Shown: positions 1 to 48,165 of the stretch, piece by piece | Position numbering within the stretch: the first letter of the stretch is position 1 | Layout of the letters: every line of letters starts with the position of its first letter | Source of the DNA: Eubacterium sp. | GTDB lineage: Bacteria; Bacillota; Clostridia; Lachnospirales; Lachnospiraceae | Direction: 5' to 3' | Assembly: GCA_017619835.1 (NCBI GenBank) | Contig: JAFZRN010000030.1 | Location: forward strand, 1-48,165 | Length of the DNA stretch: 48,165 bases | The notes under the pieces: model-generated | What the model was told of the DNA's origin: nothing | What the model saw: the letters and a program-made list of their open reading frames with translations, nothing else | Database searches by the model: none | Position numbers and translations under genes: made by a program

Positions 1-1
1 A

Positions 2-184
2 AAGAAACCAAAAGGCAAGAAGGTAAGTACACACATTGCCAAGTATCGTTATGAGAGCCTGGATGAATCAGTTGCAACAGTAGATATTCTGGGTAGAGTA
101 AAAGCTGTTTCCAAGGGTAAGACAAGTATTCTTGTATACACCCAGAATGGATTATGTAAGAAGTTTAACATTACTGTAAAATAA
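2..184 (+). CDS. C-terminal end of a secreted Ig-like (Big_2-type) domain protein (partial)
   Basis: The reading frame is open from the first bases and ends with a taa at 182-184, so only the last 60 residues are present and the rest lies upstream of the window. What is seen is a Lys-rich bacterial Ig-like module containing RYESLDESVATVD and ending in YTQNGLCKKFNITVK. It is closely similar to the C-terminus of the next gene (273-1121) and more distantly to the ends of the two GLUG proteins at 17501-23775, so it is probably the last domain of another exported protein of that family. The binding target of this module is unknown. Confidence 0.75.
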   Translation, partial: KKPKGKKVSTHIAKYRYESLDESVATVDILGRVKAVSKGKTSILVYTQNGLCKKFNITVK

Positions 185-272
185 ATTTTGAAACAAATTG
201 ATTAAAAAACTTGGGGACGGAGGATCAATTCCAGACTTAAAATTACACGGAATTAGTGGAGGTTTAAATTAT

Positions 273-1121
273 ATGTTCAAGAGATTAGTCATTTTATGCT
301 GTACCGTGTTAATGGTAATTTTGTTCGTCCCCGCTTTAACTGTGAAGGCGGCAGGAGAATATGAGGGGCCTGCCGTCCCGATCGGTCAGATAGAGGCTGA
401 TGCTGCTTCAGAGGAACCGGGAGATTCTTCTGAAGTGACGTCAGAACCTAAACTTGATGAAGAAGTATTAAAAGAGTTTCCGAAAGCAGAGAATGTTTGG
501 GTTACCGAAAAGCAGAAGATGATATTGAATGCCAACACCGATAAAGGTGATGTAGAAGGTTCAACACAGAGATTCCTTCAGCTGAAAGGTACAGCAAAGA
601 ATAAAAAATCTATCAAGCTTACATGGAAGACAATAAAGCAGGCTGACGGATATATAATCTATGGTTCGAAATGCGGATCTAAGATGAAATATGTAACTAC
701 GATAAAGAAACCGGCAGCGAAGTCATTTACCATTAAAAAGCTTAAAAAGGGAACTTACTATAAATATATGGTTGTTGCATATAAGACGACTGAGTCAGGT
801 GATGTTGTGCTTACGACATCCAAGTCAGTGCATGTGGCAACCACAGGTTCAAAGAAGGGTAATCCTTCGAAGATTACGGTTAAGAAGTCAAAGATCAGTG
901 CTAAGGTCGGAAAGACCGTAAAGATTAAAGCAAAGTTTAAGAGTCCGAAGGGTAAGAAGATACATACGCATATTGCAAAATTCCGCTATGAGAGCTTCGA
1001 TGAGAAGATCGCGACTGTGGATAAGAAGGGCAAGGTGAAGGCCGTATCAAAGGGCAAGACGAAGATCCTTGTTTACACCCAGAACGGATTATGTAAGACG
1101 ATAAATGTGACAGTTAAATAG
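273..1121 (+). CDS. Secreted protein with FN3-like and C-terminal Ig-like (Big_2-type) modules
   Basis: 282 residues. The open frame extends to a TTG at 198, but the ATG at 273 is preceded by a ggagg (258-262) and opens directly on a signal peptide (MFKRLVILCCTVLMVILFVP, then LTVKAAG as a likely cleavage region), so I use 273. After an acidic, low-complexity segment (about residues 30-100) comes a fibronectin-type-III-like domain (about 110-200, with SIKLTWK and GYIIYGSKCG), then a Lys-rich Ig-like module (about 205-282, RYESFDEKIATVDKKG) ending VYTQNGLCKTINVTVK. The upstream partial gene and the GLUG proteins end in the same pair of modules. Extracytoplasmic location is inferred from the signal peptide; there is no LPXTG motif or C-terminal membrane anchor. 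Function is unknown; the shared tail could be a surface-retention module. Confidence 0.8.
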   Translation: MFKRLVILCCTVLMVILFVPALTVKAAGEYEGPAVPIGQIEADAASEEPGDSSEVTSEPKLDEEVLKEFPKAENVWVTEKQKMILNANTDKGDVEGSTQRFLQLKGTAKNKKSIKLTWKTIKQADGYIIYGSKCGSKMKYVTTIKKPAAKSFTIKKLKKGTYYKYMVVAYKTTESGDVVLTTSKSVHVATTGSKKGNPSKITVKKSKISAKVGKTVKIKAKFKSPKGKKIHTHIAKFRYESFDEKIATVDKKGKVKAVSKGKTKILVYTQNGLCKTINVTVK

Positions 1122-1172
1122 ATGAAGACTTGTCAGCAGCTGAATAGCTGAAATAATTAATTAGCCGAACAG

Positions 1173-1246
1173 GGAAATATGACAATGGGGAAGGGTTCAT
1201 ATTTCCTCAAACTTAGGGACGGAGGTTGAAATACACCCCCGTCCCC
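1173..1246. repeat. Two-hairpin REP-like intergenic element
   Basis: A perfect 10-bp inverted repeat (ggaaatatga at 1173-1182, tcatatttcc at 1197-1206) with a 14-nt loop is followed by a second inverted repeat (agggacggagg at 1215-1225 against cccccgtcccc at 1236-1246; seven perfect pairs at its base). A related half-site, ggggacggagg, occurs at 213-223 just before the preceding gene. GGGGACGG/CCGTCCCC palindromes are, from memory, dispersed intergenic repeats in clostridial genomes. The second hairpin precedes a short T-run (1248-1252) and might also terminate transcription from 273-1121. Confidence 0.5.
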
Positions 1247-1303
1247 ATTTTTATGAGTAAAAAAGTATAGTCCCTATTTACTCATGATATTTCTTTGATT
1301 ATG

Positions 1304-1312
1304 TGATATAAT
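1304..1312 (+). promoter_or_regulatory. Extended -10 promoter of topB
   Basis: TGATATAAT is a perfect extended -10 (TG at 1304-1305, TATAAT at 1307-1312) with no good -35 hexamer at normal spacing. It would start transcription at about 1319, only 4 bases before the topB ATG, so the mRNA would be essentially leaderless; no ribosome binding site is visible between 1312 and 1323. Confidence 0.6.
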
Positions 1313-1322
1313 CTATTGCATT

Positions 1323-3365
1323 ATGAAAAAGCTTTTTATTGCGGAGAAGCCGTCGGTTGCCCAGCAGTTCGCCGATGCTTTAAAGGTGAATGGTTCGAGG
1401 AAGGACGGTTATCTCGAGGATGACAATTATATAATCACATGGTGCGTCGGACATCTCGTAGGGATGAGCTATCCGGATGCTTATGATGCGTCTTTAAAGA
1501 GATGGTCGATGGATACGATACCCTTTATCCCGGACAGTTTTAAGTATGAGGTCATACCTGCTGTAAGTAAGCAGTTTAATGTGGTTAAAAAGCTCCTTAA
1601 CCGTAAGGATGTTGAGACTATATATGTCTGCACCGACTCGGGACGTGAGGGTGAATATATCTACAGGCTTGTGGATATGCAGGCCGGTGTTCCGAAGGAT
1701 AAGGACAGAAGGAGAGTCTGGATCGATTCCCAGACCGAGGAGGAGATATTAAGAGGTATCCGCGAGGCAAAGCCTCTCAGCGAGTATGATAATCTCGGCT
1801 GCTCGGCATATCTTCGTGCCAAGGAAGATTATCTGATGGGTATCAACTTTTCGAGAGCGCTTACCCTTAAATATTCTTATCCGATAAAGCAGTATCTTCA
1901 TACCGATAAATGCGTTATTGCCGTGGGCCGCGTCATGACCTGCGTTCTCGGAATGGTAGTTAAGAGAGAACGTGAGATAAGAGACTTTGTAGTCACCCCT
2001 TTCTACAGGGTTGTTGCCAGGGTAGGAAAGAAGCCCGAGGAAGCGGACGGCGTGACTCTTTTTGATGCGGAGTGGAAGGCAGTCAAGGGAAGTATCTATT
2101 ATGAGAGCCCAAAGCTTTATAAGGAAAATGGCTTCAAAGAAAAAGAGGATGCCGAGAAGCTTATCGAATATCTGAAGGATCCTGATCCGGTAGAGATGGA
2201 GATAAAATCCATCACCAAGAAGACCGAGAAGAAGAATCCGCCCATGCTTTATAACTTGGCGGAGCTTCAGAATGACTGCTCGAGACTTTTCAAGATAAGC
2301 CCTACCGATACTCTGAATACAGTTCAGGAACTATATGAAAAGAAGCTTGTGACTTATCCGAGAACTGATGCCAGAGTTCTTTCTACGGCTATTGCAAAAG
2401 AGATAGATAAAAATATCCGCGGACTCTGTAATTATGAGAAGCTTGCCCCCTTCGCACAGAATATAATCAACCAGGGCGGCTATAAGGGTATAGCTAAATC
2501 AAAGTATGTTAATGACAAGCTTATAACAGACCACTATGCTATAATCCCGACAGGCCAGGGACTAGGACAGCTTGGAAAACTGACCTCGATCCAGGCAAAG
2601 GTATATGAGCTTATAGCAAGAAGATTCCTTTCCATCTTTTATCCTGCTGCAGAATATCAGAAGGTATCTGTTACGCTGGGAAGAAAGACTGAAGAATTCA
2701 GTGCATCCTTTAAGATACTTATAAAGCCCGGATATCTTGCTATCGCCGATCCTTATTACGGGAAAAAGAGAGAAAAGCAGGAAAATGATCAGGACGGCGA
2801 GAATCAGGACAAGGAAGAGGATTCACAGCCTGCAAGCGAAGAGATAATGGAATATATCTCCTCTCTCAAAAAGGGCAACATCCTTTCCTGCAACGGTTTT
2901 GAGATTAAGGAAGGAAAGACCAGTCCTCCGAAGAGATATACCTCGGGTTCCATGATCCTTGCAATGGAGAATGCGGGACAGCTCATCGAGGATGAAGAAT
3001 TAAGAGAGCAGATTAAGGGAAGCGGAATCGGTACTTCCGCAACGAGAGATGCTATCATAACGAAGCTTGTGAATAACAAGTATATCGCTCTTAATAAGAA
3101 GACTCAGGTGCTGACACCTACCTTCCTTGGCGAGATCATATATGATGTTGTACTTTACTCGATAAACGGACTTCTTCGTGCGGACCTTACCGCGAGCTGG
3201 GAGAAGGGACTTACCGGAGTTGCCGAGGGTACGATCTCGGAAGAGGAATATATGGGCAAACTTTCGGATTTTGTAGTAAGGTATACAAATGCAGTCAAGG
3301 CTGTTAAAAATCAGAACCAGATGCATGTGATATTTGATAAGACAAGGCCGTATTATAAGAAGTGA
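1323..3365 (+). CDS. topB: DNA topoisomerase III (type IA)
   Basis: 680 residues, within the usual TopB range. Relaxes negatively supercoiled DNA and decatenates single-strand-linked intermediates. Visible features: N-terminal Toprim domain opening KLFIAEKPSVAQQFADAL (Glu of the metal site) and a CTDSGREGEYIY block; the type IA core with the catalytic tyrosine in VTYPRTDARVLS (about residue 347); the late conserved block GIGTSATRDAIITKL (about 566-580). A Glu/Asp/Gln-rich insert occurs near residues 485-510, and there are no C-terminal zinc fingers, as is normal for TopB. The start is fixed because the conserved N-terminus begins at this ATG, yet there is no Shine-Dalgarno sequence; an extended -10 sits 10 bp upstream, implying a leaderless message. 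It stands alone: the next gene has its own promoter. Confidence 0.95.
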   Translation: MKKLFIAEKPSVAQQFADALKVNGSRKDGYLEDDNYIITWCVGHLVGMSYPDAYDASLKRWSMDTIPFIPDSFKYEVIPAVSKQFNVVKKLLNRKDVETIYVCTDSGREGEYIYRLVDMQAGVPKDKDRRRVWIDSQTEEEILRGIREAKPLSEYDNLGCSAYLRAKEDYLMGINFSRALTLKYSYPIKQYLHTDKCVIAVGRVMTCVLGMVVKREREIRDFVVTPFYRVVARVGKKPEEADGVTLFDAEWKAVKGSIYYESPKLYKENGFKEKEDAEKLIEYLKDPDPVEMEIKSITKKTEKKNPPMLYNLAELQNDCSRLFKISPTDTLNTVQELYEKKLVTYPRTDARVLSTAIAKEIDKNIRGLCNYEKLAPFAQNIINQGGYKGIAKSKYVNDKLITDHYAIIPTGQGLGQLGKLTSIQAKVYELIARRFLSIFYPAAEYQKVSVTLGRKTEEFSASFKILIKPGYLAIADPYYGKKREKQENDQDGENQDKEEDSQPASEEIMEYISSLKKGNILSCNGFEIKEGKTSPPKRYTSGSMILAMENAGQLIEDEELREQIKGSGIGTSATRDAIITKLVNNKYIALNKKTQVLTPTFLGEIIYDVVLYSINGLLRADLTASWEKGLTGVAEGTISEEEYMGKLSDFVVRYTNAVKAVKNQNQMHVIFDKTRPYYKK

Positions 3366-3395
3366 TAATGGCAGAATAAAATAAGCTTAAATCAT

Positions 3396-3424
3396 TTGAC
3401 ATTATCAGTTTGGGGCATTATAAC
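3396..3424 (+). promoter_or_regulatory. Promoter of the chelatase-like/trk/ktr operon
   Basis: TTGACA (3396-3401), 17-bp spacer, TATAAC (3419-3424), 37 bp before the ATG at 3461. It is the only good promoter I see upstream of the five closely spaced genes 3461-9192, and a ribosome site (aaagagg) follows it. Confidence 0.65.
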
Positions 3425-3460
3425 TATGTAGGAGACTCCAAAAAGTAAAAGAGGATTTCT

Positions 3461-4282
3461 ATGAAACAGGGGATAATTGTTGTCAATCACGGAACTACGG
3501 ATCTCGAGACGAGACAGAGGACGATAGAGGATTTTATGCTCTCTATCAAGGACCGTTTCGAGGATGCAGATGTCATCGCGGCATATACCGACGGAGATGT
3601 CAGAAAAAGGCTCAGAGAAGAGACAGGCGAGAAGGTTCAGAACCTTAAGGCTGCCATGCTTTCGATGAAGGAAAATGGCGTCCAGAGCCTTGCGATCGTT
3701 ACAACAGATATCCTGGAAGATGAAGAGCATAAGCTGATAAGAGAAGAGGCAAGAGGAATCGCCGGATTCTTTAATGAGGTGGGGATATCCAAGCCGCTTA
3801 TATCGGAGCCCATAGATGCAGAGCTTACAGCAAGAGCATTCGGCTCTGTCTTCGGAGAACTTGTGGGAGACGGTATACTTATAGTTGTCGCAAAGGATGA
3901 GAAGACGATATATTCGGACGCTGAGCCCGATATTTTCAGCAGTGAGCCATCATTTCCAAAGCCTCTCGAAGTGCTGGAGGAGAAATTAAAGACCCATATA
4001 CCAGAAAGCTATGTTGCATCCCTTCGCGGATCAAGAAGGCTTTATAAGGTCATAAAAGAGCTTGCAGGACGTGTTCCGGAAGCAGGAAAGAGAGTAGTTC
4101 TTGTCCCCATGGAATTTGTGGCGGGAGAAGAGATTGAAAATGAGCTCTCAAATGAGTATAATGGTCTGGTGCAAAGACTGATTGATGAAGGTTATGATGT
4201 AGAACCCGTATTCAGAGGTCTTGGTGAATATGATGATTTTCAAAGACTTTATATGAGACATTTATATGAGATTATCAGATAA
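3461..4282 (+). CDS. Divergent CbiK-like (class II chelatase fold) protein, ligands not conserved
   Basis: 273 residues, the usual CbiK length. The family inserts Co2+ (or Fe2+/Ni2+) into sirohydrochlorin-type tetrapyrroles. Family likeness: N-terminal VVNHGTTDLETRQRTIEDF (CbiK has a similar FGT..ETR segment), a central VQSLAIVTTDI, and PMEFVAGEEIENEL (about 216-229), which lines up with the PFMLVAGDHA..D motif of CbiK. However, the two metal-binding histidines of CbiK appear to be lost: the AGDH position reads AGEE, and the GHG position in the middle reads VAKDEK (about 143-148). His10 is present in an NHG context. No cobalamin gene is nearby; instead it is the first gene of a potassium transport operon, 15 bp before trkA. 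It could be a repurposed binding or signalling protein, or a chelatase with altered ligands. Fold assignment fairly confident, activity unknown. Confidence 0.65.
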   Translation: MKQGIIVVNHGTTDLETRQRTIEDFMLSIKDRFEDADVIAAYTDGDVRKRLREETGEKVQNLKAAMLSMKENGVQSLAIVTTDILEDEEHKLIREEARGIAGFFNEVGISKPLISEPIDAELTARAFGSVFGELVGDGILIVVAKDEKTIYSDAEPDIFSSEPSFPKPLEVLEEKLKTHIPESYVASLRGSRRLYKVIKELAGRVPEAGKRVVLVPMEFVAGEEIENELSNEYNGLVQRLIDEGYDVEPVFRGLGEYDDFQRLYMRHLYEIIR

Positions 4283-4297
4283 ATCGGAGAGAGAATA

Positions 4298-5656
4298 ATG
4301 AAGATAATTATTGCCGGTTGCGGCAAGGTTGGGCGTTCACTTGCGGTCGCTCTTGCCGGATCGGGACATGAGGTAACGGTAATCGATAAGGACAGCGATG
4401 CGCTGGCATCCGTAACCAACAGCGTGGATGTTATCGGTTATCAGGGAGATTGTACAAGTATCAAAAGCCAGATCGAGGCAGGAATAAAGAAGACTGACCT
4501 TCTGATCGCAGTGGCTAATGATGATGAGATCAACATGCTGGCCTGCCTTATCGCGCGTAAGACCGGTCATGCACATACCATAGCCAGGATAAGAAGCCCG
4601 CAGTATACCGAGGAGATCGGATATCTTCGTGATGAGCTTGGCCTTTCCATGGCTATCAATCCGGAGAGAGTAGCGGCAGCCGAGATCATAAGGCTGATCC
4701 AGATCCCGTCAGCTCTCGAGGTGGATACATTTGCCAGAGGCAAGGTAAGTCTTATCGGAATCGAGATCCCGGAGGATTCGATCCTTGACAATATGAAGAT
4801 AAGGGATCTTTCACATAAGGTTAAATCCAATGCCCTTATCTGTGTTACCGAGCACGAAAAGCAGATCGAGATACCGAACGGTGAAACCGTGCTTCATGCC
4901 GGCGACAAAATGTCCGTGACGCTTTCACTTGCAGAGGTCAGTGACTTCCTCAACAAGATCGGTATCAAGGCAAAGAAGATCAAGAATGTAATGATAGCCG
5001 GCTGTGGCACAACGGGATATTATCTCGCACAGAGGCTTGTCTCTCACAGGATAAATGTCAAGATCATCGAAAAGGATCCGAAGAGATGTGAGGAGCTTGC
5101 GGATCTTATTCCGAAAGCTATGATCATCTGCGGAGATGCTACGGATAAGAATCTGCTTCTTCAGGAATCCGTTGATGATATGGACGCAGTATGCTGTCTC
5201 ATGCATCAGGATGAGGCAAACATCCTTCTCAGCCTTTTCATTGGCATGATGAACTCCAAGGTTAAGACTATCACGAGAGTTCATCGTAATTCATATGAGG
5301 ATCTGGTAACAGAGCTTCCCGTAGGAAGCATCATCAGTACCAAATCCATCACTACCGACTATATCGTAGGATATGTACGTTCAATGCAGAACTCCATAGG
5401 CAGCGAGGTGGAGGCTCTCTATCAGATCATGGATAACAGAGTCGAGGCGCTTGAGCTGGCTGTGGGTCAGGACTTTGAATATGCAGGTGTTGAGCTTAAG
5501 GACCTTAAGCTCATTGATAATACGCTCATCTGCTGTATCAACAGAAAGGGCGAGATCATAAGACCGGGCGGCCGCGACACACTTGAGGTTGGAGACAGTG
5601 CTGTTGTAGTTACCACCCAGAAGGGTCTTAACAGTATACATGAGATAGTCAGGTAA
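4298..5656 (+). CDS. trkA: Trk potassium uptake regulatory subunit TrkA (two RCK domains)
   Basis: 452 residues, typical of full-length TrkA. It forms a cytoplasmic ring on TrkH and gates K+ entry in response to nucleotides. Two Rossmann NAD/ATP-binding RCK modules are visible: the first opens IIIAGCGKVGRSLA and has VIDKD at the end of strand 2; the second starts near residue 232 with VMIAGCGTTGYYLAQRL and IIEKD. Each is followed by a RCK_C-type segment, with NGETVLHAGDKMSV and GGRDTLEVGDSAVV marking the two. Ribosome site ggagaga lies just before the ATG. It sits between the CbiK-like gene and trkH, with 22 bp to trkH, so it is co-transcribed with its channel. Confidence 0.93.
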   Translation: MKIIIAGCGKVGRSLAVALAGSGHEVTVIDKDSDALASVTNSVDVIGYQGDCTSIKSQIEAGIKKTDLLIAVANDDEINMLACLIARKTGHAHTIARIRSPQYTEEIGYLRDELGLSMAINPERVAAAEIIRLIQIPSALEVDTFARGKVSLIGIEIPEDSILDNMKIRDLSHKVKSNALICVTEHEKQIEIPNGETVLHAGDKMSVTLSLAEVSDFLNKIGIKAKKIKNVMIAGCGTTGYYLAQRLVSHRINVKIIEKDPKRCEELADLIPKAMIICGDATDKNLLLQESVDDMDAVCCLMHQDEANILLSLFIGMMNSKVKTITRVHRNSYEDLVTELPVGSIISTKSITTDYIVGYVRSMQNSIGSEVEALYQIMDNRVEALELAVGQDFEYAGVELKDLKLIDNTLICCINRKGEIIRPGGRDTLEVGDSAVVVTTQKGLNSIHEIVR

Positions 5657-5678
5657 TTGATCAAAAGGGATTAATCAG

Positions 5679-7151
5679 ATGAATGCGAAAATCGTAATTT
5701 CCACAATAGGAAAACTGCTCTTTATAGAGGGACTTCTTCTTCTGATACCCACTTGTGCAGGAATATATTTTAAAGAAACAGCGACCTTAAGCTTAGGCGT
5801 GGTTGCTGTTTTGTCTATAATAGTGGGACTTCTGAGCAAACTTTTAAAACCGACAAAAACCATGATCCGTGCCAGAGAGGGCTTTGTGATAACCGGTCTT
5901 TCATGGTTCATCTTAAGTATGGTAGGTGCAATTCCATTTCTTATCTCGGGAGCTATTCCCTCCTTTACGGATGCCGTATTCGAAACGGCTTCGGGGTTTA
6001 CGACAACGGGAGCCAGCATCATAACCGATCTTGAGAGCATGCCGAGATGTCTTCTTCTCTGGAGAAGCTTCACGCACTGGATTGGTGGTATGGGTATCCT
6101 TATGTTCATGCTTATCTTTATTCCGTCAAATGCCGACGAGATGAATATCATGAGAGCAGAGAGCCCGGGACCTTCAGTGGAGAAGGTTGTTCCGAAGGTA
6201 AGAGAGACAGCACTTATCCTTTATGCGATATATACAGTACTTACGACCTCTCTTATAATCGCGCTTTTCATAGCGGGAATGCCGCTTTTTGATTCGGTCT
6301 GCATTTCCTGGGGAACTGCAGGTACCGGAGGTTTCGGTGTTCACAGCAGCTCCATCGCAGACTACAGCAGCACCTGTCAGGTGATAATTACCGTGGGTAT
6401 GCTTCTGTTCGGTATAAACTTCAGTGTCTATACACTTATCGTAATGAGAAAGTTCAAGAATCTTCTTCACTGCGAAGAGGTTTTCTGGTATCTGATGATA
6501 TTCCTTGCCGCAACGACATTCGTTACCCTCGGAACCTATGCAGGTACTACGGAGTTCTTCGGCTGGACAGGATTTGATACGTTTGATACACTGGGTGATG
6601 CGATCCATCATTCGGCATTTCAGGTTGCGTCCATCATGACGACCACCGGATTTGCTACGCGGGATTTTGCGGCATGGTCTTTCCTGCCCCGTGCGGTCCT
6701 GGTAATGATCATGTTCTCGGGCGCCTGTGCCGGCAGTACGGGTGGAGGAGTCAAGGTCAGCAGGATCGTCCTCTATGTTAAGCAGGTATTCCAGGAGTTT
6801 TCGCATTTCGTTCATCCGAATGCCGTAACAAGAGTAAGACTTGACGGAAAGTCAGTTGATAATGCGGTCTTAAGGACCACAAATGTTTTCCTTATGGCCT
6901 TCATTACAGTATTTACCGTTTCGTTTATTATCATATGTTTCGATGGTTATGATCTTGAGACGTCATTTTCAAGTGTGGCTGCAACGATCAACAACATAGG
7001 CCCCGGTCTCGGACTGGTAGGACCTACCGGAAGCTTCTGTGGATTCAGTAAGTTATCGAAATGGGTATTTATCTTTGACATGATCGCGGGAAGACTTGAG
7101 CTGTTCCCGATCCTTATCATGCTTTCACCACGTACCTGGAGAAGAAAGTAA
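5679..7151 (+). CDS. trkH: Trk potassium channel/transporter subunit TrkH
   Basis: 490 residues, the normal TrkH size. Integral membrane K+ translocating subunit built of four M1-P-M2 repeats. The four filter segments are visible: GFTTTGAS (about residue 105), GTAGTGGFG (about 212), MTTTGFATRDF (about 321), and ATINNIGPGLG (about 434). The loop ACAGSTGGGVK around residue 350, typical of the family's intramembrane region, is also intact. It follows its gating subunit trkA and is followed only 2 bp later by a second, KtrB-type channel gene. All signature glycines are present, so it is expected to be functional. Confidence 0.93.
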   Translation: MNAKIVISTIGKLLFIEGLLLLIPTCAGIYFKETATLSLGVVAVLSIIVGLLSKLLKPTKTMIRAREGFVITGLSWFILSMVGAIPFLISGAIPSFTDAVFETASGFTTTGASIITDLESMPRCLLLWRSFTHWIGGMGILMFMLIFIPSNADEMNIMRAESPGPSVEKVVPKVRETALILYAIYTVLTTSLIIALFIAGMPLFDSVCISWGTAGTGGFGVHSSSIADYSSTCQVIITVGMLLFGINFSVYTLIVMRKFKNLLHCEEVFWYLMIFLAATTFVTLGTYAGTTEFFGWTGFDTFDTLGDAIHHSAFQVASIMTTTGFATRDFAAWSFLPRAVLVMIMFSGACAGSTGGGVKVSRIVLYVKQVFQEFSHFVHPNAVTRVRLDGKSVDNAVLRTTNVFLMAFITVFTVSFIIICFDGYDLETSFSSVAATINNIGPGLGLVGPTGSFCGFSKLSKWVFIFDMIAGRLELFPILIMLSPRTWRRK

Positions 7152-7153
7152 TA

Positions 7154-8539
7154 ATGCAAAATGATTTTCTGAGAGAAACTAAAAAGAAATTAAGCAGCGC
7201 TCAGCTGATACCCTTAAGTTTTTTTGTGGCAATAGTGATCGGAACTATCCTTCTGATGCTTCCGTGTGCCACGGCTGAGGGAAAGAGTACCGGGCTTATA
7301 ACGGCGCTTTTTACCGCCACCACTTCAATCTGCGTGACGGGACTCGTAGTCGTTGATACATATGCCCACTGGACGCTTTTCGGTCATATCGTGATCCTTA
7401 TCATGATCCAGCTGGGAGGACTTGGTATCATATCGGTGACCTCCATCGTGAGCCTTGCGATATATAAGCGCTTCTCACTCGAGCAGTCAGTCATCCTTCA
7501 CGACGCCTTCAATCTTGATTCGGTGTCGGGACTGATGAAGTTCCTTTCAAATGTCTTCAAAGGAACATTCATAGTCGAAGGGATAGGCGCGCTTATCTAC
7601 ATGATCTCATTTGTGCCAAAATTCGGGCCGGTGGGGATCTGGTATGCCGTCTTCACATCCATTTCCGCCTTTTGTAATGCGGGAATAGATATCCTCGGTC
7701 CGGACAGTCTTGTGAGTTACAATGCAGACTCCGTGGTGCTTATCAATACGATGGCTCTCATTATCCTCGGCGGTCTCGGATATGTTGTATGGTTTGATTT
7801 TATAAACGGAGTTAAAGAGGGCCGTAAGAGAGGCTACAGCCCGAAGATCATTCTGAAGAGGATAAGCGAGCATTCCAAGCTTGTCATAAATGTTACCGTA
7901 TTTCTGATCCTTACCGGAGCTCTGGGAGTATTCATAATGGAATATTCAAATCCGGATACGATCGGAAACATGAGTCTCGGCGGCAAGATAATTAACAGTA
8001 TCTTTCAGTCGGTGACCTTCAGGACGGCTGGCTTTGCGGCTGTTCCCCAGGGTAATCTGACCGAAGCCACCGCAGTAATGGGTTCACTCTTTATGTTCAT
8101 CGGCGGATCGCCGGTGGGTACTGCGGGTGGTGTTAAGACAGTAACCTTCTTTGTAGTGATCTTAAGTGCCGTGACATTTATCAGAAACAGAAATGAAAAT
8201 GTGGTCTTCGGCAGAAGGATAACCTCGGATCTGGTACATAAGGCATCCTCCATAATAGCAGTAAGCTTTATGGTGACATTTATCCTGCTGATCCTGCTTC
8301 TTTTCATCGAGAAGGTGGATCTTGTGGATGGCGTATATGAGATGTTCAGTGCGACAGCTACCGTAGGACTTTCGAGAGGTATAACACCTCTTCTCGGAAG
8401 GCCCGGAAGACTTATCATAATAATAGCGATGTACCTCGGAAGGATCGGACCGATATCAATGGCATTCTTCTTTAATACAAGTGCCTTGAAGAAAAGAAAT
8501 AATATAAGCTATGCGAAGGGTAATTTCTTCGTAGGATAG
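7154..8539 (+). CDS. ktrB: Ktr-type potassium channel subunit KtrB
   Basis: 461 residues. Same superfamily as TrkH but of the shorter KtrB type, with a cytoplasmic N-terminus and a first membrane span at FFVAIVIGTILLMLP. Filter segments: TSICVTGLVV (about 57), FCNAGIDIL (about 174; many KtrB have NAGFD here), FRTAGFAAVP (about 290) and TATVGLSRG (about 401). GSPVGTAGGVKT (about 315) is the conserved intramembrane loop. KtrB works as a dimer with an octameric KtrA ring. It starts 2 bp after trkH stops, so translation is probably coupled, and ktrA follows after 8 bp. Na+ dependence, known for some Ktr systems, cannot be read from the sequence. Confidence 0.9.
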   Translation: MQNDFLRETKKKLSSAQLIPLSFFVAIVIGTILLMLPCATAEGKSTGLITALFTATTSICVTGLVVVDTYAHWTLFGHIVILIMIQLGGLGIISVTSIVSLAIYKRFSLEQSVILHDAFNLDSVSGLMKFLSNVFKGTFIVEGIGALIYMISFVPKFGPVGIWYAVFTSISAFCNAGIDILGPDSLVSYNADSVVLINTMALIILGGLGYVVWFDFINGVKEGRKRGYSPKIILKRISEHSKLVINVTVFLILTGALGVFIMEYSNPDTIGNMSLGGKIINSIFQSVTFRTAGFAAVPQGNLTEATAVMGSLFMFIGGSPVGTAGGVKTVTFFVVILSAVTFIRNRNENVVFGRRITSDLVHKASSIIAVSFMVTFILLILLLFIEKVDLVDGVYEMFSATATVGLSRGITPLLGRPGRLIIIIAMYLGRIGPISMAFFFNTSALKKRNNISYAKGNFFVG

Positions 8540-8547
8540 GAGGCTTT

Positions 8548-9192
8548 ATGAAACAGGTTGCAGTAATAGGACTCGGAAGATTCGGAAAGAAGCTTGCGCT
8601 CAGTCTATATAAGAACGGCGTCGACGTAATGGCGGTCGATAAGGATGAAGAACTGGTGGAGAGGATATCTTCCGATGTTACTTATGCCATAAGAGCCGAT
8701 GTAAATGATGTGGAAGCGATAAAGGGCCTGGGTCTTGAAGATGTGGATGCGGTAGTTGTAGCCATAGGTTCTGATCTTACTTCCAGCATAATGGCTGTCA
8801 TGGTGGCTAAGGAAGTCGGTGTTCCGTATGTTATGGCAAAGGCTGCTGATGAAAGAATGGGCGAGATTCTCACCAAGATAGGTGCCGACAAGGTCATCTA
8901 TCCCGAAGAGGAGACAGGCGAGAGAACTGCAAGAAAGCTCATGTCCGATTCATTCATGGAGTTCTTTGATATCGATAACAACCTCTGTCTTGTAGAGATC
9001 CGTCCGAAGAAGGAGTGGATAGGAAAGAACCTGGTAGAGCTTAAGCTCAGGGAAAAGTATAAGATAAATGTCGTCGCAGTTAAGGATAACCATAAGATGC
9101 ATTCCACTGTGGATCCGATGAAGCCGGTGGAAGAGGATATGACATTCCTCGTTATCCTTAAGAAGGCAGATTTAAAGGGTCTTACGGATTAA
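8548..9192 (+). CDS. ktrA: Ktr potassium uptake gating subunit KtrA (single RCK)
   Basis: 214 residues, the length of single-RCK KtrA rather than two-RCK TrkA. Rossmann motif GLGRFGKKLALSL at 8-20, VMAVDKDEE at the end of strand 2, a conserved IGADKVIYPEEETG segment linking to the C-terminal RCK_C domain (about 135-214, with VEIRPKKEWIGKNLVELKLR). In related Firmicutes the RCK_C domain of KtrA binds cyclic di-AMP, which closes the channel; whether that holds here is inference. It has a strong ribosome site (aggaggc) and is the last gene of the operon, followed by a strong terminator. Confidence 0.92.
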   Translation: MKQVAVIGLGRFGKKLALSLYKNGVDVMAVDKDEELVERISSDVTYAIRADVNDVEAIKGLGLEDVDAVVVAIGSDLTSSIMAVMVAKEVGVPYVMAKAADERMGEILTKIGADKVIYPEEETGERTARKLMSDSFMEFFDIDNNLCLVEIRPKKEWIGKNLVELKLREKYKINVVAVKDNHKMHSTVDPMKPVEEDMTFLVILKKADLKGLTD

Positions 9193-9202
9193 TGGATATA
9201 GT

Positions 9203-9245
9203 AAAAAAATACGGCTTCTCCGTTTTCGGAGAAGCCGTATTTTTT
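9203..9245. terminator. Bidirectional rho-independent terminator after ktrA
   Basis: A perfect 13-bp stem (tacggcttctccg 9210-9222, cggagaagccgta 9227-9239) with a tttt loop is flanked by an A-run on the left (9203-9209) and a T-run on the right (9240-9245), so it can serve ktrA on the plus strand and the gene at 9248-9928 on the minus strand. Confidence 0.9.
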
Positions 9246-9247
9246 AT

Positions 9248-9928
9248 CTACGAGAGATGGTCGATTTCGCCACCGTCATATATAAAGTTTAATCCGGATA
9301 TTCCGCCTGCGGATACAAGTCCGTCAAGCTGAACTTTAGCCTTGCAGAGAGGACATTCATGTGAGTTGTAGGAAGCATAGCCTTCGATATCCTTCATACG
9401 GAATATAGCATGGATGTCATAATTCTGAACTGTATCGATAGCAGAGAATATAGCAGATATTCCTGCGATGGAACCGCCATAATACTTGATGCATTCGATA
9501 GCCTTCTCGGTTGTATGTCCGGTGGTTGCCGTAGCAAGGAGAAGCAGAACATGTCTGTTCTTGATCATCGGTATAACATCATCCCTGAAGGTATACTGAC
9601 CAACGGAATTAACCTCGGGTGTCGTTATATACATGGTATCATGCTGGTTCATTGACATGATTCCGGAATCCGTAAGCGCATCGGCAAGATAAGCACCGAT
9701 AACATTGGTTCCGTCTATACATACGATAGTATCCACGATCGTGGTAGCAAGGTATTCCTGGCTCATGGATTTTGCAACGGCCTTGGCCTCATTTGCTCTT
9801 GCCTTAAGTGTCGTAAGATCGATGTAGTAATTGATATGAGATGAAGTAGTTGCAAAATGTCCCTGAATAACCTTGAGATTGATCAGGTTATTGTAAGGTG
9901 AATTGATTTTAAAGGTCTGCAATTTCAT
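9248..9928 (-). CDS. Divergent phosphoribosyltransferase-like protein
   Basis: 226 residues. The frame extends nine codons further up, but the ATG at 9928 has an aaaggggg ribosome site directly before it, so I take 9928. The layout resembles type I phosphoribosyltransferases, orotate PRTase in particular: an N-terminal substrate hood, a central VDTIVCIDGTNVIGAYLADAL stretch, and HVLLLLATATTGHTTEKAIE, which occupies the place of the PRPP loop. The usual acidic pair of that loop (hydrophobic strand, then DD or ED, then TTG..T) is replaced by AT; only the TTG.T part remains. A CPLC pair occurs near residue 200. No pyrimidine genes are near. It may act on another substrate or bind ligand only. 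Confidence 0.55.
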   Translation of the reverse strand: MKLQTFKINSPYNNLINLKVIQGHFATTSSHINYYIDLTTLKARANEAKAVAKSMSQEYLATTIVDTIVCIDGTNVIGAYLADALTDSGIMSMNQHDTMYITTPEVNSVGQYTFRDDVIPMIKNRHVLLLLATATTGHTTEKAIECIKYYGGSIAGISAIFSAIDTVQNYDIHAIFRMKDIEGYASYNSHECPLCKAKVQLDGLVSAGGISGLNFIYDGGEIDHLS

Positions 9929-9960
9929 AACCCCCTTTGATGTAAGAATTAACAAATAAG

Positions 9961-9989
9961 ATTATACTAATAATCCTTTCTTATTACAA
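9961..9989 (-). promoter_or_regulatory. Promoter of the phosphoribosyltransferase-like gene
   Basis: On the minus strand TTGTAA (9984-9989) is separated by exactly 17 bp from TATAAT (9961-9966), 33 bp before the proposed start at 9928. Confidence 0.6.
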
Positions 9990-10106
9990 GGATTAACTCA
10001 TTTCTTTTTCAAAATATCCCATGTTTTTTATTTATGATAAGCCCGATATATGTTATAGTTATCTGGTAAGATTTATTGTCATATCAGAGTATTGAAGGGC
10101 TTATCT

Positions 10107-13100
10107 ATGAGTAGTACGTTCAAGATACTTGCCGGCGGATCAATGTCCGGCAAGACCTATAAGCTGTGCAGGGAAGTTCTTGAAGCAGCTTACGAAAATC
10201 CTGATAAAAACTTCATAATAATAATCCCCGACCAGGCCGGAAATGCCTACGAAAAGAAACTTATCGAGATGAACCGGATGTTCTGCGGACGTCCCGGTTT
10301 CATGAATATAGATATAATCGGTTTTAACAGGCTGGCATTCAGGGTATTCGAGGAAATGGGCATGAAGAGTACTTCCGTTATCGAGGAGTACGAAAAAAGC
10401 ATGCTTATTCGTGTGTGCACCGGAAAACTTGCGGATAAGCTTAAGCTCTACTCCGGAAGTGTGGATAAGACAGGCTTTATCTCGGAGATGAAGTCTCTTA
10501 TCTCGGAGCTTATCCAGTACAATATCACGCCCGATGACTTAAAGAGTGCCGAAGCCATGGGTGAAGGCAGCCTTTCGCCGGCTCTTTCGGCAAAGCTTAA
10601 TGATATAGGGATAATCTACGAAGAATTCTTAAGAGTATTGAGTGAGGGAAATGAGGGACTATCGGAAGAAAGACTGAAGTTACTTACAAGGCTTCTCCTA
10701 TCGGATGCTCCCTGCAGTATAACGGATGGCACCGAGTTCATATTCGATGAATTCAGGGGCTTTACACCTGATCAGCTGAGCGTGATAGGGGCTCTCGGTA
10801 AAAGAGCCGGAGCCATGACATTTGGCATATGTATTGATGCTGCTATAGTGAGGAGCGGTGAAGAGGTGGGAGACCATAACATCTTCCATAAGAGCTCTTT
10901 TACGATAAAGGCGCTTCAGGAGACCATGGGCTTTAAACCTGAGATCATTAGTCTTGAGGGAAGGCATGTGAGGCAGATGCCGGATGCGGCAGAGGCTGAC
11001 GGGCCGCTTACTCATCTCGGACGTCATCTCTTCAGATTCCCGGTGGTGGAATATAAAGGCGGCGGTAAGGAAAGTGGTGAGATCAGCATATCGGTAATGC
11101 CGGGACCCGAGGACGAGATAAGATGCGTTGCAGGCGAGATAAGGCGCTATGCCTCACAGGGCTACAGATATAAGGATATGGTCATCGTGACCGGAGATAT
11201 CGAGGGCTTTGACAGAGTTGCGACGAGGATATTTGAGGAGTATGATATACCGCTTTTCTGTGACTATAACAGACGTCTCAGGAAGAACCCTTATACAGAG
11301 GCGCTTATCAGGCTGCTTGATATAGTCGACCGTGATTTTGATTATGACAGTATATTCGGTTTTGTTAAGACCGGAGTTCTTAAGGTGTCCGATAATTACG
11401 CGCTTGATAACTTAGAGAATTATGTCCTGAGAACAGGTATCAGGGGCAGGAAACTCTGGGATAAGGAGATAGTTTCCTATAAAAAGGATCCGACCGAGGA
11501 AGATATAAAGAAGGCGGCCGATATGGATAAGGTCAGGATGGAGATCCTCGATTCGATTGGGGCTTTGAAGTCATTTTCGGCAGGAAAATATAAGGCGAAG
11601 GAATATATCGCAGCATTAAGAAGCGTAATGGAAACGCTTAAGTTTAAGGGCGCGATGGAAGCATCCTCGGAGTATCTTGATGAGGCCGGGCTTAAGTCCG
11701 ATGCGGGCGTTATGAGGAGTCTCTATGGAACGATCGATGACCTTCTCACTCAGACGGATGAATTCCTGGGTGAGGAGGAGATGAATATACATGACTTTTC
11801 CGAGATAATCCAGTCGGGAATCAGTGAGATCACGATAGGAGTGATCCCGCCGACTATCGATTCGGTGCATGCGTGCGACCCGGGAAGGTCGAGGATTATA
11901 GATACGAAGATAATTTTCTTCATGAACATGAATGACGGAGTGATCCCGATGAAGGCGGGCTCGGGCAGGATACTTTCCGATAAGGACAGGGAGATCGTAT
12001 CCGGACTTCTCGAGGCGAAGACTCCCGGGAAGAGGCTTGCCCAGACTTCTTATGAAAAGAGTATCGATGAGATGTTCATGCTTTATCAGATACTGTTAAA
12101 GCCGACGGATCATCTTAATATAAGCTATGTACAGACAAATGACGAGGGGGCGCCTCTGGAGCCGTCCTTCATAATCGGAAGGATAATGAGGCTGTTTCCG
12201 GAGCTCAGAGTACAGTATAAGAGTCCGGAGCCATTTATGGGGACGCCGGAATCCGACAGGATCATGTATCTCAGTTGGATGAGAAGAGCGCTTGAGGTAA
12301 TCCACAGTAAGCAGGAGGACGGAAGTGTTCTGAGAAAGCTTCTCGAAAAGGTGTCCGGCTACCAGCTTCTGAGTAAGGAAGGAATAACCGAAGAGGTGCT
12401 GCAGGCACTCGGCTTCAGCAATGCGATGCCATGTGTTCCCCAGAGCATAATGAGAAATCTTGATATCAGGCTTTCGGTTTCGCAGATCGAAGCTTATTCG
12501 GCATGTCCTTACAGCTTTTTCGCAAAGTATATCCTCGGACTTAGGGAGAGGCCCGAGAAGAAGATCGAGAGCTATGATATTGGAAATGTCATCCACCGCG
12601 CACTTGAGCTTACAGTCCTGGATGTAAAGGATAAAAGGGATAATGACTGGAAGGATATAGCTGAGGGCGAGCTTAACAGCATCATGCTTAAGAATCTCGA
12701 CTCCGCCTGGAAGGAATATGATATGAGTGCTTCCTCCGGAGAAGAGGACGGAAAGACACTTCAGGTTTATGAGAATCTGAAAATGCTTTCCAAGAGGACG
12801 ATAAAGACCCTGAGAGATCATATAGTCAGCGGAGAGTTCCTGCCCGAGGCGGCAGAGCAGAAATTTAATGCACAGTTTATCGCAAACCGTCCCGACGGTG
12901 AAGAACTTCCGATCACGATAGAAGGTAAGATCGACAGACTTGATACCGTTAAAGACGAAGATAAGCTCTATATAAGGATAATAGATTACAAGACCGGTGG
13001 CGATAAGCTTGAACCGGAGAAGATAAAGGCGGCGACGGCGCTTCAGCTTCTTGTATATACGGGTCTTATAACAGAGATATTGAGAAAGAAATATGAAGGG

Positions 13101-13652
13101 ACCGAGGTGGTGCCGGCGGGTATGTATTATTATCATGTGCATGATCCGGTGATCGGACCGCCCGGACCTCAGCTTATTAAGAAATGCGGAGACGATATTG
13201 AGGCCGCTACCGAAGCTGAACTTATGAAGAGTCTTAGACTGAGCGGTGTTTCAAATGATGATCCAAAAGAAAATCATGTTCTCTTGAATCTTCATGAGAT
13301 AGGTCTGGTGAGCCCGGAGACGGGAGCACTCATGAGAGATGGCAAGGTGATTCCTGTGGCAGCGAACAGAGAGGGAGATTTTAAAGATAGCAGCATAGTG
13401 CTGAATTCCGAATATATGGAAAAGCTCTGCAGCTACGGAAGAAGCAGGATGAAGCAGACGGCCGACCTGGTACTGGCCGGCTCCTTTGAAAAATCACCGC
13501 TTTATGAAAGCTCAAGAAATAGTGCCTGCACCTATTGCGGCTATAAAGATCTTTGCAGATTCAACAGCTGCTCCGGTAAAAAGAGATATCTTGATAAGCT
13601 TCAGGGAACGGTGAGAGAGCGGCTTGAAGGTATAGCTGATGAAGAGCTCTGA
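10107..13652 (+). CDS. addB: ATP-dependent helicase/deoxyribonuclease subunit AddB
   Basis: 1181 residues, normal for AddB. With AddA it resects double-strand DNA ends and loads recombination proteins at Chi-type sites. Visible: N-terminal Walker A GGSMSGKTY (about residue 9-17), a helicase-like core lacking good later helicase motifs, the C-terminal RecB-type nuclease (IIDYKTGGDKL, about 959), and a four-cysteine iron-sulfur staple made of one Cys before the nuclease (YSACPYSFFAKYILG, about 799) and three after it (CTYCGYKDLCRF, about 1140). A TTG at 10092 is in frame, but the ATG at 10107 follows a gaaggg ribosome site. addA starts 70 bp downstream. Confidence 0.93.
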   Translation: MSSTFKILAGGSMSGKTYKLCREVLEAAYENPDKNFIIIIPDQAGNAYEKKLIEMNRMFCGRPGFMNIDIIGFNRLAFRVFEEMGMKSTSVIEEYEKSMLIRVCTGKLADKLKLYSGSVDKTGFISEMKSLISELIQYNITPDDLKSAEAMGEGSLSPALSAKLNDIGIIYEEFLRVLSEGNEGLSEERLKLLTRLLLSDAPCSITDGTEFIFDEFRGFTPDQLSVIGALGKRAGAMTFGICIDAAIVRSGEEVGDHNIFHKSSFTIKALQETMGFKPEIISLEGRHVRQMPDAAEADGPLTHLGRHLFRFPVVEYKGGGKESGEISISVMPGPEDEIRCVAGEIRRYASQGYRYKDMVIVTGDIEGFDRVATRIFEEYDIPLFCDYNRRLRKNPYTEALIRLLDIVDRDFDYDSIFGFVKTGVLKVSDNYALDNLENYVLRTGIRGRKLWDKEIVSYKKDPTEEDIKKAADMDKVRMEILDSIGALKSFSAGKYKAKEYIAALRSVMETLKFKGAMEASSEYLDEAGLKSDAGVMRSLYGTIDDLLTQTDEFLGEEEMNIHDFSEIIQSGISEITIGVIPPTIDSVHACDPGRSRIIDTKIIFFMNMNDGVIPMKAGSGRILSDKDREIVSGLLEAKTPGKRLAQTSYEKSIDEMFMLYQILLKPTDHLNISYVQTNDEGAPLEPSFIIGRIMRLFPELRVQYKSPEPFMGTPESDRIMYLSWMRRALEVIHSKQEDGSVLRKLLEKVSGYQLLSKEGITEEVLQALGFSNAMPCVPQSIMRNLDIRLSVSQIEAYSACPYSFFAKYILGLRERPEKKIESYDIGNVIHRALELTVLDVKDKRDNDWKDIAEGELNSIMLKNLDSAWKEYDMSASSGEEDGKTLQVYENLKMLSKRTIKTLRDHIVSGEFLPEAAEQKFNAQFIANRPDGEELPITIEGKIDRLDTVKDEDKLYIRIIDYKTGGDKLEPEKIKAATALQLLVYTGLITEILRKKYEGTEVVPAGMYYYHVHDPVIGPPGPQLIKKCGDDIEAATEAELMKSLRLSGVSNDDPKENHVLLNLHEIGLVSPETGALMRDGKVIPVAANREGDFKDSSIVLNSEYMEKLCSYGRSRMKQTADLVLAGSFEKSPLYESSRNSACTYCGYKDLCRFNSCSGKKRYLDKLQGTVRERLEGIADEEL

Positions 13653-13670
13653 TGAAGATATATGATAAAG

Positions 13671-13709
13671 ATAATTAATTGAGATTATTGATTGAAATTA
13701 TTGATTGAG
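13671..13709 (+). repeat. Three tandem 13-bp repeats in the addA leader
   Basis: Copies at 13671-13683 (ataattaattgag), 13684-13696 (attattgattgaa) and 13697-13709 (attattgattgag). The last two differ by one base, the first is more degenerate. They lie between addB and addA, and the final copy supplies the gagg that is the only Shine-Dalgarno candidate for addA. Confidence 0.6.
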
Positions 13710-13722
13710 GTAAGTGTCAGAT

Positions 13723-16700
13723 ATGGCTGATTGGAATGAAGCCCAGCAGGAAGTATTAGACAGCCTGGATGAAAAACAGAATATACTTGTATCGGCTGCT
13801 GCCGGATCCGGCAAGACGGCTGTTCTTGTCGAGCGTATCATCCGTACCGTGCTTCAGGGTAAGGCAGGGATAGATGAGATCCTTGTCGTGACATTTACCA
13901 ATGCTGCCGCTGCTCAGATGAAGGAAAAGATAATCGCAGCTCTGGAAAGGACCATATCCGAGTCCGGTAATCCCGCGCTCGAAAAGCAGCTCGCTCTCGC
14001 AGAAAACGCGGACATAATGACGATCGACAGCTTCTGCGGAAAAGTCGTACGAGATAACTTCAGCCTTGCGGATATAGACCCGTCGTACGATATCTATGAT
14101 TCCGAGGAGATAAGCCTGCTGCAGGAGGATATCCTGGATGAGGTTCTGGACGGATATTACAGGGATAATGCGGTGATGAAGAAGCTGGCGGGATTTCTGA
14201 TGTCAAAGAATAAGGATGATTCTTCCATAAAGAAATTCATACTCGCGATATCAAGAGTGGCCGATTCATTTGCGGTACCGGAAAAGTGGATAAGGGATGC
14301 GCGTGAGGGCGATGATCCGGCTTGGATAAAGGATTATCATGAAAGCCTTAAGGCGCTAGCGCAGGATTCACTTGAATACCTGATCAATTGCCGCGACTTC
14401 ATGTATGAAAATGGGTACGTGGACCTGGATGATAAAAAGAAGAAGGCGATGGATTCCATACTGGAAATGTATGATGAAGACATTTCGCTAATGATGGGAA
14501 TTATCGGCAGTGAGTCGCTTGCAGATTTAAAGCTCAGGCTTTCGGGCGGATGGAAATCATTTCAGAAGAAAAAACTGGAACCCTATTTTGATGATGAGCT
14601 TCTGGAGGATTTCAAAGGTAAGCGAGAAAAGATTAAGAAAGCATTCGATTTAAAAGATATCTATGACGAGGATCAGATCCATCATGAGCTTCAGGTTTCA
14701 CGTGATTATATAGATGTGCTTCTTGATATCACTCTTTCATTCAGAGAGAGGCTCATGCAGGAAAAGAAAAAGCAGAAGAAGTACGAGTTTTCGGATATCA
14801 GCCATGCTGCATACAGAGTTTTGTCGGACGTTGAGACCGGCGAAGAAACTGCTGTGGCCAAGAGGCTGGCTGAGGTTTATAAATATATCTATATTGATGA
14901 ATACCAGGATAGTAATGATCTTCAAGAGAATATATTAAATTGTGTTGCCAGAAAGAATGATCTTGGTAATACGAAAAATGTCTTCATGGTCGGTGATGTA
15001 AAGCAGAGCATTTACGGCTTCAGACTTGCAAGGCCAGAGCTCTTTAATGAGAAGGCCGGGCGCTACGCCGAAGATGACGGCGGAAGGCTTATTCACCTTA
15101 ATATGAATTACCGTTCCAGAGCCGATATTCTCGCGGCGGCGAACTTTGTGTTTGAGAGTGTGATGACGAAGGCATTTGGCGGAATCGAGTATGATGAGAA
15201 TGTCAAGCTGAATACTCCTCCGAAGGATGTATATGATGATAATTTCCCCGAGGCTGATGATGAAAGCAGAGTCGGAGGAATACCCGAGGTAATACTTATT
15301 AATACCGATCACGATGATAACGATGATGATCCGGATTTGGTGGTCGAAGAGGATTATTCAAATGATGAGGCGGAGACGATAGAGATCGGAAGAAGGATAA
15401 AGCTTCTCGTTGAGGGTGATCCGGGGAACGGAATCGAGCCGCTTCTTATAAGAAATGAAGAATATAGGAAAGACAGGCCAAAGAGCGAGCGGAACCAGCC
15501 CTACAGACCTGTAAGATACGGAGATATTGTAATTCTTAAGAGAGCTACAAAGGGAAGCTCATTTATGCTCGGAATCTTCGAGCAGATGGAGATCCCGGTA
15601 AGCCTTGAAGACCGAAACGGCTACTTTGATGCGATCGAGATAGTGACGGTTCTTTCGGCACTCAGGGTAATAGATAATATTCAGCAGGATATTCCTTATG
15701 CGTCGCTTCTGACGTCGCCCATGGCAGGAATAAGTGAAGCTGAGCTTGCAATTATCGTAAGCCTTTCTGTTGACAGGTTCATGAGCCTTGCGGATAAATG
15801 CAGGTTATTCATGGAGGGTTATATTGATTCGGAGGATGCTTCGTTAAAAGATATAGCCCGGAAGCTTAAGAAGATAAATGATCTTATTGAAAAGTGGAGC
15901 GGCTTAAGACCATATGTAGATATTGCGACGCTGGTGGATACGATAGTTTCGGATACGGACTATGATGCATATGTAGCTGCGATGCCTGATGGTGAGAGAC
16001 GTATCGCAAATCTTAAGATACTCGGAGTGAGAGCCCGTAAGTTTGAGGCGGTTAAGACCTCGGGACTTATGGACTTCCTCAGATATATAGATAAGTGCAG
16101 GATCCATGATATTGATTTCGGAGAGGCGCGTGCTCCTCACGATGTGGGAAATGAAGTCAGGATAATGAGTATCCATAAGAGTAAGGGACTTGAGTTTCCG
16201 GTTGTCTTTGTAATGAGCCTCGGACGCGGATTCATTATGAAGGATCTGAGTGAAAATGTGATCGCTGACGGTAATTATCATGTGGCGATGAATCAGTTTT
16301 CTCTCGTTAAGGATAAGATAAAGGTTAAAGATAAGAGCATAAAGAAGGAAATTATAAAGACTCTCAAGCAGCAGTCTCTTAAAGCAGAAGAGTCAAGACT
16401 TCTCTATGTTGCGATGACCCGTGCGAAGGAAAAGCTTATCCTCAGCGGATGCTACTCCAAGGCGACACCGGTAATCCCGGCACTTTCGGATAATCTTCTT
16501 GATTTTGTCAGATATGCTGTGGAAAAACATGATCCTTCGGATAAGAGGCTGGTGGTGGAAAAACTCAGTAAGGATCTGATCATAGCGGATTTCACGAAGG
16601 CATTTGTCAAAAAGAATTTTGATTATACGGAGGATATAACAAAGCTTCTTTCGAAGATAGATGACGAGAAGGAGAAAAATAAGGAGAAGTATGAGGCTTT

Positions 16701-17478
16701 CGGAACGGATGAATCTCTTTACGGATTCGAGTATCCGTTTATGGATGCTGCGAACACCAGAGCCAAGAAATCTGTTTCGGAGATAAAGCATGAGGCGATG
16801 GAAGATTCTCCGACCATAGAGATACCAGAAGAGGTGCTCGAACCGGAGTATCCGGAGAAAGTGGCTCTTGAGGAATCGGCTGAAAGTCCGGATGATGCAG
16901 CTGTGGAGAAAGCAGCTGAGATGGAAGCAATGAGAGCCCGCGCGGCAACCAGAGGAACCATCATACATGCGCTCTTCGAAAAGCTGGATTATGGTAGGGT
17001 GGCTTCCAAAGAGACGCTTAAAGCGGAGTTCGACAGAGTTCTGGCAGGAAGCCATTTTGAAGAAGAGGAAAAGGTACTGGTCGATACTTCCATGCTGATA
17101 CGCTTCTACTCGGAAGATGAAGATTCTTTATTCGTACGAATGAAGAGAGCTTACCTTGCAGGGAAGCTTTACAGAGAACAACAGTTCATCGCAGGGCTTA
17201 ACCTAGATGAACTGAAGAGCCCTGAGGACTATACGGTCATTCAGGGTATCATAGATGCATTCTTCTACGAAGGAGATGACGAGCATATAATCCTGGTGGA
17301 TTATAAGACTGACAATGTTAAGACCGGCGATGAGCTGATCGGACGCTATGCGGCGCAGATGTATCTCTATGCCACCACGCTCGAAAAGCTGACCGGCCAC
17401 AGGGTTGTTGATGTCATCCTTTACTCGACACGATTCGGAGAAGTGCATTATACAGACTGGCGCAAGAAAAATTTCTAA
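13723..17478 (+). CDS. addA: ATP-dependent helicase/nuclease subunit AddA
   Basis: 1251 residues, typical for AddA. UvrD-type helicase fused to a RecB-type nuclease; partner of AddB. Visible: EAQQEVL Q-motif near the start, Walker A AAAGSGKTAVLVERI (about 25), Walker B YIYIDEYQDSN (about 388-398), a QSIYGFR motif (about 428), the VRIMSIHKSKGLEFPVVFV motif V (about 813), RLLYVAMTRAKEKL motif VI (about 895), and the C-terminal nuclease with GTIIHALFEKL and LVDYKTDNV (about 1193). A GTG at 13714 is also possible; I prefer ATG 13723, which gives the usual start close to the Q-motif, though the gagg site is then 12 nt away. It appears co-transcribed with addB. Confidence 0.93.
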   Translation: MADWNEAQQEVLDSLDEKQNILVSAAAGSGKTAVLVERIIRTVLQGKAGIDEILVVTFTNAAAAQMKEKIIAALERTISESGNPALEKQLALAENADIMTIDSFCGKVVRDNFSLADIDPSYDIYDSEEISLLQEDILDEVLDGYYRDNAVMKKLAGFLMSKNKDDSSIKKFILAISRVADSFAVPEKWIRDAREGDDPAWIKDYHESLKALAQDSLEYLINCRDFMYENGYVDLDDKKKKAMDSILEMYDEDISLMMGIIGSESLADLKLRLSGGWKSFQKKKLEPYFDDELLEDFKGKREKIKKAFDLKDIYDEDQIHHELQVSRDYIDVLLDITLSFRERLMQEKKKQKKYEFSDISHAAYRVLSDVETGEETAVAKRLAEVYKYIYIDEYQDSNDLQENILNCVARKNDLGNTKNVFMVGDVKQSIYGFRLARPELFNEKAGRYAEDDGGRLIHLNMNYRSRADILAAANFVFESVMTKAFGGIEYDENVKLNTPPKDVYDDNFPEADDESRVGGIPEVILINTDHDDNDDDPDLVVEEDYSNDEAETIEIGRRIKLLVEGDPGNGIEPLLIRNEEYRKDRPKSERNQPYRPVRYGDIVILKRATKGSSFMLGIFEQMEIPVSLEDRNGYFDAIEIVTVLSALRVIDNIQQDIPYASLLTSPMAGISEAELAIIVSLSVDRFMSLADKCRLFMEGYIDSEDASLKDIARKLKKINDLIEKWSGLRPYVDIATLVDTIVSDTDYDAYVAAMPDGERRIANLKILGVRARKFEAVKTSGLMDFLRYIDKCRIHDIDFGEARAPHDVGNEVRIMSIHKSKGLEFPVVFVMSLGRGFIMKDLSENVIADGNYHVAMNQFSLVKDKIKVKDKSIKKEIIKTLKQQSLKAEESRLLYVAMTRAKEKLILSGCYSKATPVIPALSDNLLDFVRYAVEKHDPSDKRLVVEKLSKDLIIADFTKAFVKKNFDYTEDITKLLSKIDDEKEKNKEKYEAFGTDESLYGFEYPFMDAANTRAKKSVSEIKHEAMEDSPTIEIPEEVLEPEYPEKVALEESAESPDDAAVEKAAEMEAMRARAATRGTIIHALFEKLDYGRVASKETLKAEFDRVLAGSHFEEEEKVLVDTSMLIRFYSEDEDSLFVRMKRAYLAGKLYREQQFIAGLNLDELKSPEDYTVIQGIIDAFFYEGDDEHIILVDYKTDNVKTGDELIGRYAAQMYLYATTLEKLTGHRVVDVILYSTRFGEVHYTDWRKKNF

Positions 17479-17500
17479 AGAAGAAAGGGTAGCAGTGATT

Positions 17501-20500
17501 ATGAAAAAAATAGGGAAGATGATGCTTGGCATATTGGCGATATGTTTTATCGTTGGGTTTATTATGCCTTATGAGGTACATGCTTCGGAGGTATGGGATG
17601 GAACTACTATTGCAACTGGGTTTGCTGGTGGTGATGGAACTGAAGAAAATCCGTATCAGATAGCCAACGGAGCGCAGCTTGCGTATCTGGCACAGCAAGT
17701 TAATAATGTGGATAAATATTCTAAAGGAAAGTACTTTGTATTAATGAATGATATTGATCTTGGAGAGGAGAATGAGTGGACGCCGATAGGGGTATATGAT
17801 TCTTCATCATATTATTTCTATGGGAATTTTAATGGCGAAAATCATAAGATAAGTGGTTTATATATCAGAAATATAGATGATGATAATTTTGGTTTGTTTG
17901 GCAATGTAGTTAGTGGTGAGATAAAAAACCTGACTGTTGAAGGCGATATATTATTATCTCCGGATGTAAAATATGAAACATATGTAGGAGGAATATCGGG
18001 TTATTGTGATAGTTCTACAATCATTAATTGTGTATATTCTGGAATTATTACAATCGAGCAAAATGGTAATGAGATTTATCTGGGTGGCATAGTAGGCAAA
18101 CCGGTTAATTCGAATATTACTGAATGTAACAATATGGGTAAAATATTAGTTACCAGTAAGAACTCAAAAAACTCAGATAATGTGTATATGGGTGGTATTA
18201 TAGGTTATTTGTATGATTCGGAATTATCTGATTGCTCCAATTCGGGATTAATTGAAGCTTTTGGTGATATTATAAAAGATCAAATGAGTATGGAAATGGG
18301 TGGCATAATAGGCTATTCAATAAATTCGAAGGTGTCTGATTGTACCAATTCAGGAAGCATTCATTTTTTCGGTGATAATCCAGATAACTATGATTATTCT
18401 ACAATAGCATTAGGCGGTATAACAGGAGATATTGATTATTCGGAAATCTTTAATTGCACTAATTCAGGGGAAATTTCATTTAGTGGTAATAATATATACT
18501 TTGCTGTTTTAGGTGGTTTGACAGGATGTTTATATTATACAGATTGTATAAACAATAGTAACTCGGGAGATATATCATATGCTGGAGATGGTTCGGAATA
18601 TGTTTATATAGGTGGCATTTCAGGACAAGCATCTTATTATTCGATGGCAGAGGATTGTAGTAATTCCGGTAAAATACTAAATAACTGTTCAAAAACGTTA
18701 TATACATTGGCCGGTGGAATATTGGGAATATCGTCAGATGATTCGACAATTACAAACTGCGTTAATTCGGGAATGATTTCGGGTTACACTACAGAAGGAA
18801 CGGCATATATCGGAGGTATAGTAGGAATTAGTAGAGGTGATACAACCAAATGCTTTAACTCCGGTTCGGTTGAGTCGAGTGATTATGCAGGCGGGATAGC
18901 GACATATGTTAGTGAATATTATAAAGAAATGATTAAAGACTGCTATTATACTGAGATTGCTTCAGTTTCGGGTGACGTAATATGTGATGCTGGAACAAAA
19001 TTAACTGAAGATAACTATTATACTGAAATGACATCCTTATGGGATATTGTTGAAGGAGTTCCTCGTTTACGTATGGGAACGAAGGATGATCCATATTATG
19101 CTGTAAACTGGAGTAGTTTATACGAAACTATGCAGAGGGGTGGATATATAAAGCTTGATTCTTCAGATGGCAAGATAGTTTATGGTACCGGAAATGAGAC
19201 TAATAAGGAAAGTGAACTCGTCGTTCCCCAAAAAACGGACGTTATTATTGATCTTAATGGTAACACGGTAGATAGAAATGATACCGATGACCCTCAGACT
19301 GCAGATGTAATTACGGTTGATGGCAATCTTGAGCTTATGGGTAAAGGAAGCATCACTGGTGGTGCAAAAGGAATTGTATTTGGTGACAAAGGAACACTCA
19401 GTATATCAGGTGATCCAATTATCAAAGATAATGTTGAGAATGTATATCTTTCGACGGGAAAGGCAATCATGGTTAATGGAACACTTGGTTCGGATGCATG
19501 TATAGGTGTTACTACGGAAGCTATTCCTGGAGAAAACAGTCTTGTAGTTTTAACATCAGGACTTTCAGATAAAGGTAATTATGAAAGCTTTATAAGTGAT
19601 AATACAGAATATGCAGTTACTTTAGATAGTAATGGCGAGGCAGCTATATGCTTAGGTTGCACTGTTACATTTGTAGATGAAGATGGAACTGTTCTTCAGA
19701 GTGGCAAAGTAGGCCTCGGAGACTTACCAAAATTTAAAGGTGATATACCGACGAAGGAAGAGACTGATCAGTATACATATGAGTTTGCAGGATGGACACC
19801 TGAGATTGAAGTGGTGACGGGTGACGCTACCTATACTGCAACGTATACAGCAACTGAAAAACCTACTCCTACACCGGAGACTACACCAACGCCTGAAGTA
19901 ACACCGACACCGGAGGTTACGCCGACATCGGAAGTAACACCAACGCCGGAGGTTACGCCAACATCGGAAGTGACACCGACGCCGGAGGCTACGCCAACAT
20001 CGGAAGTGACACCGACGCCGGCAGAAATCCCAACACCAGAAACCACACCAACTCCTGAGGAAAATGTGACACCGATCCCAGAGATAAATGTGACACCGAC
20101 ACCGGAAGCGAGTGCGGTTCCTACGGAGCAACCTGTAAATCCTTCAGAGGAATTAAAGGATGCTAAAACTGTTGAAGCTGAGATACTGTCATTAGATAAT
20201 GACGAAGATCCTGTTGATTCAAGCTTTATTGTTCTTCAGCCAAAGGCTTCAAAGGTTACAAAGAAATCCATCAAGCTTACATGGAAGAAGGCTGAGGGTG
20301 CTGTTAAATATGTGATCTACGGTAATAAGTGCGGCAAGAAGAATAAATATTGTAAGATAGCTGAATCTACAAAACTAAACTACACTTTAAAGAAGATCAA
20401 CGGTAAGAAGATCAAGAAAAAGACTTTCTATAAATTCATGATAGTGGCAGTTGATAAAGATGATAAGGTTGTATCAAAATCAACAGTAATTCATGTAACT

Positions 20501-20797
20501 ACTACAGGTGGAAAGAATGGGAATGCCAAGTCAGTCAAGACAGCTGCAAAGAAAAACAAGGTAAGCTTAAAGTTTGCGAAGTCATTTAAACTTAAAGCAA
20601 AAAATGTAGCACCTTCAAAGAAGGTTAAACTAAAGAAACATACTGGTGTATCCGGACTTAGGTATGAATCAAGTGACGTTTCTGTTGCAACCGTATCCCC
20701 GAAGGGAGTCATCGCAGCAACTGGCAAGGGAACGTGCAAAGTTTATGTATATGCTCAGAACGGAGCATGTAAAGTGATTACCGTAAAGGTTAAATAA
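17501..20797 (+). CDS. Large secreted GLUG-repeat surface protein (first tandem copy)
   Basis: 1098 residues from the ATG at 17501, which opens on a signal peptide ([20 protein letters not shown], ending VHASE); the frame runs open upstream inside addA, but gaaaggg lies before this ATG. Order of parts: a mature N-terminus [19 protein letters not shown] and TPIG typical of GLUG proteins; about eight to nine GLUG-type repeats (GGIIGYL, GGIVG, CSNSG/CTNSG patterns, about 90-500); a beta-helix-like segment (IIDLNGNTVDRND...SITGGAKGI, about 550-710); an InlB-type repeat ([15 protein letters not shown]...FAGWTPE, about 720-780); a TPTPEV linker (about 788-880); an FN3-like domain and a Lys-rich Ig-like module ending [15 protein letters not shown]. 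Likely adhesin or cell-surface structural protein. It is more AT-rich than addA and 71% of its architecture is repeated in the next gene. Confidence 0.85.
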   Translation: MKKIGKMMLGILAICFIVGFIMPYEVHASEVWDGTTIATGFAGGDGTEENPYQIANGAQLAYLAQQVNNVDKYSKGKYFVLMNDIDLGEENEWTPIGVYDSSSYYFYGNFNGENHKISGLYIRNIDDDNFGLFGNVVSGEIKNLTVEGDILLSPDVKYETYVGGISGYCDSSTIINCVYSGIITIEQNGNEIYLGGIVGKPVNSNITECNNMGKILVTSKNSKNSDNVYMGGIIGYLYDSELSDCSNSGLIEAFGDIIKDQMSMEMGGIIGYSINSKVSDCTNSGSIHFFGDNPDNYDYSTIALGGITGDIDYSEIFNCTNSGEISFSGNNIYFAVLGGLTGCLYYTDCINNSNSGDISYAGDGSEYVYIGGISGQASYYSMAEDCSNSGKILNNCSKTLYTLAGGILGISSDDSTITNCVNSGMISGYTTEGTAYIGGIVGISRGDTTKCFNSGSVESSDYAGGIATYVSEYYKEMIKDCYYTEIASVSGDVICDAGTKLTEDNYYTEMTSLWDIVEGVPRLRMGTKDDPYYAVNWSSLYETMQRGGYIKLDSSDGKIVYGTGNETNKESELVVPQKTDVIIDLNGNTVDRNDTDDPQTADVITVDGNLELMGKGSITGGAKGIVFGDKGTLSISGDPIIKDNVENVYLSTGKAIMVNGTLGSDACIGVTTEAIPGENSLVVLTSGLSDKGNYESFISDNTEYAVTLDSNGEAAICLGCTVTFVDEDGTVLQSGKVGLGDLPKFKGDIPTKEETDQYTYEFAGWTPEIEVVTGDATYTATYTATEKPTPTPETTPTPEVTPTPEVTPTSEVTPTPEVTPTSEVTPTPEATPTSEVTPTPAEIPTPETTPTPEENVTPIPEINVTPTPEASAVPTEQPVNPSEELKDAKTVEAEILSLDNDEDPVDSSFIVLQPKASKVTKKSIKLTWKKAEGAVKYVIYGNKCGKKNKYCKIAESTKLNYTLKKINGKKIKKKTFYKFMIVAVDKDDKVVSKSTVIHVTTTGGKNGNAKSVKTAAKKNKVSLKFAKSFKLKAKNVAPSKKVKLKKHTGVSGLRYESSDVSVATVSPKGVIAATGKGTCKVYVYAQNGACKVITVKVK
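19863..20112 (+). repeat. In-frame Thr-Pro repeat region coding [12 protein letters not shown]
   Basis: Tandem 18-nt subunits organised as 36-nt higher-order units encode [12 protein letters not shown], with about three clear units at 19897-20010 and degenerate copies either side. The paralogue at 21007 has only a short version (about 23026-23110), so the linker has expanded or shrunk since duplication. Such repeats are prone to slippage that would change the distance between the GLUG head and the C-terminal modules. Confidence 0.8.
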
Positions 20798-20820
20798 CAT
20801 ACAGTTTTATATGTAAAGAG

Positions 20821-20855
20821 GGTGACTGCTATCATATTGTTAGCAGTTACCTTTT
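20821..20855 (+). terminator. Rho-independent terminator after the first GLUG gene
   Basis: Stem ggtgactgcta (20821-20831) pairs with tagcagttacc (20841-20851), 11 bp with one G-U, 9-nt loop, followed by ttttt. It lies 24 bp after the stop codon, so the two tandem GLUG genes are probably separate transcripts. Confidence 0.8.
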
Positions 20856-21006
20856 TATGTGTGTTTTTTTAATAAAATATGTGTATATTCGATAGACAAA
20901 AATAGTATAAAAATGATATTCTATTTCTGTTGTTTTCAAATTTGGAACCATGCATATCAGGGGATGAAATGGTTCCGATAAATGAATTAGAAGGGAAGTA
21001 TTTATC

Positions 21007-23775
21007 ATGAAAAAAACAAGTAAATTGATGCTTGGAATACTGGCGATATGTTTTATCGTCTGCTTTGTTATGCCGTATGAAGTAAATGCGTCGGAAGCAT
21101 GGGATGGCACTATAGCAACTGGGTTTGCCGATGGTGACGGAACCAAGGAGAATCCGTATCAGATTGCTAACGGAGCGCAGCTTGCATATCTGGCACAGAT
21201 GGTTAATAGCGAACCGGGCAGTTCTAAGGGAAAATATTATATTATTACCGATGATATAGACCTTGGAGAGGGAAATGAGTGGACACCTATTGGAAGGTTT
21301 GATAGTAATTATAATTTTTCTTTCTGTGGGTATTTCGATGGTAAAGATCATACGATAAGCAATTTATATATAGCGAACAATGTGACAGCATTAAATGGCT
21401 TGTTTGGCTATATAATGGATAGCAAGATTAAAAACCTGACAGTAAAAGGCGATTTTTCAATTTCATCAGATGTATCTTCAATTATAGAAGTGGGAGGAAT
21501 ATCAGGCTATAGCGAAAAATCGACGGTTACCAGTTGTACATATTCAGGTTCTATTACGATTGACGGAAATGGATTAAGTAATGATATATTTGCAGGTGGA
21601 ATAATAGGATATTCTGTTGATACTATACTAGATGATTGCAGTAACTTAGGTGATATCAAAGTATTAAGTGATGATATACGTACATATTTAGGTGGATTAG
21701 TAGGATTATTATCAGTAAAATCAGAGATTATAAATTGCAAGAATACCGGGGATGTTTCTTTCTCGGGATCCTGTAATATACTGTCGCTATTAGGTGGTAT
21801 AACAGGATGTATGGACAAACAATCTTATATTGAAGGCTGTAGTAATTCAGGATCGATTGAAAATGCTTCTACAAATACAAATAATAAGACTGCTGGTGGA
21901 ATAGTAGGTTCGGCTTACGATAATTCGGGTGTTTCAAACTGCAATAACACTGGGGTGGTTTCTAATCCTGATTCAAACGGATCATCATATGCGGCTGGTA
22001 TTGTGGCATATGGTGATACTTCTATTGAAGTTGAAAAGTGTTTTAATTCCGGGTCAATAGTAACAAGTGATTTTGGTGGAGAAATTACATCGATTAATAT
22101 AAATGTTGATGATTCATATTATAAAGAGGATACCAAGCTTGAAGCAAAGAATATTGTTGATAGTGGAACAGGGTTAACTGAAGAAGAATATTATACGGAA
22201 ATGAAGCCTTGGTGGGAGATAGTTGACGGCGTTCCTCGTTTACGTTTAGGAACGAAGGATGATCCATATCTTGCAATAAACTGGAGCAGTTTATATGAAA
22301 CATTGCAGAAGGGTGGATATATCAAGCTTGATGGTACTGATGGAAAGATAGTTTATGGTACCGGAAATGATACGAATAAAAACAGTGAACTTATAGCTCA
22401 GATAGATGAGGACATTATAGTTGATCTTAATGGTAACACGATAGATAGAAATGATACCGGAAGTCCCAAAACTGCAACTGTCATTATGGTTGATACCGAT
22501 CTGGAGCTTACCGGAAAAGGAAGTATCACCGGTGGTGCAAAAGGAATTACATTCGGTGATTATGGAACCCTCAGAATATCAGGTGATCCAATCATCAATG
22601 ATAATACCGAAAATGTATGCCTTCCGACAGGAAAGACAATAAAGGTTACAGGAGCGCTTGGTTCAGATGCATGTATCGGTGTGACTACGGAAGTAGTTCC
22701 TGATGAAGAGAATACTGTTGTAATAACATCAGGACTCTCGGATAAAGGCGATAATTATAGCTTTATAAGTGATAATGATTATGCATTAACTCTAAACAGT
22801 TCCGGTGAGGCGGCATTATGCTTAGGCTACAGAGTTACGTTTGTTGACGAAGATGGTACTGTGCTTCAGAGTAGCAAATTAGGTGTTGGCGATACTCCTA
22901 TATATAAAGGTGAGACACCTACAAAGGCAGAAACAGATGAGTATACATATGAATTTGCAGGATGGGATCCTGAGATAGATAAGGTGACGGGTGATGCAAC
23001 CTATACTGCAACTTATACATCGGTTGTAAAACCTACACCTACACCGGAAGTGACACCTGCACCGGAAGGAACTCCTACTCCTGAAGCAACTGCTGTTCCT
23101 ACCGAGCAGCCTGCAAATCCTTCAGAGAAATTAAAGGATGTAAAAACAGTTGAAGCTGAGATACTGGCATTAGATAATGATAATGACCCGGCTGATTCAA
23201 GCTTTATTGTTCTTCAGCCAAAGGCTTCAAAGGTTACAAAGAAATCCATCAAGCTTACATGGAAGAAGGCAGAAGGCGCAGTTAAATATGTGATCTACGG
23301 TAATAAGTGTGGTAAGAACAATAAATACTGTAAGGTGGCCGAATCCCCAAAATCAAACTATACTGTTAAGAAGATCAATGGAAAGAAGATAAAGAAAAAG
23401 ACTTTCTATAAATTCATGATAGTGGCAGTTGATAAAGATGATAAGGTTGTATCAAAATCAACGGTTATCCATGCAACTACTACAGGTGGTAAGAATGGAA
23501 ATGCCAAAGCAGTCAAGACTGCCGCAAAGAAAAATAAGGTAAGCTTAAAGGTTGCGAAGTCATTTAAACTTAAAGCAAAAAATGTAGCGCCTTCAAAGAA
23601 AGTTAAACTAAAGAAACATACAGGTGTATCCGGACTCAGATATGAATCAAGTGACGTATCGGTTGCAACTGTATCCAAGAAGGGTGTCATCAAAGCAACC
23701 GGCAAAGGAACATGTAAGATTTATGCTTACGCACAGAACGGTGCTTGCAAGGTGATCACTGTAAAGGTTAAATAA
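21007..23775 (+). CDS. Large secreted GLUG-repeat surface protein (second tandem copy)
   Basis: 922 residues. Same architecture as 17501-20797: signal peptide ([20 protein letters not shown], ending VNASE), [19 protein letters not shown], fewer GLUG-type repeats (about 90-400, GGISGYS, GGIIGYS, GGLVGLL, GGIVGSA), the same beta-helix-like segment ([12 protein letters not shown]), InlB-type repeat, a much shorter Thr-Pro linker (about 674-700), FN3-like domain ([20 protein letters not shown]) and Ig-like module ending [15 protein letters not shown]. Ribosome site agaaggg before the ATG. The GLUG part has diverged strongly from its neighbour while the C-terminal third is nearly identical, including a 78-nt block (20215-20292 and 23193-23270) without a mismatch. 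Role as adhesin or surface layer component is inferred. Confidence 0.85.
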
Positions 23776-23792
23776 ATATTTTTATCTTTTGC

Positions 23793-23821
23793 TTGACGAA
23801 TCAGATATGAGATGATATTCT
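23793..23821 (+). promoter_or_regulatory. Promoter upstream of the hisD leader
   Basis: TTGACG (23793-23798), 17-bp spacer, TATTCT (23816-23821). Predicted start near 23828, upstream of the hairpin at 23852-23887, so hisD transcripts from here must pass through that terminator. Confidence 0.55.
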
Positions 23822-23851
23822 GACCATGATATTAAGCGAAATGCTTGATCC

Positions 23852-23899
23852 ACGCTTGTTAGGGAAAATTCTTTCCCTGACAAGCGTTTTTCTTTTTCA
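23852..23899 (+). terminator. Strong hairpin terminator or attenuator in front of hisD
   Basis: A 16-bp stem with one G-U (23852-23867 with 23872-23887) and a 4-nt loop attc is followed by a T-rich tail (tttttcttttt). It can terminate the upstream GLUG transcript, but because a promoter lies between that gene and the hairpin, it may also act as an attenuator within the hisD leader. Confidence 0.75.
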
Positions 23900-23943
23900 T
23901 GGGTTTCGCACCATAACATAAAAAAATTAAAGGAGGAGCATGT

Positions 23944-25230
23944 ATGGTCACTATCAGCAGATTTGATTTTGATAATCCGCGCTATCTGAATCTTCTTTCG
24001 AGAAGAAGCAGCATACCCGAGACTGTCGAGATCACCGTAAAGGATGTTTTAAAGAATGTAAAAGAAAAAGGAGATGCGGCTCTGCATGCTTATATGCAGA
24101 AGTTCGACGGAGTTGATATCAGTGAGATAGGTCTCATGGTATCAGATGAAGAGTTCGAGGCTGCAAAGAAAAATGTATCGGAAGAATTCAAGGAAGCAGT
24201 CAAAAATGCCTGCGATAATCTCTTCAGATTCCACAAAAGACAGCTTCCTAAAGGTTTCACCGAAGAATTCGAAAACGGTGCGGTACTTGAGAGAAAATAT
24301 ACACCGCTTAACAGTGTAGCGGTAACGGTTCCCGGAGATATGGCACCGCTTATTTCAACGCTCTGTATGAACCTGGTTCCTGCAGTGGTTGCGGGAGTTC
24401 CCAATATCTATATCCTTACAAAGCCTAAGAAGGATGGAACGATTGATGATAGACTTCTCTATGTCGCTGACTATCTCGGCGTAAGGAATTATTATAAGAT
24501 ATCCGGCTCTCAGGGACTTGCGGCAGTAGCCTACGGTACTGAAACAGTAAAGAAGGTTGATGCTATTACGGGTCCGGGAAATAACTATACACAGATGGCT
24601 AAGAAGCTTCTTTTCGGAGAGGTGAAGATTGACTCCATAGCAGGTCCGTCCGAGATTGCGATAATCGCGGATGAGAAAGCTGATCCGACCTTCATAGCGG
24701 CTGACATGATGTCGCAGGCAGAGCACGGAACAGGTTTTGAGGCAAGCACGGCATTTGTATTATCTGAGGAGCAGGCTGAAAAGATCCGTGCCGAGATCAA
24801 CCGTCTTACAAAGGAAAATGATTTGGTGAGTGCAACTGAGAAGACATTTACCAATTACGGAGATATATTCGTTGTCGATTCTATCGATGATGCAGTGAAA
24901 GCTGTAAATGCCATCGCACCGGAGCACGTTGAGGTACTTCTCGAGAATAATGAGGAGGTGCTTCTGAAGCTTACCAATGCAGGAGCGGTATTTGTAGGCG
25001 AATACAGCACTGAACCGGTAGGAGATTATTTCTGCGGAACAAATCACATCCTTCCGACCTGCGGTACCGCAAGATTCTCATCGGGAATGTCGGTGAACGA
25101 ATTCATGAGAGGCTACAGCGTTATAAAGTATCCCGAAAAAGCTTTAAAGGAAAATGCAGATTACATCATCGAGCTTGCCGAGGCAGAAGGCATGCGTGCA
25201 CACGCCCTCGCAGTTAAAGTCCGTAAGTAA
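23944..25230 (+). CDS. hisD: Histidinol dehydrogenase
   Basis: 428 residues, normal length. Catalyses the last two steps of histidine synthesis, NAD-dependent oxidation of histidinol to histidine, with Zn2+. Zinc and catalytic residues appear intact: Gln and His in MMSQAEHGTGFEAST (about 260-270), GDYFCGTNHILPT (about 360-372) and the late His in EGMRAHALAVKVR near the end. Very strong ribosome site (aaaggaggagc). No other his gene is in the window, so it is an orphan; either the pathway is dispersed or the enzyme serves a related alcohol. It sits behind a promoter-hairpin leader. Confidence 0.9.
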   Translation: MVTISRFDFDNPRYLNLLSRRSSIPETVEITVKDVLKNVKEKGDAALHAYMQKFDGVDISEIGLMVSDEEFEAAKKNVSEEFKEAVKNACDNLFRFHKRQLPKGFTEEFENGAVLERKYTPLNSVAVTVPGDMAPLISTLCMNLVPAVVAGVPNIYILTKPKKDGTIDDRLLYVADYLGVRNYYKISGSQGLAAVAYGTETVKKVDAITGPGNNYTQMAKKLLFGEVKIDSIAGPSEIAIIADEKADPTFIAADMMSQAEHGTGFEASTAFVLSEEQAEKIRAEINRLTKENDLVSATEKTFTNYGDIFVVDSIDDAVKAVNAIAPEHVEVLLENNEEVLLKLTNAGAVFVGEYSTEPVGDYFCGTNHILPTCGTARFSSGMSVNEFMRGYSVIKYPEKALKENADYIIELAEAEGMRAHALAVKVRK

Positions 25231-25254
25231 GAATAGGGCTCATTACTCATTTGT

Positions 25255-25281
25255 TTGACATGGAATGGTCGGAATGATAAT
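25255..25281 (+). promoter_or_regulatory. Promoter of the 25290 membrane protein gene
   Basis: TTGACA (25255-25260) with GATAAT (25276-25281, spacing 15) or TAATCT (25278-25283, spacing 17). Transcription would begin within a few bases of the ATG at 25290. Confidence 0.5.
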
Positions 25282-25289
25282 CTGAATAT

Positions 25290-26039
25290 ATGGAAAAGAC
25301 AAATGATATCAAAACTGAAAAAACGTTTGGAGCAAGGATGGGAGAGGCAGGCTTCTCGATTATCTATCTTGTGTATGCCATTATCCTTGCAATTATAATG
25401 AAGAAAAAGTATGATGCGGGAGTTCCCGATTCTAGTCCGATGGTGGTTATACCTTCGAATCTAGAGGCGTATAGATACGGATTCGGATTCCTTCTGGCCG
25501 CGCTTCTTGTAGGTGGAGATGCATTTCACCTTATTCCGAGGATCATCGTGAACCTGAAAGGCAGTATGCCAAAGCAGGACTTTTTCCTTGGTCTGGGAAA
25601 CCTGATCTCATCCATAACTATGACGGTATTTTACAACCTGCTTATCGCGCTTGGAGATACGCTTGAATTTCATGGTTGCGAATATAATTTTCTTATAGAG
25701 CGGTTAATCCTGTTGCTGACTATTATAAGGATTCTAATCATTATTCTTCCATGGAATAAGTGGTATACGAATGAGCCTAACCGTAAGTGGGCTGTCATAA
25801 GGAATGTGCCGTTTGCCATGATAGGGGTATTGACCGTTGTTGGTTTTTTGAAAGTCATTTCCTATGCTCTAAATTATCCGGTTTCATTCTATGTGATCAT
25901 ATTGATAACAGTGATCTTAAGCTTCATGTTTTATCTTCCGGTTGCGATATTCGGGAAGGAAAAACCGAAGCTTGGGATGCTGATGATACCGAAGACGATA
26001 TGCTATATGATAATGCTTTCGGTTATATGCTTTTACTAG
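25290..26039 (+). CDS. Multi-spanning membrane protein of unknown function
   Basis: 249 residues. I do not recognise a family. About six or seven hydrophobic spans are visible: IIYLVYAIILAIIM (about 23-36), FGFLLAALLVGGDAFHLI, FLGLGNLISSITMTVFYNLLIAL, LILLLTIIRILIIILPW, VPFAMIGVLTVVGFL, FYVIILITVILSFMFYLPVAIF and TICYMIMLSVICF at the very end. The ATG at 25290 lacks a ribosome site and lies at the predicted transcription start; an alternative ATG at 25338 (residue 17) has ggag 5 bp upstream. A terminator follows. Location in the cytoplasmic membrane is certain from composition; role unknown. Confidence 0.75.
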   Translation: MEKTNDIKTEKTFGARMGEAGFSIIYLVYAIILAIIMKKKYDAGVPDSSPMVVIPSNLEAYRYGFGFLLAALLVGGDAFHLIPRIIVNLKGSMPKQDFFLGLGNLISSITMTVFYNLLIALGDTLEFHGCEYNFLIERLILLLTIIRILIIILPWNKWYTNEPNRKWAVIRNVPFAMIGVLTVVGFLKVISYALNYPVSFYVIILITVILSFMFYLPVAIFGKEKPKLGMLMIPKTICYMIMLSVICFY

Positions 26040-26042
26040 AAG

Positions 26043-26077
26043 AATTAGCCTTGTGTAAACAAGGCTAATTTTATTAT
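26043..26077 (+). terminator. Rho-independent terminator after the membrane protein gene
   Basis: Perfect 11-bp stem (aattagccttg 26043-26053, caaggctaatt 26060-26070), 6-nt loop, followed by ttattat, starting 3 bp after the stop codon at 26039. Confidence 0.8.
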
Positions 26078-26081
26078 ATTC

Positions 26082-26132
26082 ATATTGACAATACGCCAAT
26101 ATCTGATATTATAATATTGACAAAATGCCAAT
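26082..26132 (+). repeat. Direct repeats upstream of the XRE operon promoter
   Basis: atattgacaatacgccaat (26082-26100) recurs as atattgacaaaatgccaat (26114-26132), 32 bp apart (three helical turns), and a third ttgaca is the -35 at 26144. Even spacing of a protein-sized motif before a regulator operon suggests binding sites; it could also be a promoter duplication. Confidence 0.5.
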
Positions 26133-26143
26133 GATTTTGATAT

Positions 26144-26172
26144 TTGACATTATAACTTATAAGTTATATAAT
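26144..26172 (+). promoter_or_regulatory. Perfect consensus promoter with 18-bp palindromic operator in the spacer
   Basis: TTGACA (26144-26149), 17-bp spacer, TATAAT (26167-26172). The perfect palindrome tataacttataagttata occupies 26151-26168, filling the spacer and overlapping the -10 by two bases. This is the classical position for an autorepressor and the two downstream genes encode XRE-family DNA-binding proteins. Confidence 0.8.
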
Positions 26173-26185
26173 AATGGGGTGGATT

Positions 26186-26314
26186 ATGGGAAATATAATT
26201 GAAATTGAAGGATTTATAAATAGGATACTATGTAGTGATGAATATGTGGTATATTATCCTGATCATATTCCGATAGCGATGGAAAGAATGAGAATAGTAA
26301 AAGAAAGGTTGTGA
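26186..26314 (+). CDS. 42-residue ORF heading the XRE operon
   Basis: ATG at 26186 preceded by ggggtgga, 14 bp downstream of the -10. Encodes 42 residues beginning MGNIIEIEGFINRIL and ending MERMRIVKERL; the stop tga overlaps the ATG at 26314 of the next gene by one base, suggesting coupled translation. No family recognised. It is too short for a HigB/RelE toxin, but might be a leader peptide, a remnant of a toxin gene, or a small functional protein. Confidence 0.5.
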   Translation: MGNIIEIEGFINRILCSDEYVVYYPDHIPIAMERMRIVKERL

Positions 26315-26649
26315 TGATAGTGAGTGATATTATGCTTAAAGGCGCTTCTGAATTATATAAAAATGTAGATGATGAAACTCGAAAGGATATTAAAATTGAG
26401 GAGTTTCTTGCTGATCTTGCTGTCATATTTGTAAAATATAGAATCAATAATAATTTGTCTCAAAAAGAACTTGCTGATAAACTTGGCATGTCTCAGGTTA
26501 TGATATCAAAGCTGGAAAGCGGAGAATATAATCCAAGCATTAAAAAATTATGTGAAATGTTTATGACACTTGGTCTTGGTGTCAAACTTTCGGTTTTTAA
26601 GCCGGGCGAGAATAACTATATCGGTTCTTGTGACTTAATGCAGGGGTAG
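26314..26649 (+). CDS. XRE-family HTH protein (HigA-like antitoxin type)
   Basis: 111 residues from the ATG at 26314 (a GTG at 26311 is one codon upstream). N-terminal helix-rich segment, then a classic helix-turn-helix at about 45-95: NNNLSQKELADKLGMSQVMI, SKLESGEYNPSIKKL. The long N-terminal extension followed by a C-terminal HTH and short tail (LGLGVKLSVFKPG) resembles HigA-type antitoxins and their solitary relatives. No toxin gene of normal size is adjacent. The palindrome in its promoter is a likely target. AT-rich compared with the flanking housekeeping genes, so possibly acquired. Confidence 0.8.
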   Translation: MIVSDIMLKGASELYKNVDDETRKDIKIEEFLADLAVIFVKYRINNNLSQKELADKLGMSQVMISKLESGEYNPSIKKLCEMFMTLGLGVKLSVFKPGENNYIGSCDLMQG

Positions 26650-26653
26650 AAAA

Positions 26654-27073
26654 ATGGAATATAAGCTGGCTGATAAACTAAAGGAGTTAAGAACAAATAA
26701 AGGTGTAACTCAAAAGGAGATATCGGATTATCTTAGTGTGGATGTAACAACTTATGCTCACTATGAGAAGGGCAGAAGAACACCCAATGCGGATAAGCTA
26801 AGAATGCTTTCTTTGTATTATGGGCTAACAGATGAATTGTTTGATGTGCATAAAGGAGAAACTGAAAATGATATTAATCATTCAGTTGAACTTACTAAAC
26901 ATTATGTAGATTCTTTAATGAAAAACCTTAATATAAGTGAAAATGATGCGATAAATATTCTGGACATACCTGATGATGTAAAAAAACGAATGCTAATATA
27001 TTATATGGCATTATATAATTCAAAGAGAGAAAGCCAAAAGGAAAATAATAATTCTAAAAAGAAAAAAATATAA
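26654..27073 (+). CDS. XRE-family HTH regulator
   Basis: 139 residues, 4 bp after the previous gene. HTH at the N-terminus (LADKLKELRTNKGVTQKEIS, DYLSVDVTTYAHYEKGRRTP, about 5-65), then an acidic helical region containing SMALL and possibly dimerising stretches (HYVDSLMKNLNISENDAINIL) and a Lys/Asn-rich tail ending in KKKKI. The first helix-turn-helix architecture (YL.V...TY..YE.G.R.P) is that of SinR/phage-repressor-like regulators. Together with 26314-26649 it makes a tandem pair of XRE proteins in one operon. Downstream queF starts 44 bp later, with no terminator visible between them. Confidence 0.82.
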   Translation: MEYKLADKLKELRTNKGVTQKEISDYLSVDVTTYAHYEKGRRTPNADKLRMLSLYYGLTDELFDVHKGETENDINHSVELTKHYVDSLMKNLNISENDAINILDIPDDVKKRMLIYYMALYNSKRESQKENNNSKKKKI

Positions 27074-27117
27074 TATAATAATTTATGATTAACCAGAATA
27101 GTAGGAGAAAAATAGAT

Positions 27118-27600
27118 ATGAGAGAAAAAGAAGATCTGACGTTACTTGGAAATCAAAATACAAAATACCCTCAGGATTATTGTCCCGAGGTCCTTGAAAC
27201 CTTCGAAAATAAGCATCAGGATAACGATTATTTTGTTAAATTCAATTGTCCGGAGTTCACAAGCCTGTGTCCTATCACCGGCCAGCCGGACTTTGCAACG
27301 ATATATATATCTTACGTGCCGGATGTGAAGATGGTCGAGAGTAAATCGCTCAAGCTGTATCTTTTCAGCTTCCGTAATCACGGCGACTTCCATGAGGACT
27401 GCGTGAATAAGATAATGAAGGATCTCATCAAGCTGATGGATCCTAAGTATATTGAGGTATGGGGCAAGTTCACTCCACGTGGAGGAATATCGATTGACCC
27501 ATATGCAAACTACGGCCGTCCCGGAACCAAGTGGGAAGAGGTAGCCTGGGACCGCCTTTCTCACCACGACATGAATCCCGAGACAGTTGATAATCGTTAA
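27118..27600 (+). CDS. queF: NADPH-dependent 7-cyano-7-deazaguanine reductase QueF
   Basis: 160 residues, unimodular QueF size. Reduces preQ0 to preQ1 in queuosine tRNA modification. Visible: catalytic Cys in [14 protein letters not shown] (about 45-58, with the Asp of PDF), the substrate-binding [15 protein letters not shown] block and a HEDC motif. The start at 27118 has aggaga at a 9-nt spacing; the in-frame ATG at 27085 has none. Other preQ0 biosynthesis genes (queC, queD, queE) are absent from the window, but queH, acting later in the pathway, lies at 33980. The gene is followed by folC after 15 bp; both draw on GTP-derived pterin/deazapurine chemistry. Confidence 0.93.
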
Positions 27601-27615
27601 GGAATAATACTGAAA

Positions 27616-28914
27616 ATGAGTTCTTACAAAGAAGCAACTGAATATATAAGCGGCATCCCGAAGTTTGCTCCCAAGACGGATCTTGAGAATACGAGGATAA
27701 TCTTAAGATATCTGGGAAATCCTCACATGTCATATAAGGTGGTGCATGTTGCCGGAACAAACGGCAAGGGCTCCGTATCCAAGATGATCTCACTTATGCT
27801 GAGAGAGTCGGGCCATAAGGTAGGGCTTTTCACCTCACCGCATCTTGTAAAGATGAATGAGAGAATGAATATAAATGGTGTGGATATATCTGATGCCGAT
27901 TTTACGGATATATATGATAGAGTCATGGATGCGGTAAATGATTTGGTCAGTGACAGGAGCATGAGTGATAACTGGTCTTTCCAGCATCCCGCATACTTTG
28001 AATTTATATATGTGATGGCAGCCCTTTACTTTAAGGAGCAGGGCTGTGACTATGTGGTCTATGAGACCGGTCTCGGTGGAAGACTGGATGCGACGAACAC
28101 CGTTACACCGGAGGTGTCGGTGATCACATCCATCGGTCTTGACCATATGCAGTATCTCGGTGATACACTAGAGGAGATTGCAAATGAGAAGGCTGGGATA
28201 ATCAAACCAGGCATTCCCGTAGTATATAATACGGGAGAGGAGATAGCAGATAAAGTTGTCGAGGACCGCGCAGCAAAGCTTAAATCCGACACTGTAAAGA
28301 TAAGCTATGATCATGGTGACAGTGATTCCGAACTGACGAAGCTTTTCGAAGCTTCCTTCGGTAAGGCTCAGCCACTTTATCAGTATGATAATGCGGCAAC
28401 TGCCGTAGCAGCTTATATGCTGCTAAAAGGAATACATGATATTGGTGAAGCGAAAGAAGATATCACCTCAGCACTTAGAGAATTCACCTGGCCCGGAAGA
28501 TGCCAGAGGCTTGCTCCGAATGTGATAATAGACGGCGCTCATAATGAGGATGCGGCACATAAGATAGTTGAGTCGGTAAATGATATCTGCCAAAGAGAAA
28601 GTTTTGAAAAGGTCAGTCTATTCTTTGCCGTCAGCAGCGATAAAGATTATGAGAGCATAATCAGGATACTTGTCGATGGTCTTAATATCGAAGATGTATA
28701 TATCAGTGAGATCAATTCGGACAGAAGGCTTGGAATTCAAACAGTCATGAAGCTTTTTAAAGAATACCTTCCGGCTGAAAAGTCCAATAACGTTTATGGA
28801 AGTACCAGTCTTCGACATCATTTTCAACTTGCAAAGAGTGAGTTGGATGAAGATACGCTGCTTCTTGCAGTGGGATCGCTCTATATGGTGGGCGAACTGC
28901 TTGATGATAACTGA
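27616..28914 (+). CDS. folC: Folylpolyglutamate synthase / dihydrofolate synthase
   Basis: 432 residues, normal. Mur-ligase-type ATP enzyme adding glutamate to dihydropteroate and folates. Visible: VAGTNGKGSVSKMIS P-loop (about 44-58), the omega-loop region SPHLVKMNERMNINGVDIS, YVVYETGLGGRLDATNTV (catalytic acidic region), SIGLDHMQYLGDTLEEIANEKAGI with His and Glu, then the C-terminal domain with DGAHNEDAAHKI (about 300). Note one Asn/His metal ligand set appears intact. Probably co-transcribed with queF; no terminator seen before the next promoter at 28935. Confidence 0.92.
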   Translation: MSSYKEATEYISGIPKFAPKTDLENTRIILRYLGNPHMSYKVVHVAGTNGKGSVSKMISLMLRESGHKVGLFTSPHLVKMNERMNINGVDISDADFTDIYDRVMDAVNDLVSDRSMSDNWSFQHPAYFEFIYVMAALYFKEQGCDYVVYETGLGGRLDATNTVTPEVSVITSIGLDHMQYLGDTLEEIANEKAGIIKPGIPVVYNTGEEIADKVVEDRAAKLKSDTVKISYDHGDSDSELTKLFEASFGKAQPLYQYDNAATAVAAYMLLKGIHDIGEAKEDITSALREFTWPGRCQRLAPNVIIDGAHNEDAAHKIVESVNDICQRESFEKVSLFFAVSSDKDYESIIRILVDGLNIEDVYISEINSDRRLGIQTVMKLFKEYLPAEKSNNVYGSTSLRHHFQLAKSELDEDTLLLAVGSLYMVGELLDDN

Positions 28915-28934
28915 GAAATATGCAAGTTACCGCT

Positions 28935-28963
28935 TTGACATAGCTTGAGATTAGTGGTATTCT
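28935..28963 (+). promoter_or_regulatory. Promoter of the small ORF/TPR/glycerophosphotransferase operon
   Basis: TTGACA (28935-28940), 17-bp spacer, TATTCT (28958-28963); start predicted near 28970, 42 bp before the ATG at 29012. The -10 matches that proposed for hisD (TATTCT). Confidence 0.7.
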
Positions 28964-29011
28964 GAAAGGTGTGTTTTAAACCGGTAATCAAATATTATAT
29001 GAGGTTTTGAT

Positions 29012-29167
29012 ATGATCGATTTTGATGAAGAGATTAAAAGATTCGCGCCCAGCCTTGAAGTAAGTCAGGCGGACGAAGATGTATATAAGGACGATCTGAA
29101 GGATATAACGGATATCGTTATGCAGATGACCGAGGATCTGAGAGGAAGCTTTACGAATGGCAGGTAA
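29012..29167 (+). CDS. Small acidic protein of unknown function
   Basis: 51 residues, MIDFDEEIKRFAPSLEVSQA at the N-terminus and ending EDLRGSFTNGR. The ATG has tgagg 7 bp upstream and a consensus promoter before it; its last 11 bases overlap the start of the TPR gene, pointing to translational coupling. Rich in Asp/Glu (about 15 of 51) and predicted mostly helical. No family recognised. Position at the head of the operon suggests it is a real gene and perhaps a partner of the TPR protein. Confidence 0.65.
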   Translation: MIDFDEEIKRFAPSLEVSQADEDVYKDDLKDITDIVMQMTEDLRGSFTNGR

Positions 29168-30428
29168 AAGAAGCTGTATCTATTGCGGAGGACTTGTAAG
29201 CGTAAATGGCTACTGCAAATCCTGCGGCCTGGGCCAGAGCTTTCTCTGGAAAGCCGGTAATACTTCTGAGTATTACTACAATGTGGCTCTGGACCGTATC
29301 GGTGTCAGAGATCTGAGCGGTGCCATCGAAGCCCTCAAGATGTCCCTTCGCTACAACAAAACGAATACAAATGCCCTTACCCTGCTGGGTCTTGTTTATT
29401 ACGAGATGGGAGAGACCGTTCAGGCTCTCAAGCTCTGGGTCATCAGTGTGAATTACAGGCCGAAGGATAATCTCGCGGTGAGATATCTGAAGGAGCTGAG
29501 AGACGACCCCGAAACTCTCGTTAAGGCAAATGAGACGGCAAGGGATTTTAATAAAGGACTCGAACTGGCTGAGAACCATGATTTTGATCTGGCGATAATG
29601 CAGCTTAGAAAATGTATTAGCGCCAATCCGAAATATATTAAGGCATATCTTCTCCTCAGCCTTATTTCGTGTGCCCAGAAGAGACAGGGCGTAGCTAAGA
29701 AATACATTTCCAGAGTTATCGCAATTGACAGGTCCAATCCGATCGCGCTGGACTTCCTTCGTGAGATGGGAGAGTCGGAGCTTGATATCAGCAGGCTTGC
29801 CGAGGAAGGCATGAACGATGCTACCGATCTTTTCAGCTTCTATGGTATGGAAGACACTACCGGTCGTCCGGCCAAGAAGATAATCCCGAAGGAGCATAAG
29901 CTGAAGAGAACCCTGAAGTTTTCGAAGAACAAGGATCAGAACCTTGTGAGGTTCTCGAACCTTTACATGATCGCAGGAATCATCATCGGACTACTTGTTT
30001 TCTATTTCCTGCTTTCGCCGGACATCAAGAAGAATTATGAAGAGAAGGTAAGAGAGCTGGAGACATCCTACAGCAGGACTATCTCCACCAAGAATAATGA
30101 GATTGAAAATCTTAACCAGGAGGTCGAAGGACTCGCAGGCAGAAATGCCGAGCTTACCGCAAAGCAGTCTTCCTATGAGAAGAAGATCGAGAACCTGACC
30201 TCAGAGGTTGATATACTTAAGAAGACCGTTGAGAATGGCGGACTTGTATCTCCCGAGATGCTTGCCGAAGCAACCGGCGAGAATAACTCCGATGTTGAGA
30301 CATCCAATACCGGTGTTACGAGAAAAGAAGACGAAGAAAAGGCTATCAATGCTGCGGCTGAGCGTAATAATGCAAATGTGATCGGTATCACTACCAATTC
30401 CATAGAGGGTATAATCAATAATGAGTAG
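29157..30428 (+). CDS. Membrane-anchored TPR protein with N-terminal zinc ribbon and external coiled coil
   Basis: 423 residues. An N-terminal zinc-ribbon pair (CIYC at 7-10, CKSC at 20-23) is followed by tetratricopeptide-type helical repeats (about 35-210: YYNVALDRIGVRDLSGAIEA, TLLGLVYYEMGETVQALKLW, LLLSLISCAQ), a Lys-rich linker, one transmembrane helix (about 268-287, LYMIAGIIIGLLVFYFLL), then a coiled coil (about 292-358) and a low-complexity acidic/Asn tail. The positive-inside rule (KLKRTLKFSKNK before the helix) places the TPR part in the cytoplasm and the coiled coil outside. Likely a scaffold coupling a cytoplasmic process to the envelope; the downstream wall-polymer transferase gene, overlapping by 8 bp, supports an envelope role. 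Exact function unknown. Confidence 0.8.
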   Translation: MAGKRSCIYCGGLVSVNGYCKSCGLGQSFLWKAGNTSEYYYNVALDRIGVRDLSGAIEALKMSLRYNKTNTNALTLLGLVYYEMGETVQALKLWVISVNYRPKDNLAVRYLKELRDDPETLVKANETARDFNKGLELAENHDFDLAIMQLRKCISANPKYIKAYLLLSLISCAQKRQGVAKKYISRVIAIDRSNPIALDFLREMGESELDISRLAEEGMNDATDLFSFYGMEDTTGRPAKKIIPKEHKLKRTLKFSKNKDQNLVRFSNLYMIAGIIIGLLVFYFLLSPDIKKNYEEKVRELETSYSRTISTKNNEIENLNQEVEGLAGRNAELTAKQSSYEKKIENLTSEVDILKKTVENGGLVSPEMLAEATGENNSDVETSNTGVTRKEDEEKAINAAAERNNANVIGITTNSIEGIINNE

Positions 30429-31563
30429 CGGGGGCGTATCATTTCGCATTAAACAACATATCAAGATGTTCGTTCAGAATGTTTATCTTCCTTCCGTATA
30501 TAAAAAGGCCGTTCGCAGGACTAAGGTGAACCCGAAGAGAGTGATCCTTGCGGATATGCACTCGGATAAGATCCCTTACAGTATGAGGGAGATCGGTAAG
30601 CGGCTTAAGAAGGAAGGCTACGATGTAAAAAGCTTCTGCAAAGATTCGGACAAAATGTCGCTCTTTGAGATAACGCGGTTTATGAAGACATTTATGAAAG
30701 AATATGCAGCTGCGGGTTATATATATATCTGCAGCTATTTTCTTCCTGTCTCCTCGTGCGAAAAAAGGCCTGAGACCAAGGTCATCCAGCTATGGCATTC
30801 CGGCGGCCTTTTAAAGAAGATGGGATACGATACCGCAGATGACATCCCGGAATATTATAAGGGAAATGTCACGGCTAACTACGACCTTGTCACAGTAAGT
30901 GCTGATATATGTATTCCCGTCTGGGAAAAGGCACTCAGGCTTCCCAAAGGGATCACGAAGGCCACGGGCCTCGCAAGAACTGATATATATTTTGATGATG
31001 AATGGAATCTTGAAAGCAGAGAGGCATTCTATCAGCTTTATCCGGAGGCAAAGGGTAAGAGGGTGGTGCTCTATGCGCCGTCATTTACCGGAAATGCCGC
31101 CGACCCGAAATGTGTCGGGATAGATATGGTAAAAGATGTATTCAGCGGACTGGATGAGAATTATTATCTGATAATAAAACCGCATCCGCTGCTTAAGGCC
31201 AAGTATCCGGAATATAATGATGAAAGAGCAAGAGCGCTTCTCACTGAGGATATCCTGCCCGTGACATCGGTTCTTATAACGGATTATTCATCGGTTCTCT
31301 TTGATTACTGTCTTTTCAGAAAACCATTTATCCTCTTTACACCTGATATTGACGGGTATGAAAAGACAAGAGGATTGTATGTGGATATAGAAGAGTTTCC
31401 GGCACCGGTTGCGAAAACCGGGGAAGAATTGAAAAAAATCCTCATGGAAAAGACCTATTTTGAATACAGCGAACAGGACTTTGAGGATTTTTACAATAAA
31501 TATATGGGTGCGTGTCAGGGACACAGCATCGATAATATACTAAATGAAGTTAAAAGCTTATGA
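30421..31563 (+). CDS. CDP-glycerol glycerophosphotransferase family (TagB/TagF-like)
   Basis: 380 residues, close to the minimal catalytic domain of the family. These peripheral membrane enzymes transfer glycerol-phosphate (or ribitol-phosphate) from CDP-polyol to a growing wall or capsule polymer. Visible motifs: VIQLWHSGGLLKKMG (His of the first catalytic region), TGLARTDIYF, VVLYAPSFTG, LIIKPHPLLK (His of the second), VLITDYSSVLFDYCLFRKPF and the terminal PDIDGYEKTRGLYVD. The short N-terminal region has Lys/Arg-rich helices suited to membrane association. It shares an operon with the membrane TPR protein; its 3' end overlaps the convergent XRE gene by 6 bp. The exact polyol cannot be determined. 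Confidence 0.88.
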   Translation: MSSGGVSFRIKQHIKMFVQNVYLPSVYKKAVRRTKVNPKRVILADMHSDKIPYSMREIGKRLKKEGYDVKSFCKDSDKMSLFEITRFMKTFMKEYAAAGYIYICSYFLPVSSCEKRPETKVIQLWHSGGLLKKMGYDTADDIPEYYKGNVTANYDLVTVSADICIPVWEKALRLPKGITKATGLARTDIYFDDEWNLESREAFYQLYPEAKGKRVVLYAPSFTGNAADPKCVGIDMVKDVFSGLDENYYLIIKPHPLLKAKYPEYNDERARALLTEDILPVTSVLITDYSSVLFDYCLFRKPFILFTPDIDGYEKTRGLYVDIEEFPAPVAKTGEELKKILMEKTYFEYSEQDFEDFYNKYMGACQGHSIDNILNEVKSL

Positions 31564-31920
31564 TTTATGGGAAGCCTTCAGAAGATTCTGGAGCCCGACA
31601 AAATAATCCATGATAACATTGGTATCATGAAGTGTCAGATCGGAAGAATTGTTTTTGATGATCTCAAGCAGATTGATCTTTTCTTCGCTGTCACTGAAGA
31701 GCTGATTCGGCTGGATATCATTTCCCGTGCAGATCTTACATAGGATGGTCGCTCTCGGATTCTTGTGACCGTTTTCAATCTGCGAAAGATAGGAAACGCT
31801 GATACCGGCTTTTTCGGCGAATTCCTCCTGAGATATATTTCTGCTCATCCGGATGGATTTGATCCTTTCGCCGAGAAATATGATAAATTCTTTGTCTGTT
31901 ATGAATTCGATGTTGTTCAT
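31558..31920 (-). CDS. XRE-family HTH regulator
   Basis: 120 residues, ribosome site aaaggag 9 nt before the start. Helix-turn-helix at about 16-70 (FLGERIKSIRMSRNISQEEF, AEKAGISVSYLSQIENGHKN) typical of SinR/phage-repressor-like proteins, followed by a helical tail. It faces a DUF308-like membrane protein gene across 121 bp, in which a short motif acggcaaaatt (31968-31978) recurs loosely as acggcacaat (31989-31998) and ccggcaaagtt (32010-32020). These may be operators for this protein; that is inference. Confidence 0.8.
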   Translation of the reverse strand: MNNIEFITDKEFIIFLGERIKSIRMSRNISQEEFAEKAGISVSYLSQIENGHKNPRATILCKICTGNDIQPNQLFSDSEEKINLLEIIKNNSSDLTLHDTNVIMDYFVGLQNLLKASHKS

Positions 31921-32041
31921 ATCATATATCTCCTTTGTTCGGTATACGAATATGATAATTTAATCCACGGCAAAATTGAATTTACAAACGGCACAATCTG
32001 TTAAACTCCCGGCAAAGTTTCGGGTAAAATAAGGAGCATTC

Positions 32042-32611
32042 ATGAATAAGAAAACTATAAAAGATTTTCTTCAGAAGAATTCAACATCTCTGGCAGTGCC
32101 TTTGATGATGATCGTAATAGGACTGTTTTTCATAGCGTTTCCGGGAGGGGCGCTGAACCTTACGGTTAAAGTGATCGGTGTGATCTTCGTGGTGGTAGGC
32201 CTTGTCCTTTCGGGGACTCTGATCGCGGCATACTCATCGGTCACAATGGTTATAGCGATAATCACGATTCTGCTGGGGATCATCTGTATAGCTCTGCCGG
32301 GCTCGGTGGCAGCCTTCGTGATAAAGCTGATAGGACTGATAATAGTGATAAACTGTGCGCTCAGGATACATGATGCCTACCAGATAAAAGGCATCAGCGA
32401 CAACTTCGTGCTTTATATAATAAATGACCTGATAACACTTGTGCTTGGAATACTCCTTCTCGTGATGCCCATGAGATCTGCAAAGGTCTTCGTTATCATA
32501 GTCGGTGTGCTGATGGTAGCGCTTGGAGTATCCAATATCATCACGGCTGTAAGGATATATAAGGACGGAAAATATATAGACGACGGAACAGACGTGGTCT
32601 GGGAGGAATAG
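32042..32611 (+). CDS. DUF308/HdeD-like six-helix membrane protein
   Basis: 189 residues. Six hydrophobic spans arranged as three pairs (for example [70 protein letters not shown]) with the small-residue rich FPGG/LPGS turns of the HdeD-like DUF308 family. Acid-resistance function is known only for the enterobacterial member. Ribosome site aaggag, 10 nt before the ATG. It starts divergently from the XRE gene at 31920 and is immediately followed by ispF (1-bp gap). Confidence 0.8.
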
Positions 32612-32612
32612 T

Positions 32613-33080
32613 ATGAAGATAGGAATGGGTTATGACGTTCATAAGCTGGTCGAGGACAGACCTCTGATCCTCGGAGGAGTAACGATCCCCTACGAGAAAG
32701 GGCTTCTCGGACATTCGGACGCAGACTGCCTTACACATGCGATCATGGATTCGCTGCTTGGGGCTGCGGGACTTGGAGATATAGGAAAACATTTTCCGGA
32801 CACTGATCCCGAGTACAAGGGTGCCGACAGCATAAAGCTTCTCGAGAAGGTTTACGAGATGCTGACCGAAAGAGGCTATAAGATCGGAAATGTCGACGCA
32901 ACGATAATTGCGCAGAAGCCGAAAATGGCTCCCTACATAGACGAAATGAGAGATATCGTGTCCCGGACGCTTAAGGTGGACAGGGACTCGGTTAATATAA
33001 AAGCTACTACCGAAGAAGGACTTGGATTTACCGGCGAAGGACTCGGCATCGCCTGCCAGTCTATCGCGCTGATAAACTAG
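32613..33080 (+). CDS. ispF: 2-C-methyl-D-erythritol 2,4-cyclodiphosphate synthase
   Basis: 155 residues, exactly the family size. Fifth step of the MEP isoprenoid pathway. Diagnostic N-terminal MGYDVHKLV (zinc ligands Asp and His), [20 protein letters not shown] (His-Ser-Asp-Ala-Asp), [11 protein letters not shown], and the C-terminal [17 protein letters not shown], all intact. No ispD is adjacent. It is sandwiched between the DUF308-like gene (1 bp before) and a membrane protein gene (14 bp after), one transcription unit ended by the terminator at 33602. Confidence 0.96.
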
Positions 33081-33094
33081 CGGAGGAAATTTAA

Positions 33095-33592
33095 ATGGAT
33101 AGATATGATGAGAGAATAATCAAGGGAAAGCCGGCACCGGTTTCGTTTTTACTTATCGCGCTTGCGGTTTTACTTACTATTGTCGGACTGGTACTATTCC
33201 TTGTTTCGCCTATGCTGAGCTGCATGGTGGTTTTCGCCGGAGTGGCATGGATAATCTTCGCAAAGGACGGCCTGGATATCGAATATGAATATATCCTGAC
33301 CAACGGAGATGTCGAGGTTGCAAAGATCCTTTCAAAGAAGCGCCGCAAGACTATGAAGGAGATTGAGTCTTCATCGGTGACAAAGATTGATTATGCTTCA
33401 TCGGAATATGTAAAGAATGATATATCCCTTGGCAAGGCCAAGGTAAGAAAATATGTCGGCAAAGAGGAAGAGGGCAAGCTTATCGCCATCTATACCGGAG
33501 ACGCCGACCATCAGACCATCACACTGATCGATGCAAATGATAAGATGATCGATCATCTCAAGGCTGTTTATAAAGTAAAATGTAATCTTTAG
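33095..33592 (+). CDS. Small two-span membrane protein (Lachnospiraceae-type hypothetical)
   Basis: 165 residues. Two transmembrane helices near the N-terminus (VSFLLIALAVLLTIVGLVLF and MLSCMVVFAGVAWIIFA, about 15-57), then a soluble alpha/beta domain that reads like a small pleckstrin-like fold (YEYILTNGDVEVAKILSKKR, ITLIDANDKM). I think this family carries a DUF number (possibly DUF6106) in clostridial genomes, but I could not check. Ribosome site cggagg. Last gene of the unit starting at 32042. Confidence 0.7.
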   Translation: MDRYDERIIKGKPAPVSFLLIALAVLLTIVGLVLFLVSPMLSCMVVFAGVAWIIFAKDGLDIEYEYILTNGDVEVAKILSKKRRKTMKEIESSSVTKIDYASSEYVKNDISLGKAKVRKYVGKEEEGKLIAIYTGDADHQTITLIDANDKMIDHLKAVYKVKCNL

Positions 33593-33601
33593 GGTAAATT
33601 A

Positions 33602-33632
33602 AAAGCAGGTGCCGAATGCACCTGCTTTATAA
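33602..33632. terminator. Bidirectional terminator between convergent genes
   Basis: Perfect 11-bp stem (aaagcaggtgc 33602-33612, gcacctgcttt 33618-33628) with a cgaat loop, between the plus-strand gene ending at 33592 and the minus-strand gene ending at 33652. The arms themselves begin and end in A/T runs. Confidence 0.75.
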
Positions 33633-33651
33633 CCTCACCCCAATATAAGAT

Positions 33652-33885
33652 TCACGGATCCAGAGGAATCATCTTGAGACCCTTATACATCTTTGTGTAC
33701 ATGCTTTTCTCATCCTTATAAAGCATGATCCCTCTTGAACCATCGCGGATGATGTAAGCATATTTATTTTTCTGCACGTTCATGTATAATACTTCATCAA
33801 CATTAAGCTCCTGGGCTTTGACTTTTGCAGTATATACATTAACCGGCTCTAATTTGTACTTTTTAACAGCTTGCTCAACGGTCAT
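33652..33885 (-). CDS. Small hypothetical protein
   Basis: 77 residues. The frame can be extended six codons to a GTG, but that GTG lies inside the ribosome site (aaggagg, 8 nt before the ATG), so I start at 33885 (MTVEQAVKKYKLEPVNVYTA). It is Lys-, Tyr- and Met-rich, with an alternating pattern (YAYIIRDGSRGIMLYKDEKS) suggesting a small beta-rich fold. No family recognised. It has its own consensus promoter, a perfect ribosome site and a terminator, so it is a real and probably well expressed gene. Confidence 0.75.
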   Translation of the reverse strand: MTVEQAVKKYKLEPVNVYTAKVKAQELNVDEVLYMNVQKNKYAYIIRDGSRGIMLYKDEKSMYTKMYKGLKMIPLDP

Positions 33886-33921
33886 TGTCAAAACCTCCTT
33901 CACTCGTAAACTACTATATCA

Positions 33922-33950
33922 AGTATATGGTAAAAATTGCACAAAGTCAA
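33922..33950 (-). promoter_or_regulatory. Promoter of the 77-residue gene
   Basis: On the minus strand TTGACT (33945-33950), 17-bp spacer, TATACT (33922-33927), 37 bp before the ATG at 33885. It lies back to back with the start of queH. Confidence 0.65.
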
Positions 33951-33979
33951 TTGTCAAATTTCACCAAAAATATAAAAAT

Positions 33980-34630
33980 ATGACAAATTATTCCTATTTT
34001 GAAGACCAATTGAATAAGGTTAAGGAGCAGGGTGTAAAACCGCGGATTCTCCTTCAGGCCTGCTGCTGTCCATGCAGTTCTCATTGTCTGGAAGTATTAT
34101 ATGGATATTTCGATATCACGGTATTTTTCTATAATCCGAACATAGATGAGCTTGAGGAATATACCAAGAGACTGGATGAGCTGAAGCGATTTACCAAAGA
34201 AGCGGATTTTGCTCTGGATGTTAAGGTTGTGGAAGGACCTTACGAGCCCGAAAAGTTCTATGAGATGGCAAAGGGAAGGGAAGACCTTCCGGAAAGATCC
34301 GAAAGATGCTATGACTGTTATAAGCTGAGGCTTTCAAAGACTGCGGAGTATGCCGTGGAAAACGGTTATGAGTATTTCTCAACAACTCTTTCAATCAGTC
34401 CCTATAAGAATAGTGACTGGATAAATGAGATCGGCTTTGAGCTTGAAGATGAAATGAGAAGGCAGGGAAAAGATCTTACATTCCTTTTCAGTGATTTTAA
34501 GAAGAAGAACGGATATAAAAGATCCATCGAGCTTTCGGAGGAGTATGGTCTTTACAGGCAGGATTACTGCGGCTGTGTATATTCAAAAAGAGACAGGGAT
34601 CTGAAGAAATCCCTGTCGAAAAAAGATTAG
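33980..34630 (+). CDS. queH: Epoxyqueuosine reductase QueH (DUF208)
   Basis: 216 residues. Reduces epoxyqueuosine to queuosine in tRNA, the non-homologous replacement for QueG in many Firmicutes. Cysteine signatures for the metal centre: ACCCPCSSHC (27-36), RCYDCYKLRL (about 110) and DYCGCVYSKRDRD (about 194). The open frame runs upstream through the divergent gene, but the ATG at 33980 is the natural family start. No ribosome site is visible before it, only an A/T-rich stretch with a possible TTGTCA at 33951, so the message could be leaderless. Partner enzyme QueF is encoded 6.4 kb upstream. Confidence 0.9.
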   Translation: MTNYSYFEDQLNKVKEQGVKPRILLQACCCPCSSHCLEVLYGYFDITVFFYNPNIDELEEYTKRLDELKRFTKEADFALDVKVVEGPYEPEKFYEMAKGREDLPERSERCYDCYKLRLSKTAEYAVENGYEYFSTTLSISPYKNSDWINEIGFELEDEMRRQGKDLTFLFSDFKKKNGYKRSIELSEEYGLYRQDYCGCVYSKRDRDLKKSLSKKD

Positions 34631-35496
34631 ATATTGTCATATATTTCCTGCAGTTCGGGAATGCTGAATTCGTAATCCGTATTGCAGAAGTCGCAGTGGA
34701 GATTGACCGGCTTTTCGTCATCCAGCATGGAACGTATCTCTTTTTTGCCGAGACTGATGAGAGCCTTTGTTACGCGGTCTTTGCTGCAGTTACATTTATA
34801 CTGAACATCTCTTGTTTCTTCGATGTTCAGATCACCCAGGATAGATATCATCATATCCTCGGGAGTCATACCTTTGTTAAAGAAGTCTGTTACGGAACTG
34901 AGCTCTGACAGGCTTTTTTCTAATCTTGTGATGGTTGCTTCGGAAGCAAAGGGAAGGAGCTGGATGATGAAGCCTCCCGCATGCTTTATCGAAAGGTCCC
35001 TATCCACAAGAACGCCCAGACCTACGGAGGTCGGAATCTGCTCACTTTCTGCAAAGTAGTAGGTAAGGTCTTCACCGATCTCGCCGGTTGCAAGACTGGT
35101 CTGGCCTACATAGGGTTCGCCGATACCCTCATCACGTATGACGGTGAGCGTTCCTTTTCCGACAGCACTGCCTACATCCAGGTGGCCGTTTGCTTTAAGC
35201 GGAAGATCGACAGCATTATTATATATGATACCTTTAACGTTCGGGGAAGCATCGGCAGTAACTGTTATGCTCTTTATCGGGCCGGAGCCATTTACCTTTA
35301 AAGTAAGTACATCGGAATCATTTTTACACATCGCACCCATAAGTGCGCCTCCGGTAAGCAGCCTTCCGAGAGCGGCGCTGCACACTGGACTTGTGTTATG
35401 GATCTGCCTTGCATCCTCTACGGTCTGCCTTGTATATGCGGCAAGAAAACGGACTTCATTTCCGAGTGCCATGCCTTTTATAAGAATATCTTTCAT
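34627..35496 (-). CDS. hslO: Hsp33 redox-regulated chaperone
   Basis: 289 residues. Cytoplasmic holdase activated by oxidation. The start is at 35496, with aaagga before it; the longer open frame to 35874 is antisense sequence over the neighbouring gene. Visible: MKDILIKGMALGNEVRFLAA at the N-terminus, the family core HNTSPVCSAALGRLLTGGALM (about 35-55), VGKGTLTVIRD, EQIPTSVGLGVLVD, and the redox zinc centre near the C-terminus formed by CNC (YKCNCSKDRV) and CDFC. All four cysteines are present, so the redox switch is intact. It is divergent to the Hsp70-like/GrpE fusion gene, 79 bp apart; its stop overlaps the end of queH by 4 bp. Confidence 0.94.
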   Translation of the reverse strand: MKDILIKGMALGNEVRFLAAYTRQTVEDARQIHNTSPVCSAALGRLLTGGALMGAMCKNDSDVLTLKVNGSGPIKSITVTADASPNVKGIIYNNAVDLPLKANGHLDVGSAVGKGTLTVIRDEGIGEPYVGQTSLATGEIGEDLTYYFAESEQIPTSVGLGVLVDRDLSIKHAGGFIIQLLPFASEATITRLEKSLSELSSVTDFFNKGMTPEDMMISILGDLNIEETRDVQYKCNCSKDRVTKALISLGKKEIRSMLDDEKPVNLHCDFCNTDYEFSIPELQEIYDNI

Positions 35497-35511
35497 TTTT
35501 ATTCCTTTCTG

Positions 35512-35539
35512 TTGCAATAATGTGTTATTATAGTATAGA
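35512..35539 (+). promoter_or_regulatory. Possible promoter of the Hsp70-like/GrpE gene
   Basis: TTGCAA (35512-35517), 16-bp spacer, TATAGA (35534-35539), 36 bp before the ATG at 35576. Weak match; it overlaps the divergent hslO promoter. Confidence 0.35.
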
Positions 35540-35556
35540 CGAGTATCAAAAGTCAA
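35527..35556 (-). promoter_or_regulatory. Promoter of hslO
   Basis: Minus strand TTGACT (35551-35556), 18-bp spacer, TATAAT (35527-35532), 30 bp before the hslO start. No CIRCE-type operator is seen in the 79-bp interval. Confidence 0.55.
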
Positions 35557-35575
35557 AGATAGCGGGGTACGAACT

Positions 35576-36988
35576 ATGAGAACTGTTATAGGAGTACACT
35601 TCTGGGAAAGACAGGCGAGACTTTGTGTCTGTGATGCTGATTCCGTAAGTGTAGCAGCGATAGATCTTCCTTCGGATATAAAAAGACTCAACATCGTTGC
35701 TACGGATTTTGCGTTGGTAAAAGCCTTTGAAGTGATCGACAACTTCATAAATGAACATATGAACGTCGAGGAATATGCGCTTGTAATGTGTGTTTCTGAT
35801 GATACCGGTCTGAAAGAGATTGAGAGTATGTATAAAACGGCCGAGCAGTGCGGTGTCACTGTCATCAGGACCATGACCGAAACGATGGCTATGGCTTACT
35901 TCTCATATGTTGAATATGAGCTTGTGGGTCCGGTCATGATAGCATTTGCTTCTCCGGCAAAGCTTGCGGTTGCGGGCTATTATATGGATGAGGGTGAAGT
36001 CGAGCTTGAGGATACATTTATCGCAGGAAGATGGAATTCGTCCACTCTGAAAAATGAATTCCTGACGCCGGCGAGCAAGAGGTTCTTTGATAATACCGAA
36101 GCACCGATCGTTGTCTGTGCCGGAACCATGGACAGATGTCTTGAATTCGACCAGGCATTAAAGAGCTATATCAACAGTACCAATCTTTTTGTAAATACGA
36201 ATATTGAATATAAAATGATCGACCCCCAGTCAGTTATCGAGGGCATCGGATTCTTATGCGGCAAGCTTGAGGGAAGACAGGCATTCCAGGGACTCAAGGC
36301 ACTGGATACTCTTTCAGCTTACGAGCTCTGCGTATCCATAAACGGAAGCATGTTCCCGATAGTTGATATGGACAGCCTGTTACCTGTCGAGGAGGAGATA
36401 GAAATTGAGAAATACCCCGAAGCTCCGAAGTCATTTGACGAAATAATCTTCTTTGAAAAGAGAGGAAGAGCTTTCGTTGAGGTATGCAATATAAAAATGC
36501 CGAGGGACCAGATGGAGTTCTTTTACAGGAAACCCTGTAAGCTGACGGTTTCGGCAGATGCTAACAGAAGATTGAAGCTCGGGATAAGGACCAGCCTCGG
36601 AGATAAGGATATCAAGATTGATGTTCTTCAGTCCATGAGTACCGAAGAGGTTGAACAGCCCAAGGAAGAAAGCGTTGCGGATTTTCTTGCAAAGATGCTT
36701 CCGATAATAGATGATCTGGAATATGCGATCAAGTTCGCTGCTGACGAGGATAATCCTTATACTCAGGGAATCATGAAGACATATAATAAGGCGATTCAGA
36801 TACTTGAGAGTAATGGTGTGACGATAATCACAGGAGAGGGCGAGCCATTTGACTATAACACTCAGACGGCGGTTGCCCACGTATCAGATTTAAACCTGCC
36901 CGATAACACCGTTAAACAGGTTATGCAGGCAGGTTATATGTACAAAGGAAAGGTCATAAGACCGGCTTCCGTTATGGTTGCTAATTAG
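35576..36988 (+). CDS. Degenerate Hsp70-like protein fused to a C-terminal GrpE domain
   Basis: 470 residues. Residues 1-235 read like a shortened Hsp70 ATPase domain: TVIGVHFWERQARLCVCD stands where DnaK has IGIDLGTTNS; ALVMCVSDDTGLKEIESMYK and GVTVIRTMTETMAMAYFSY match the pattern of VITVPAYFND...GLEVLRIINEPTAAALAYG; APIVVCAGTMDRCLEFDQAL resembles the adenosine-motif region ILVGG.SRIP.VQ; DPQSVIEGIGFLCGKLEG resembles NPDEAVA.GAA.QGG.L. Residues 240-350 resemble the beta substrate-binding domain (LDTLSAYELCVSINGSMFP; LTVSADANRRLKLGIRTSLG). Residues 366-470 are a clear GrpE domain (FLAKMLPIIDDLEYAI, EGEPFDYNTQTAVAHV, NTVKQVMQAGYMYKGKVIRP) in the place of the Hsp70 lid. The phosphate-binding motifs are not recognisable, so ATPase activity is doubtful. 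GrpE call firm; Hsp70 relation inferred from ordered motif likeness. Confidence 0.8.
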   Translation: MRTVIGVHFWERQARLCVCDADSVSVAAIDLPSDIKRLNIVATDFALVKAFEVIDNFINEHMNVEEYALVMCVSDDTGLKEIESMYKTAEQCGVTVIRTMTETMAMAYFSYVEYELVGPVMIAFASPAKLAVAGYYMDEGEVELEDTFIAGRWNSSTLKNEFLTPASKRFFDNTEAPIVVCAGTMDRCLEFDQALKSYINSTNLFVNTNIEYKMIDPQSVIEGIGFLCGKLEGRQAFQGLKALDTLSAYELCVSINGSMFPIVDMDSLLPVEEEIEIEKYPEAPKSFDEIIFFEKRGRAFVEVCNIKMPRDQMEFFYRKPCKLTVSADANRRLKLGIRTSLGDKDIKIDVLQSMSTEEVEQPKEESVADFLAKMLPIIDDLEYAIKFAADEDNPYTQGIMKTYNKAIQILESNGVTIITGEGEPFDYNTQTAVAHVSDLNLPDNTVKQVMQAGYMYKGKVIRPASVMVAN

Positions 36989-38223
36989 GCTTCGGTTTTA
37001 GCGGCTTTTCCGGCCTTATCCTTAACCAGAAGGATGCAGACGATAAGTGCTACTACGTAAAGCCCTCCTGCAGTCAGGATGACAACATTGTAGTTGGTTC
37101 CAGATACATTCAGCAGAAGCTCTGCTGCATTGTTACCGGTTATTCCTGCGGCTGCCCACGCTGTAAGCGTGATACCGTGGATCTTGGAAATGTTATCCAT
37201 TCCGAATCTGGATGAGAGCAGGGCGGGGAGTGTTGAGAAACCACCACCGTAGCCGAGGTTGATTATCATCAGAAGAAGGATGATCATTATCCTGAATATA
37301 ATATTTACATGGAATGATAGAAGCAGTGTGATGACGCAGGCTGCAATGCAGCTTGTGAAGATTATCTGATACACAAGGCTTCTATCTTTCATTTTGTCTG
37401 AGATAGTTGAGTAGCCGATTCGTCCCAGAGCGTTGCAGGCTGCAGTGATAGAAGGGACGAAGCTTATTATAGCTGTAAGAATTGCCATATCCTTAAATGT
37501 GGAATTGAGGATCTGTTTCTCATATGTGATGAGCATCAGACCACAGTGGATGTTTAAATAGAATATGATCCATATTCCGACGAAGATGTTGTTATGAAGG
37601 AGCGGCTTAAGTTTGAAGCTCTCATTCTTTGCTGCATCCTCAACCCAGCCCTCGGGCTTCTTAAGAAGAAGATGACCGATGAACATCATTACGAAATAAA
37701 TTGCGCCGAGAATGTAGAACATTGCTGATATTCCGAAGCGTCCCTGGAGAAGCTCCATTATAGGTGTTGCGATCGCCTTTGCAAGACCGAAGCCCATGAT
37801 CGAGATTCCCGTAGCAAGACCTTTCTGTTCCGAGAACCAAAGCATCAGGGTTTTGACCGGCGTGATATATCCGACACCAAGGCCGATTCCCATTATGCAT
37901 CCGTAGAAGAGATAGATGCCTATGAGAGCGGCTGCTCCGGTACAGAACTGGATCACAAGTCCCGTTCCGATCATTCCGGTTGTAAAACAGATACAGGAAA
38001 TGATCGAGGATCTGTGGATGTCTGCCTCTACGATCTTACCGGCAAATGCCGCCGACATTCCTAAAAAGAAGATGGCAAGTGAAAATGCCCATCCCGTCGC
38101 AAATGTGCTGACACCGATCCTGTCCGCAATTGCTTCCTTAAATGTGCTCCAGCAATACACGGTTCCTATGGAACAGTGTATGAGAAGAGCGGGTATTGCT
38201 GCTCTGACCCATTTGTTATTCAT
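36985..38223 (-). CDS. MFS transporter of the oxalate/formate antiporter (OFA) type
   Basis: 412 residues, 12 transmembrane spans. Family signatures: N-terminal AIPALLIHCSIGTVYCWSTFKEAIAD, the loop between spans with GAALIGIYLFYGCIMGIGLG, YITPVKTLMLWFSEQKGLATGISIMGFG (typical of OFA carriers), and a late GGGFSTLPALLSSRFG. Members exchange oxalate/formate or related carboxylates, but substrate cannot be predicted within the family. Two ATG codons are adjacent (38226 and 38223); the aggagg site is better spaced for the second. It follows the NlpC/P60 gene on the same strand (33 bp). Its stop overlaps that of the Hsp70-like/GrpE gene by 4 bp. Confidence 0.88.
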   Translation of the reverse strand: MNNKWVRAAIPALLIHCSIGTVYCWSTFKEAIADRIGVSTFATGWAFSLAIFFLGMSAAFAGKIVEADIHRSSIISCICFTTGMIGTGLVIQFCTGAAALIGIYLFYGCIMGIGLGVGYITPVKTLMLWFSEQKGLATGISIMGFGLAKAIATPIMELLQGRFGISAMFYILGAIYFVMMFIGHLLLKKPEGWVEDAAKNESFKLKPLLHNNIFVGIWIIFYLNIHCGLMLITYEKQILNSTFKDMAILTAIISFVPSITAACNALGRIGYSTISDKMKDRSLVYQIIFTSCIAACVITLLLSFHVNIIFRIMIILLLMIINLGYGGGFSTLPALLSSRFGMDNISKIHGITLTAWAAAGITGNNAAELLLNVSGTNYNVVILTAGGLYVVALIVCILLVKDKAGKAAKTEA

Positions 38224-38256
38224 CATAAATCCTCCTAGATATATAAATATAAATGA

Positions 38257-39702
38257 TTACTTTGTGGGGCGGGCGAGAAGAGAGCCTTCGGCTGCGCCAT
38301 AGCCGGCGCCGCGGGCAGCCCAGAGTGAGGTGACGTTCGGGGTTCCGTCTGCGTTGACAAACAGACATAGATATCCTGTGAACATCTCCACATGATAGGT
38401 TGTGTCATATTTATGTTTCCTATCGGTTGACTTGAAGACAATATCTCCGGGATTCAGCTGCATCTTCTGCACCTTTTTATATGTAAAACCGCCTTTGATC
38501 ATTTTCTTATGCGATCTGCACCATGCAGCTTCGGTGCCGGAAGTTCCCGGCCAGCCTGTGGAGCCGAAGTTGATCCCGCCTTTTTCACTGTAGGCCTTCC
38601 ATACGAGGGCGCTGCAGTCGTAGTAGCCCTTCTGATTTCTTTTGGCCTGGCTGTATTCCCAGTGTGTTCCTATGTAAGTGGCGCGCTTCGTGACATTTAT
38701 CAGCTTTTTGGTCGTAACAGATACAGCGCAGCCGAGATAGTGGTCACCCATTTTTGCTGTGATCACGCAATTTCCGATTTTCTTTCCTTTTACAACACCC
38801 TTTGAGTTTACGGTAGCGATCTTCGGGTTAGAAGACTTCCACTCGATCTTGCCGGTGTAGCCGGAAATCTTTAAAGTGGCTTTCTTATTCTTTGCGATCA
38901 GCTTCGACGAAGCAGATATCCCGACCTTTACCGATTTAAAGTTTACTGTAAATGTCTTCCCATAGATAGTTATCGTAAGAACAGAAGACCCGGTCTTCTT
39001 ATAATTGTTCTGCCGGATATGTATTGTATTGTTCTCGATATAGGCACCTATATTCAGCTTTGAATTTGAACTTTTAAAAGTAAAATCCGGCGGAGTGAGA
39101 TTATCAAATGTCTGGGTGCTGTTTATCGTAACGGTTGCTTCCGGATATTCATAGTAGTAAGCCTTTTTATTGGCATAATAATATGTAGGGAACATATAAG
39201 CTGTTACGGAAGTGTCGCTCAGGGTGACATTTGACATGTCGATAGTTATATTGAAGATAACAGTTGCATTGAAAATGATTTCTCTCGTTGCAACGGATGT
39301 CATTGAATCTTCGTCAAAAATATAAAATACGCGGTAGAGCGAAATCTTGACAACAGCCGAGCCCGCCGAAAGTGCGGTGAAATTACCCTCGCTATCTATA
39401 GATAAATGAGGATTATCAATATAGTAATAATAATCGTCTTCCGCATCATACATCTGAGTTCGTTCGAGCTCAAAATCAAGGGTGTAATCATCCAGGGTCT
39501 TGCCCTCGGGAAATGTGACGGCAGATAAGTCCGGGATGATCTTTCCGGTATCTCCCACGAGGATATTCTCGGTTTTATTATCTCCGTCCACTACGGTGAT
39601 ATTCTTTTCTGCTGCATAGGAATCAATGGTGAAATGAATTAAAGAGAAGAGCAGAATAGGTACTATTATCAGAAAAAAAGATAAGCTTTTCTTTTGAATC
39701 AT
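38257..39702 (-). CDS. Secreted NlpC/P60-type peptidoglycan hydrolase with Big_2 domain
   Basis: 481 residues. Signal peptide (LSFFLIIVPILLFSLIHFTI, ending SYAAE). Residues about 30-240 form an unrecognised, Tyr- and Asp-rich beta region; about 250-325 is a Big_2-type domain (SSKLIAKNKKATLKISGYTG, KWKSSNPKIATVNSKGVVKG-like stretch, GNCVITAK). The C-terminal 150 residues resemble NlpC/P60 cysteine peptidases: catalytic Cys in QKGYYDCSALVWKAY, LNPGDIVFK, and the His in TTYHVEMFTGY. These enzymes cleave peptide stems of peptidoglycan. The last ~35 residues (SLWAARGAGYGAAEGSLLAR) are Gly/Ala-rich. Ribosome site aggag before the ATG. Extracellular by signal peptide. Confidence 0.82.
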   Translation of the reverse strand: MIQKKSLSFFLIIVPILLFSLIHFTIDSYAAEKNITVVDGDNKTENILVGDTGKIIPDLSAVTFPEGKTLDDYTLDFELERTQMYDAEDDYYYYIDNPHLSIDSEGNFTALSAGSAVVKISLYRVFYIFDEDSMTSVATREIIFNATVIFNITIDMSNVTLSDTSVTAYMFPTYYYANKKAYYYEYPEATVTINSTQTFDNLTPPDFTFKSSNSKLNIGAYIENNTIHIRQNNYKKTGSSVLTITIYGKTFTVNFKSVKVGISASSKLIAKNKKATLKISGYTGKIEWKSSNPKIATVNSKGVVKGKKIGNCVITAKMGDHYLGCAVSVTTKKLINVTKRATYIGTHWEYSQAKRNQKGYYDCSALVWKAYSEKGGINFGSTGWPGTSGTEAAWCRSHKKMIKGGFTYKKVQKMQLNPGDIVFKSTDRKHKYDTTYHVEMFTGYLCLFVNADGTPNVTSLWAARGAGYGAAEGSLLARPTK

Positions 39703-39798
39703 AATAACAAAACTCCTATATATAGTGTTTAGTTTTTAAATAAGTACATATGTAGTTATAACACAGTTTCATAAAAAAAGAAATAATAAAAAAAATAC

Positions 39799-39840
39799 TT
39801 GACAACTGTGAAAGTTTATAATATTATACGTCATATAATA
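39799..39840 (+). promoter_or_regulatory. Promoter and candidate PadR operator
   Basis: TTGACA (39799-39804), 17-bp spacer, TATTAT (39822-39827). A perfect inverted repeat tattata-N5-tataata covers the -10 and start region (39822-39840), a likely autoregulatory site for the PadR-family product of the first gene, 49 bp downstream. Confidence 0.6.
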
Positions 39841-39888
39841 TAGCTCAACAAATAATATTGCATGAAATAAAAGAAAGGAGATAATGCT

Positions 39889-40206
39889 ATGACTTATCAG
39901 CTTACGGCTCCGCTGCTGGATGCATGTGTGCTTGGTATCGTAGATAAGGAAGATTCCTACGGTTACACGCTCACCCAGAAGGTTAGAGAGCTGGTCGACA
40001 TTTCCGAGTCAACGCTGTATCCGGTTCTGAGAAGACTGCTTAAAGATAAATACCTTGAAACTTATGATCAGCCGTTCCAGGGAAGAAATCGAAGATATTA
40101 CAGGATAACCGACGAGGGAAGAAAGATATTAAAGTTTTACAAGGAACAATGGAAATTCTATAAAGAAAAAGTTGATATTCTTATAGGGGAGGACAGTAAT
40201 GAATAA
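39889..40206 (+). CDS. PadR-family transcriptional regulator
   Basis: 105 residues, the short PadR class (winged helix plus a short dimerisation helix). Visible: LDACVLGIVDKEDSYGYTLT, winged-helix recognition region STLYPVLRRLLKDKYLETY (about 43-61), then RRYYRITDEGRKILKFYKEQW, all standard. Ribosome site aaaggag. In many Firmicutes a PadR gene heads an operon with a DUF1700 protein and a DUF4097 protein, exactly as here; its usual role is to repress that operon until an envelope signal or ligand relieves it, the ligand being unknown. Confidence 0.93.
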   Translation: MTYQLTAPLLDACVLGIVDKEDSYGYTLTQKVRELVDISESTLYPVLRRLLKDKYLETYDQPFQGRNRRYYRITDEGRKILKFYKEQWKFYKEKVDILIGEDSNE

Positions 40207-40816
40207 AATACAATTTATGAGCGAACTCAGCAGGAAGCTCCGAAGACTTCCCAAAGATGAATTCGATGATGCAATGAATTATTACAATGAATATTTTCTG
40301 GATGCGGGACTTGATGATAATACAGATGTCATCCCCATAGTCGGAACACCCGAAGAGGTATCAAAGAGGATCCTCGATGAGTGTGTAGACCGTCAGATAG
40401 AAAAAGTAAAAACCGAAGGCGGAGTTAAGAACAGCAGCAGAGCAATATGGCTTGTGATCCTCGGCATCTTTGCCGCACCGATAGCATTTCCGGTTGCAAT
40501 TGCTTTATTCGCTGTATTCTTCTCTCTGATAGTAGCAGCATTTGCGGTGCTGATCTCACTTATCGTTGCGGGAGCAGCAATCGCACTCGGAGGAATAGGA
40601 CTTATCCCGATCATTTTCATGGCCGATACATTTGCACAGGGACTCGTAATCCTGGGTGTCAGCCTTATATGTCTGTCTCTTGGAATACTGCTCTGTATAG
40701 GAATATTTAAACTCGGTGAGCTCTTCGTAAGAGGAATTGCTAATCTATTCAGCCACATCGGATCAAAGAAGAAAAAGGAAAAGACTGTTAATACAGTAGG
40801 AGGAGAGACATTATGA
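40199..40816 (+). CDS. DUF1700-family membrane protein
   Basis: 205 residues. N-terminal cytoplasmic segment (FMSELSRKLRRLPKDEFDDA, then YYNEYFLDAGLDD), a signature of DUF1700, followed by about four hydrophobic spans (about 78-180, for example AIWLVILGIFAAPIAFPVAI and GLVILGVSLICLSLGILLCI) and a Lys-rich tail. Starts 8 bp inside the padR gene and overlaps the next gene by 4 bp, so all three are translationally coupled. Thought to work with the DUF4097 protein in the membrane; role unproved. Confidence 0.9.
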   Translation: MNKIQFMSELSRKLRRLPKDEFDDAMNYYNEYFLDAGLDDNTDVIPIVGTPEEVSKRILDECVDRQIEKVKTEGGVKNSSRAIWLVILGIFAAPIAFPVAIALFAVFFSLIVAAFAVLISLIVAGAAIALGGIGLIPIIFMADTFAQGLVILGVSLICLSLGILLCIGIFKLGELFVRGIANLFSHIGSKKKKEKTVNTVGGETL

Positions 40817-41658
40817 AAAAGGGACTTTTAATCACACTTATAGCATGCGGAGTATTGTTTCTTGCAGGTATAGCAGCATTTGTCATAGGACTAGCACTCG
40901 GCGGAAGCCCGAGCTTCGCATATGATATTAGAGAAAAGAAGCTTTATTCGAATAAAAAAGCCGAAACTTACAGTGACGATCTTGATGTAGATGCATTTGA
41001 TGCACTTAATCTCGAAGTTGATGCTGGTGACCTTACGATTCAGGAGGGCGACAGCTTCCATGTAAGCTATAAGCTTTACAGAAAGCCTGTCATAACAGTT
41101 AAAGACGGTGTGCTTACTATCAAGCCCGAAAAGGAAAAGCTTGAGTTTACTCTCTTCCAGTTCGGAACGATTACCGAAAAAAGCTATCTGACGATCACGG
41201 TTCCCGAGGGCACGGATCTTAAGGATAATATCATTGATCTTGATGCCGGTGATTTTATTATCAGTGGCATAGACATGGATTCTCTTAATCTCGATGTTGA
41301 TGCCGGCGAAGTAAAGCTCAGTGATATGAAGATTGATACTCTCAAGGCTGATATTGATGCAGGCGATGCTGATATCACCACATGCGAGTTCGGAAGCATT
41401 AAGATAGATGTTGATGCAGGAAATGTAGATATCGATGATTCAAAGCTGGATAAGATAACTGCTGATGTTGATTTCGGAAATATCGATATGGATCTTCACG
41501 GAGAAGAAGCTGACTATGGCATAAATATTGATTGTGATGCCGGAAATGTTTCGGTTAACGGAAAGAAGACCGGAAACAACTATAGCTGCGAAGGAAAAGG
41601 CGGCAAAAATATAAGTGTTAATGTCGATGCCGGAAATGTAAGTATTGAATTTAAGTAA
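40813..41658 (+). CDS. DUF4097-type beta-helix protein with N-terminal membrane anchor
   Basis: 281 residues. N-terminal transmembrane or signal segment (LLITLIACGVLFLAGIAAFV, GLALGG). The rest is a beta-solenoid in which eight short repeats recur every 18-25 residues: LEVDAGDLTIQ, IDLDAGDFIIS, LDVDAGEVKLS, ADIDAGDADIT, IDVDAGNVDID, ADVDFGNIDMD, IDCDAGNVSVN, VNVDAGNVSIEF. This is the DUF4097 pattern. Strongly acidic, exposed outside the membrane. Third gene of the PadR operon; likely an envelope-located sensor or structural protein, but no activity is known to me. Confidence 0.9.
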   Translation: MKKGLLITLIACGVLFLAGIAAFVIGLALGGSPSFAYDIREKKLYSNKKAETYSDDLDVDAFDALNLEVDAGDLTIQEGDSFHVSYKLYRKPVITVKDGVLTIKPEKEKLEFTLFQFGTITEKSYLTITVPEGTDLKDNIIDLDAGDFIISGIDMDSLNLDVDAGEVKLSDMKIDTLKADIDAGDADITTCEFGSIKIDVDAGNVDIDDSKLDKITADVDFGNIDMDLHGEEADYGINIDCDAGNVSVNGKKTGNNYSCEGKGGKNISVNVDAGNVSIEFK

Positions 41659-41725
41659 ATGATATCGTACAATGAACAAGGAAGATATATAGTCAGATTC
41701 AAATGATTTATAGGAGGTACTGAAT

Positions 41726-42127
41726 ATGGCTTGCTTTCTTGTATCTACGGCAGAGGCTGCTATAGTTACTGCAGTTGAAAAGGTTGAAGAAAAGAAGGAA
41801 TTAAAGGTAGAGGAAAGTGCTGCGGATAAGACCGTAGAGAATAAGATCCCTCTCAGCCGTAAGCTCGGATGGCTTAAATATATGCTGCTGGGCGGCTCAT
41901 TTCTCCTTATGTTCGAACATGTATGGCATGGAGAAGTTGTTGCCTGGTTCCCGTTCCTTACAGCAATGTCGGATCCTGCGGACATGATGGAAATGTTCCA
42001 CGAGATGGCTACAGTCGGAGTATGCATGGCTGTACTCGTAACTGCTGTATGGGCAGTTGTATGTGTGGTTGCAGATAAAGTGGTTAAGAGAGCTGATGCT
42101 CCCGAGGCTGCTGAGACTACAGTATAA
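41726..42127 (+). CDS. Two-span membrane protein preceding feoAB
   Basis: 133 residues, strong ribosome site (ataggaggt). N-terminal 40 residues are charged (VEKVEEKKELKVEES); then two membrane helices: WLKYMLLGGSFLLMFEHVWH (about 49-68) and VGVCMAVLVTAVWAVVCVVA (about 96-115). The loop between them is rich in His, Met and Asp (MSDPADMMEMFHEM), which could suit metal binding. I do not recognise the family. Its placement 14 bp before another small membrane protein and in the same unit as feoAB suggests a role linked to iron uptake; that is inference. Confidence 0.75.
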   Translation: MACFLVSTAEAAIVTAVEKVEEKKELKVEESAADKTVENKIPLSRKLGWLKYMLLGGSFLLMFEHVWHGEVVAWFPFLTAMSDPADMMEMFHEMATVGVCMAVLVTAVWAVVCVVADKVVKRADAPEAAETTV

Positions 42128-42140
42128 GGAGGAACGGATC

Positions 42141-42446
42141 ATGACATTACTCATTACTGTTTTCGCAGCGGTTTTCGTAACTGTTAAGTGGTATACACGT
42201 CAGGATGACAGCCTGAAGCTCGGAATGCTCATCTGTATGTATTGGGGAGCATCCCTTATGTGGCTGGTTGATGCCATATTCGAATATGCAGAGCTCGGAG
42301 CAGAGTATTTTAATCCTGCGCCGATAGATATGCTTAATGATGCATTCTTAGGACTCAGCGTTGTTGCACTCGGACTTGTTGTCTGGGTAGCAAGACTACT
42401 GATAACAGATTCAAAGGGCACAGTTAAAGCTGCTCTTAAAAAATAA
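42141..42446 (+). CDS. Small membrane protein preceding feoAB
   Basis: 101 residues from the ATG at 42141, which has an aaggagga ribosome site (an in-frame start at 42057 lies in the previous gene). Three hydrophobic segments: LLITVFAAVFVTVKW, LGMLICMYWGASLMWLVDAI and LGLSVVALGLVVWVARLLI, with acidic Glu/Asp residues at the junctions. Family not recognised. It lies between 41726-42127 and feoAB with gaps of 13 and 19 bp, so all three are probably co-expressed. Confidence 0.75.
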   Translation: MTLLITVFAAVFVTVKWYTRQDDSLKLGMLICMYWGASLMWLVDAIFEYAELGAEYFNPAPIDMLNDAFLGLSVVALGLVVWVARLLITDSKGTVKAALKK

Positions 42447-42465
42447 TAGATAAGGAAGACTGAAG

Positions 42466-44823
42466 TTGACACTCAGAGATTTAAAGCCCGGTTCAAGCGC
42501 CGTCATCAGATCTGTTGGCGGCGAGGGTGCTTTAAGACAGCACTTCCTTGATATGGGCGTGATTCCCGACGCCGAGGTGACACTTATAAAGTATGCTCCG
42601 ATGGGAGACCCGATGGAGCTTAGGATCCACGGATATGAACTTACTCTTCGTCTTGATGACGCAGAGAAGATCATAGTGGAAGAGCTTGAAGAAGCCGATG
42701 CGCCGGAAAATAAAATAGAAAATAAACCAGAAAAGAAGAGTTCCAAAAGATCCGGACGGGAGCATCCCGGTCTCGGAGAGGAAGGTATCTATCATGAGAA
42801 GAATGATGAGAAGCCGCTTCCTAAAGGGACTCTGCTTTCATTTGCCCTGGCGGGCAATCAGAACAGCGGGAAGACCACGCTTTTCAATCAGCTTACGGGC
42901 TCGAACCAGCATGTGGGTAACTTCCCGGGTGTAACCGTGGACAGAAAGAGCGGAGCGATAAAGGATAGACCCAACACTGAGGTGGTGGATCTTCCGGGTA
43001 TCTATTCGCTTTCTCCATATACGGATGAAGAGATAGTTTCGAGACAGTATATAATCGGCGAAAAGCCGAAGGGCATCATCAATATAGTTGATGCAATGAA
43101 TATAGAGAGGAATCTCTATCTTACAATGCAGCTTATCGAGCTGGATATACCGATGGTTGTGGCTCTTAACATGATGGATGAGGTCCGCGGTAACGGCGGC
43201 GCCATTAAGATAAATGATATGGAAGCCATGCTCGGAGTTCCGGTAGTCCCCATCTCGGCAGCCAAGAATGAAGGTGTTGACGAGCTGGTTCACCATGCCA
43301 TCCATGTGGCCAAATATCAGGAGAGCCCGGGCAAAAAGGATTTCTGTGATGAATCGGATCATGGCGGTGCCGTGCATAGATGTATCCACGGAATCATGCA
43401 CCTTATTGAGGATCATGCGAAGCGCGCGGATATTCCGATAAGATTTGCTGCCAATAAAGTTATCGAAGGAGATAAGCGCGTGATAGATGCGCTGAAGCTT
43501 TCTTCAAATGAGATGGAAATGATAGAGCACATCATTATCCAGATGGAAGAGGAAAGAGGTCTCGACCGTGCGGCTGCGATCGCCGATATGAGATTTGAAT
43601 ATATAAAGAAGGTTGTAAGAGAAACCGTAATCAAGCCCGAGGAAAGCAAGGAGCGTGAGAGGAGCGAAAAGATAGACCGCTTCCTCACCGGAAAATATAC
43701 CGCTGTCCCCGCATTTATAGGAATCATGCTACTTATATTCTGGCTGACATTTAACGTGATCGGCGCATGGCTCCAGGGACTTCTCGAGTCGGGAATCGAT
43801 CTTCTTACCGATAAGATGGATCATCTTTTAGATGTCTGGAATGTAAATGAGGTCGTACACTCACTTATTATCGACGGAATCTTTACCGGAGTCGGAAGCG
43901 TCCTCAGCTTCCTTCCGATAATCATCATCCTGTTTTTCTTCCTGTCGCTTCTGGAGGATACGGGATATATGGCAAGAGTTGCTTTCGTAATGGATAAGCC
44001 GCTGAGAAAACTCGGCCTTTCGGGACGAAGCATAGTACCGATGCTTATTGGCTTCGGCTGCTCGGTGCCGGGTGTAATGGCCAGCCGTACACTTCCGTCG
44101 GCACGAGACAGAAAGCTTACGATCATGCTGATACCGTTTATGAGCTGTACCGCAAAGCTTCCGATATATGCATTTTTTGCGGCGGCATTTTTCCCCGGAA
44201 AGGGTGCGCTTGTCATGGCAGGGCTTTATGCTCTCGGAATTCTGATAGGAATAATCACGGCACTTATCTCGAAGCTGACACTCTTTAAAGGTGAGGCAGT
44301 GCCCTTTGTTATGGAGCTTCCTAATTATCGCGTGCCCGGTCTTAAAAATGTAGCACAGCTTCTCTGGGAGAAGGCAAAAGACTTCCTTATGAAAGCATTT
44401 ACGGTCATATTCGTAGCCACCATAGTGATATGGTTTCTGCAGACTTTCACACCGCATCTTAGTCTTGCTGCTGATTCACAGGACAGCATCCTTGCTAGCG
44501 TATCCGGAGTGATCGCTCCGATATTCAGGCCTCAGGGCTTCGGCGACTGGAGGATAGTGACTGCACTTATCACCGGCTTCATGGCAAAGGAGAGTGTAGT
44601 ATCGACACTTACGGTTCTTTTTGGAAATGGCGTCGCACTAACTGACGTGCTCTCGACAGCTTCCGCATTTGCACTTATGGTATTCTGCCTTCTCTATACA
44701 CCATGCGTTGCAGCAGTCGCATCAGTGAAGAGAGAGCTCGGCGCAAAATGGGCCGCTGTAATGGTAGTCCTGCAGTGTGCCATCGCATGGATCATTTCGT
44801 TATTAATATATATGATCATATAA
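42466..44823 (+). CDS. feoB: Fused FeoA-FeoB ferrous iron transporter
   Basis: 785 residues. FeoA SH3-like domain at 1-75 (TLRDLKPGSSAVIRSVGGEG, HFLDMGVIPDAEVTL), a charged linker, then FeoB: G1 AGNQNSGKTTLFNQLTG (about 128-144), G2 VGNFPGVTVDRKSG, G3 VVDLPGIYSL, G4 ALNMMD, a helical GDI region, and membrane Gate domains (about 400-785) with GCSVPGVMASRTL and SCTAKLPIYAFF. The start is a TTG at 42466: aaggaag lies 7 nt before it and the FeoA N-terminus begins there, so a TTG start is well supported. Transports Fe2+ under reducing conditions. FeoA-FeoB fusions are known in clostridia. No Fur box is evident. Confidence 0.94.
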   Translation: MTLRDLKPGSSAVIRSVGGEGALRQHFLDMGVIPDAEVTLIKYAPMGDPMELRIHGYELTLRLDDAEKIIVEELEEADAPENKIENKPEKKSSKRSGREHPGLGEEGIYHEKNDEKPLPKGTLLSFALAGNQNSGKTTLFNQLTGSNQHVGNFPGVTVDRKSGAIKDRPNTEVVDLPGIYSLSPYTDEEIVSRQYIIGEKPKGIINIVDAMNIERNLYLTMQLIELDIPMVVALNMMDEVRGNGGAIKINDMEAMLGVPVVPISAAKNEGVDELVHHAIHVAKYQESPGKKDFCDESDHGGAVHRCIHGIMHLIEDHAKRADIPIRFAANKVIEGDKRVIDALKLSSNEMEMIEHIIIQMEEERGLDRAAAIADMRFEYIKKVVRETVIKPEESKERERSEKIDRFLTGKYTAVPAFIGIMLLIFWLTFNVIGAWLQGLLESGIDLLTDKMDHLLDVWNVNEVVHSLIIDGIFTGVGSVLSFLPIIIILFFFLSLLEDTGYMARVAFVMDKPLRKLGLSGRSIVPMLIGFGCSVPGVMASRTLPSARDRKLTIMLIPFMSCTAKLPIYAFFAAAFFPGKGALVMAGLYALGILIGIITALISKLTLFKGEAVPFVMELPNYRVPGLKNVAQLLWEKAKDFLMKAFTVIFVATIVIWFLQTFTPHLSLAADSQDSILASVSGVIAPIFRPQGFGDWRIVTALITGFMAKESVVSTLTVLFGNGVALTDVLSTASAFALMVFCLLYTPCVAAVASVKRELGAKWAAVMVVLQCAIAWIISLLIYMII

Positions 44824-44838
44824 ATGGAGGTATTAAGT

Positions 44839-45312
44839 ATGTATATTGATAAGTACTGGGGAAACTATATTGGTGGTACAGATGACAGTCTTACTCTGTT
44901 AGGTTACCTGCTTGAAAAAGGAAAAGAAGAGCTCTCGTTAGAAGAAATCTTTTCGGATCTCGGACTCGATAAACAGGATTGGGATTTCAGATCTACCGAA
45001 GAAGTATCATTTACCGATTCGGAAGGAATGGAGTATGATTTTTATTATGCGATCGATCTGATCACAGACCTCGCTGCTCTGATTCTGGAATGCTCTGTTA
45101 ATGGATATTTATCTCCGGGAGAACTTATGGGAGATGATGACGAGCTGAAGGTCAGTATCACATTAACAGATGATGAAAAGACCGCACTAAATGATGCGTT
45201 ACTTGATTTCATCAATAACCCGCTTGAATATGATCTGCATGAGATGATGGATGATGACGAAATGCGGGAAATGGCAGAAGAATGTGAAGAACTCAGAAGT
45301 GAACTTTTTTAG
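44839..45312 (+). CDS. Acidic hypothetical protein downstream of feoAB
   Basis: 157 residues. The ATG at 44839 has ggagg 8 nt upstream and gives the N-terminus MYIDKYWGNYIGGTDDSLTL; an in-frame ATG at 44824 overlaps the ribosome site. The protein is strongly acidic (many DDE and EE runs, for example HEMMDDDEMREMAEECEELR near the end) and appears alpha/beta without membrane segments. I recognise no family with confidence; the opening and overall acidity remind me of immunity-type or DUF proteins in the same lineages, but that is weak. It follows feoAB directly (15 bp) and may be co-transcribed. Confidence 0.7.
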   Translation: MYIDKYWGNYIGGTDDSLTLLGYLLEKGKEELSLEEIFSDLGLDKQDWDFRSTEEVSFTDSEGMEYDFYYAIDLITDLAALILECSVNGYLSPGELMGDDDELKVSITLTDDEKTALNDALLDFINNPLEYDLHEMMDDDEMREMAEECEELRSELF

Positions 45313-45335
45313 GACAAACGTAGGAGAGAAATCAT

Positions 45336-46181
45336 TTGAGTACTTTATACGTAACTGATCTCGATGGAACGCTGATGAGGAGTGATAAGACCTTATCGGA
45401 TAATACCGTAAGTATCATCAATGGACTTATTTCAGAGGGCGTTCTCTTCACATACGCAACTGCAAGATCCATCCAGAGTTCGATGGAGGTTACCGCCGGT
45501 CTGAAGCTAAGGCTTCCGGTCATATCCCGTAACGGAACTGTTCTTGCCGATAACTCTACCGGTAAGATGACTAAGAAAGCGCTCTTCACTGAAGAGGAGA
45601 TAAAGCTTCTCAAAGAAACACTTCCCGAACTTAAATGGTGCGGATTCGTATCCTCATATTTCGGCGATAACGGAAATGACATGTATAAGATCTACATGTC
45701 AGGAGATATCAGTGTGGGACTCGTAAAGTATGTTGAAGATCATGCAACAGATCCCCGGATGAGATGCGTAGATGATCTGGATGATATGTTCGATGGCGAA
45801 CCGGGATATGTGACTCTGATCGATGACAGAGAAAAACTCATTGGTACTTATGAACGAATGAGAAAGTATAAGAACTGGGAATGCGTTTTCCAGAAGGACG
45901 CATATGACGAAGAATACTGGCTTGAGATCTGTCCCGAAAACAGTACGAAAGCTAAAGCCATCCTTCGACTGAAGGAAAGTGTAGGGGCCGATAAACTGGT
46001 CGTATTCGGAGATTCGGTAAATGATCTTCCGATGTTTGAGATTGCCGATGAGGCATATGCCACGGCAAATGCTATTCAGGAAGTAAAGGATGCTGCCACG
46101 GGTGTTATCGGCAGTAATGATGAAGACAGCGTAGCAAGATTTGTCAATGAGCAAGTAAAGAGAAGTAATAACGTTATATAG
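45336..46181 (+). CDS. HAD superfamily (Cof-type) phosphatase
   Basis: 281 residues. Starts at a TTG (45336) with aggaga at 8 nt, giving MSTLYVTDLDGTLMRSDKTL. HAD motifs are all present: DLDGT (motif I, nucleophile Asp8 and Asp10), ATARSIQS (motif II Thr/Ser), the Lys of STKAKAIL (motif III), and VVFGDSVNDLPMFEIAD (motif IV). The type IIB (Cof) cap domain lies between about residues 85 and 190. Such enzymes dephosphorylate sugar phosphates, flavin precursors or similar; substrate unknown. No link to neighbours is apparent. Confidence 0.92.
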   Translation: MSTLYVTDLDGTLMRSDKTLSDNTVSIINGLISEGVLFTYATARSIQSSMEVTAGLKLRLPVISRNGTVLADNSTGKMTKKALFTEEEIKLLKETLPELKWCGFVSSYFGDNGNDMYKIYMSGDISVGLVKYVEDHATDPRMRCVDDLDDMFDGEPGYVTLIDDREKLIGTYERMRKYKNWECVFQKDAYDEEYWLEICPENSTKAKAILRLKESVGADKLVVFGDSVNDLPMFEIADEAYATANAIQEVKDAATGVIGSNDEDSVARFVNEQVKRSNNVI

Positions 46182-46239
46182 TTTTAATACAAAATAATAT
46201 AATGATATAGTTTCAGTGTTTGGTGAAGGGGGTTTTATT

Positions 46240-47364
46240 ATGGACCAAATAATGAAGGATATTAAGCGAAGAGCATTTAAACTCGATATTCTGGGGGGGA
46301 TTGTTCTTTTTTTGTTGGGAATAGTTTTCACATGGGCTTGTAGTCCTCACCTGTTTCCGTATTTTTTTGCTAAAAAATCGAATCTTTTTGAGACCAGCAG
46401 TTCTCAGTTTAAGGACGAACGCTGGTATAAGTGCGATAACAACATGCTATTGGGATATTATTGTGCGGATAAATCCGGCAGATACTATTTGACCACCACT
46501 AAAGATGGTGAATATATGGGGTTTTATGTGTATAATAATAAGACGGATATAGCAGATGAGATTGTTCAAGCTACTTATGAATACATGGATGGCAGGAAAG
46601 ATTCTCTGTCTTCGTTGTATTTATCGGGAAAAGGATATCTTGCCAAAATGGGACCGGAAGAGGAAGGCTTTTTTACTGAATACTTTAACTATAACGGAAA
46701 AACTATTGATGATTATAACGTTAAATTATATACATTCAGAATGATAACTCCCTGGAAGGCTCTCACTAATGATAATGGTAAAACCAGCCTTTGGGTATGG
46801 GTTGCCATAATAATGATATTATTCGGAATAATATTGATCTTAAACTATCTGACGGGCAACTATAAAAGGGTATTTACAGATGCTTTGAAGAAATATGGAA
46901 TTCTGCCTGAATCACTTGAGAAGGACATGATGTTTGCTTTGCACGAGGATGTGGCATATATTGGTGAGAAATATGCTACATTTGCCACGCCAATTGGTGG
47001 ATTTGTTATTCCGTATAATTGCCTTATCTGGGCATATTTGGAAGTTATGAAGACCCAGCATTACTTCTATGGTATTAAAACTGGGGTTTCAGAGGAATAT
47101 AAATTGGTGTTCTGGGATCATAATCATAAAAAGAATACTGTAGATATAAAAAAAGAGGAGATAGGAAACAAGATACTAGATGAGCTCTATACCCGAGCAC
47201 CTTATTTCATAAAAGGATATAACGAAAAACTTGCCACATTTGTAACTGATGATGCATTCTATAGAGATATGGTTAAAGAAGTAGATGAAAGAAGGAATCA
47301 GTTCTTTGATCCGCAACCGGATGTCCCTGAGACGAAGGAAGGAGATGTTTTACGATATGTTTAG
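46240..47364 (+). CDS. Two-span membrane protein of unknown function
   Basis: 374 residues from the ATG at 46240, with gaaggggg 7 nt upstream. First membrane helix about 15-34 (LDILGGIVLFLLGIVFTWAC), an extracytoplasmic region of about 150 residues rich in Tyr and Asp, a second helix about 183-203 (WVWVAIIMILFGIILILNYL), then a cytoplasmic domain of about 170 residues ending in an acidic tail. No catalytic motif recognised. The layout resembles paralogous clostridial membrane proteins without known role. The next gene overlaps its end by 20 bp. Confidence 0.75.
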   Translation: MDQIMKDIKRRAFKLDILGGIVLFLLGIVFTWACSPHLFPYFFAKKSNLFETSSSQFKDERWYKCDNNMLLGYYCADKSGRYYLTTTKDGEYMGFYVYNNKTDIADEIVQATYEYMDGRKDSLSSLYLSGKGYLAKMGPEEEGFFTEYFNYNGKTIDDYNVKLYTFRMITPWKALTNDNGKTSLWVWVAIIMILFGIILILNYLTGNYKRVFTDALKKYGILPESLEKDMMFALHEDVAYIGEKYATFATPIGGFVIPYNCLIWAYLEVMKTQHYFYGIKTGVSEEYKLVFWDHNHKKNTVDIKKEEIGNKILDELYTRAPYFIKGYNEKLATFVTDDAFYRDMVKEVDERRNQFFDPQPDVPETKEGDVLRYV

Positions 47365-47719
47365 CTATGATATTTTTTCTGCATGGGCAGATTCTATTTT
47401 TGAGAATCCATTTCCCGACAATACTATTGCACTTAACTTTAATTTATTTGAAGAGTCAGAAAGAGATACTTATTCTGTTCAGATCATAGGTGCAGATAAG
47501 TTTGATGAAGAAGACTGGGCTTGTTACGAAACTTTTTCTTCCGGAGAAAACTTATATTTCTGGGATGAAGAAGGCGGATGGGAACAAGCATTAACAACTG
47601 CTATGGAAAATGTTGAAAAGTATATAACCGAAAGTAGCTTTTCGGAAACGTTAAGATCCTACAAAGGAATAGGGATAGGATTCGTTGACGGCGATATTGA
47701 AATAATATATAGAAAGTAA
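47345..47719 (+). CDS. Small acidic hypothetical protein
   Basis: 124 residues if the start is the ATG at 47345 (aagga 5 nt before it); an ATG at 47357 is equally possible, whereas the longer frame lies inside the previous gene. Sequence MFSYDIFSAWADSIFENPFP at the N-terminus, then YETFSSGENLYFWDEEGGWE and GIGIGFVDGDIEIIYRK at the C-terminus. Acidic, Trp/Phe-rich, no membrane segment. It resembles the small acidic proteins that often accompany membrane proteins of unknown role, but I recognise no family. Confidence 0.65.
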   Translation: MFYDMFSYDIFSAWADSIFENPFPDNTIALNFNLFEESERDTYSVQIIGADKFDEEDWACYETFSSGENLYFWDEEGGWEQALTTAMENVEKYITESSFSETLRSYKGIGIGFVDGDIEIIYRK

Positions 47720-47943
47720 AGGACTTTTTGGAAATATTGCATGTTGCAGAAAAGCTGAAAAATACACCTCGTCACTGTACTACGTCAAAAGGCAGAACAG
47801 AGAGCGTTGATTCAGCACAATGAATCACCATTGAAGACTTGGTCAGAGAATGAATATGAGTTAAACAGGAAATATAACTTATATTATAAATGAGAACGAT
47901 AAATCGGGATTTGTAAAGATGATATAGAATGAGGTAAGAGTGT

Positions 47944-48165
47944 ATGAAAATACTGATTTTTAATGGTGGACCCCACAAAGGAAACACATGGAGGTTGACG
48001 CAGGTTGCAAAGAAGTATTTGCAGAAATTCGATAATTCGCTTGAGTTTTATGAAATTCACTTATCAGAAATAGCTCTTCCGTTCTGCACAGGATGCAGTA
48101 ATTGTTTTCGCAAAGGGCATAAAACCTGTCCGCATCATAATATTATGCAACCGGTCATAGACATG
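47944..48165 (+). CDS. Flavodoxin-like NADPH-dependent FMN reductase / iron-sulfur flavoprotein (partial)
   Basis: The first 74 residues; the gene runs off the window. MKILIFNGGPHKGNTWRLTQ gives the flavin phosphate-binding loop (GGPHKGNT) and the CTGCSNCFRKGHKTCPHH segment (about 49-66) gives the cysteine cluster typical of iron-sulfur flavoproteins and their relatives. Such proteins carry out electron transfer or NAD(P)H:flavin/quinone reduction. It is preceded by 224 bp without a recognisable gene. Substrate unknown. Confidence 0.82.
   Translation, partial: MKILIFNGGPHKGNTWRLTQVAKKYLQKFDNSLEFYEIHLSEIALPFCTGCSNCFRKGHKTCPHHNIMQPVIDM

Follow-up and report, generated by a model that had tools for sequence, protein, structure and literature searches.

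Can a bacterial chaperone carry its own exchange factor in the same chain and, if so, which Hsp70 would that factor serve? The question is raised by a gene in a stretch of 48,165 nucleotides from Eubacterium sp. (the window; contig JAFZRN010000030.1 of assembly GCA_017619835.1), which an earlier note, made from the sequence alone, had read as an Hsp70-like protein fused to GrpE. This observation is confirmed: a frame of 470 codons, running from an ATG to a stop, lies at the place and on the strand given there (Table 1), and the architecture, a putative divergent pseudo-Hsp70 joined to a GrpE head, is well supported.

Table 1. Features of the fusion gene and of related loci. Positions given without a locus name are those of the window.
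Feature	Position	Strand	Basis
Complete gene of the fusion, 470 aa and stop codon	35576..36988	+	ATG start; start codon common to the family alignment; 38 full-length matches without internal stop
Residues 1-243, predicted degenerate actin-like Hsp70 nucleotide-binding core	35576..36304	+	Profile-profile alignment; Foldseek/VIA; column counts
Residues 244-350, predicted Hsp70-type beta substrate-binding domain without lid	36305..36625	+	A1 profile against 7kru; PF00012 match of paralog L038
Residues 351-365, short linker, acidic for the most part	36626..36670	+	Alignment A1; pLDDT <50 at 351-366
Residues 366-470, GrpE head consisting of helical dimer module and beta wing, long N-terminal coiled coil absent	36671..36985	+	PF01025; G398
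hslO (Hsp33 redox chaperone), divergent upstream neighbour	34627..35493	-	PF01430, 315.9 bits; synteny
GrpE-less pseudo-Hsp70s, ~352 aa	L060:2990-4045, L062:2237-3289, L063:1249-2304, L064:2006-3058, L065:2032-3081	-	
GrpE-less pseudo-Hsp70, ~352 aa	L061:2980-4041	+	

The same fusion was sought in 99 genomes, of which 61 belong to the genus (its own genome included) and 38 come from elsewhere in the order. It was present at full length in 37 of the 61 (38 proteins, one genome having two copies), while in the 38 genomes of the rest of the order only the GrpE part was matched and the fusion was not found. The N-terminal profile (A3) gave strong matches in the identical 37 genomes; of the 31 genus genomes with a completeness of 90% or more and a contamination of 5% or less, 20 had one. 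Three more genus genomes had weak matches only, to another kind of protein. No match of the A3 type was obtained at an E value of 1e-6 in two even samples, one of 294 other genomes from the order and one of 396 others from the family, which may overlap and in which, after a loose prefilter, the candidates of some genomes were scored in part; one or more genomes of the genus within the family sample lack the gene. The named carriers are three Lachnospiraceae or Eubacterium records (L054 to L056), one of them from sheep omasum, and the carrier genus includes bacteria of the ruminant gut.

That the junction is not a sequencing error, which the earlier note had named as a possible refutation, is shown by the absence of internal stops in all 38 full-length matches from 37 genomes, and by the N-terminal profile, whose 38 strong matches each lie inside a frame of 468 to 561 residues. 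All 38 proteins start at an aligned methionine except a distant paralog (L038), whose start was set from its own sequence. This paralog (L038:3193-4662, reverse strand, in G002) is a second, very divergent fusion copy in the same genome and is 24% identical to the protein of the window. In a tree built from just 104 columns, all 38 GrpE heads group in one clade (support 99/92). In ten close pairs, which are not independent (some sequences were reused) and of which about half have a dS above 1, dN/dS was 0.03 to 0.11 for the N-terminal part and 0.02 to 0.07 for the GrpE part, where two values were undefined. Because the heads form a single clade, the frames are intact and dN/dS is far below 1, the joined form is established within the genus and both halves are under purifying selection. 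An assembly artefact as the source of the joining is already excluded. Among the best matches listed from a phylum sample of 199 genomes, no other long GrpE frame exceeded 379 residues. Two further candidates were discarded: a 556-residue frame assigned to G096 is actually an ordinary grpE of 199 residues, and in G015 a 414-residue frame ending in a piece of GrpE (L156:347-1588, forward strand), judged by eye to consist of an AroA-like protein plus about 25 C-terminal residues of GrpE, is probably an assembly join.

The C-terminal part is a GrpE domain, as had been claimed for residues 366 to 470. The Pfam profile PF01025 matched the window protein over residues 348 to 469 with 109.5 bits, far over the cut-off of 25.8, and it matched all 38 members of the family; in phmmer, this part aligned with the GrpE of the solved structures 4ani, 1dkg and 3a6m. 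In the dimer helices, G398 is kept in 38/38 proteins and is equivalent to G122 of Escherichia coli, as read from the alignment with 1dkg, where residue 122 is the mutated D. The G122D mutant of E. coli GrpE is inactive (PMC10825016). The beta wing is also preserved, with D426, K447 and G453 found in 38/38 members and K459 and R462 in 37/38. The mean pairwise identity is 68% in the GrpE half, against 36% in the remainder. A feature not remarked in the earlier note is the loss of the long N-terminal coiled coil of GrpE, which we deduce from the start of the PF01025 match: it lies at profile positions 31 to 60 in 36 of the 38 fused copies and at 7 to 14 in full-length canonical ones. The exceptions start at 13 (in G004) and at 85 (in G013). 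In the G013 member (L014:1105-2649, reverse strand), the two dimer helices of the head are separated by an insertion of some 50 residues that is rich in Gly, Ser, Ala and Thr.

The relation of the N-terminal part to Hsp70 appeared at the level of profiles. Residues 1 to 349 alone had no Pfam match, and the window protein (P0001) did not match PF00012 (HSP70), the cut-off of which was passed by one of the 38 members, the paralog L038 (25.0 bits, cut-off 20.6, over residues 214 to 340). When the N-terminal profile of the 38 sequences was compared with Hsp70 using hhalign, the alignment was collinear through the nucleotide-binding domain (NBD) core and the beta substrate-binding domain (SBD-beta), with a score of 62.3 (E = 3e-7). 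The reversed profile scored 12.9, five column-shuffled profiles scored 11.8, 22.4, 16.0, 13.7 and 19.0, and the comparison with MreB gave 26.2. The order of Hsp70 motifs that had been proposed by eye is thus reproduced beyond chance: MTETMAMAYFSY aligns on NEPTAAALSYG (the NEPTAAALAYG-like stretch), VVCAGTMDRCLEF on LLVGGSTRI (the adenosine-like stretch), GIGFLCGKLEG on VAIGACIQGGKLAG (the GAA.QGG-like stretch) and LTVSADANRRLKLGIRTS on IEVSFDIDANGIVNVSAKD of SBD-beta. Residues 217 to 362 of the A1 profile align with residues 367 to 512 of the DnaK in 7kru (E = 1e-3), and the best E value of the N-terminal profile against the DnaKs of the PDB was just 0.19. A low-confidence fold model matched Hsp70 NBDs in Foldseek/VIA, Ssz1 among them; a repeat prediction for residues 1 to 347 brought no improvement (pLDDT 50.4). 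Residues 1 to 350 thus appear, from these alignments, to comprise a homologous core and an SBD-beta in the order found in Hsp70. Weak as the single-sequence scores of this part are, a chance resemblance or an assembly artefact is extremely improbable in view of the 38 intact frames in 37 genomes, the support for the head clade, the low dN/dS and the controls with reversed and shuffled profiles.

This putative Hsp70 body has lost much. Neither the phosphate-1 nor the phosphate-2 loop, both of which had been reported as unrecognisable, was found in any of the 38 members by a pattern check, which for phosphate-2 covered DLGGGT and near forms. At the phosphate-1 site, DLGTTNS has given way to a conserved stretch of the GVHFWE type (H8 in 37/38, W10 in 34/38), and the phosphate-2 position is ambiguous, being YELVG (114-118) according to hhalign and FASPAK (124-129) according to the spacing judged by eye. 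The glutamate of NEPTAAA has a catalytic role, and E102, at its position, is retained in 37/38. The loss of both loops in all 38 members supports the view that the pseudo-Hsp70 may be nucleotide independent. The conserved new motif, together with the variable gene neighbourhoods described below, would also fit a GrpE head that is a dimerisation module only and a pseudo-Hsp70 that has taken a new role outside the chaperone system. This is improbable, since the GrpE half is by far the better conserved one and its conservation extends over the beta wing, beyond the needs of a dimer module.

In an alignment with DnaK of the same genus (L033), residue 63 falls on DnaK 108 and G183 on G312, which puts the loss at about 45 residues ahead of the connect stretch and about 75 to 85 between the phosphate-2 and adenosine stretches. 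Much of NBD subdomains IB and IIB, a loss that the earlier note does not mention, is therefore absent. The alpha-helical lid is absent too: the GrpE match starts where SBD-beta ends (at 348, the head proper from 366). The proposal of a pseudo-Hsp70 with GrpE at the position of the lid is borne out by the profile comparisons, and the weak fold model agrees with it. In E. coli, DnaK contacts GrpE through residues 28 to 33, 51 to 61 and the 276-302 hairpin (PMC10825016). Set against L033, in an alignment whose gap borders are of low confidence, the fusion is gapped at 11 of the 11 positions of 51-61, at 22 of the 27 of the hairpin counterpart (252 to 278, the genus numbering being that of E. coli minus 24 there, G108 corresponding to G132) and at 2 of the 6 of 28-33. 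The parts of IB and IIB on which GrpE docks thus seem to be mostly missing from the pseudo-Hsp70, and for this reason no action of the head on its own partner domain is expected.

Other pseudo-Hsp70-like proteins occur in the genus. Strong copies of a GrpE-less form of about 352 residues were found in 13 of the 61 genomes (examples in Table 1); the L060 gene is flanked by two open reading frames of about 940 and 1,010 residues without Pfam match. Two longer proteins (L039:711-2768, forward strand, in G003, 686 residues; L040:4437-6458, forward strand, in G030, 674 residues) combine a different pseudo-Hsp70-like N terminus with a long acidic linker of low complexity and a GrpE head that passes the Pfam cut-off. 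By hhalign, their N terminus is related to the 352-residue group (E = 2.9e-10), to Hsp70 (E = 4e-5) and, less clearly, to the main fusion (E of only 0.005). Their heads fall, on long branches, outside the clade of the main fusion, so that they may, although we are unsure of it, represent a second fusion event. Together, the fusion and its GrpE-less relatives show what extent of Hsp70 decay is compatible with continued selection.

A separate chaperone locus, which the earlier note had proposed to look for, exists in the same genome: grpE, dnaK and dnaJ follow a gene that we take to be hrcA, with a perfect CIRCE box upstream. In the window, no CIRCE was found even with up to 3 mismatches allowed, and its core pattern is absent from the upstream sequences (up to 120 bases) of all 38 members; control of the fusion by CIRCE was rejected on these grounds. 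The genome has a single stand-alone grpE. A grpE of canonical size was found in 24 of the 37 carriers (matched only in part in G046), a fragment in G015 and none in 12, of which 11 are less than 90% complete; among the 20 carriers of good quality, 18 have the canonical gene, 1 the fragment (G015) and 1 none (G040). Since most carriers also have a canonical-size grpE, the fusion is normally additional to it.

These data bear on the idea that the fusion is a negative regulator, in which the head would form mixed dimers with canonical GrpE or sit unproductively on DnaK, and the pseudo-Hsp70 would block access of substrates or J-proteins, throttling the DnaK system. Such a role would fit the retained and conserved helical dimer module, the missing stalk and the lack of CIRCE, unlike the dnaK locus. 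However, the residues of the beta wing, which a mere blocker does not obviously need, are strongly conserved too, and 12 of the 37 carriers yielded no canonical grpE, incomplete as 11 of these genomes are. We regard this role as unlikely, though conceivable.

Neighbouring genes were of little help. With 37 other loci compared, several of them on short contigs, hslO is a neighbour of the fusion in the window and otherwise only in G050 and G052, and clustering of the neighbouring open reading frames, by a script that missed the fusion itself in L043 and L047, gave several unrelated settings and no fixed neighbours (by eye, zinc transport, nuclease-like and repair-like genes). The neighbourhood, hslO included, was thus dropped as a clue to function. 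Elsewhere in the window, a tandem of two large, mutually similar open reading frames with linkers (17405-20797 and 21007-23775) probably encodes secreted or surface proteins, as judged by eye.

The genome also encodes a second Hsp70, of 564 residues, next to a TPR protein with a DnaJ match below threshold (23.1 bits, cut-off 27.8). In this arrangement (L051:3107-8559, forward strand, on C15), the TPR protein has 1,252 residues, with the sub-threshold J-domain match at its start, and the Hsp70 follows it directly. The fusion might be an exchange factor dedicated to this Hsp70 and not to DnaK: matches of comparable size and score, the sole criteria of orthology here, were found in 13 of the 13 genus genomes sampled, and the genome has just one stand-alone grpE. 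Such matches were also found in G003 and G006, both of which are without the main fusion, so that the two proteins do not track each other, and there is no linkage between them. This assignment is rather unlikely.

The reading that we prefer, with a probability of about one half, is that the protein serves a cellular Hsp70, most likely DnaK, as an extra and specialised nucleotide exchange factor, with the pseudo-Hsp70 as an arm that would bind clients or partners. Action in trans on the DnaK of the cell is the best inference, since the docking parts of its own pseudo-Hsp70 seem mostly missing and a separate grpE-dnaK-dnaJ locus exists. In E. coli, the GrpE tails extend to the substrate-binding site of DnaK and promote release (PMC12915176), and in the Mycobacterium tuberculosis complex the long GrpE helices touch both NBD and SBD of DnaK (PMC10803776). 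In the fusion this N-terminal half of GrpE is replaced by a pseudo-Hsp70 with a putative SBD-beta of its own, which is why we favour an exchange factor in trans with client-binding arms. The head would dimerise via its helices, and the dimer would open the nucleotide cleft of DnaK, not that of its own partner domain. The two pseudo-Hsp70 arms would then occupy about the same place as the stalk and tails of GrpE where these normally reach the SBD of DnaK, and they may bind a client, or receive one that has been released, with low affinity and independently of nucleotide. In effect, the protein would be a chimera of holdase and exchange factor, in which binding, exchange, client holding and the identity of the partner are all predicted from sequence.

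The earlier note knew of no described protein of this form, and no fusion of Hsp70 with GrpE was found in literature searched by title and start of abstract, which covers the matching articles in part and lies mostly outside subscription journals. None is mentioned in the available part of an article on DnaK duplication in bacteria (PMC11019930). In Myxococcus xanthus, the PilZ-DnaK chaperones CsdK1 and CsdK2 and a second, separate GrpE, GrpS (PMC10313047, PMC11019930), likewise show that a bacterial DnaK may be joined to another domain and that a cell may have more than one GrpE; they differ in being two separate kinds of protein, and the accessible text mentions no Hsp70-GrpE join. Compared with GrpE itself, the fusion keeps a head over the PF01025 cut-off, conserved dimer helices and beta wing, and the G122 equivalent in all members, but it has a putative pseudo-Hsp70 instead of the N-terminal coiled coil and tail, and it usually occurs besides a canonical grpE. 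It may serve as a natural test of how the N-terminal half of GrpE acts on the SBD of DnaK, because it has SBD-beta in place of that half. With DnaK and other Hsp70s (PF00012), it shares the order of actin-like core, connect and adenosine-like stretches and SBD-beta, whereas the phosphate loops, the lid and much of IB and IIB are missing and 1/38 members passes the Pfam cut-off.

In its proposed role, the fusion has parallels in eukaryotes. Ssz1 of the yeast ribosome-associated complex is lidless, does not hydrolyse ATP and has a rudimentary SBD, and it is a working chaperone of low affinity (PMC7083937). Given its lidless Hsp70 body, the fusion could be regarded as the exchange-factor counterpart of Ssz1, which nonetheless binds ATP and has a J-protein, not an exchange factor, as its partner. 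According to a review of 2015, eubacterial genomes encode one type of Hsp70 exchange factor, GrpE, to which eukaryotes add factors derived from Hsp70, such as the Hsp110s, which are also holdases (PMC4753570). With its Hsp70 body and GrpE head in a single chain, the bacterial fusion may be an exchange factor of this Hsp70-derived kind that evolved independently; it allows one to test whether helpers of the Hsp110 type have a bacterial version of their own, and it is a natural test of what an Hsp70 body is for in an exchange factor. Somewhat short of an even chance, we would go further and propose that bacteria have evolved their own Hsp110-like machine, in which a nucleotide-independent, lidless Hsp70 body would be the client arm, release of ADP from DnaK and capture or return of the client would take place in one complex, and GVHFWE would close off the former ATP site, holding the arm in a single state. 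Like Hsp110 and Grp170, the fusion would unite an Hsp70-derived body and a predicted exchange activity in one chain; Hsp110 retains the Hsp70 layout, with its helical domain and long insertions, whereas the fusion has a reduced NBD and no helical lid, and its exchange activity would come from the GrpE head.
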